Source: Thermogemmatispora sp.
GTDB taxonomy: Bacteria > Chloroflexota > Ktedonobacteria > Ktedonobacterales > Ktedonobacteraceae
Direction: 5' to 3'
Length of the DNA: 36,716 bases
Assembly: GCF_019683755.1 (NCBI RefSeq)
Contig: NZ_JADGHT010000007.1
Coordinates: 1-36,716, forward strand
The first letter of the stretch is position 1. Each line of letters begins with the position of its first letter. The position numbers and the translations under genes were made by a program. The notes beneath the pieces were generated by a model. The model saw only the letters and a program-made list of their open reading frames with translations. It made no database searches and was not told the DNA's origin. Below, in pieces: positions 1 through 36,716 of this stretch.

Positions 1-433
1 CTTTTAATGCGGAAATTGTTCGATCTTCATCCTGATATTCCATAATATGCTCTATAATCTGAAATGAAAGTGAGAACCACCTTCGTATGAAAGTATGCTC
101 ACCTGAGTCAATGGTCGTTGCTGCAAAGGGTCATGTGACTCACTCTTGTAGATTGCGTCAATAGCTCCACCGCTCCTTTATGCTCAGCTATCTTGGCTGC
201 CTGTCTGCGGGATCTGAGACTCCTTCTTAGCAGCAGTTGCTTCTCAATCAATGCTTGCTAGTCATATCCATGCTAACTTTAGCAGCTCTTATGGCAGAAT
301 TCAAGGGAGGAACACTCTCAAACGTCAGAGGCATCTGATCCACAAGCAGAGGATTCCTGATTACTAACGTCGCCAGCTCTCTTGTTGGAGAAAGTATCGA
401 GCTGATCACGCTGGCGCAGAGGATAAGCCAGGC
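1..433. other. gene-free left edge
   Basis: I find no supportable gene here. The stretch is more AT-rich than the rest of the window. It holds a 7-bp inverted repeat, TGAGTCA at 104-110 against TGACTCA at 136-142. No convincing promoter or RNA gene could be recognised. It may be the upstream region of a gene outside the window. Confidence 0.5.
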
Positions 434-476
434 TGTCCGGGTGTAAGCTGCGAGAAAAGCAGCTTACACCCGGACA
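434..476 (-). terminator. 18-bp perfect hairpin overlapping a stop codon
   Basis: The arms at 434-451 and 459-476 are perfectly complementary over 18 bp around the 7-nt loop GAGAAAA. The stop codon of the minus-strand LysM-like gene (464-466) and its last codons lie inside one arm. No T-run follows on the minus strand, so it is a strong hairpin but not a textbook intrinsic terminator. It could end transcription, protect the 3' end, or act in both directions. Confidence 0.6.
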
Positions 477-1483
477 TAGATCTGCTGCTGCTCGTCATAG
501 CGAAAGACTTCGTTCCCCTTATGAAAGGTCAGATTGCCATGAGCGTCCAGGGTGAGCCAGAGGAGAACACGCGTGCCCTGGGGAAGATGCAAGGGGAGTT
601 TCCAGTGATCAAGGCTACTGGGGCCGACGACACCGAGCAGCCAGGCACCGCCATCATCGTCGATGGTATTCGGCTGGAATTCATCGCAGGAAGGCGAATG
701 GTCATCGTAGGTGTCGTCAATCTGGATCTGGCAGGCGTGCAGAGTGGCGCCGTTGAGCGAAGCCTGGGGGTTGGCATAGGGATAGTTACTTATGCCTGCT
801 ACGTGGGCCAGGGGATAGGTGGCAAAGGCCCAAATCCAGGAACCATCGTGCACGGGCACTGTGGTGGTGGCATCAACATTCACCTCTACGCCCGGGGCGA
901 TACGCACCTGCATGGTGCACCCCTGTGAGCAGTCAATGCCTTGGTTCTCTGGCGTCGGCACAGGAATAAGCGGCGTGGGTAGCACTTGGGGCGGCGTGGC
1001 AGGGCGCGCCTTGAGGATGATCCCCCCAAGAGCCATCAAGGGGTAGTGCGGCGAGAGTCGGATCACCATGCCCGGTTGGAGCTTGTGGCAGTCTCTGCCA
1101 ATCGCTCTGCTTAAAGCCTGCACCGTCTCCGGTTTGGCATCGCTGAAGATCTGGCTGGCGTCCATCATGTGCATTTGAACAGTCAGAATCTCGTCGCAGT
1201 TATCCCCTTCCTGTACCGTGTACAGCACAGAGCCTGGCTGTGGCAAGCCACGGGCGAAGGCTGGATAGGGCGTCGGCACCGGCGTCGCCGGTACCCCAAG
1301 CGCGTAAAAAAAGCCGCTAATGGCCGGCATGATGCGGTCCCCCAGGTGAAAACTGTAGTCAAAAACAGGGGTAACAACAGCTCCAAACAGAATTAAGAGA
1401 AGTAGCAGCTTCCAGGGTATAAAACGCAACAGCGAGCGAAATGTCTCACTTGCTCGCGGGCGTGAAGGCATGCGACTGGCCAT
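464..1483 (-). CDS. membrane-anchored LysM-like protein
   Basis: Function is not recognised. The 339-residue protein has a short basic N-terminus, one hydrophobic segment at about residues 23-42, then a proline-rich spacer (PTPVPTPYP-like). Next comes a LysM-like stretch at about 87-147, starting YTVQEGDNC and ending LQPGMVIRLSP, with two cysteines. A second Pro/Thr spacer at about 165-180 leads to a C-terminal domain with four cysteines and many aromatic and Asp residues. The layout suggests a protein tethered to the membrane and exposed outside, perhaps touching peptidoglycan or polysaccharide; this is inference. The ATG at 1483 is preceded by a GGGGAAGAG ribosome site. The gene ends inside a large hairpin. 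It is about 390 bp downstream of the purine operon and probably transcribed separately. Confidence 0.7.
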   Translation of the reverse strand: MASRMPSRPRASETFRSLLRFIPWKLLLLLILFGAVVTPVFDYSFHLGDRIMPAISGFFYALGVPATPVPTPYPAFARGLPQPGSVLYTVQEGDNCDEILTVQMHMMDASQIFSDAKPETVQALSRAIGRDCHKLQPGMVIRLSPHYPLMALGGIILKARPATPPQVLPTPLIPVPTPENQGIDCSQGCTMQVRIAPGVEVNVDATTTVPVHDGSWIWAFATYPLAHVAGISNYPYANPQASLNGATLHACQIQIDDTYDDHSPSCDEFQPNTIDDDGGAWLLGVVGPSSLDHWKLPLHLPQGTRVLLWLTLDAHGNLTFHKGNEVFRYDEQQQIYVRV

Positions 1484-1687
1484 AAGGTGCTCTTCCCCTC
1501 ACTTCATGCCGTCTCTTGGCATGGTGCTATTATAGCAAGACCGCGCTTTGCTGGCTATCAAGAGGGGACCGGCAGGGTAGGCCCCTGCTGCAAGGGAGGG
1601 CGATCCCTATTGTTATTCTACCCTGCGAGCGATGTTTCCCTGGCCAGGGCGAACAATCTCATCGCTCGGGGCCGTTAGGACGAATTG

Positions 1688-1763
1688 ATCAAGGCCGGCT
1701 AACCAGGCGATGGATTGAATGCGGTACGGCTGGAGGTGTAAGGGCTGGCTCGCCGGCCTTGAT
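1688..1763. repeat. 12-bp inverted repeat pair, 52-nt spacing
   Basis: ATCAAGGCCGGC at 1688-1699 is the exact reverse complement of GCCGGCCTTGAT at 1752-1763. The spacing is long for a simple terminator. The 76-bp unit resembles a small element with terminal inverted repeats, but no flanking direct duplication is visible. It could also be a large hairpin in the trailer of the upstream operon. Confidence 0.6.
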
Positions 1764-1803
1764 ACAAGCCTTAGTAGGGGCATCCGAGGAGATCAGCCGA
1801 TGC

Positions 1804-1841
1804 CAGCCAAGGCATGCCATGCGGACCCGGTGGCCTGGCTG
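1804..1841 (-). terminator. possible operon-end hairpin
   Basis: CAGCCAAGGC (1804-1813) pairs with GCCTGGCTG (1833-1841) with one bulged base, just downstream of the carbamate-kinase-like stop. It has no clear T-run, so assignment as a terminator is weak. Confidence 0.3.
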
Positions 1842-1874
1842 ACAGTTATTGATGCTCGCCCGTAGTTGCCGTGT

Positions 1875-2747
1875 TCAGGGGAGAATCCATGTACCCGTAC
1901 GCCCTGCTAAAGCCTTCCCGATGGTCTGGGGAGAGGTGATCAAAGCCGCTCCACCACCATGCTCAAGATAACGGATGGCGGCCCGAATCTTTGACGCTAT
2001 GCACTGACTGCCAGCAAAGCTGCCACTAGCCTCGTACTGGCGCAGCTCGGCAAGCGTAAGCATATCCAATGAGTAGGCTCCCCCGGCCTCCTGAGAGGAA
2101 AGGACCACCTTCTCAGCGGCCATTGTGATCAGGAAGAGGTCAGCATTCAACTGGGTGGCTAGGATACTAGCCGCTAGATCGCCGTGGAGCCGGGTCTCCA
2201 CGGCGTGCAGGCGCCCCTCACCGTCGCGTACAAGCGGGATACTGCTCCCGGCAGCGGCGATCACAGTGAAGCCTGCCTGGAGCAGCGTTTTGATGGCCTC
2301 CTGCTCTAGGATCTCCCCGGCTTCCTCTCTTGCCTGGGCCTTAGCGCCATCAGACTCGGTAGACCGAGTAGCTGTCGTCTCTTCGTCCTTGGGGCGAAGG
2401 ATGGCCCGAGTAAGCAAGCAGACACTACGACGATTCAAGCCACGGCGTTGCAGCTCTTCGTCCAGAGATTGCTGAATCAGATAGCCTGATCTCCCCTGGA
2501 GCTCCGGCAGAGAGCTTGCAGGGAGCCACTGAGAAGAATGTGCAGGCTGGTGAGTAGGACGCCTGTCCGGTTGGTCAGCCTGGTATGTGTGGTCGTAAGC
2601 GATGACGACGTTCCAGCCATTGACTAGCAAGTCAACCACATACCGCGCCGACCTGCATATTGCCTCAAGCCGCCCAGGCCCATCTCTGTCTCCCTCGTCT
2701 TTGATGAGTGAGTTACCGCCTATGGCAACAACAGCCAGCTTGCTCAT
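1875..2747 (-). CDS. carbamate kinase-like protein, altered active site
   Basis: The 290-residue protein belongs to the amino acid kinase family and looks most like carbamate kinase (ArcC), which makes ATP from carbamoyl phosphate and ADP. Visible family features are the N-terminal AIGGN nucleotide loop (residues 8-12), a VRDGEGRL stretch (173-180), a Lys at 253 where the family has GPK, and a C-terminal ALITS...AGRTGT ending. Residues normally needed are changed. The HGNGPQ substrate loop is replaced by AYDHTYQ (50-56), the DKD lysine is Gly189 (Asp190 stays), and the TDV segment reads MAAEK (209-213). It is about 20 residues shorter than typical ArcC. It may have another substrate or no kinase activity. 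It is the last gene of the putative purine operon, 66 bp after the threonine-synthase-like gene, with GGAGG upstream of its ATG. Confidence 0.75.
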   Translation of the reverse strand: MSKLAVVAIGGNSLIKDEGDRDGPGRLEAICRSARYVVDLLVNGWNVVIAYDHTYQADQPDRRPTHQPAHSSQWLPASSLPELQGRSGYLIQQSLDEELQRRGLNRRSVCLLTRAILRPKDEETTATRSTESDGAKAQAREEAGEILEQEAIKTLLQAGFTVIAAAGSSIPLVRDGEGRLHAVETRLHGDLAASILATQLNADLFLITMAAEKVVLSSQEAGGAYSLDMLTLAELRQYEASGSFAGSQCIASKIRAAIRYLEHGGGAALITSPQTIGKALAGRTGTWILP

Positions 2748-2813
2748 TGAAGGGGTGTCCTCCTTGGAGAGTTCTCTCCACTGGCCGGCGAGTAGCTGCT
2801 ATGCTGCTCTCTC

Positions 2814-4055
2814 TCAGGCACTGACCTGTAGCTCGAGGGACCGTAGTCCTTCGGCTCCTTTGGCGAGCGTGATCAGCTCTTCTGCGCGGTGTTCAACCGT
2901 CTCACCGCTGCGTTGACCACTGGCTGTGGCCAGCAAGACCACCGTCTCATGACGCTTGATCTTGCCCTCCTCCAGCAACTGCAGCAGGGCTGCGTACGAG
3001 GCTGCGCCCGCTGGTTCAAGAAAGATACCGGTCAATGCTGCCAGCTCTTTACGGGCCATCAAAAGGGACTCGTCGCTTACGGTGATGCCAAAGCCGCCAC
3101 TCTGGCGCACGTGACGCAGAGCCATCGCTCCGTTGTGGGGCTGCCCGACAGCGAGGCTGGTCACCTGCGTGGTTGGGGAAACACTCTCCGGCTGAGTCAA
3201 GGCCTCGTTCCCCAGGGAGCGCACAAAGGCTGCTGCTCCTTCTGTCTGCACAGCGATGAGGCGCGGAATCTGGCGCACAATGCCGAGCTGGCGCAGGTCT
3301 TCAAAGCCGCGATAGATGCCACTGATCAAGCCGCCATCGCCCACCGGCACCAGGATAGCATCAGGGACGGCATGCCCTAATTGCTCGGCGATCTCCAGAC
3401 CGACGGTTTTGAGTCCCTCAACCATATAGGGATTGTAACCGATGTTAACATTATACCAGCCGAATTTGCCTGTGGCCTCGGTGCTCAGGTCAAAGGCGTC
3501 ATCGTAGCTGCCATCAACCGCAAAGATCTTGGCGCCGCACAGTTGCAAAACGCCTGCTAGTTTGCGAGCACTCTGCCACGGGAGAAAGAGCTGACAGCTC
3601 AGCCCCAGGGCCGCCGCTTGCTGACTTAAGGCCAGAGCACTATTGCCCGTTGATGCACAGACAAGCTTGCGCTCTTCTGGCAGAGCCAGGCTGGTTGCCA
3701 CAAAGGCGGCGCGATCTGCGTATGATCCACTGGGATTGCGTGTCTCGTCCTTCACCCAGAGGTTACGCATATTCAGGTGCTTACGTAGCCGCTCTGCTGT
3801 ATAGAGCGGCGTCCCTCCGACAATGAGCGGCGGTAAGCGATTGCCGTAGGGGATGGGGAGAAAAGGGCGATAGCGCCGGATTGAGGGATCACGGCTTTCA
3901 GCATGGTAATTCCAGCGAATCTGATCATAGTCATAACGAACCAGTAGCGTGCCCTGGGGACCGCAGTTCGGACAGGTGTAGTTCACACTGCCCGGTGTAT
4001 AGCTGCTGCCGCAGAGAACACATTCTAGCTTCAGAATATGGCTCGCTAACAGCAT
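2814..4055 (-). CDS. threonine synthase-like protein lacking the PLP lysine
   Basis: This is a fold-type II PLP-enzyme homologue closest to threonine synthase, which normally converts O-phosphohomoserine to threonine. The N-terminus has a zinc-ribbon-like CVLC...CPNC pair. The core keeps DETRNPSGS before the cofactor site, the ASTGNSA loop, and a PVGDGGLISGI phosphate-cradle-like loop. At the position of the Schiff-base lysine (family SFKDR) the sequence reads SYADR, so the lysine is Ala113 (codon GCA, 3717-3719). The frame is otherwise intact over 413 residues. I prefer the ATG at 4055 (AAAGGA upstream, protein begins at the zinc ribbon). A GTG at 4181 would add 42 unlikely residues without a ribosome site. 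PLP catalysis looks impossible by the usual route, so a non-catalytic or repurposed role is inferred. Confidence 0.8.
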   Translation of the reverse strand: MLLASHILKLECVLCGSSYTPGSVNYTCPNCGPQGTLLVRYDYDQIRWNYHAESRDPSIRRYRPFLPIPYGNRLPPLIVGGTPLYTAERLRKHLNMRNLWVKDETRNPSGSYADRAAFVATSLALPEERKLVCASTGNSALALSQQAAALGLSCQLFLPWQSARKLAGVLQLCGAKIFAVDGSYDDAFDLSTEATGKFGWYNVNIGYNPYMVEGLKTVGLEIAEQLGHAVPDAILVPVGDGGLISGIYRGFEDLRQLGIVRQIPRLIAVQTEGAAAFVRSLGNEALTQPESVSPTTQVTSLAVGQPHNGAMALRHVRQSGGFGITVSDESLLMARKELAALTGIFLEPAGAASYAALLQLLEEGKIKRHETVVLLATASGQRSGETVEHRAEELITLAKGAEGLRSLELQVSA

Positions 4056-4199
4056 AGAACAACCTATCCTTTTGAGTTGAGATCGGTAATTTCCTCGGCT
4101 GGCAAGCGCACGATTCAGACTGGCTGCCAGCGCTCTGGGGGACTCAGAGGGAGAAAGGAGAAACCTACTCTCTTCCTCCACTCATGCCACCGCTTGCTA

Positions 4200-5228
4200 T
4201 TATGACACATGTGTGAGCCTGATCAGAGAGCGATCGATGTCGGCCAGGCGAGGGCAGCCAGCTAGGGCCATCGCCTGCTCTAGCTCGTCGCGCAGGATGT
4301 CCAGCACATCGGCTACTCCCTGGGCCCCATTGACGGCCAGGCCCCAGAGCGGTGGACGTCCCACAAGGACCGCTCGCGCCCCCAGTGCCAGGGCTTTGAG
4401 AATGTCGGTGCCGCGGCGAATGCCTCCATCCAGGTACACCTCGCAGCGCCCTGCCACGGCTTCCACAATCTCAGGCAGGACCTCGATGGTGGCAGGAACT
4501 CCGTCAAGCTGACGCCCCCCGTGGTTGGAGACAATGATGGCATCGACGCCATAGTCGCAGGCTCGCTGCGCGTCCTCTGGGGTCAAGATGCCCTTCAGAA
4601 TGAGTGGCAGGCGAGTGAGGGAGCGCAGCCAGGGGATGATCTCCCAGGTGCAGGAAGGATCAGGGAGGTCAGCTTCGCTCTCATTCTCGAAGTTGGCTTT
4701 GTGGATGCCTCGTGTCAGGGGATGCCGCGCCGCTCGCTCCTTGTTCCCCCAACGCGGTGTGTCGACAGTCAAGACCAGGCCCTGATAGCCAGCAGCCTCG
4801 GCGCGAGCAACCAGGCGTTGGGCTGTAGGGCGCGTCGTGATGTAGAGCTGGAACCAGAGGGGCCCACCAGCAGCAGCAGCTACCTCTTCCAGGCTGCGGC
4901 TGGCCGAGGTGCTCACCACCAGTAATGTCCCGGCCAGGGCCGCGCCACGTGCCATCTCACACTCTCCCTCGGGATGGGCCAGTTCCTGCAGGGCCGTCGG
5001 GGCGATGAGGATGGGCATCGCCAGAGGAGTCCCGAGGACCGTGGTGATCATCTCGACCTGGCTGACGTCGACCAGCACACGGGGACGGAGTTTAATGCGC
5101 TCGAAGGCATTGCGGTTGGCCCGGAGCGTCACCTCGTCATCGGCTCCGCAGGCATAGTAGACCCAGGAACTGATGTCCATGCGCTCACGGGCCAACGCCT
5201 CGTAGTCGAAAACATTCAGCAGATCCAT
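4200..5228 (-). CDS. FMN-dependent 2-hydroxyacid oxidase/dehydrogenase
   Basis: The 342-residue protein is of the glycolate oxidase/lactate dehydrogenase (LldD) family, TIM-barrel FMN enzymes that oxidise 2-hydroxyacids to 2-oxoacids. Visible signatures are the N-terminal YYACGADDE segment, WFQLY with its active-site Tyr, LILKGI with the FMN Lys, and SNHGGRQLDG with the catalytic His and substrate Arg. The later DGGIRRGTD and GRPPLWGL form the phosphate site. The family GRRE motif after TVDTP reads GNKE here, so one conserved Arg is Lys. The substrate cannot be read from sequence. In this context a purine-derived hydroxyacid such as glycolate or ureidoglycolate is a guess. It lies 60 bp after the xanthine dehydrogenase gene on the same strand, so co-transcription is likely. 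The start ATG has GGAGGG 12 nt upstream. Confidence 0.88.
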   Translation of the reverse strand: MDLLNVFDYEALARERMDISSWVYYACGADDEVTLRANRNAFERIKLRPRVLVDVSQVEMITTVLGTPLAMPILIAPTALQELAHPEGECEMARGAALAGTLLVVSTSASRSLEEVAAAAGGPLWFQLYITTRPTAQRLVARAEAAGYQGLVLTVDTPRWGNKERAARHPLTRGIHKANFENESEADLPDPSCTWEIIPWLRSLTRLPLILKGILTPEDAQRACDYGVDAIIVSNHGGRQLDGVPATIEVLPEIVEAVAGRCEVYLDGGIRRGTDILKALALGARAVLVGRPPLWGLAVNGAQGVADVLDILRDELEQAMALAGCPRLADIDRSLIRLTHVS

Positions 5229-5288
5229 CGTCCTTTTTATCCCTCCTATTCGCTTCGCTCTCTCGCCCGGCTCCTGGCCACATCGTTG

Positions 5289-8234
5289 TCATGATGGCCT
5301 GCCTGTCGCTTGTTGCCTGGCCAGATAGAGCGCGCGCAGGACACGCTCGGGTGTCAGCGGCAACTGGCGCAGACGCACGCCGGTCGCATCGGCGACGGCG
5401 TTGGCTAGGGCTGGGGCTATCGCTGCAATGGCAATCTCGCCAATATCACGGATGTCCAGCGGGTCGGCTCCATCACCCTCCATCAGGACAATGCTCGTTT
5501 CTGGCATGTCTCGCGTGCTCAAAATACGATAATCACTCAGATTAGTCGTCAGTACGTTCCCTTGCTGATCATACACCATTTCCTCGCACAGACTATAGCT
5601 CAGTCCTTGGGCGATGCCACCTTCGATCTGCCCTTCGGCAATGACTGGATTGACAATGTGACCGCCATCGACCGCTGTAACAACCTTCAGCACGTGTATT
5701 CCACCAGTCTCTGTATCGACTTCGACTTCTACGCCTTGGGCCGCAAAGGTCGGTGTGGTACAGGCTTCATTCCAGGAGGTGGTTGCACTGATCTGTCTGG
5801 GTTGTTCGCCATAGAGGGCCTGCAGAGCGGTTTGGGAAAGGCTGAGGCTCTGACCGTTGGGAGCGGTAATCGTGTAGTCTGCCAGGGTCAGGTTCTCCGC
5901 TGGCACTTTGAGCAGACGGGCTGCTGTGGCAAGGAGCTGATGCCGCACTTGCTCTGCTGCTTGCCTGACAGCGTGAACGCAGGCGTAGAGGGAGGATGAG
6001 GGGTCGCTGCTCGTCTCGAAAGGAGTGCAGTCGGTGTCAGGCGCGTGGACTAGGATATCTTCGGGACGCACTCCAAGGACGTCGGCAGCGATTTGGGCCA
6101 GAATGGTATGGCTGCCAGTGCCATTCTCGGGAAGGCTGAGCAGCAGGTTGAAAGAGCCGTCCTCGTTGAGTTTGAGGGTGGCACTGCTCAGGGAAGGCTG
6201 CCGGGGATCAGGCAGGTGCACGGCCAGTGCAAGACCCACTCCACGTTGGATACGTCCTCCCTGACGGGAACTGCCCCGCCCTGATCGGCGTTTCTCTCGC
6301 CAGTTGAGCTGCTCCTCAACAACCTGCAGGCAGTAGGGCAGGCCACAGTGTTTCAGCCGCCTCTCTGCTGTGGAAGCGGGGGCCGAGCCTGGCGAAGATT
6401 GGTAGCCAGCGCCAGTCAGCACAAAGGCAGGATTGGCATCTCCTTCTTTGAGCCAGTTTTTGCGCCGCAGCACCAGGGGATCCATGCCCAGACGGCGCGC
6501 AATTTCATCCATGTGGCTTTCGAGGGCAAACAGACCTGCCGTGGCTCCCTTGCTGCGGAAGGTACCTGCGGGTGGCAGATTCGTATAGACTGCCTGGGCG
6601 CTGTAGCGTACATTCGGACAGGGATACAGCGCGAGGCTATTTAAGCCAGTCCCAAGGGCGAGAGTATTGGCGTGGCTGCCATAAGCGCCGGTGTTAATCA
6701 AGGCCAGCATCTGATTCGCGATGATCGTTCCGTCCTGTCGCAGTCCGGTCTTAAGACGAATGATTTGGCTTGGAACGACGCGACTGCTGCGGAATTCGTC
6801 CGCGCGGCTGTATTCCAGGCGTACTGGGCGATCGGTGGCCAGGGTGAGCAGGGCGCAGAGATCCTCAACGATAAGGTCATGCTTGGCCCCGAAGCCACCT
6901 CCGACCCGCGGTGCTATGACGCGAATGCGTCGTGGCGCTAAACCGGTCAGGGAGGCGAGGATCCGGCGCACGTGATAAGGTACCTCACTGCTCGTGCGTA
7001 CGACAAGGCGCTCGTCCTCGTCCCAGTAGGTGATGGCAACGTGGTTTTCAAGGGCCGTGTGCTGAATCTGGGGAACAATGTATTCGCCCTCTACAATCAG
7101 CTCGGCACTGGCAAAGGCCCGTTCGACATTGCCTTGCTCATACTGGACACGGGCGGCAATGTTGCGATCAGCGTCGTAGATCCGGTACGATTCCGGTTCT
7201 GGGTGCAGGCGAGGTGCCCCCGGCTCCAGTGCCTGGCGAGGATCAAAGACCGCGGGTAGCGGTTCATAGTCGACTTTGATCAGCTTAAGGGCTTGCTCGG
7301 CGATTTCTGCGCTCTCGGCAGCAACGACGGCGACCCGGTCTCCGACATAGCGGACAATATAGTCCAGGCTGTACTGATCATGTGGCTCAGGCTCGGGCCA
7401 GGATTGACCGGCGCTGGTGTAGGGAATGCGTGGAATATCTTTGTAGGTTAAGACTGCATGCACCCCCGGTAAGGCCCGCGCCTCTGTGGTGTCAATCTCG
7501 CGGATGATTGCATGAGCATGGGGACTCGTGAGAAGGCGGGCATGCAGAAGACCGGGCAAGGTGCAATCATCGGCGAATGCTGGCTTGCCCGTGACCAGTT
7601 TGATGGCGTCGATTTGGCGCTCAGGTCGCCCCATCATAACATGGATGCGCTGCACTCCTCCTCCAGCCTGCTCTGCTGTCTGCCTTTGCTCGGACGGCTC
7701 CGGCAAAGCGCGTCCAAGGTCCCAGGGGCGAGTACGCGCGCCACTGTCGGGGATGCTCAACGGCTCAATATCTTCACCACGTAGCAGGGCTGCAGCTCGC
7801 TGGACAGCCTGTACGATCCGGTTATAGCCGCTACAACGGCAGAGATTCCCCGCTAGGGCTTCGCGAATCTCTTCCTCGCTGGGATTGGAGTTGCGTTGCA
7901 AAAGAGCGTAAGCCGAAAGTAACATACCAGGTGCGCAAAAACCACAGTGGACCACACCGGCATCGATAAAGGCCTCTTGTAAAGGATGCAGACGGCGAAA
8001 AGAGCCTAGGCCCTCAACCGTGGTCAGCGTGGCACCTGCTGCCTGCATGGCCAGCATAATGCAGCTTGGACGCGGTAAGCCGTCAATGAGCACCGTGCAG
8101 GCACCACAATGTCCGTGATCGCAGCCGTGCTTGACGCTGAAATAACCTTCGCGCCGAAGGACGTTCAGCAGCAGCTCGTTCGGGGCAACGTCCAGGCTCT
8201 TGATCACTCCATTAATGCGCAGTTCTAGTTCCAT
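5289..8234 (-). CDS. xdhD-like: xanthine dehydrogenase-type enzyme, fused 2Fe-2S and molybdopterin subunits
   Basis: The 981-residue protein joins the small iron-sulfur subunit and the large molybdenum subunit of the xanthine oxidase family. Residues 1-80 are a plant-type 2Fe-2S ferredoxin domain (Cys38, 43, 46, 58). Residues 85-150 are the second 2Fe-2S domain (Cys97, 100, 132, 134). After a linker at about 150-205 comes the molybdopterin part with VGGGFGAK (444-451) and FRSKGATAG at 559-567. The C-terminal DIGE carries the expected catalytic Glu933, followed by PALANAVADATG. E. coli XdhD has the same fused layout and a separate FAD protein (YgfM) next to it. The likely role is hydroxylation of hypoxanthine/xanthine, although the FRSKG site differs from the usual RGxG, so the heterocyclic substrate is uncertain. 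Its ATG lies 4 nt after the stop of the FAD gene, suggesting translational coupling. Confidence 0.92.
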   Translation of the reverse strand: MELELRINGVIKSLDVAPNELLLNVLRREGYFSVKHGCDHGHCGACTVLIDGLPRPSCIMLAMQAAGATLTTVEGLGSFRRLHPLQEAFIDAGVVHCGFCAPGMLLSAYALLQRNSNPSEEEIREALAGNLCRCSGYNRIVQAVQRAAALLRGEDIEPLSIPDSGARTRPWDLGRALPEPSEQRQTAEQAGGGVQRIHVMMGRPERQIDAIKLVTGKPAFADDCTLPGLLHARLLTSPHAHAIIREIDTTEARALPGVHAVLTYKDIPRIPYTSAGQSWPEPEPHDQYSLDYIVRYVGDRVAVVAAESAEIAEQALKLIKVDYEPLPAVFDPRQALEPGAPRLHPEPESYRIYDADRNIAARVQYEQGNVERAFASAELIVEGEYIVPQIQHTALENHVAITYWDEDERLVVRTSSEVPYHVRRILASLTGLAPRRIRVIAPRVGGGFGAKHDLIVEDLCALLTLATDRPVRLEYSRADEFRSSRVVPSQIIRLKTGLRQDGTIIANQMLALINTGAYGSHANTLALGTGLNSLALYPCPNVRYSAQAVYTNLPPAGTFRSKGATAGLFALESHMDEIARRLGMDPLVLRRKNWLKEGDANPAFVLTGAGYQSSPGSAPASTAERRLKHCGLPYCLQVVEEQLNWREKRRSGRGSSRQGGRIQRGVGLALAVHLPDPRQPSLSSATLKLNEDGSFNLLLSLPENGTGSHTILAQIAADVLGVRPEDILVHAPDTDCTPFETSSDPSSSLYACVHAVRQAAEQVRHQLLATAARLLKVPAENLTLADYTITAPNGQSLSLSQTALQALYGEQPRQISATTSWNEACTTPTFAAQGVEVEVDTETGGIHVLKVVTAVDGGHIVNPVIAEGQIEGGIAQGLSYSLCEEMVYDQQGNVLTTNLSDYRILSTRDMPETSIVLMEGDGADPLDIRDIGEIAIAAIAPALANAVADATGVRLRQLPLTPERVLRALYLARQQATGRPS

Positions 8235-8238
8235 CAGG

Positions 8239-9198
8239 TCAGGCTCTCCCTTCCGAGGAGGTGATATCGCGCCAGCGTGCTATATTGGCAGCTTCTTCGA
8301 GGACTCGGTAAGCAAGGTTGGCCCCACAGACACGCCGATAGCCCTGGCTAGCCCGGAAATCGGCGGGAGGGCGAAAGTCAGCCAGCCCGGCCTGAACTGC
8401 GGTGGCCAGTAAGCGCAGATCCTGGACAGGCTGACCCTCCAGGTGCCGCTCAATAGTGAGCAGGCGCTGTGGTTCCATATTGGCCCCACCTAGCGCTAGG
8501 CGCACGGTGCGATAGCGCCCATCCTCGACCTCCACCAGGGCAGCAGCACTGACCAGGGCCGTATCAATAGCGCTGCGCCCGACTCGCTGCAGCGCTGTGC
8601 CCCAGCCGCGGCCAGGGGGAGCAATTCGCACTTCGATGATCAGTTCCTGGGGGCGTCGCTCTAGTAAGAGCCGCTGGCAAGGGATACGTCGCTCCTGTTT
8701 TCCTTTGTAGGTTACTCCAGACAGGGCGAGGCCCGGGCGCTCCGGCGTGCCGCCGCGTAGATCGACCTGCGTTTTCTGACCAGAGCGCAGGACGACCTCA
8801 GCATCGACGACTGCCAGTGCTGTCAATAGATCAGCTTGCGAAGCGGCTCCAAGCGCGAGCGTACCACCGAGGGTGGCGGCATTGCGAATGAGCGGAGAGG
8901 GAGCTGAATACTGGGCGGCCTGAGCGAGCAGACCACCGAGAAAGCTCTTGAGCAGTGGCGCCTCCGCCATGCTCTGCAAAGTCGTCATACTTCCGATGCG
9001 AATCCCATGCTGGTCTTCTGAAATATAGGCCAGGCCCAGATCGCGTAGATCAACGACAGCCTGGATGCTTTCGTCGTTCTGACCTAGCAGATAAGTGCCG
9101 CCGGCCAGTGGCACCGTTTTGATGTCGGAGCGCGAAAGCAGAATGAGGGCATCATCAACGTCCTCAACCCAGTGATATTCAAGTAAGTTTGGCAGCAT
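8239..9198 (-). CDS. FAD-binding subunit of xanthine dehydrogenase-type enzyme
   Basis: This is a medium-subunit homologue of molybdo-flavoenzymes (XdhB/CoxM/YgfM). It passes electrons from the iron-sulfur centres through FAD to the acceptor. Visible signatures are the N-terminal PLAGGTYLLG FAD loop, VVDLRDLGL, and IRNAATLGGTLALGAASQAD, where family members have IRNvATiGGN. A C-terminal region of the CO-dehydrogenase flavoprotein type follows. I start it at the ATG at 9198, which has a CGAGGA ribosome site 8 nt upstream, giving 319 residues. A TTG at 9228 would add ten residues with no such site. It directly precedes the fused iron-sulfur/molybdenum gene by 4 nt and follows adenine deaminase by 110 bp. 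Confidence 0.9.
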   Translation of the reverse strand: MLPNLLEYHWVEDVDDALILLSRSDIKTVPLAGGTYLLGQNDESIQAVVDLRDLGLAYISEDQHGIRIGSMTTLQSMAEAPLLKSFLGGLLAQAAQYSAPSPLIRNAATLGGTLALGAASQADLLTALAVVDAEVVLRSGQKTQVDLRGGTPERPGLALSGVTYKGKQERRIPCQRLLLERRPQELIIEVRIAPPGRGWGTALQRVGRSAIDTALVSAAALVEVEDGRYRTVRLALGGANMEPQRLLTIERHLEGQPVQDLRLLATAVQAGLADFRPPADFRASQGYRRVCGANLAYRVLEEAANIARWRDITSSEGRA

Positions 9199-9308
9199 GC
9201 TAGAATCCTCGGACTTTCCTTGCCTCAAAGGCCCGGCTGGGCAAGCGCTCGAGCCAATAACCAGGCCATAGCCCGGCGTGCCCTCGCTCCGGCCTGCTAG
9301 CTTATTAG

Positions 9309-11045
9309 CTACCTTTGCAGTGGTATGGGTGTGAAGCGCTCAACATCGATCAATCCTTGATCGGTGAGTTTCAAGGCTGGGATCACTGAGAGAGAAAGAA
9401 AGCTGAGGGTCATGCAGGGATGCTCTAGAGTGCAGCCAAGGTCGGCAGCCGCTTCGTCAAGAGCGCGCAGGCGGGCGACCAGCTCGGAGATCGGGGCGGA
9501 GGAGACCAACCCAGCCAGCGGTAAGGGGACACTGGCACGCAGCTCACCATCAACGACAAGGGCAAAACCGCCCCCCATTGCCGCCAGGGTCTGGGCTGCC
9601 TTCAGAATGTCGTGATCGCTCACACCGGCGATCACTAGATTATGGGCATCGTGCGCCACGCTAGAAGCTAGCGCGCCGCGCTTCAGCCCTAGACCCTGTA
9701 CCAGCCCCAGGCCGAGGCGTCCACTGGCGTGATGGCGTTCGATCACTACAAGTTTCAGAAGATCGCGCTCGGGGTCGGCGACGATCTCGCCATCACGCAG
9801 TGGGGCCTCTAACTGCAGATGACGAGTGACGATCTGCCCTGGCTCAATACCAATCACTGCCACTGGCCCTGGCTGCCCCGCGATGCGCAGATCCTCCTCA
9901 CGCAAAGTGGTTATCCGAATGGTGTTGCTGAGGCCCTGCAGCTCACTGGCAGGAGGCTCAGCAAGTAAGCGCCCTCCCTGGGCAACCAGCCGTCCATTTT
10001 TGTAGACCGACTCCACCTGGAAGGTAGCCAGATCGTCCAGCACTACCAGATCGGCCACAGCCCCCGGGACGATGGCTCCACGATCACTGAGATGGAAATA
10101 TTGGGCCGTGTTATAGCTCGCCAGGCGAATAGCCTCCACGGGGTCCAGCCCCAGTTCAATGGCGCGTCGTACCATCGAATCAATGTGCCCACGCTCCAGT
10201 AGGTCCAGCGGATCGCGGTCATCAGTGACAAAGAAGGCCCGGGGAGGGTGCAGCTCCTTGATGAGGGGGAGCAGAGCCTCCAGGTTGCGTGCTGCCGAGC
10301 CTTCGCGGATCATCAGCCACATCCCCAGGCGCAGACGCTCGCGGGCCTCGGCGGGGGTCGTACACTCGTGGTCGGAGAGGATGCCAGCAGCAGCGTAGGC
10401 GCAGAGATCGCGCCCCTGCAATCCTGGGGCGTGACCATCAACAACTAGACCGTGATTCAGCGTGGCGACGATTTTGGCAAGCACCTGTTCATCGCCGCGT
10501 AGAACACCGGGCATATCCATCATCTCTGCCAGTCCCAGCACGCGCTCCTCAGTTAACAGAGGCAGCAGATCACTAGCTAGCAATGGGCGATAGGGCGTCT
10601 CGTACTGGGAAGCGGGAACGCAGGATGAGAGCAATACAAAGGCATCCAGCGGCAGATCGCGTCCCGTCTCTAGCACGAAGCGAATGCCGGCAAGGCCCAA
10701 AACGTTGGCAAACTCGTGCGGATCGAGCATGACGGCAGTTACACCGCGAGGAACAACTAAGCGAGCAAATTCAGAGAGGACCAACATAGTGCTCTCAATA
10801 TGCATGTGCCCATCCATGAGAGCCGGCGCAAGCCAGCGTCCTTCGAGGTCGCGCTCCTGCTGACCATGATAGCCCCCGGCAGGCTCGCTGATACCTACCA
10901 CATGCCCGCCAGCAAGAGCGATATCGGCGGGATAGCATTCGCCGCTGCAAACATTCACCAGTCTGGCATTGCGCAGGACCAGATCGGCAGGTTCGTCTCC
11001 TCGGGCCACACGAATGCGCTGCCGGAGTCCTTCCACCGTGTACAT
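9309..11045 (-). CDS. ade: adenine deaminase
   Basis: This is a metal-dependent amidohydrolase-fold adenine deaminase (adenine + water to hypoxanthine + ammonia). In order, the visible motifs are LAPALMDGHMHIES (metal-binding HxH), MLDPHEF, GLAEMMD, VDGHAPGLQG, LSDHECTTP, FFVTDDR, and SYNTAQYF near the end of the barrel. A C-terminal half with GVSDHDI and MGGGFALV is typical of Ade. All expected active-site motifs are present. I choose the ATG at 11045, which has a perfect AGGAGG 7 nt upstream, giving 578 residues. The upstream in-frame start at 11099 adds an unsupported 18 residues. As first gene of the minus-strand cluster it supplies hypoxanthine for the xanthine dehydrogenase-type enzyme encoded next. 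Confidence 0.95.
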   Translation of the reverse strand: MYTVEGLRQRIRVARGDEPADLVLRNARLVNVCSGECYPADIALAGGHVVGISEPAGGYHGQQERDLEGRWLAPALMDGHMHIESTMLVLSEFARLVVPRGVTAVMLDPHEFANVLGLAGIRFVLETGRDLPLDAFVLLSSCVPASQYETPYRPLLASDLLPLLTEERVLGLAEMMDMPGVLRGDEQVLAKIVATLNHGLVVDGHAPGLQGRDLCAYAAAGILSDHECTTPAEARERLRLGMWLMIREGSAARNLEALLPLIKELHPPRAFFVTDDRDPLDLLERGHIDSMVRRAIELGLDPVEAIRLASYNTAQYFHLSDRGAIVPGAVADLVVLDDLATFQVESVYKNGRLVAQGGRLLAEPPASELQGLSNTIRITTLREEDLRIAGQPGPVAVIGIEPGQIVTRHLQLEAPLRDGEIVADPERDLLKLVVIERHHASGRLGLGLVQGLGLKRGALASSVAHDAHNLVIAGVSDHDILKAAQTLAAMGGGFALVVDGELRASVPLPLAGLVSSAPISELVARLRALDEAAADLGCTLEHPCMTLSFLSLSVIPALKLTDQGLIDVERFTPIPLQR

Positions 11046-11315
11046 CCAAGAACCTCCTGGCCGGAAAGTAGGCAGCTTGAGGCTGCTGGTACACCTCACC
11101 TGGTTGGGGATCAGTTGACACCTTTGGAGTGCGGGCGTGTTCCGTCTTGTAAAGATTGCTTACTTGCTGAAGCGCTGATCCATCCGCCATCGGTTGGGCA
11201 TCCCTGCTGTCACGCCTGCTATTGCCGCACATGGTAGCAGAAATATGACCTCACGTCGAGGGGGAATAGCCTGCTTCGGACCTGGGCATACTCCCTTTTG
11301 CTTCTCTTGGGCTGG

Positions 11316-11332
11316 TGAGAGGCAGCCTCTCA
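11316..11332. promoter_or_regulatory. 8-bp-arm palindrome, operator candidate
   Basis: TGAGAGGC and GCCTCTCA flank a single central A. The perfect symmetry and short spacing fit a dimeric repressor site better than a terminator. It lies about 120 bp upstream of the predicted ABC exporter promoter. Confidence 0.4.
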
Positions 11333-11352
11333 GGTAGCCTGTAACATCGAAC

Positions 11353-11365
11353 TCAGCTTAGCTGA
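11353..11365. promoter_or_regulatory. 6-bp-arm palindrome, operator candidate
   Basis: TCAGCT and AGCTGA flank a single T. It is the second short palindrome in this divergent region, 20 bp from the first and with unrelated sequence. Confidence 0.3.
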
Positions 11366-11452
11366 AAATTCTCCCAGACGGTGATGAATAAGTGCACCAA
11401 GCAATGAGAAGCTGGTGATGTGCTCTTACTGCTGGCGCATCAGCTCTCTTTC

Positions 11453-11481
11453 TTGACTGATGGCAAATCAATACTTCTAAG
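11453..11481 (+). promoter_or_regulatory. candidate promoter for the ABC exporter
   Basis: TTGACT (-35, 5/6) is followed after 17 nt by TCTAAG (-10, 4/6). Transcription from here would begin near 11488. That supports the ATG at 11504 as the translation start and argues against the upstream GTG at 11420. Confidence 0.45.
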
Positions 11482-11503
11482 TGAGAGGCAAGCACAAAAC
11501 GGT

Positions 11504-12481
11504 ATGTTGCAAGAGACACAGACTCCTCTGACTCCTGGGACAGGATACACAGCATCTGCTGAGAGCCTGGCATTGCGAACCCGTGGCCTCACCAAGCGCT
11601 ATGGCCAGCGCCTGGCAGTGGCTGATCTCAGTCTGGAAGTCAGGCGGGGCGAGATTTTTGGCTTTCTAGGCCCCAATGGGGCGGGCAAGACGACCACTAT
11701 TCGCATGCTCCTGGGCTTGATTACACCGACGGCTGGTAGCATTGAGATCTTTGGGCAGGATCTGCGGCGTCGGGCAAGCTCGGTTTTGCCGCGTGTTGGA
11801 GCCCTGATCGAAACGCCGGCGCTCTACCTGTATATGTCTGGGCGTGACAACCTGCGCGCTGTGGCGGCCTCACTGGGAGGCGTATCCGAGCGTCGCATTG
11901 ATGAAGTTCTGGATCTGGTGGGTCTCAGGAGTCGTCAAAAGGATCGCGTCAAGACCTACTCGCTGGGAATGAAACAGCGTTTGGGCGTGGCCCTGGCGCT
12001 CTTGCATGATCCTGAGCTGCTGATCCTCGATGAGCCGGCGAATGGCCTTGATCCGGCTGGCATCGTCGAAATGCGTGATCTACTGCATACACTTGCCGCC
12101 CAGGGCAAGACGATCTTTGTTTCCAGCCATCTACTCAGCGAAGTCCAGCAGATCTGTACGCGCGTGGGCATTATTCGGCTGGGACGGCTGGTGACCGAGG
12201 CGAGCGTAGAGGAGCTAACCCGTGGGCGTGGCGAGTTCGTCGTACGGGTGGAACGTCCACAGGAGGCCCTGCACCTGGTGCGCAGTCAGCCCTGGGGAGT
12301 AAGCGCCCGCCTCAACGAGCGCGGTGAGCTGGTGTCACCGGCTCCTGGCGGACGCGGGCGTGAGCTGAATCGCTTTCTGGTAGAAGCTGGTCTCATTCCT
12401 GAGTTGTTGACTCCTGCTACGCTCGATCTGGAGCAGGTTTTCCTGCAATTGACTGGTGACGATCTCGCTCATGGGAGGTAA
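11504..12481 (+). CDS. ABC transporter ATP-binding protein (ABC-2 exporter type)
   Basis: This is the nucleotide-binding subunit of an exporter, about 325 residues from the chosen start. Walker A is GPNGAGKTT, the Q-loop region follows, and the signature is YSLGMKQRLGVALALL. Walker B is LLILDEPANGLDPAG and the switch His is in VSSHLLSEVQ. A C-terminal extension of about 100 residues fits the CcmA/DrrA/BcrA branch used for drug, lipid or antibiotic-peptide export. The GTG at 11420 lies upstream of the predicted promoter, so ATG 11504 is preferred, though its ribosome site is poor. The next gene encodes the matching permease and begins within a few bases of this stop. The exported substrate cannot be read. 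Confidence 0.93.
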   Translation: MLQETQTPLTPGTGYTASAESLALRTRGLTKRYGQRLAVADLSLEVRRGEIFGFLGPNGAGKTTTIRMLLGLITPTAGSIEIFGQDLRRRASSVLPRVGALIETPALYLYMSGRDNLRAVAASLGGVSERRIDEVLDLVGLRSRQKDRVKTYSLGMKQRLGVALALLHDPELLILDEPANGLDPAGIVEMRDLLHTLAAQGKTIFVSSHLLSEVQQICTRVGIIRLGRLVTEASVEELTRGRGEFVVRVERPQEALHLVRSQPWGVSARLNERGELVSPAPGGRGRELNRFLVEAGLIPELLTPATLDLEQVFLQLTGDDLAHGR

Positions 12482-12490
12482 GGTTTGACG

Positions 12491-13435
12491 ATGACAATGG
12501 TAACACAGGCAACAACAGCCTTTTCTGGCGAGGGAGGCCAGCGCAGGCAGAGCTACACGGCGGCTCGTCATCTGCGGCCCCGCTTCTGGGGATTGGTGTA
12601 TGCCGAGCTGCTGAAGCTCTCACGTCAGTGGACCACCTGGATCTTGTTAGCTCTGCTCTTCTGCGGCAATGCTGGCCTCTATATACTTGAGTTCTCTCTT
12701 GGTACGATAGACAGTTCTATCCTGAAAGATCCTTTGGTCTATCTCTACCAGCAATTGCGTGGATTAGACATCTTGCGTGTCTTTAGCGGCATGGTACTGA
12801 TTGTTCTGGCAGCTCGCTGCTTTGGACTGGAATATCAGCTTGGCACGATTCGCGTACTACTGGCGCGGGGTGTTGGACGCCTGCAGCTCTTCTGGGCGAA
12901 GTTGTTGACGCTTCTGCTTGTGAGCGCTCTCGTCCTCCTGCTGGGCGTCCTAGAGGTGTTTGTCTGCTCGTGTCTGCTGATCCTTATCAAGCTTGGCAAT
13001 CTGGAGGTCCTCAAAGCGGCTCATGCCACGTTCTGGCATGATGCCGGCCTGGCTGTCCTCAGTGTAGGCTGCAGCATGCTGCTCTCGGTCTTGATGGCCG
13101 TGACACTGGCCGTCATTGGACGCTCGCAAGCCTTTGGGGTGAGTGCCGCGATTGGCTACTTCCCAGCGGATAACTTTCTCGTTGCCCTGCTCTACTTTGC
13201 CTCTCGGCTGACGAATAATCCGTTTTGGCAGGATGCTTCTGCTTACCTGCTTGGCCCTAATCTGAACGTCATGGCGAGTGCTCTCACTGACTTCCGCTTT
13301 TTCTCGCTTGGCACGTTCCCGTTAAACCTCAAGCTAATCGATGCTCGTCACATCTGGCTCTTGTTGTTTGTCTATGCGCTGGTGTTTCTGGGCATTTCAC
13401 TGGTACTGACGTGGAAGCGCGATGTGAAAGAGTAG
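12491..13435 (+). CDS. ABC-2 type transporter permease
   Basis: This is the membrane subunit partnering the preceding ATPase. After a cytoplasmic N-terminus of about 30 residues come roughly six hydrophobic segments. The first is WILLALLFCGNAGLYIL-like, and others contain MVLIVLAARCFGLE, LLTLLLVSALVLLLGVL and LLLFVYALVFLGISLVL. EYQLGTIRVLLARG matches the conserved cytoplasmic loop (E...GT) of ABC-2 permeases. The start is ambiguous: ATG 12491 has AAGG 7 nt upstream, while TTG 12485 has GGAGG 6 nt upstream; they differ by two residues. The spacing of a few bases from the ATPase gene shows one operon. Confidence 0.88.
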   Translation: MTMVTQATTAFSGEGGQRRQSYTAARHLRPRFWGLVYAELLKLSRQWTTWILLALLFCGNAGLYILEFSLGTIDSSILKDPLVYLYQQLRGLDILRVFSGMVLIVLAARCFGLEYQLGTIRVLLARGVGRLQLFWAKLLTLLLVSALVLLLGVLEVFVCSCLLILIKLGNLEVLKAAHATFWHDAGLAVLSVGCSMLLSVLMAVTLAVIGRSQAFGVSAAIGYFPADNFLVALLYFASRLTNNPFWQDASAYLLGPNLNVMASALTDFRFFSLGTFPLNLKLIDARHIWLLLFVYALVFLGISLVLTWKRDVKE

Positions 13436-13451
13436 CTCGCTGGTGGCCTTA

Positions 13452-13491
13452 GGTGACTCGGTCCTCTTGCATCAGCACTCACCGAGTAACC
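13452..13491. terminator. convergent-gene hairpin
   Basis: GGTGACTCGGT (13452-13462) pairs with ACCGAGTAACC (13481-13491) with one mismatch. It lies between the rightward permease gene and the leftward regulator gene and overlaps the end of the latter. It may serve both; there is no clear T-run. Confidence 0.4.
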
Positions 13492-15046
13492 AACCGAGAC
13501 GGGCGATAGCTGGCATACTCCCGTAGGGACTTGCCTTAAGGCGCTGATAGAGAAGGCAAAGATAGGTCTGCGCTCGGCGGGCATTAACCTCACGAGCGTT
13601 GCTGGCCGCTTGTATGGCGAGCGAGGTTGCAATCTCATATTCCTTCAGTGCCAAGTGGGCTAGAGCGCGATAGATCACGATGAAGAGTCGGCGGGTGACA
13701 AAGGGCGGCTCGATCCGCTGGCTGGCCTGGTCAAGCTCGCCAAGGGCCTGACGAGCCTGGCCCAAAGCCAATAGCGTCCGGGCGCGATTCAGGTGGTAGT
13801 AGCCAAGATCGGCAGCGAGAAAGTAGGGGTCGTCATCTGCGCTGACCACACCGAGCAGGTGGCTCGCCTGGTCGATGAGGGTCAGCGCCTGTTTGCGCTC
13901 CGGTTCATCCCTAGCCAGATGGGCGAGGATGTGGGCAGCCTCCTCCAATACAAAGCGCTTGACAGAGGGGCAAGTCTGGGCAACTCGTTCCAGCGCCTCC
14001 TTTGTGTATTGCCGGGCGCTCTCTGGCTCTCCTAGCTCGAAATGGGCGATAGCTTGTCCGATGAGAGCATTAGCCAGCAGGTCGAGCTGAACGCTGGAGC
14101 GAGGTCGCTGCCCGGGGCTGTCGATGGCCTCCCAGCTACGGGCCACAGTCAGGCAAAGTTTCATGAACGGTAGGGCCGTGGCCATACCGTAGAGGTCTGC
14201 CAGACCATCAGCCACCAGTTGGGCGTAGTTAAAGCTCAAGCGCAAGAATTCCCCTAGCAGATCGGGCCGTATAAGGGGAGCAAGTCGTCTCAGATGAGCG
14301 AAGCGTCGCGAGGCGCGTGTCAATAGCTCTGGTTGGCGGCTAAGGCGGAACTCGGCGTACAGCTCTGCTTGTAGGCGCTGGTAACTAGCGAGGAGAGGTT
14401 CCTCACCCTCCTCGTCGGGAAGAAGTAAGGCTGAAGGCGAAGGTGCAGGGTGACCGCTAGATGAGGGATGGGGACGTTGCGCGGCCAGCCCTAGCAAATG
14501 GGGGGGAATACCCAGAATAGCCGATAGCATGCGTCGGCGCCGTGAGGAATCCAGGTAATTGCTGCGGTTCTCCATACGACGAATGGCTAGCTCTGACATG
14601 CCCAGAGCCTCCGCCAGATCGGCTTGCGTCCATGTGCGCTCACCGCTCTCTTGGCGCCGGATTTGCTGTAGACGGTAGTACTTGATGACCGCCCCCGGCT
14701 GCGGATAGCCATCCTCGCCGGCTGGAAAGGCCGGGTAGCCCTCCTGTATCCACCAGGGTGGCGAGCCGGTCTGCCGTGGATGCTGTGGATCAAGTCCCAG
14801 CAACTCCGGAGGAATGGCGAGCAGCTCGACCAGTTGGCGGCGTCGCCTCAGCGAGTCAAGCCCCTGCTGCTGTTTCTCTAGATAGTAGATCATGCGGGCA
14901 CGAACGCCTAGTCGGCGCGCCAGCTCCGCCTGTGACCAGCCCCTTTGGCGACGAAAATGCGCAACAACCTGACCAGGATGAGGATAATACCCGCGCTCGT
15001 CTTCGGGGTCAAAGGCTCCGTAGATCCTCCACCACTCAGCTGCCAT
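13472..15046 (-). CDS. XRE-family regulator with two tandem HTH domains and a TPR-like C-terminus
   Basis: The 524-residue protein is a predicted cytoplasmic DNA-binding regulator. From ATG 15046, residues about 20-65 form one Cro/C1-type helix-turn-helix (WSQAELARRLGVRARMIYYLE). Residues about 115-165 form a second (WTQADLAEALGMSELAIRRME). Each is preceded by a similar YPxPGxVxxxxR segment and followed by an IPPxLLGL tail, so the unit looks duplicated. The remaining 300-plus residues are Ala/Leu/Arg-rich helical pairs consistent with TPR-like repeats, as in peptide-sensing or Streptomyces-type regulators. The target is unknown. The ATG at 15046 fits where homology begins; a GTG at 15121 is possible but has no ribosome site. 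A near-consensus promoter lies upstream with palindromes that could serve autoregulation. Confidence 0.82.
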   Translation of the reverse strand: MAAEWWRIYGAFDPEDERGYYPHPGQVVAHFRRQRGWSQAELARRLGVRARMIYYLEKQQQGLDSLRRRRQLVELLAIPPELLGLDPQHPRQTGSPPWWIQEGYPAFPAGEDGYPQPGAVIKYYRLQQIRRQESGERTWTQADLAEALGMSELAIRRMENRSNYLDSSRRRRMLSAILGIPPHLLGLAAQRPHPSSSGHPAPSPSALLLPDEEGEEPLLASYQRLQAELYAEFRLSRQPELLTRASRRFAHLRRLAPLIRPDLLGEFLRLSFNYAQLVADGLADLYGMATALPFMKLCLTVARSWEAIDSPGQRPRSSVQLDLLANALIGQAIAHFELGEPESARQYTKEALERVAQTCPSVKRFVLEEAAHILAHLARDEPERKQALTLIDQASHLLGVVSADDDPYFLAADLGYYHLNRARTLLALGQARQALGELDQASQRIEPPFVTRRLFIVIYRALAHLALKEYEIATSLAIQAASNAREVNARRAQTYLCLLYQRLKASPYGSMPAIARLGWLLGEC

Positions 15047-15139
15047 GCTGTTCTTCTTTCCCCTTTCCGCTTCTGCATTTGAGAGCCTCTGTGCTCTCAG
15101 TGGCATCTCTTCTTGATACACAAGATAGAGACCGATAAT

Positions 15140-15168
15140 TTGAATATTTCAATCTCAATCATTGATTG
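15140..15168. promoter_or_regulatory. two AT-rich palindromes at the XRE gene promoter
   Basis: TTGAA-TAT-TTCAA (15140-15152) and CAATCA-T-TGATTG (15156-15168) lie three bases apart. The second overlaps the predicted -10 and start point of the minus-strand promoter and the first sits just downstream. Their location fits an autorepression operator. The two have different sequences, which may reflect the two different HTH domains of the protein. Confidence 0.5.
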
Positions 15169-15193
15169 TAACTTTTCCATGATAATTTTGCAA
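15165..15193 (-). promoter_or_regulatory. promoter of the XRE regulator gene
   Basis: Reading leftward, TTGCAA (-35, 5/6) and TACAAT (-10, 5/6) are separated by exactly 17 nt. Initiation is expected near 15158, leaving a leader of about 110 nt before ATG 15046. Confidence 0.65.
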
Positions 15194-15292
15194 GCAGCCC
15201 ACGTTTGTCCTGCCCGTTGTCTCAAGCCCTCTTCAGTGAGGTGGTGGAGGTGGAGGATACTAGACTCTGCAGAACATGCCGCCGAAGTGGGC

Positions 15293-16840
15293 TTACGTGG
15301 GCACAGAGGCCTGTTCCTGGGGCTGGGCTGTCTCTTCCTCCTGGAGGCTCAGGAGCAGATGAGGACCAAGGCGACGGGCGTGGGCTGTGGCGGGCAAAGC
15401 GGCCATCGTAGCTGTCCCCAGGCAGACCAGGATAAGGATGCCAGCCAAGAGGGTCCAGGTAGCATCGGGCAGCATGGGAGTCCAAGAAGAGGTAAGTATT
15501 CCCAGAGCTACCAACGTGCTGCCTGCCACGCCCGCCACTGTCGTCGGCCAGAGCCACCAGGGGCTTGCCACTCTGCTGTCCGGGGTCATCAGTGACCCGT
15601 AGTAAGATGCCAGAATGAGTATATAGAGGCAGAAAAAAGCGACAAACATCCTCAGCAAAGCCATAGTGGCTAACAGTAATGGAAGGGCTATGAATGAAGA
15701 AGCTTTATCGAGATGCATCTGGGGGAGGAGTACGCTGAAGAGAGTTGTCAGAAGACCGGCGAGGAGCGTCTGCGCGGCGAAAGCGCGCCAGGGAATTCGC
15801 TGCTGATTCAGCCAAGCCAGTTTGGTTGGCACCAGGCCATCGAGAGCGGCCACCAAGAGCAGGCGTGCGCAGGCAGCAGTATGGACAAAGGCCACACAGA
15901 GGTAAAAGGCCAGCAGGCCGACCAGGGCCAGGCTACCCGCAGGATGCCCCAGAGCCATCTCCAGCACAAGGCCAGGTTCGCCGTCAGGAGCGAGCAGCGC
16001 CGAGATGGCAAGCAGCAGGTAGCTGCCGCTGAGGAGCAAAGCGCTGCCCAGTAAAGGACGGCCTGGGGTAAGGCCTGGGCGCAGCTCGCCGGCCATACTG
16101 AGAGGAGCACCGTATCCCAGGTAGAGCAATGCTGTCAGGCTAGCGGGCGTGTGTGGAAACCTGTCAGCAGGCCAGCCGGAGCGCCAGGAGGGAGGGAGCG
16201 ACCAGGCCCGCTGCTGTAGCAGCACAAGGCTGCAGATCCCGCTGAGTGCCACGATGATCAGCATCAGCGCACTGAGAGCATTCACAACGCGCTGTACCGT
16301 CCGTTGCCGTTGCCAGCCCAGGAGCAACAGCAAAATAAGTAAAACCAGAATCACCAGGCCGCGCTGCCACGGCTCGACCAGCCAGCCCGCTTTCAAGCTC
16401 TGCAGCGTTACCACAAAGCTCATGAGTGCGCTGACAGCAGCCAATAAGCCGGGCAGCCAGTCGCTGATGCCCACAACTGCGCCCCAATAAGGTCCTAGCA
16501 GGCGTACAGTCCAGCTATACAGTGCTCCCTCTGCGGGGGCTAAAGCCATCAGTTTTGCAGCGGCAAGCGTCATAGGGAACAGGAACAGCCCGGCACCCAC
16601 GGTAGCGGCGAGTGTAGTGAGAGGCCCTCCCCTGACCAACTGCCAGAGTGGACCGGGAACAAACGAGGCTGCGAAGTGTAGCAGACAGAGATCGAGCGAT
16701 CCGATCGGTTGCGGTAAAGCCCGTCTCGTGTAGTAGTGGGAGAACGCTGGCGGGCGGATTAGCTGGGAAACGCGGCTCGGTACGCCGCCACTCCCAATCC
16801 GAACGTAGGCATCCCTGCCAAGAAATTGCTGCCCTCTCAT
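15293..16840 (-). CDS. APC-superfamily amino acid/polyamine permease
   Basis: The 515-residue integral membrane protein has about 12 hydrophobic segments. The first begins after a hydrophilic N-terminus of about 50 residues, near LAATVGAGLFLFP. This resembles the unwound TM1 glycine motif of APC transporters (GxG-type followed by FxxP). Then comes a PAEGALYSW-like segment matching the family's aggGxY region. This supports an amino acid or amine transporter; the substrate is not readable. The ATG at 16840 has GGAGG about 9 nt upstream. The C-terminal tail is short and polar (QEEETAQPQEQ). It lies upstream of the XRE gene on the same strand, but that gene has its own promoter. Confidence 0.8.
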   Translation of the reverse strand: MRGQQFLGRDAYVRIGSGGVPSRVSQLIRPPAFSHYYTRRALPQPIGSLDLCLLHFAASFVPGPLWQLVRGGPLTTLAATVGAGLFLFPMTLAAAKLMALAPAEGALYSWTVRLLGPYWGAVVGISDWLPGLLAAVSALMSFVVTLQSLKAGWLVEPWQRGLVILVLLILLLLLGWQRQRTVQRVVNALSALMLIIVALSGICSLVLLQQRAWSLPPSWRSGWPADRFPHTPASLTALLYLGYGAPLSMAGELRPGLTPGRPLLGSALLLSGSYLLLAISALLAPDGEPGLVLEMALGHPAGSLALVGLLAFYLCVAFVHTAACARLLLVAALDGLVPTKLAWLNQQRIPWRAFAAQTLLAGLLTTLFSVLLPQMHLDKASSFIALPLLLATMALLRMFVAFFCLYILILASYYGSLMTPDSRVASPWWLWPTTVAGVAGSTLVALGILTSSWTPMLPDATWTLLAGILILVCLGTATMAALPATAHARRLGPHLLLSLQEEETAQPQEQASVPT

Positions 16841-16913
16841 AACCTATTCCTCCTTCCTCTTCTCCTTCCACCCTGCGTGCGCCTCCGGGTGCTGACAGAT
16901 GAGACGAGAGCGA

Positions 16914-16959
16914 TCTGACGAGCTAACGCGGCGAGCGAGCAGCTCGCCGCACGGTCAGA
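16914..16959 (-). promoter_or_regulatory. nested hairpin in the permease leader
   Basis: A perfect 9-bp stem, GCGGCGAGC (16928-16936) with GCTCGCCGC (16942-16950), has a 5-nt loop. It is enclosed by an outer TCTGAC (16914-16919)/GTCAGA (16954-16959) pairing. It lies about 75 bp upstream of the permease start and is probably in its transcript. It could be an attenuator-like or protective structure. No T-run follows. Confidence 0.45.
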
Positions 16960-17053
16960 CCCGTATTTTACACAAGAAACACCTTCATTCATATTGTACT
17001 GAAGAAAGTATAAGCAGCAGAAGCATATGAGAGCTGTCTTTGCTCGCCGTGCC

Positions 17054-17086
17054 TTGACAGAGGGGGGAAAGATGTGCTCTTATAGA
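17054..17086 (+). promoter_or_regulatory. possible guaB promoter
   Basis: A perfect TTGACA -35 at 17054-17059 is followed by TATAGA at 17081-17086. The 21-nt gap is longer than the usual 16-18, so either the -10 is elsewhere or the promoter is weak. If used, the guaB leader would exceed 540 nt. Confidence 0.3.
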
Positions 17087-17618
17087 AGGAACAAATAGCC
17101 GAAGGTATCAACCCGACGTCTCACTGGACCTGAGCGATTGTCTCTGTCAAAGGCCAGCTAACCCCTTAAGCCACGGAAGATATGGACCTGGTCAGGGGGA
17201 GCAAAGCCGAGCAGAGATACAGGCGAACTACGATTGTTCATCAGGCGCGAGAGGCGGTCGGGTGATACAGCGCCAGAAGGACAGGCATACTACTTGCCAG
17301 ACTGCCTGCAAGAGCCAGCGTCAAGGCAGGGCAGGCAAACCCAGGAAGAGTACCCCTGAAAAGCGACATGCGTGCCCCTAAGCAAGCCAGAGGGGAAGAG
17401 CCAGCGCGCGACCTCGCAGTGGCGTGCTTCGTCCTGCTGCCACCGGGCTGGCCAGGCAGCCAGCCAGCCGAGGAGGGAGCAAGCCAGGCGGGAAGGCATC
17501 CCGTAGCGCGTGTTCGTCTACCTGCGGAAGAGGAACGAGTGGCCCGGCACAACAGACCGACCGGACTCCAACAGCCTGGAGGACGCGGGACCACGTGCCG
17601 GGCGTTCGCGTATGTTGA

Positions 17619-19199
<1,581 letters not shown>

Positions 19200-19216
19200 G
19201 AGCGAATGGCAGAGGC

Positions 19217-19252
19217 GGGGCGGGCGCTCGCTGCCAGCCGTTGGCCCGCCCC
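19217..19252. terminator. hairpin between convergent guaB and amidase genes
   Basis: GGGGCGGGC (19217-19225) pairs exactly with GCCCGCCCC (19244-19252) across an 18-nt loop. It begins 17 bp after the guaB stop. There is no T-run, but the stem is very GC-rich and it lies between converging genes. Confidence 0.45.
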
Positions 19253-19321
19253 TGTCACCCTGCCCTGGCCCGGCTTGCCTATCAGATAGCTAGCCGTTGG
19301 CGTAGGGCTGGTGCGCAGCTC

Positions 19322-20071
19322 TCAGCGCCTCGGCGAACGCTTGATCGTCCTGCTGCCAGGTGGTCTTTCTTGTCCTTGCAGCCGGGCCAGCTCTAGCTCT
19401 ACATTAATCAAGCGCCGCTGAAAAGCGGCAGCCACCTCGCGCAGCTCCGCGAGCTGCTGCCGAAGTCCGGCGCCAGTCGGATCGCGGTCGGAGAGGGTCT
19501 GCTCAGCAGCCCGAGATCTGGCCGGACCCATCTGATGGGGTGGGTCAGAGCCAGCCAGGTAGCTAAAGAGTTCGTCCCAGGGGTAGGGACCCGGACAATA
19601 GCTGCGTCCTTCTGGGTCGAGAGAAAAATGACCAGTAATGCCGCCCTGAGCATCGGCCCAACGTCGCGGAATGCCGTGTCGCTCGCAAAGGTGGGCAATC
19701 AGCAGAAAACTGGCGCGCTTTTGGGCCGCAGTCAGCTCATCCCCATTATCGCGCCTCAGCTTATGGTGCTCGATAGAAAGCGTCACGTAGTTGGGATTGC
19801 CCAGCGGTTCCCACCAACGATCATGCCCGCGGCTCACCACTCCATTGCCCCAGGCCGCGTCAGCCTCCCGCACAAGTTGAAAGATGCGCCCATCACGTCC
19901 AATCACATAATGCGTACTTGCCTCCGTCTCAGGATGCTGGAAAAAGGCTACAACCTCCTCGGCACTCGCAAAACCAGCGGTCCCATGCACGATGATCCAG
20001 CGCGGTCGCTGCCCACGTCGACCGGGGAAGTAATTGGGGGACGGGCACCACAGCGCTCCAGGTTCGTCCAT
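19322..20071 (-). CDS. N-acetylmuramoyl-L-alanine amidase (type 2) with C-terminal coiled coil
   Basis: This is a predicted zinc amidase that cuts the bond between N-acetylmuramic acid and L-alanine in peptidoglycan. The domain covers about residues 20-185. It has WIIVHGTAG (zinc His), THYVIGRDGRIFQLV, AAWGNG, YVTLSIEHH, and later GHFSLDPEGRSYCPGP, which carries a second His and the Cys common at the third metal position. Residues about 205-240 (RQQLAELREVAAAFQRRL) form a heptad-like coiled coil, followed by a basic tail. No signal peptide is visible, so export, if any, is by another route; a cytoplasmic recycling or lysis role is possible. ATG 20071 is chosen because GGGAGGAG lies 7 nt upstream. 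Earlier in-frame starts lack this. Confidence 0.9.
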   Translation of the reverse strand: MDEPGALWCPSPNYFPGRRGQRPRWIIVHGTAGFASAEEVVAFFQHPETEASTHYVIGRDGRIFQLVREADAAWGNGVVSRGHDRWWEPLGNPNYVTLSIEHHKLRRDNGDELTAAQKRASFLLIAHLCERHGIPRRWADAQGGITGHFSLDPEGRSYCPGPYPWDELFSYLAGSDPPHQMGPARSRAAEQTLSDRDPTGAGLRQQLAELREVAAAFQRRLINVELELARLQGQERPPGSRTIKRSPRR

Positions 20072-20214
20072 CGCAAGCTCCTCCCTTGCTGACTCAGCAG
20101 AAGCCAGGCCCACCATCGTCTTGTCGACTTGCCCGACAGAGAAGAACAGTGATGGGAGGCCACGGCCTTCCTCAAACATCTACATATAACCATTAGCCAA
20201 GAAGTCTCATCTAG

Positions 20215-20243
20215 TTGCGCTCCCAAGCCGTATCGTATACAAT
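20215..20243 (+). promoter_or_regulatory. promoter of the roadblock/GTPase cluster
   Basis: TTGCGC (-35, 3/6) and TACAAT (-10, 5/6) are separated by 17 nt. Initiation would be near 20250, with a leader of about 215 nt to ATG 20466. Confidence 0.5.
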
Positions 20244-20245
20244 AC
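20230..20245. promoter_or_regulatory. near-palindrome over the -10 element
   Basis: GTATCGTATACAATAC is a 16-bp palindrome with a single mismatched pair (20234/20241), centred on GTATAC. It covers the -10 of the roadblock promoter, a position that fits a repressor operator. Confidence 0.45.
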
Positions 20246-20465
20246 CAGCAGTCCCCGTATGGCAGAGCATAGGCGGGAACACGCTGGATAAGTGACACCG
20301 CTGTTCCCTTCATCCACCTGCCGCGAGGCGCAACCCGTATGTTCGTCTGGCTTCTTTCGCTCGCTAGCTACGAGGTAGCAAAGCAGGGTAGTTCTATCTG
20401 TCTGTGCGACCGATCAACCGACCAACCCATTGCGGTGGTGCGTTCCGTGAGAGACGGAGGAGAGC

Positions 20466-20831
20466 ATGGTTGACCTGAAGCAGGCGCTGGGCCGCTTCCT
20501 GACCATCCCAGGTGTAAGGATGGCTATTCTCGTCGGACGAGACGGCCTGCTGATCGAGGGGGTCCCCCGCGATAGCAAGGAGGATCTCGAAGCCGTGGGA
20601 GCCATTATGACAAGTGGCCTGAGCGCCGCGGAGGCTCTGGGACGGGAGATCGCTCGCGGTGGGCTGGTTGGCGCTCTCGTCGAGTTCGAACATGGCTTGG
20701 TGAGCGCTGACCCCCTGGGCGATTTCGCGCTGATCGTGACGGTCTTCGACTCCGCTTCAGCTCTGGGGCGGGTCCGCCATCTGATCAAAAGCAGCCGCGA
20801 TGAGATCCTCGAAGCGCTCGATATCGCTTGA
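20466..20831 (+). CDS. roadblock/LC7 domain protein (MglB-like), first copy
   Basis: The 121-residue protein is essentially one roadblock/LC7 domain, the fold of MglB, the GTPase-activating partner of MglA. The opening helix plus IPGVRMAILVGRDGLLIEG (about 14-32) and the central EAVGAIMTSGLSAAEALG helix are typical. The later strands LVSADPLGDFALIVTVF also fit. Such proteins form dimers that bind small Ras-like GTPases. ATG 20466 has GGAGGAG just upstream. It is the first of three genes on this strand (roadblock, roadblock, GTPase), about 190 bp before the second roadblock gene. A weak hairpin with a T-rich tract lies between them, so expression may be partly separate. Confidence 0.9.
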   Translation: MVDLKQALGRFLTIPGVRMAILVGRDGLLIEGVPRDSKEDLEAVGAIMTSGLSAAEALGREIARGGLVGALVEFEHGLVSADPLGDFALIVTVFDSASALGRVRHLIKSSRDEILEALDIA

Positions 20832-20881
20832 TCAGGCGCCTTCGCTCGCCGCTCGCTCACGAGCTTGCCCGCTTGTTTGTG

Positions 20882-20930
20882 GCTAAGCTGCTCGTTTAGC
20901 TATCTTTCTGTCTTTCTTTCTTCAGTTTTT
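20882..20930 (+). terminator. weak hairpin with T-rich tract after roadblock 1
   Basis: GCTAAG (20882-20887) pairs with TTTAGC (20895-20900). A pyrimidine-rich stretch ending in a T-run follows at 20901-20931. This looks like a partial intrinsic terminator that could attenuate transcription into the next genes. Confidence 0.4.
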
Positions 20931-20963
20931 TCATGACGCCCGCTGCTCGCTGGCGCTCATGAA
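20930..20963 (+). promoter_or_regulatory. hairpin upstream of roadblock 2
   Basis: TTCATGACGCC (20930-20940) pairs with GGCGCTCATGAA (20952-20963) over 11 bp with one bulged C. It lies after the T-rich tract and about 57 bp before the next start codon, so it is a leader structure rather than a terminator for the plus strand. Confidence 0.4.
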
Positions 20964-21020
20964 GCTGTGCCTGTGCTGTGCACGCTAAGCTTGTTGTACC
21001 GGACCGGAGGCGGCGCGTAC

Positions 21021-21515
21021 ATGGAGCAATTATCAAATCTGGTTATTTCGGATCATGAACTTGAGGCTATCCGGGCAACACTCAGCAAGTTGTTGCACGA
21101 TACCAGCGCGTCCACTGTGATGTTGCTCGATAAAAGCGGCCAGGTGATCTCTAACTTCGGCAATGGGGTGCGCCGCAATGTGACCTCCCTGGGCGCCTTG
21201 TTGGCCGGCGCCTTCTCCTCCTCTCGCCAGGTGGCTGAACTCCTCGGGGAGAAGGATTTCCGCACTATTTTCCAGCAAGGTATGCATGAGAATATCTATA
21301 CCACCCTGGTTGAAGAGCAGTGGCTGCTGGTGATCGTCTTCGATAAACTTACTCATATCGGCCTGGTCAAGGTGCTCTCTAAAAAAGCTAGCGATGAGCT
21401 GGTGCGCGTCCTGGCTCGTGTCAAAGCCGATACGTCTCGTCGCAAGACGTCCGTGATTAATGTTGAGTTCCGTTCCTCTGTCGAGGATACGATCGATTTG
21501 CTTTTCCGCGATTAG
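21021..21515 (+). CDS. roadblock/LC7 domain protein (MglB-like), second copy
   Basis: The 164-residue protein has a roadblock/LC7 core at about residues 15-125 (SASTVMLLDKSGQVISNFG, then LLAGAFSSSRQVAELLGE). A C-terminal extension of about 40 residues (RRKTSVINVEF...EDTIDLLFRD) is absent from the first copy. The paralogues are clearly different in sequence, so they may form a heterodimer or have separate roles as GTPase activator and exchange factor; this is inference. ATG 21021 has GGAGG 10 nt upstream. An earlier in-frame start at 20967 has no support. The GTPase gene begins 27 bp after its stop, which indicates an operon. Confidence 0.9.
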   Translation: MEQLSNLVISDHELEAIRATLSKLLHDTSASTVMLLDKSGQVISNFGNGVRRNVTSLGALLAGAFSSSRQVAELLGEKDFRTIFQQGMHENIYTTLVEEQWLLVIVFDKLTHIGLVKVLSKKASDELVRVLARVKADTSRRKTSVINVEFRSSVEDTIDLLFRD

Positions 21516-21542
21516 GGCCTGCTTCCGAGGTAACTGGTTTCT

Positions 21543-22118
21543 ATGGCTCTTATCAATATTGCTACTCACGAGATCCATTGCAAAATTGTCTACTACGGCA
21601 TTGGATATTGTGGGAAGACTACCAATCTGCAGTACGTCTATAAGAGCATTAACCCCGCTATCCGTGGCGAAATGCTCTCAATCGCGACTGAGACTGAGCG
21701 CACGCTCTTTTTTGATTTCCTCCCCCTCGACCTCGGTACTGTGCATGGTTTCCGCACTCGCTTCCATCTGTATACGGTGCCTGGCCAAATTCTCTACGAG
21801 CGTACTCGTCTGGCTGTCCTCAATGGCGCCGATGGCATCGTCTTTGTTGTGGATTCGCAAGCGGAGAAGTTTGAGGAGAATGTCCAGAGCATTGCCGAGC
21901 TGGAGATGTATATGCGTCGTCTCGGCAAAGACCTCAGCCATTTCCCGTTTGTGATGCAGTGGAATAAACGTGATCTTCCCTCGGCTTTGCCTGTTCATGT
22001 GCTCGACCGTTATTTGAATCGCCGACGGGTGCCGGCTTTTGAGGCGGTTGCCTCCAGTGGAATTGGCGTCTTCGCTACGCTGCGCGCTATTAGTAAGAGT
22101 GTCATCGCCCAGCTCTGA
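21543..22118 (+). CDS. mglA-like: MglA-like small Ras-type GTPase
   Basis: The 191-residue protein closely resembles Myxococcus MglA, the polarity and motility GTPase. The P-loop is GIGYCGKTT (19-27). ATETERTLFFDF holds the intrinsic Arg finger at residue 53, TVPGQ holds the catalytic Gln82, and NKRD (141-144) gives guanine specificity. By my recollection Arg53 and Gln82 carry the same numbers as in M. xanthus MglA. All five G motifs look intact, so it should bind and hydrolyse GTP. With two roadblock proteins just upstream it forms a complete switch module. In this lineage it need not act in gliding; polarity, development or signalling are alternatives. The ribosome site (GAGG, 13 nt away) is loose. 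Confidence 0.95.
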   Translation: MALINIATHEIHCKIVYYGIGYCGKTTNLQYVYKSINPAIRGEMLSIATETERTLFFDFLPLDLGTVHGFRTRFHLYTVPGQILYERTRLAVLNGADGIVFVVDSQAEKFEENVQSIAELEMYMRRLGKDLSHFPFVMQWNKRDLPSALPVHVLDRYLNRRRVPAFEAVASSGIGVFATLRAISKSVIAQL

Positions 22119-22417
22119 GGGGGTGATTGGTCATGGGCTGCATCGCTTGTCGCTGCTCGACGCGGTGCCGCGGCGGCGAGCTGATAACTCCCTATGGGCT
22201 TTCCGGCGCGCGCGACTGTGATCAGCGCAATCCTGTCTTCTCCCTTCTGGCGCTTTGCATGGAGAAGCGTGACCGCCGCGAGACATGCCAGAAGAGAGCG
22301 CAGCTAGCGGGTGACGAAAGCTTCTGAGGAGGAGGGAGGGTCTAAGGAGAGCGACAAGTCATCAGACACATCACTGGTTGGTACGCTCCTGACTGATTGC
22401 AGCGGCCCGCAATATGT
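22119..22417. other. spacer with no supportable gene
   Basis: About 300 bp between the GTPase and the DUF429 gene. A short Cys-rich frame (22127-22327) is present but has neither family resemblance nor a good ribosome site. No clear terminator is seen. Confidence 0.5.
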
Positions 22418-23311
22418 ATGTATATCTATGGTATTGATTTCACGAGTGCTCCCTGCCGTCGTAAGCCGATCGTGGTGGCCATCGGACAGCTAGAGGGCCT
22501 CTGTCTCAACATCCTTGGTCTTGAAGACTGCGAGGACTGGCCCACGTTCGAAGCCTGCCTTCATCTCTCTGGCCCCTGGATTGCAGCCCTTGATTTCCCT
22601 TTCGGTCTGCCGGCCATTGTAGTAGCTGCCCTGGGCTGGCCCTCAAACTGGACGGATTACGTGACACGCGTGGCCCGGTTAGCGCTTCCCACTTTTTTGC
22701 AGGCGCTCCAGAGCTATAGCGCTCAGCAACCAAGGGGCCAAAAGCTCCCACGCCGACAAACGGATGTGCTCGCTGGGGCGCTGAGTCCCCTCATGCTCCA
22801 CGGTGTCCCTCTGGCGCGAATGTTCTGGCAGGGAGCGCCGCGTCTCCTAGCTAGCGGGGCCTGTGTACTTCCCTGCTGCCCGAAGGAGGAGGCGCGCTTT
22901 CTTCTAGAGGGCTATCCCGCCCTGGTAGCGCGGCGTTGGTTAGGACGCCAGCCTTACAAAAACGAACGTGGCGGGAAGGAGGCAGTCATCCGCCGTCAGG
23001 CACGTGCTCGCCTGCTAGCTACCTTGACGTCGGCTGCCCTCAGTCAGAGCTATGGCCTGACGCTCGCTCTGCCCGAGACCTATAGCCTGGCCTGTCTGAC
23101 TGATGCGCGTGGAGATCACCTCGATGCCCTTCTCTGTGCGGTCCAGGCTGCCTGGGCTGCCCATGCCAGCGGTGCTGTGCATGCCGCTACCCCTCAACAA
23201 ATGCAGCACCAGCTCTGTGCGCTCCTGCCGGCCTGTAATCCTGACGAAGGTTGGATCTACGATCCTGCGCTCTCTGCCCATGCTTGTATCGAGGGATCAG
23301 CTTTTCTCTGA
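22418..23311 (+). CDS. DUF429 family protein (RNase H-like fold)
   Basis: The roughly 297-residue protein resembles DUF429 proteins, which are predicted RNase H-fold enzymes of unknown role. The N-terminal YGIDFTSAP matches the first strand with its Asp. IAALDFPFGLP matches the conserved D-x-P-x-G-x-P strand. LLEGYPALVAR is at the place of the E-x-x-P helix, and DARGDHLDALLCAVQAAWAA near the end is the characteristic DalLcA helix. These acidic positions are those expected to bind metal. I prefer ATG 22418; an in-frame TTG at 22397 would add seven residues. No clear ribosome site is present for either. It stands alone on this strand and converges with the EamA gene. Confidence 0.7.
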   Translation: MYIYGIDFTSAPCRRKPIVVAIGQLEGLCLNILGLEDCEDWPTFEACLHLSGPWIAALDFPFGLPAIVVAALGWPSNWTDYVTRVARLALPTFLQALQSYSAQQPRGQKLPRRQTDVLAGALSPLMLHGVPLARMFWQGAPRLLASGACVLPCCPKEEARFLLEGYPALVARRWLGRQPYKNERGGKEAVIRRQARARLLATLTSAALSQSYGLTLALPETYSLACLTDARGDHLDALLCAVQAAWAAHASGAVHAATPQQMQHQLCALLPACNPDEGWIYDPALSAHACIEGSAFL

Positions 23312-23334
23312 CTGCAACTTGGATAGGCCTCAGA

Positions 23335-24273
23335 TTAGAGCAGAACGCTAATAATGCCGAGCAGCGTGATGATCACTCCAATGATGGCCGTCAATGAAGG
23401 GATCTCGTGCAGCCAGAGAACGCCTAGTAGAATACCGCCAGTGACCTCCTGTGTGGCAATCAAATTAGCATAGGTCGCATGCAGCGTCCGGAGCGAGGCA
23501 TTGTAGAGCGTATGCCCCAGCCCGAGAGGCAAGACTCCCAGAGCAACAACAGCGCCTAACGCCGGCAGCGGATAAGCGTGGCGGAAAGCAAAATAGAGCA
23601 TCACTGGCAGCAACCAGAGCGCGGCCAGGCCATAGACATAGAAGGTGTAGCGAAAGAGCGGATGGCGATCGCGCTCACCACGTCCGGCAATCGAATAGAT
23701 CCCGTAGCAAATCGCTGAGAGAAGGGCCAGGCCGTCACCCAGCAGCATGCAGTGTCCTTCTTGAGGTTGGCAGGCCGTATAGTGCGGCTCAAAGCCAGCC
23801 ATAAAGGCCACGCCAATCACAGCAACAGCGATACCGATATATTTGCGTAATGGGAGTGTTTCACGCAATACCAGGGCGGAAAAGAGTGCTACAAAGATAG
23901 GGGAAGTGTAGACAATCGCCAGCGAATGAGCAATTGTCGTAAAGCTCAGAGAAGCGATGTAAAAAAGAAAATGTAGGGCAGTTACCAGACCATAGAAGAG
24001 GAAGCGCATCAGCTCTCTAGGAGAGAGCAGCAAGGACTGGCGTGTGATCAGTCCCAGCAGCAGTACGAGCAGGGCAGCAATTGCAAGACGCCAGAAAGCT
24101 ATTTCAACCGATGTAAAAGGATCTGCCAGGCGAATAAAGACGGGGCTTGTCGAAAAAAAGAAAACTGCCAGGCAGGCATAGAACAGGCCTGGCCACGAAT
24201 AGCCTGGCGTACTGGCCTTGCTGGAGACAGTGGCATCTCTGCTAGTTTCTTCAGAAGAAGAACGGAACGTCAT
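23335..24273 (-). CDS. EamA/DMT-superfamily transporter
   Basis: The 312-residue inner-membrane protein has about ten hydrophobic helices forming two EamA repeats. Repeat one starts with FYACLAVFFFSTSPVFIRLADP and contains WRLAIAALLVLLL. Repeat two starts near LLGDGLALLSAICYGIYSI and ends LWLHEIPSLTAIIGVIITLLGI. Members export metabolites such as amino acids, purines or other small compounds; nothing here fixes the substrate. The ATG at 24273 has AGGAGGAG upstream. The 44 residues that an upstream start would add are not credible. It converges with the DUF429 gene and is transcribed alone. Confidence 0.9.
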   Translation of the reverse strand: MTFRSSSEETSRDATVSSKASTPGYSWPGLFYACLAVFFFSTSPVFIRLADPFTSVEIAFWRLAIAALLVLLLGLITRQSLLLSPRELMRFLFYGLVTALHFLFYIASLSFTTIAHSLAIVYTSPIFVALFSALVLRETLPLRKYIGIAVAVIGVAFMAGFEPHYTACQPQEGHCMLLGDGLALLSAICYGIYSIAGRGERDRHPLFRYTFYVYGLAALWLLPVMLYFAFRHAYPLPALGAVVALGVLPLGLGHTLYNASLRTLHATYANLIATQEVTGGILLGVLWLHEIPSLTAIIGVIITLLGIISVLL

Positions 24274-24580
24274 CAGGCTCCTCCTAGCGCAGCCCGACCA
24301 CCTAGTCAGGCAACCTTCGATAGCGAGGTAATCACCACGGGGTGACACGAGCAGATACGAGCAAATAAGGGGAGAGACGAGCGGGCCGGCAGCCATTAGT
24401 TTCATCCATTACGCATGGTCGCGTCTTGCAGAGCGCTCGCCGGCCTCCGTCCGAGCCGACCTGAGCGAGGCCTGGCAGTGGCTAGAGCGGCGTTGACCGC
24501 TGCCGGCGCTCGCTCACAGCATCATTGCCAGTCTCCAAACCAGTTCCAGGGGGACTGGCTCGTATCATGCCCTAGGGCCT

Positions 24581-25042
24581 CTAGGGACGTAAAGTCGCGA
24601 TCAGGCGTTTGGGATAAAAAAGAAGGTCGATCCCATCGATGGGGTTGCGCACCAGTACATCAGCAGCTTGCAAAGCCTCACGTGCCACGCCCTCGGGTCC
24701 CAGAATCGCCACACCGATAGCGGCTCGGCGCAGCATCCCGGCATCATTGACCCCATTGCCGAAGGCGATCACATTGGCTGGGCCAAGCTCCTCGACATAG
24801 CGGGTTTTTTCCTCTCCTGTACTGATAACGTGCAGGGGCAGGCCCAGGCTCCGCTCCAGGGCGGCCACCTGGCCATGCGTGGCTGCTGTCAGAAGATGGA
24901 TGGAGAGAAAACTCGTCAGGCGCTTCAAGCGGCTAACTGCTTCAGGCCACGGCTTTCCGTCGAGGGCCAGGGTACCATTGATGTCAAAGACAGCGTGCTT
25001 TAATTCAATGGTCTCTCTTTGTGGAATCTCGATCCTGATCAT
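24581..25042 (-). CDS. HAD-family soluble P-type-ATPase-like phosphatase
   Basis: The roughly 153-residue protein is a small cytoplasmic HAD hydrolase like the COG4087 'soluble P-type ATPase' group. Motif I is FDINGTLALDG: the nucleophile Asp is present and the second acidic position is Asn. As I recall, this group has DxNGT and not DxDGT. Motif II is around HLLTAATHG and motif IV is GNGVNDAGMLRRA, followed by GVAILG as in P-type ATPase P domains. Phosphatase activity on an unknown substrate is expected. ATG 25042 is preferred over a TTG at 25051. It has no cap insertion and no membrane segment. No obvious operon partner is present. Confidence 0.82.
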   Translation of the reverse strand: MIRIEIPQRETIELKHAVFDINGTLALDGKPWPEAVSRLKRLTSFLSIHLLTAATHGQVAALERSLGLPLHVISTGEEKTRYVEELGPANVIAFGNGVNDAGMLRRAAIGVAILGPEGVAREALQAADVLVRNPIDGIDLLFYPKRLIATLRP

Positions 25043-25652
25043 CTCTATCAACTGAAGACATAATAGCGCTCAGAGTAATGATAGGGCTGGCTGCTGCGCA
25101 GGCGCGTTGCCCTCTGCCAGGCCAGGGGGCAGAAGCTGGAGCAGCAGAGGGATGAAGCAACCGACTGCTAGCGAGGAGAGCAACCCGCAGGTATTCCTCC
25201 CGCATCGTCATCGGAGCCATCCGGCTCGGCGCGCCTTCGGCAAGCGTGCCGAGTCTGCTTCCCGTAATCCTCGCTGGCATCTAGCACGAGGGGCCTGGTT
25301 CGCTCCCCATCAGGTGAACAGCAAGCCAGCTACGCTAACGGTGGAGAGACAGATCCCCACTGTGATCCTGCTGAACAGGCGAGCAGGCGAGAGAGGTAGT
25401 CAGCCCGGCGGCCACTAAGGCCACTGAAGTCACCGATGGTCATCAGCTTGCCCTTCTTCTCCAGCAGGCAGGCCGGGTCAAGCTGGCAGCCTGGGCCGGA
25501 CAAGCATACTCAAGCAGACATAGAATGACTGGCCACCTACGAAACAGATACAGGCCCTAAGCGACGGGAGCGGCTGGCAACCCTTCTGTTCTGGCACCAC
25601 CAGGCGAATCGCTGACTGCGCGGCCAAGACAGGGAGGGAAGCCACTCCAGAC
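25043..25652. other. 610-bp gene-free region
   Basis: I find no supportable gene, RNA or repeat family here. Open frames such as 25107-25418 (plus) and 25005-25280 (minus) have biased composition and no family resemblance. It may be decayed sequence, but no parent gene could be recognised. Confidence 0.5.
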
Positions 25653-26120
25653 TTATGGCTCTATTTCGGCGAACGGTCCCTCACGGTGGGCAACCATCTC
25701 CAGCAGAGTCTGTAAGCCTTCCTGAGCAGCGCGACGCTGAGCTGAACTCAAGTTAGTAGCCGCTTGAAACTCATCTTCATCCAGCACCTGCACATTGCCC
25801 TGGCGATCAACCCAGACATCGAGAAAAAGATCGACCTGCTCAATACGGTCTTCCAGGAAGACCGCTGGCTCGGCGATATTACAGTACCAACCCTTGCGCT
25901 CACCATCCTTCCCCGCAATTGCAAAGATATTGAACCAGCGATCAGTATAATAATACTCCGTAAAACAGTCACCCGTTTCGAAGCGCGCGTAGCCAAGGTC
26001 CCGATCGGGCCACGTCCAAAAGGCGCGGATGATGCAGACACGCGAGGTAGCAGCAAGCACTTCACCCTGGTAGGAGAAGAGCGCTTCACCTTGCGGATTT
26101 TTCTTAACGATGGTGATCAT
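25653..26120 (-). CDS. DUF402 family protein
   Basis: The C-terminal two-thirds match DUF402 (FomD/YgaC-like) proteins, small beta-barrel proteins, some of which are nucleoside phosphate hydrolases. Recognisable parts are GDCFTEYYYTDRWFNIFAI, GWYCNIAEPAVFLEDRIEQV and DLFLDVWVDRQGNVQVLDEDEF. These carry the conserved Tyr/Asp/Glu pattern expected to bind a metal and nucleotide. The start is uncertain. ATG 26120 gives 155 residues beginning where family similarity begins. ATG 26177 adds 19 residues, with AGGA too close for good initiation. A 26345 start is unlikely. Its exact substrate is unknown. It is divergent from the SerRS-like gene. Confidence 0.75.
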   Translation of the reverse strand: MITIVKKNPQGEALFSYQGEVLAATSRVCIIRAFWTWPDRDLGYARFETGDCFTEYYYTDRWFNIFAIAGKDGERKGWYCNIAEPAVFLEDRIEQVDLFLDVWVDRQGNVQVLDEDEFQAATNLSSAQRRAAQEGLQTLLEMVAHREGPFAEIEP

Positions 26121-26416
26121 CTTTGGCAATCCCCGCGGCAATCCCAGACGGGTTAGGCCGTTGCCTGCATGACTCATCCGTCCTGGGAGAAGGGTAGCAG
26201 CAAGAGCCTGCCTTGTCAAGTGGCGAGAGAGCCAGATGAGAAAGCCGCCAAAGCGCTTTAGAAAGCATTCGGGTGGCACAAGGTGGCATTCCCACAAGAA
26301 AGAGGAGGAAGCCAACATCCTGAACGGCGCATGCCAGAAAGGCAAGACTCCTGCGCTCTAGCCGGCTTCTGCTTTCCTTTGAAGGAAGCACGCATTGAGA
26401 GAACGACTAACCTGGC

Positions 26417-26444
26417 TTGCTCTACTCACTCGCTATGCTATACT
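26417..26444 (+). promoter_or_regulatory. promoter abutting the SerRS-like start codon
   Basis: TTGCTC (-35, 3/6) and TATACT (-10, 5/6) are 16 nt apart, with TGC just before the -10 giving an extended -10. The -10 ends only 8 nt before ATG 26453. Initiation is therefore expected within one or two bases of the start codon, i.e. a leaderless message. Confidence 0.55.
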
Positions 26445-26452
26445 AACGGCGT

Positions 26453-27718
26453 ATGCTTAGTCTCGACTTACTTCGTCAGCATCCCGAGCAGGTACGGAAA
26501 GGACTCCAGAAACGTCAGGTCTCGGTAGCCTTGGAGGAGATCTTACGTCTGGCAGAACAGCGTGATGGCCTGGCCAGGCGCTGCGAGGGACTCTACAGCA
26601 CGCTTGAGCGTCTGCGGAAGCAAAGTCATGCAGCTCCTGCCAACCGGCGTGCCAAGCTTGACAAGCAGAGCGCAACCATCAGTGAGGAGATCCGCAGCCT
26701 GGAATTGCAGATCGCCGATCTGGAAACGCGCCTGCGTCTCTTGCTTTGGCCCTTGCCTAATCTACCCCACCCCGATGTCCCCACCGGCTTTCTGCGTTCA
26801 GCCAATCGCGAGCTGCGTCGCTGGGGAGTACCCATGAGCTTCTATTTCTCCCCACGCTCGTTTCGAGAGTTGGCCAGCACACTAGGAGTAATCGATGGCC
26901 GTGCCGGCAGCCGCCTGAGCGGTAGTCAGTTTGCAGTCGTCGGCGGAGCCGGCGCACGCCTCTGGAGAGCGCTGCTGACCTTTGCCCTTGATGTCTTCAC
27001 GCGCGAGTGGGGCTACAAGGAGGTACAACTACCTCTTCTGTTGAAATACGGCGCCTTACTGGCTGCTGGGCAGTTTCCGACCCTGGAGCCGCAGAGCTAT
27101 AGCTGCCAGGCCGACGAACTCTATCTAAACCCAGGCGGCGAACCCTCTCTGATCAGCCTCTACAGCGATAGTGTGCTCGTTGCCGAAGCCTTGCCCCTAC
27201 GCGTGGTCACTTGGACCCCGGTCTTCCATCGCCATGGCGGTCCAGCCTCCTTACCTCCGAGCACTGCCCGCCTGCCCTGGCATCAGCTCAGCGAGGTACA
27301 GGTGATGCTATTAGTCCGGCCTCAAGAATCCTATGCGCTCCTGCAAACATTGCTGTTGCAAGTTGAAACTTTGCTCCAGCGCCTGGAGCTGGCCTATCGT
27401 GTCGTCATGCTCTGTAGCGGCTACTTGCCCTTTGCAGCAGCAATGACCCTTACGGTTGATGCCTGGCTGCCAGCTCAGCGCCGCTTTCTGCCCCTGGCCT
27501 CAGTGAGCAATTATGAGAGCTTTCAGGCGCGGCGTGCCAATGTCCGCTATCGAACCCCCGATGGCCAGCTCGAGTATCCCCATAGCCTGGGCGCCTGCGC
27601 TCTGAGCATTGAGCAGACGCTTGCCGCCATTCTAGAAGTCTATCAACAGGCCGATGGAAGTGTCGTCATACCCAAGGTGCTCCGTCCCCTGGTAGGCCTG
27701 TCCTTGCTCACTCCCTGA
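26453..27718 (+). CDS. seryl-tRNA synthetase paralogue with eroded catalytic motifs
   Basis: The 421-residue protein is laid out like bacterial SerRS. The N-terminal two-helix coiled coil covers about residues 1-100 (MLSLDLLRQHPEQVRKGL at the start) and normally grips the long arm of tRNA-Ser. The class II core follows, with recognisable VVIPKVLRPLVG at the end. Key residues are changed. Motif 2 FRxE is FHRH (258-261). The TxE serine loop is GGE (228-230). The RVHQF-like segment reads LPWHQL. Motif 3, normally GLAvGR, is CALSIEQ (382-388), losing its Arg. QARR (358-361) remains. Aminoacylation is therefore unlikely, while tRNA binding is plausible. Insect SLIMP is a known non-catalytic SerRS paralogue. 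No ribosome site precedes the ATG, and tRNA-Ser(UGA) lies 157 bp downstream on the same strand. Confidence 0.85.
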   Translation: MLSLDLLRQHPEQVRKGLQKRQVSVALEEILRLAEQRDGLARRCEGLYSTLERLRKQSHAAPANRRAKLDKQSATISEEIRSLELQIADLETRLRLLLWPLPNLPHPDVPTGFLRSANRELRRWGVPMSFYFSPRSFRELASTLGVIDGRAGSRLSGSQFAVVGGAGARLWRALLTFALDVFTREWGYKEVQLPLLLKYGALLAAGQFPTLEPQSYSCQADELYLNPGGEPSLISLYSDSVLVAEALPLRVVTWTPVFHRHGGPASLPPSTARLPWHQLSEVQVMLLVRPQESYALLQTLLLQVETLLQRLELAYRVVMLCSGYLPFAAAMTLTVDAWLPAQRRFLPLASVSNYESFQARRANVRYRTPDGQLEYPHSLGACALSIEQTLAAILEVYQQADGSVVIPKVLRPLVGLSLLTP

Positions 27719-27875
27719 AGAACACGATTCTAACAAATGTTCGTTCCTGGCCATGACAAAGTACTGACGATGTCGCTCATCCTTGTGATGCAATGCATGA
27801 GACAATGACCCAAATGGCATGCTCGTAGCGGCCCCAATCTTCCAAATTGAAAGCGCTTGTGGTAAACTATCTAGC

Positions 27876-27959
27876 GGAGGGGTGGCAGAGTGGTTTAATG
27901 CAGCCGTCTTGAAAACGGCCGGGCGATGAGCCCCGGGGGTTCGAATCCCCCCCCCTCCG
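27876..27959 (+). tRNA. tRNA-Ser(UGA)
   Basis: Acceptor arms GGAGGGG (27876-27882) and CCCCTCC (27952-27958) are followed by discriminator G (27959). The anticodon loop CTTGAAA has TGA at 27910-27912 and is closed by GCCGT/ACGGC. A long variable arm (GGGCGATGAGCCC-like) and GTTCGAATC in the T arm confirm a class II serine tRNA reading UCA. The 3' CCA is not encoded (GCTC follows). A weak TTCCAA/TAAACT promoter candidate lies at 27840-27868, so it may have its own start or be read through from the SerRS-like gene. Confidence 0.96.
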
Positions 27960-27987
27960 CTCTGCGTTGATGGGAAGCGGCTGGCCT

Positions 27988-28035
27988 GTATCCATAGCGC
28001 GGGGGGCGCTGTGGATACGGCGCAATTTTGTGTTT
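27988..28035 (+). terminator. intrinsic terminator after tRNA-Ser
   Basis: A 13-bp stem (27988-28000 with 28006-28018, one G-T pair) has loop GGGGG. It is followed by the T-rich stretch at 28025-28035. It is well placed 29 nt after the tRNA. Confidence 0.8.
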
Positions 28036-28119
28036 GTACGGCTGTGACCGGTGGATAGGGTCATTCTCACGCTGTCGAACAGAGGTGTTTGACGCCAACG
28101 CTGCTCAACGCTGTTAAAC

Positions 28120-28149
28120 TTGACTCGGGTCGTATTCTGTTTGTAGATA
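28120..28149 (+). promoter_or_regulatory. possible promoter of the DUF4388 gene
   Basis: TTGACT (5/6) at 28120-28125 and TAGATA (3/6) at 28144-28149 are 18 nt apart, about 90 bp before the GTG start. The -10 match is weak. Confidence 0.3.
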
Positions 28150-28239
28150 TTGCTAATGTCTCTCACGCATGCTGTGCTTACTGGAGGCGACAGAGGTGCA
28201 CACGCGCAGCAGGGGCATGGCGACAGGCGGTGAATTGCT

Positions 28240-29802
28240 GTGTCTACGGTGAGTTTCGCGACGACATTAGATCGGGTCAATCTAGCTGATCTCTTGCGCC
28301 GCTTAGAGGCCCATGAGAAAAGCGGGATGCTGGTCGTAAAGCAAGGCTCCCTCTGGGTGGAGTTGTATTTCAGCCAAGGGCGCTTGCTTTGTATTGGCCC
28401 AGTGCGGGCTCAGTTGACGCTGGGCGATCGCTTAGTGCAGGCCGGGGTGATCTCCCAGGCCGCCCTTGCCCATGTGATGGCTGTTTTGCGGGAACGCGGC
28501 GAGGAGCCAGGTGAGACCCGCATTGCTCTCCTCCTGATGGAGCTGGGCTATGCAACGCGTGAGCAACTGCGTGCCTGGGCGGCGCGCGAGGCCTCACGTG
28601 TGCTTGAGGTGCTGCTCTCCTGGCGTTCTGGTGAGGTCTATTTCGAAGAGGGGCGCACGCCTCCACCATCTCGCCTGCTCGTCTCCCTCTCTCCTTCTGC
28701 TCTCTTGCCTGCTGCCCCTGCTCAGTCGGTCTCTCCATCGCTTGCTCAAAGCCAGGTACCACCTTCTATGGCTAATCCTGTCTCTGTGCCCGCTCACCCT
28801 GGCGCTGGACCCTCTCAGGTGCGCTATGAACAGTCGTCGTTCTCGCAGCCGTTGCCTCCGGTGCCGCCCTCCCAGCTCTCCCAACCAGTGCAGCCAGCGA
28901 GCCAGGAGCCGCCTGCTCAACAGGCTCCTCAGCCGCGAGTGACGCAGGCCCTGCCTGAAACAGGCGCGGCTCCGGTCCCTCAGCGTCAGGGGCGCGGACG
29001 CATTGATCTCAGCTCGCTCTTTGATCCTGATGCTCTGGCTCGCCTTTCGGAGGTCGCTTCGGCGGCTTCCTCGTCAGGGGCTGATGCTGCTCCTGGGCAG
29101 CGGCAGCCTTCTACTCCCCAGCAGGCCGCTTCGGCTTCCACTGCGCCCAGTAGCTTGCCCGCTCCCCGCCCAATTATGATGCCCTATACACCGCGGCGCA
29201 TTGATGTCTCTTTTATGCATCCTGAACTGCGTCTGAAGCCGGCTGATCTCTCTCCACTGCGCTCTGGCAGTGTGGAGATCCCACTGACGCCAGATGAGTG
29301 GCGTGTCTTCGGTGTCTGTATGGAAGGAGAAAAGACCCCTCTGCAGATTGCCCAGGCCCTGGGCATGCCGCTAGAGCATGTCTATATTCTGCTTGGGGAG
29401 CTGATGGCTTTGGGGCTGGTCCAGCATCCCTATATGCAGACGCCGTATCCTGTTCAGGAGCTTTCGCCTGCCGCACTGCCTCCAATGGGTGGCCCCTATG
29501 CGCCGCAGCCGCAGGTGGCCGGCTCGCAGCCCTGGGTCCCTACCCCCGCTCAGGCGTGGCCGGTCCCGCCTCAGGCACCAGCCCAGACCACAGGGACCTT
29601 CGCTCCTGCCCCCGCTTCGACCTCGGTTCCGCAGTCGCCGCTCTATGTGGAAACTGAATCGCAGTGGGGGAATGGCGGTAATGGCGCCCGCTTCATTGTG
29701 GGACGTGGCTGGGGAGTGCAGCCAACCAGACCGCTCCCGCCGAGCAATGCCGCGCAATCCCCTTATCCTGCTTCAGTTGCGGGCTCCCAGCTTGGTAGAT
29801 AG
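28240..29802 (+). CDS. DUF4388 (PATAN-like) protein with Pro/Gln-rich linkers
   Basis: The 520-residue regulatory or adaptor protein has an N-terminal DUF4388/PATAN domain at about residues 1-135 (LADLLRRLEAHEKSGMLVV, LYFSQGRLLCIG, LGDRLVQAGVISQAAL, SGEVYFEEG). This domain is found in bacterial two-component and GTPase-linked signalling proteins. A Pro/Ser/Gln/Ala-rich linker follows (about 140-330). A winged-helix-like segment at about 347-397 (LTPDEWRVFGVCMEGEKTP, ALGMPLEHVYILLGELMALG) precedes a second low-complexity tail. The start is GTG 28240 with AGGCGG 9 nt upstream. There are no membrane segments. The next gene is an AAA+ enhancer-binding protein on the same strand, 175 bp on, so they may be functionally linked. 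The specific role is unknown. Confidence 0.82.
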   Translation: MSTVSFATTLDRVNLADLLRRLEAHEKSGMLVVKQGSLWVELYFSQGRLLCIGPVRAQLTLGDRLVQAGVISQAALAHVMAVLRERGEEPGETRIALLLMELGYATREQLRAWAAREASRVLEVLLSWRSGEVYFEEGRTPPPSRLLVSLSPSALLPAAPAQSVSPSLAQSQVPPSMANPVSVPAHPGAGPSQVRYEQSSFSQPLPPVPPSQLSQPVQPASQEPPAQQAPQPRVTQALPETGAAPVPQRQGRGRIDLSSLFDPDALARLSEVASAASSSGADAAPGQRQPSTPQQAASASTAPSSLPAPRPIMMPYTPRRIDVSFMHPELRLKPADLSPLRSGSVEIPLTPDEWRVFGVCMEGEKTPLQIAQALGMPLEHVYILLGELMALGLVQHPYMQTPYPVQELSPAALPPMGGPYAPQPQVAGSQPWVPTPAQAWPVPPQAPAQTTGTFAPAPASTSVPQSPLYVETESQWGNGGNGARFIVGRGWGVQPTRPLPPSNAAQSPYPASVAGSQLGR

Positions 29803-29977
29803 GAGGAGCTGTTAGGAAGCCCGGTCGACCACTGGCGGCGCCTTCTCAACTGAGGAGGCCTTCAGCTCGTCTGGTGGCCTGGCTTCCCCTGGTCGTTATT
29901 ACCTGCTGATTACCTGCTGATTCGCGCTGGCCCCCAGGCCCTAGCTTTCGGCTCTTGGTTGAACTGGAAGGGTGGGG

Positions 29978-31102
29978 ATGATGTTGCAGGGTTCAGATTT
30001 TCATCGTGAGAGCGCCCAAGCCGCTAAGGCGGATTCGCTCGCTGCCCATGATGAATTGCTGACTGCTCTGGAACGCTTCGGCCTGGTCATCGGACGCAGC
30101 CAGGTGATGCGCTCTATTGCTAGCCTCATTCGACAAGTTGCGGCTTTCCCAACAACGACGGTCTTGCTCCAAGGTGAAAGTGGTACTGGCAAGGAGGTGA
30201 TTGCTTATGCAATCCATGCCCTCAGTGGTGGCTCCTCTCGCCAGTTTGTGGCTATTAATTGCGCCGCCATTCCTGAAACCTTGTTGGAAACGGAGCTGTT
30301 TGGCGTCGAGGCCGGAGCCTATACCGATGCTCGCGTGACGCGCGATGGCTATCTCGCTCGAGCTGATGGCGGTACCCTTTTCCTCGATGAAATTGCTTCC
30401 ATGCCCCTTGTACTCCAATCTAAGCTCTTGCGCTTCCTGGAAACACGCTCCTTCCGTCGTGTCGGAGGCACTCATGAGATCCAGGTCCGCCTGCGTGTTA
30501 TTTCAGCCTCTAATGTCGATCTTGCGGCTGCGGTCGCTCGCCGCGAGTTCCGTGAGGATCTCTTTTATCGACTCAAAGTCTTTACCATTCATATTCCTCC
30601 TCTGCGCGAGCATCCTGAAGATATCGTCCCCCTAGTCGACTACTTTTTGCGCCAGCAGGGAGACAAAGAAGGACGCGCTCAACGCCTCAGCTCCGAAGCC
30701 CTGGCCTTGCTGGAACGCTATAGCTGGCCGGGCAATATCCGCGAACTGCGCAGCGTTGTCCAGCATGGACAGATCATGTGCGAAGGTGATGAGATTCGTG
30801 TTGAGCATCTCCCCGCCTATTTGCGATCTGCTAGTAGTGGTGCCCTACAACGTTTGCTGGAACTCAAAGATCAGCTGCATTTGCCGCCCGAGGGGGTGAA
30901 ACTGGAGGAGTTTCTTGCTGAGATTGAGCAGCGCTTTATCCGCGAGGCGCTAGAGCGCTGTAACTATAACCAGGTGAGAGCTGCGGCTTTACTGGGTCTC
31001 TCAAGAGATCAGTTGCGCTATCGCCTGGCACGCAGCGGAGCTAAGAGCCGAGAACATGCGCAGAGCACGGGTCTTTCCAGGCTGCACCCGTGCTCTGGCT
31101 AG
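29978..31102 (+). CDS. AAA+ enhancer-binding-type regulator without receiver, GAFTGA altered
   Basis: The roughly 374-residue protein has the AAA+ and Fis-type DNA-binding modules of NtrC-family sigma-54 activators. Only about 40 residues precede the AAA+ domain, so there is no receiver or sensor domain. Walker A is GESGTGKE, Walker B is GGTLFLDE, and FREDLFYRL carries the Arg fingers. WPGNIREL is the family's end-of-domain motif, and NQVRAAALLGLSRDQLRYRL is the C-terminal HTH. The sigma-54-contacting GAFTGA loop reads GAYTDA (30314-30331). The Phe-to-Tyr change is mild, but Gly to Asp is not. It may work with a different polymerase form or be a poor sigma-54 activator. ATG 29978 follows GGAAGGG by about 7 nt. 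The last codons run into a 12-bp inverted repeat. Confidence 0.9.
   Translation: MMLQGSDFHRESAQAAKADSLAAHDELLTALERFGLVIGRSQVMRSIASLIRQVAAFPTTTVLLQGESGTGKEVIAYAIHALSGGSSRQFVAINCAAIPETLLETELFGVEAGAYTDARVTRDGYLARADGGTLFLDEIASMPLVLQSKLLRFLETRSFRRVGGTHEIQVRLRVISASNVDLAAAVARREFREDLFYRLKVFTIHIPPLREHPEDIVPLVDYFLRQQGDKEGRAQRLSSEALALLERYSWPGNIRELRSVVQHGQIMCEGDEIRVEHLPAYLRSASSGALQRLLELKDQLHLPPEGVKLEEFLAEIEQRFIREALERCNYNQVRAAALLGLSRDQLRYRLARSGAKSREHAQSTGLSRLHPCSG
31061..31097 (+). terminator. 12-bp hairpin overlapping the end of a coding region
   Basis: CAGAGCACGGGT (31061-31072) pairs perfectly with ACCCGTGCTCTG (31086-31097). The stop codon TAG is at 31100-31102, so the structure is inside the final codons. 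No T-run follows. It resembles the stop-overlapping hairpin at 434-476. Confidence 0.5.
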
Positions 31103-31215
31103 GTTAAGTGTCCGCTCGGCCTGGGCCCACGGACAACACTCACGTCCGGCATCTACCGGGCTGTTCAGAGGGTCTCGTCGCAAGTGGCATTTACCTGGTG
31201 GAGTCTTATCTCTAT

Positions 31216-32439
31216 TTATTGCTCTTCTGGCCAGTCGAGCATGATGGCCTGGGCTGTCTCACCAGGCTTCAGGGTTTTACCTCCTTCAGGCACGATCACC
31301 AGGGCATTAGCATGCAGCAGAGAAGTGGTAATATGCGACCCCTGATTGCCGGTGGTTCGCGCCACGAAGCGCCCCTGTTCCCGGCGCACATGGGCACGCA
31401 CATAATGGCGCCGCGGCGTGCGTTCGCTCACGCCATCCTCAACCGTGACCTCGATCTGGGGGCGCCACAGGTGGGCATGGCCCAGCAGCTTACGGATCAA
31501 TGGGCGCCCGAATAGCTCGAAGGTGACTGCGGCTGAGACAGGATTGCCGGGTAGCCCCAGCAGCGGTACCTGCCCGATGCGCCCAAAGGCCAGTGGCTTG
31601 CCGGGACGCATATTGATTTGCCAGAAATCGATACTGCCTTGCTCATGCATGATGCGCTTGACCAGATCGAATTCGCCGACGGAGACGCCTCCCGAGGTAA
31701 TGATAAGGTCGTGCTGCATCGCCTGGCGAAAGATTTCTCGTAAGCTCTCCTCGGTATCGCGTGCTACTCCTAGGCGTTGAGGTTCGGCCCCGGCTCGTCG
31801 TACTGCCGCTTCCAACAGATAAGCGTTACTGTTGCGTATCTTGCCCGGCTGGAGCGGCTCATCGACGTCAATCAGCTCGTCCCCTGTGCTGATAATCGCA
31901 ACGCGCGGACGGCGAATGACCCGCACGCGGGCCCGTCCTACTGTCGCTAACACGCCGATCTCCCAGGGGCCGATCGCGTTGCCTTGACTTAAGACACACT
32001 GCCCACGGCGAATATCCTCGCCGGCGGCACGAATGTTGTTGCCTGGGGCAACCTCCTGCAGAATCTCGACCCAGTTGCTATCGGCAGGATCGCTGCGCGT
32101 CAGCTCGATCTGGATGACAGCATCGGCCCCGCGCGGGACTGGTGCACCAGTCATGATGCGCATGGCGGTGCCTGGCTCGACGCTCTGCTCAGTCACATAG
32201 CCGGCTGCAATTGTGCCTATCACCCGCAGCCGGGCCGGACGACCATGCTCCATATGGGTGTCTGCGCTGCGGAGAGCGTAACCGTCCATTGCGGAGTTGG
32301 CAAAAGGTGGCAGATCATCCTCGGCGACAATGTCTTCTGCCAGAACCAGACCCGCAGCTTCTGCTAAAGGGACGGTCGTGGTAGGAAGGGGTTGAATCGT
32401 GGCCAGCATGCGCTCCTGCGCTTCCTCTACACTCATCAT
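31216..32439 (-). CDS. moeA: molybdopterin molybdenumtransferase
   Basis: The 407-residue enzyme is MoeA, which inserts molybdate into adenylated molybdopterin to complete the molybdenum cofactor. Visible motifs are the N-terminal MSVEEAQERML, FANSAMDGYALR, MTGAPVPRGADAVIQIE, and GEDIRRGQCVLSQG. ISTGDELIDVDEPLQPGKIRNSN in domain III follows, with TSGGVSVGEFDLVK and LGLPGNPVSAAVTFELF. All match the family well and appear intact. It supplies the cofactor needed by the xanthine dehydrogenase-type enzyme in the left block; no other molybdenum cofactor gene is in the window. ATG 32439 has AAGGA 10 nt upstream; ATG 32436 is an alternative. It appears transcribed alone, downstream of the tRNA-Glu terminator. 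Confidence 0.96.
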   Translation of the reverse strand: MMSVEEAQERMLATIQPLPTTTVPLAEAAGLVLAEDIVAEDDLPPFANSAMDGYALRSADTHMEHGRPARLRVIGTIAAGYVTEQSVEPGTAMRIMTGAPVPRGADAVIQIELTRSDPADSNWVEILQEVAPGNNIRAAGEDIRRGQCVLSQGNAIGPWEIGVLATVGRARVRVIRRPRVAIISTGDELIDVDEPLQPGKIRNSNAYLLEAAVRRAGAEPQRLGVARDTEESLREIFRQAMQHDLIITSGGVSVGEFDLVKRIMHEQGSIDFWQINMRPGKPLAFGRIGQVPLLGLPGNPVSAAVTFELFGRPLIRKLLGHAHLWRPQIEVTVEDGVSERTPRRHYVRAHVRREQGRFVARTTGNQGSHITTSLLHANALVIVPEGGKTLKPGETAQAIMLDWPEEQ

Positions 32440-32548
32440 AGGCCCTATTCCTTTGCTCTGCTTCGTCTAGGCTCGTTCCCCGCAGCTATGGCGAGGAGAG
32501 CAGGCGGAAGACAATGATCATAGGGCTGGCCGATCAGCGACGCAGCCC

Positions 32549-32599
32549 AAAAAGTAGAGAAGCCTGGCAAACCGACAAATGTCTAAAGTCTGCCAGGCT
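32549..32599 (-). terminator. intrinsic terminator after tRNA-Glu
   Basis: Reading leftward, AGCCTGGCA (32591-32599) pairs with TGCCAGGCT (32561-32569). A five-T run at 32549-32553 follows. It is placed about 17 nt after the 3' end of the tRNA. Confidence 0.75.
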
Positions 32600-32615
32600 C
32601 TTCCTGCGATTGCTG

Positions 32616-32692
32616 TGGTACCTCGTACGGGATTCGAACCCGTGATCTCCGCCTTGAAAGAGCGGCGTCCTAGTCCACTAGACGAACGAGGC
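32616..32692 (-). tRNA. tRNA-Glu(UUC)
   Basis: On the minus strand the gene starts GCCTCGT and ends ACGAGGT-A-CCA. The CCA end is thus encoded and the first acceptor pair is G-T. The anticodon loop CTTTCAA carries TTC, closed by CCGCT/GGCGG. GGTTCGAATCC marks the T arm. It has a near-consensus promoter and an intrinsic terminator of its own. Confidence 0.97.
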
Positions 32693-32757
32693 CCAACGAC
32701 TGCTACGCGCCAGCACCTTGTAAGGCACTGGAGTGCGATCGCGTCTACGTCATCTGG

Positions 32758-32786
32758 ATTGTACTGTATGGGACTCGCTTTGTCAA
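32758..32786 (-). promoter_or_regulatory. promoter of tRNA-Glu
   Basis: On the minus strand a perfect TTGACA (-35) and TACAAT (-10, 5/6) are separated by exactly 17 nt. Initiation is expected near 32751, about 59 nt before the mature tRNA. It is the best sigma-70-type promoter in the window. Confidence 0.8.
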
Positions 32787-32806
32787 GCGGGTTTTGGCGA
32801 CTGCCT

Positions 32807-33364
32807 TCATCTCGCTTCTGACGATCGCTGGGAGCTGACGGCAGACCAGTGCCATTGCTGAGGACAGGTGTAGTCAAGGACGGCAACGGTCCCAGGGTCC
32901 GCAATGGCCACCACAACGAATTGAGGAACACTGGAGGCTTGCAATCGATTCTGTTGATCTGGGAGCTGGATGCCGATCCCGTCCTGCTCATGGATGCGTG
33001 TGATGGTCGCCTCGAAGGTAGCCACTTGACGCAGGATAAGCGTGACGCTAAAGCTGAGGCTGTGGTCATGCGCGTCGAAGGCGATGAGATGAGGGATAAT
33101 CGTGTCTTGTGCATTGCGAAAAGGATCGTGGAAGGTGAAATCAGTTTTGTAGGGATTATCAGGAGTGGCATGAAGGTAAGCATAGGCTTCTGCACAAAGA
33201 TGGTACTTATAGGCGCTATTAGGGCTACGTACTAACTGAACACGCGGAGGTGGTATGCGTACCAGAACAGGACGTATCTGCTGGATACCGATGAACGCGC
33301 CCGCCGTCAGAAGCGCTGCCACCAGAAAGCCAGTCAGAAGCCGCAACCATAGGCGTTGCTGCAT
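32807..33364 (-). CDS. small membrane-anchored protein, unknown function
   Basis: Not recognised. From ATG 33364 (GGGGGGAG just upstream) the product has 185 residues. A basic N-terminus and one hydrophobic segment at about residues 8-26 (LLTGFLVAALLTAGAFIGI) act as a signal anchor. An outside domain rich in His, Asp, Gln and beta-type stretches follows (LSFSVTLILRQVATFEATI), with two cysteines, one near the start and one in the late DYTCPQQW. No lipoprotein box is visible. It ends just before the tRNA-Glu promoter. The neighbouring VKOR gene, about 300 bp upstream on the same strand, suggests but does not prove an oxidised, extracytoplasmic cysteine pair. Confidence 0.65.
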   Translation of the reverse strand: MQQRLWLRLLTGFLVAALLTAGAFIGIQQIRPVLVRIPPPRVQLVRSPNSAYKYHLCAEAYAYLHATPDNPYKTDFTFHDPFRNAQDTIIPHLIAFDAHDHSLSFSVTLILRQVATFEATITRIHEQDGIGIQLPDQQNRLQASSVPQFVVVAIADPGTVAVLDYTCPQQWHWSAVSSQRSSEAR

Positions 33365-33658
33365 GGCGTCTCCCCCCAGAAACTCGTGTGGAGCACTTCC
33401 TGCAACTTTCTCTCTTCCTGGCACGGGGGGAGAACCGGGAGGAAAGACCGCTCTCGCCCTTCTGACGATTTCCCCGCTTACTCACTTAGTTTCCCTTCGC
33501 CGCCAATACGCTCCTCACGAGAGAGAGGACACGCTCCCAACTGGCGGCCCGAGAGATGGGAATTAACCTGCTCACTACCTCCCACTGCTCTCGCGGAGTG
33601 GCTTGGCAAGCCTCCCCTCTTCCTAGAGCAGCGCCTCAATGCAGAGGCCTGGATCTAT

Positions 33659-34201
33659 TTAACGGCTAGCTTGTGAGGAGCGAGAGCGGGAGCGAGCCAG
33701 CGGAGCTGAAGAGGCCGACGGATGGCCCGAGACAGCTTCTGCCTCCGTTTCTGGTTCTGGTTCCAGCAGCCTGGCCAGGCTAATCAGGAAGGCGACCACG
33801 ATCAAGACATGGAGAACAGTACACCAAAGACAAATGGCGTGCAGGCGGACCAGCTCGACATAGATCAAATAAAGCACAGTGACCAGTCCGATCAGCGACC
33901 AGAAGAACTGGACGGGACGGAGCCAGCCAGGCTCTGAGGGACGTAACAGGCTCACCAATGCCAGCCCGGCCAGGATCAGGCACCAGCCAAGACCAGGCAG
34001 CGAGATAGGGAGAGGTGTCCCAGGCACCACCGCGTAGCTGCTATTCAGTACATGTGCGCAATCGATAGCCCCCGAAGCGGGACAGACCAGCGGGGCATCT
34101 TGGTAGTGCACGATGGTCAAATAAATGGCATCTCCCATCCCCGCGAGGGCGAGCAGAAAGACCACGAGCTGTAAACCTGAACGTCGTAGCAACAGTTCCA
34201 T
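33659..34201 (-). CDS. vitamin K epoxide reductase (VKOR) family protein
   Basis: The roughly 180-residue integral membrane protein is of the bacterial VKOR type, which re-oxidises disulfide-forming proteins using quinone, in place of DsbB. It has four to five hydrophobic helices. The redox pair is the CxxC in ICLWC (fourth helix region), and the partner loop cysteines are in LVCPASGAIDC. A Ser in the loop (LNSSYA) and the GxPxxxPG-like LPISLPGLGWC region also fit. There is no fused thioredoxin domain, so a separate DsbA-like partner is expected outside the window. The C-terminus has a polar Glu- and Ser-rich tail. I prefer ATG 34201, since the 29 extra residues of a 34288 start are Cys-rich and unlike the family. 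Confidence 0.92.
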   Translation of the reverse strand: MELLLRRSGLQLVVFLLALAGMGDAIYLTIVHYQDAPLVCPASGAIDCAHVLNSSYAVVPGTPLPISLPGLGWCLILAGLALVSLLRPSEPGWLRPVQFFWSLIGLVTVLYLIYVELVRLHAICLWCTVLHVLIVVAFLISLARLLEPEPETEAEAVSGHPSASSAPLARSRSRSSQASR

Positions 34202-34274
34202 CAAGTCCGACTCTTCGCAACAAAATCGGTCACAACAGCACTCTCTGTAGAGAGGATACTGCGCTGGTCTCCCT

Positions 34275-34302
34275 CTGTCAAGGCTCAATCACGTGCTACA
34301 AT
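34275..34302 (+). promoter_or_regulatory. promoter of the PhzF-family gene
   Basis: CTGTCA (-35, 4/6) and TACAAT (-10, 5/6) are separated by 16 nt, and TGC just before the -10 gives an extended -10. Initiation near 34309 would leave a 70-nt leader. Confidence 0.5.
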
Positions 34303-34380
34303 GGATGAGACATCTTCTGGTTCTTAGCCGAGAGACTACTTTGCCTGCTAGCTTGCTTACATCAAAGAGAGGAGGCTGAG

Positions 34381-35172
34381 ATGGGACAGCGCATCATTCA
34401 AGTCGATGCCTTTACCGATCGCCCTTTTGCTGGCAATCCGGCAGCGGTTTGCTTGTTAACTGAGCCACGTGACGCAGGCTGGATGCAACTCGTGGCTCGC
34501 GAGATGAATCTCTCGGAGACGGCGTTTCTGCTGCCGGAAGGAGATGGCTATCGCCTGCGCTGGTTTACGCCGACAGTTGAAGTTGACCTCTGTGGCCACG
34601 CCACCCTGGCCAGTGCTCATGTCCTTTGGGAGGAGGGGCTGCTACGGCCAGAGGAAACAGCGCGTTTCTATACACGCAGTGGCCTCTTAACCGCTCGTCG
34701 ACTGGATGGCTGGATCGAAATGGACTTTCCAGCCACCCCAGCCAGGCCTGTCCCGGCTCCTCCAGGCCTAAGCGAAGCGCTGGGTGTTACCCCTCTCCTG
34801 GTGGCCAAAAATCAGTTCGATTACCTAGTTGAGCTGGAGAGCGAAGAGGCAGTACATGCCCTCCAGCCCGACTTCACTCGTTTGCTGGCATTCCCTGCGC
34901 GCGGCTTCATTGTGACCAGCCGTGCTGAGGGCAAAGACTATGATTTCGTTTCACGTTTCTTTGGGCCTGCGGTAGGAGTCAATGAAGACCCCGTCACCGG
35001 TTCGGCTCACTGCACACTAGCGCCATTCTGGTGCAACCGCCTAGGGCGCTCAGCCTTGACGGGCTACCAGGCTTCTGCCCGCGGCGGCCTGGTGCGGGTT
35101 CGTCTGACTGGTGAGCGGGTCTCGCTCAGTGGCCAGGCGGTCACGGTGATGCGCGCTGAGTGCTTTTTCTAA
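34381..35172 (+). CDS. PhzF-family isomerase/epimerase-like protein
   Basis: The 263-residue protein is of the PhzF/YddE diaminopimelate-epimerase-fold family. Members include the phenazine-pathway isomerase and many of unknown substrate. Visible motifs are IQVDAFTDRPFAGNPAAVC at the start, MNLSETAFLLP with the catalytic Glu, and VDLCGHATLASAHVL. A long C-terminal half ends near NEDPVTGSAHCTLAPFW. No phenazine genes lie nearby, so the name should not be read as phenazine synthesis. ATG 34381 has GAGGAGG 5 nt upstream. It is divergent from VKOR and convergent with phoB. Confidence 0.94.
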   Translation: MGQRIIQVDAFTDRPFAGNPAAVCLLTEPRDAGWMQLVAREMNLSETAFLLPEGDGYRLRWFTPTVEVDLCGHATLASAHVLWEEGLLRPEETARFYTRSGLLTARRLDGWIEMDFPATPARPVPAPPGLSEALGVTPLLVAKNQFDYLVELESEEAVHALQPDFTRLLAFPARGFIVTSRAEGKDYDFVSRFFGPAVGVNEDPVTGSAHCTLAPFWCNRLGRSALTGYQASARGGLVRVRLTGERVSLSGQAVTVMRAECFF

Positions 35173-35180
35173 GGCTGGAT

Positions 35181-35206
35181 GAGGTGAGCAAGCTGCGGCT
35201 CACCTC
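35181..35206. terminator. hairpin after the PhzF-family gene
   Basis: GAGGTGAGC (35181-35189) pairs with GCTCACCTC (35198-35206) around an 8-nt loop, between convergent genes. A second small hairpin, ACGGC/GCCGT, lies at 35225-35239. Neither has a clear T-run. Confidence 0.5.
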
Positions 35207-35257
35207 TAGAGAGGGGTAAAGTGCACGGCCTCTCGCCGTAAAGAGCTGGCTTGCTTC

Positions 35258-36013
35258 TTAACGAAAGACATAGCCCACGCCGCGCACTGTCTGGATAAGC
35301 TTAGGGGCAGCCGGGTCCTCTTCTAATTTCTCGCGCAGCCAGCGAATATGCACATCGACAGTACGGGTATCGCCGGCATAGTCGTAGCCCCAGACGTGAT
35401 GGAGCAATTGATCTCTGGTGAGCACCGTCCCGCGATTGCGCACGAGGTAGACCAGGAGATCGAACTGCTTGGGCTGCATATCGATCTCCTGGCCCCGACA
35501 CCAGACCCGTCGTCCGGGCACATCGATACGCACGGGGCCAGCAATCAGCTCCCTGGGGCTACGCCGTGGCTGAGTGGCTGCCTCCTGACCCAGGCTGCCC
35601 TCTTCGGGCGGTGCCTGCGTCATGGGATAGGAGGCGCGGCGCAATAAAGCGCGCACACGGGCCAATAGTTCGCGACGCCCGAAAGGTTTAGTGACATAGT
35701 CATCTGCTCCAACCTCCAGACCTACAACTTTATCAATCTCCTCTGCTCGCGCTGTCAAGAGCATAATTGGCGTAGTGGCCGTGGCTGGCTCGCGTCGCAG
35801 TTGTCGGCAAACCTCTAAACCGTCGATCTCGGGCAGCATGATATCCAGAATAATTAAGTGTGGTCGCTCGCGACGTGCCAGCTCGAGGGCCGCTCTCCCA
35901 TCGAGGGCTGTCAGCACCTGATAGCCTTCCTGCTCCAGGTTGTAGGCGATGGTCTCAACAAGCACCTCTTCATCATCGACCACCAAGATCTTTTCGCGTT
36001 GACCTCTGACCAT
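35258..36013 (-). CDS. phoB: OmpR/PhoB-family response regulator, likely PhoB/PhoP of the phosphate system
   Basis: The 251-residue transcription regulator has a receiver domain at about residues 6-125, with the VVDDEE acidic pair, phospho-acceptor Asp57 in LIILDIMLPEIDG and the conserved Lys109 in VTKPFG. A linker of about 35 residues is rich in Gln, Pro and Arg. The C-terminal winged helix at about 160-250 contains QFDLLVYLVRNRGTVLTRDQLL and VDVHIRWLREKLE. The pstB stop lies 15 bp upstream on the same strand. This makes the phosphate-starvation regulator the best assignment. No sensor kinase or phoU is seen between or after them in this window. Confidence 0.9.
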   Translation of the reverse strand: MVRGQREKILVVDDEEVLVETIAYNLEQEGYQVLTALDGRAALELARRERPHLIILDIMLPEIDGLEVCRQLRREPATATTPIMLLTARAEEIDKVVGLEVGADDYVTKPFGRRELLARVRALLRRASYPMTQAPPEEGSLGQEAATQPRRSPRELIAGPVRIDVPGRRVWCRGQEIDMQPKQFDLLVYLVRNRGTVLTRDQLLHHVWGYDYAGDTRTVDVHIRWLREKLEEDPAAPKLIQTVRGVGYVFR

Positions 36014-36028
36014 AGTGCGCTCTCGTCC

Positions 36029-36716
36029 TTAGCTGAAGCGCCCGCTGATATAGTCCTCTGTCTCCCGCCGCCGCGGTCGTTTGAACAGTTCGACGGTTGG
36101 CCCATACTCAATTAAGCTACCGTTGAGGAAGAAACCGGTATATTGTGAAATGCGTCCTGCCTGTGACATATTATGAGTAACGATCACAATAGTATATTCC
36201 TTACTGAGCGAAAGCAGCAGTTCCTCGATCTTGAGCGTTGAGATAGGATCGAGTGCCGAGCAAGGCTCGTCAAGCAGGAGCACCTCGGGATGGAGGGCCA
36301 GAGCGCGGGCAATACACAGGCGCTGCTGCTGACCGCCCGAGAGACCGAGGGCGGAGGCCTTTAGGCGGTCCTTCACTTCGTCCCAGAGGGCGGCGGCCCT
36401 CAGACTACGCTCTACCTCCTCCTGAATCTGCCGGCGGGATTTCCTCTGAATGCGCAGGCCGTAAGCGACGTTCTCAAAGATCGACTTGGGGAAGGGATTA
36501 GGACGCTGAAAGACCATGCCGATGCGCTGACGGAGGCGAATGACGTCGGTCGCTGGATCATAGATGTTCTGCCCGTCAAAGATCGCTTCTCCTTCGATAC
36601 GGGTCTCAGGAATAAGATCGTTCATGCGGTTGAGCGTGCGCAAGAACGTTGATTTGCCGCAGCCCGATGGACCGATCAGGGCCGTGATCTGCATATCGCT
36701 AATAGGCAGAGAAACG
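36029..36716 (-). CDS. pstB: phosphate ABC transporter ATP-binding protein, 5' end outside the window
   Basis: The gene is partial: the frame stays open to the right edge, so the internal ATG at 36694 is not the true start. The visible 229 codons carry Walker [10 protein letters not shown], the PstB-typical [13 protein letters not shown] and [19 protein letters not shown]. The signature [18 protein letters not shown], Walker [13 protein letters not shown] and switch HNMSQA follow. These are characteristic of PstB, the ATPase energising PstCA for phosphate uptake. About 20-40 N-terminal residues are missing. It lies directly upstream of phoB, so a pst-phoB operon is likely, with pstSCA expected beyond the window. 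Confidence 0.95.

Follow-up and report, generated by a model that had tools for sequence, protein, structure and literature searches.

The stretch of DNA analysed here (the window, 36,716 nucleotides) comes from a 4.89 Mb genome of Thermogemmatispora, a genus of heat-loving bacteria (Ktedonobacterales), and carries, at positions 26453–27718 on the forward strand, a complete open reading frame that begins with ATG and encodes a 421-residue paralogue of seryl-tRNA synthetase (SerRS), designated serS2. The nearest named relatives as judged by serS2 are Thermogemmatispora species, at 80–81% identity. A divergent DUF402 gene (25653–26345, reverse strand) lies on the upstream side. Downstream, the gene for tRNA-Ser(UGA) (27876–27960, forward strand) starts 157 bp past the serS2 stop codon and is followed by a DUF4388 gene (28240–29802, forward strand); all three are conserved syntenic neighbours. 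Positions 28240–31102 encode the DUF4388 protein and an AAA+ protein of the sigma-54 activator type that carries a Fis helix-turn-helix; both are syntenic across the family. Elsewhere in the window (20466–22118), two Roadblock/LC7 proteins precede a small Arf-like GTPase, with 98–100% protein identity across the genus.

The tRNA gene next to serS2 is the only one for a UGA-reading tRNA-Ser that a pattern search detected in this genome, and a relative whose genome is a single contig has one tRNA-Ser gene each for UGA, GGA, CGA and GCU (G004). A link to selenocysteine was considered and set aside, the neighbouring tRNA being an ordinary tRNA-Ser(UGA) with G73. No RNA families beyond two tRNAs were found in the window. 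Immediately upstream of serS2, a promoter-like block (TTGCTC-16-TATACT, 26417–26444, forward strand) was picked out by eye; it ends 8 bp before the ATG and was not called by a consensus promoter scan of the window, which returned no promoters. Its retention in the five genomes aligned suggests that expression of serS2 is maintained and perhaps leaderless.

That the encoded protein is built as a SerRS is clear from several kinds of comparison. Pfam matches cover Seryl_tRNA_N (residues 1–105) and tRNA-synt_2b (220–397), the closest solved structures by both sequence and fold are SerRSs, headed by that of Aquifex (2dq3), and the predicted fold aligns with several SerRS structures at a TM score of about 0.9. 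The AlphaFold model (13 sequences) has a mean pLDDT of 85.9, dropping below 50 solely at residues 208–213 and within a rebuilt motif 2 loop (260–276), where a one-residue insertion is common to all six Thermogemmatispora proteins. The N-terminal coiled-coil arm is the tRNA-Ser-binding element of SerRS. In serS2 it is retained at residues 27–98 (26531–26746, forward strand) as two confidently modelled helices (27–60 and 63–98), with a Seryl_tRNA_N score of 50.5 bits against 48–59 in intact orthologues. Also present is class II motif 1 with its invariant proline, P194. An earlier note, made from the DNA sequence alone, had described a full-length frame of SerRS layout with its coiled coil kept, and both points hold.

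The catalytic centre is a different matter. Canonical bacterial SerRSs (TIGR00414; Aquifex 2dq3, Thermus thermophilus 1sry) share with serS2 the full-length fold, the arm, motif 1 and the scaffold of the C-terminal core but possess catalytic residues in the TxE loop, motif 2, the RxHQF/KVE segment and motif 3 that serS2 lacks; the roles of these sites are those established for class II synthetases generally. Against the NCBIfam serS model (TIGR00414), the window protein scores 275.9 bits, below the curated cut-off of 301.65, and Thermogemmatispora serS2 proteins as a group score 276–284 bits compared with 400–504 for catalytically intact orthologues.

Residue by residue, the alignment places G-G-E in the TxE loop where TAE is expected (residues 228–230, 27134–27142; GGA in the other five genomes), FHRH in place of motif 2 FRxE (258–261, 27224–27235; FHRD in the other five), PWHQLSEVQ in place of RxHQFxKVE (275–283, 27275–27301), with PWHQL for RxHQF at 275–279, and G380 and Q388, within SLGACALSIEQ (27590–27616), at the positions of the serine-site Asn and the motif 3 Arg, all on the forward strand. 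The substitutions listed in the earlier note (FHRH, GGE, a changed RVHQF segment and motif 3 Arg to Gln) are thus all present, and further losses come to light: Lys to E281, Glu to Q283, Asp to T334, Asn to G380 and Ser/Thr to C382. The note's broader statement that all three class II motifs are altered stands for motifs 2 and 3, together with the TxE loop, but not for motif 1.

The pattern is common to the genus. In all six Thermogemmatispora proteins, the Thr and Ala of TxE have become Gly-Gly (G228–G229), the motif 2 Arg is His (H259) and its Glu is Asp or His (position 261), the RxHQF Arg is Pro or Ser (275) and its Phe is Leu (L279), the Lys and Glu of KVE are Glu and Gln, the Asp of DxEVW is Thr, the serine-site Asn is Gly and the motif 3 Arg is Gln (Q388); the Glu of DxEVW is retained in five of the six. 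Since the same losses are seen in five further congener assemblies, three of them from named strains, an assembly error can be rejected. Across 71 other SerRSs, 44 alignment columns are at least 95% invariant; in the six Thermogemmatispora proteins, 15 of these are substituted throughout and a further 5 in part of the set. At the same columns, 30 of 34 intact SerRS-2 proteins show 0–1 deviations and the other four show 2–6. Near-invariant residues that persist in serS2 include P102–N103, Pro194 of motif 1 and the C-terminal QxxDG segment. The number of Lys and Arg residues in the motif 2 loop falls from 5.8 in intact SerRS-2 to 2.0 in Thermogemmatispora serS2.

On this residue pattern, catalysis by serS2 is very unlikely. 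Class II synthetases need the Arg residues of motifs 2 and 3 for ATP, and all six genomes have lost both, along with the Arg and Phe of RxHQF. Conservation at the substituted positions does not exceed that in the remainder of the protein, and nothing there thus points to a newly built active site. SerRS-derived ligases and albomycin-resistant second SerRSs offer precedents for an adenylate-forming or acyl-transfer enzyme with a new specificity (PMC9437257, PMC9032320), but with those four residues missing throughout the genus it is hard to credit that serS2 is another.

Charging of tRNA-Ser need not depend on serS2. As the earlier note predicted, the genome encodes a second, canonical enzyme (SerRS-1; G000:C319, 427 amino acids) with intact motifs and an NCBIfam serS score of 477 bits, and the possibility that a canonical SerRS is missing can be dismissed. 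The SerRS-1 proteins of Thermogemmatispora have a full arm and an intact active site. Two SerRS homologues were found in 38 of the 47 Ktedonobacterales genomes searched, and in the tree SerRS-1 forms one clade (support 100/100) and SerRS-2, the group to which serS2 belongs, another (99/97). An origin of SerRS-1 by acquisition from outside, with SerRS-2 as the vertically inherited copy, would fit the confinement of SerRS-1 to Ktedonobacterales among the Chloroflexota sampled, but in the tree SerRS-2 does not group with other Chloroflexota SerRSs. The six inactivated Thermogemmatispora proteins form a single clade (100/100) nested within Ktedonobacteraceae SerRS-2. Its stem branch measures 0.75 changes per column, whereas internal branches elsewhere in the family's SerRS-2 measure about 0.04–0.2.

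SerRS-2 is present in 25 of 29 Ktedonobacteraceae genomes, and outside Thermogemmatispora 18 of the 19 proteins have intact catalytic residues. Inactivity of SerRS-2 throughout the order is thereby rejected, the whole set of residues being lost only in Thermogemmatispora. The remaining protein, from a metagenome-assembled genome (G016; L032/L044, JAICIM010000162.1), is partly altered: six near-invariant columns deviate, with changes that include FRRD, Ser in place of the RxHQF Arg and LSAS in place of LNAS. SerRS-1 was not detected in that assembly, which is 85% complete, and the case may mark the start of active-site loss for a second time or may reflect an assembly that is incomplete. Two further families vary in the arm. 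In family f2, SerRS-2 (G036, G032 and G034; L105 8262–9512, L106 8530–9603 and L107 7552–8691 on the reverse strand) keeps most catalytic motifs intact but lacks the coiled-coil arm, its N-terminal helix joining PNLP almost directly. This is the converse of the window protein and recalls SerRS2-alpha or the carrier-protein ligases considered below. In family f4 (L060, L062, L063, L067 and L072), the motifs are intact and the arm is shortened.

The association of serS2 with tRNA-Ser(UGA) is widespread. The two genes are adjacent in all 25 Ktedonobacteraceae genomes that have serS2, and the order DUF402–serS2–tRNA-Ser–DUF4388–sigma-54 activator–MoeA–tRNA-Glu is found in the window and in each of the 11 other genomes for which wider flanks were compared, in some cases interrupted by inserted genes. 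In family f2 the pair is adjacent in two of three genomes (G032 and G036), the other window genes tested not being detected nearby. In family f4 the two lie 1.2 kb apart in one genome (G041); wherever else in that family the tRNA was located, it is far from serS2 or on another contig. Adjacency across families implies that the pairing predates the loss of catalysis. The association is old and perhaps no more than synteny passed down by inheritance, so that nothing certain about what the protein does today can be read from it.

Is serS2 simply on its way out? Catalysis could have become redundant through SerRS-1, leaving a gene that is merely not yet broken, and SerRS-2 has indeed been lost from four genomes of the family: one has a short broken stretch, interrupted by stops and large deletions, directly beside tRNA-Ser(UGA) (G014; L101, about 8076–8800, reverse strand), the gene is cleanly absent between DUF402 and the tRNA in another (G015), and it is also gone from G007 and G019. 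In these losses the tRNA stayed while serS2 rotted or vanished. The unexceptional conservation of the former catalytic positions would also fit slow decay. The Thermogemmatispora genes, however, look nothing like the G014 remnant. Pairwise dN/dS among the six is 0.13–0.24 at dS 0.07–0.82 (counted by a Nei–Gojobori-type method with fixed transition weighting rather than fitted by a codon likelihood model), with upper 95% limits of 0.19–0.26 from codon bootstrapping of four representative pairs. Intact SerRS-2 gives 0.10–0.16 and Thermogemmatispora SerRS-1 0.012–0.08. No stops or frameshifts were found in serS2 across the six genomes; in neutral simulations at 0.4 substitutions per site, about 11 stops arose on average and the frame stayed open in none of 500 trials. 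Low dN/dS, close to that of intact SerRS-2, and six open frames argue against decay, which we regard as highly improbable, and the idea of a pseudogene is rejected. The earlier note had asked whether orthologues share the substitutions under purifying selection; all five congeners do. After its long stem branch serS2 is constrained again, and because SerRS-2 is dispensable in some lineages its long retention in an inactive form in Thermogemmatispora is informative.

Where the constraint falls bears on what is being kept. Identity between inactive and intact orthologues is 0.49 in the arm, against 0.55 among the intact proteins themselves, whilst in the motif-bearing core it is 0.41 against 0.74. 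Pfam scores tell a similar story: 42–50 bits for the arm in Thermogemmatispora serS2 versus 48–59 in intact relatives, and 61–65 bits for the catalytic core versus 101–139. The net charge of the arm is slightly lower (−0.7 versus +1.7 in intact SerRS-2). Within the inactive clade, dN/dS is 0.17–0.27 for the arm and 0.12–0.18 for the core, the same order as in intact copies; with the core at least as constrained as the arm, the function retained need not centre on the arm. Such constraint on the core, together with the retained fold, would suit a SerRS fold turned to a job unrelated to tRNA, such as a scaffold, DNA or protein binding, or the binding of a different small molecule in a rebuilt pocket, and both SLIMP and human SerRS have side roles of this kind (PMC10817482). 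If the role had nothing to do with RNA, however, it is not obvious why the arm should be kept near the level of intact orthologues, and we consider this explanation rather unlikely, if the strongest of the alternatives.

How does serS2 compare with known systems? Amino acid:carrier-protein ligases have an intact catalytic core and lack the tRNA-binding arm, the opposite of the pattern in serS2, where the core is ablated and the arm kept. Such ligases, SLIMP and albomycin-resistant SerRS2 are the SerRS duplicates described in a review (PMC9437257), and serS2 matches none of them fully. Like the self-resistance enzyme SerRS2/AbmK, it is a second, divergent SerRS within one genome, but AbmK belongs to an antibiotic cluster and makes its host resistant to an inhibitor of SerRS (PMC9032320), whereas serS2 lacks catalytic residues and sits in a conserved chromosomal neighbourhood. 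Reuse of a class II fold without tRNA charging is likewise seen in inactive synthetase-like regulators such as HisZ, a HisRS derivative that regulates the biosynthesis of histidine (PMC9437257); serS2 differs in keeping the tRNA-binding arm whilst losing the ligand pocket.

The nearest analogue is SLIMP, a metazoan mitochondrial SerRS paralogue that has lost its catalytic pocket and kept its coiled coil, in a clade that evolves faster and is nevertheless retained (PMC10570016). The bacterial protein adjoins a tRNA-Ser gene and has an independent origin: in a tree built without animal sequences, it nests in the Ktedonobacteraceae SerRS-2 clade (100/100), rather than deriving from animal mitochondrial SerRS2. 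SLIMP works as a heterodimer with SerRS2-alpha, which has lost its arm (PMC10570016), and given the shared anatomy and the motif 1 and fold retained in serS2, one might imagine an inactive SerRS-2 pairing with SerRS-1 to provide tRNA binding or allostery in trans. Yet SerRS-1 of Thermogemmatispora, complete in arm and active site, needs no helper, so that an obligate heterodimer of the SLIMP type is not implied and becomes less likely; moreover, SerRS-1 and serS2 are only 30% identical and belong to deeply separate, well supported clades. We therefore view such a heterodimer as unlikely. In the literature searched, where subscription journals are mostly absent, no bacterial pseudo-SerRS has been described.

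Loss of the catalytic residues, continued selection and a tRNA-Ser gene next door point to a new, probably non-enzymatic job for serS2. The reading we favour, with a probability of roughly 0.6, is that its catalytic activity was lost in the Thermogemmatispora ancestor, charging falling to SerRS-1 in this genus, and that the protein was kept as a non-catalytic, putatively tRNA-Ser-binding factor. SerRS-2 would be an old second SerRS of Ktedonobacterales which, having lost amino-acid activation, was retained for this other task. The protein would form a homodimer of the SerRS type, its coiled coil still gripping the long variable arm of tRNA-Ser with the acceptor end unusable, and could act as a holder, regulator or selection platform for tRNA-Ser: a chaperone, a guide for processing or modification, or a sensor of uncharged tRNA-Ser. 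It might also regulate SerRS-1. Guidance of modification has an example in the SerRS–METTL6 complex (PMC11479938). The conserved arm and the adjacent tRNA-Ser(UGA) gene, the latter not mentioned in the earlier note, lend circumstantial support to tRNA-Ser binding, and the target may be the tRNA encoded next door. More speculatively, serS2 may have evolved from a whole SerRS, through ablation of the active site, into a regulator or chaperone of tRNA-Ser with a genetic link to the single-copy tRNA-Ser(UGA) under its control, which would make it an independent bacterial counterpart of SLIMP without a disabled partner. The earlier note's proposal of a bacterial pseudo-synthetase is in any event supported by the ablated site, the open frames, purifying selection and the canonical SerRS elsewhere in the genome.

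Inactive SerRS paralogues with a tRNA-binding arm are known from animal mitochondria, and serS2 would be a bacterial case. Ktedonobacterales present one gene in a natural series of states: active, lacking its arm, partly altered, dead yet under selection, rotting, and deleted. The series makes it possible to ask at what point a redundant synthetase turns into a new protein instead of disappearing. For serS2 itself, the neighbouring single-copy tRNA-Ser(UGA) is a specific candidate ligand.
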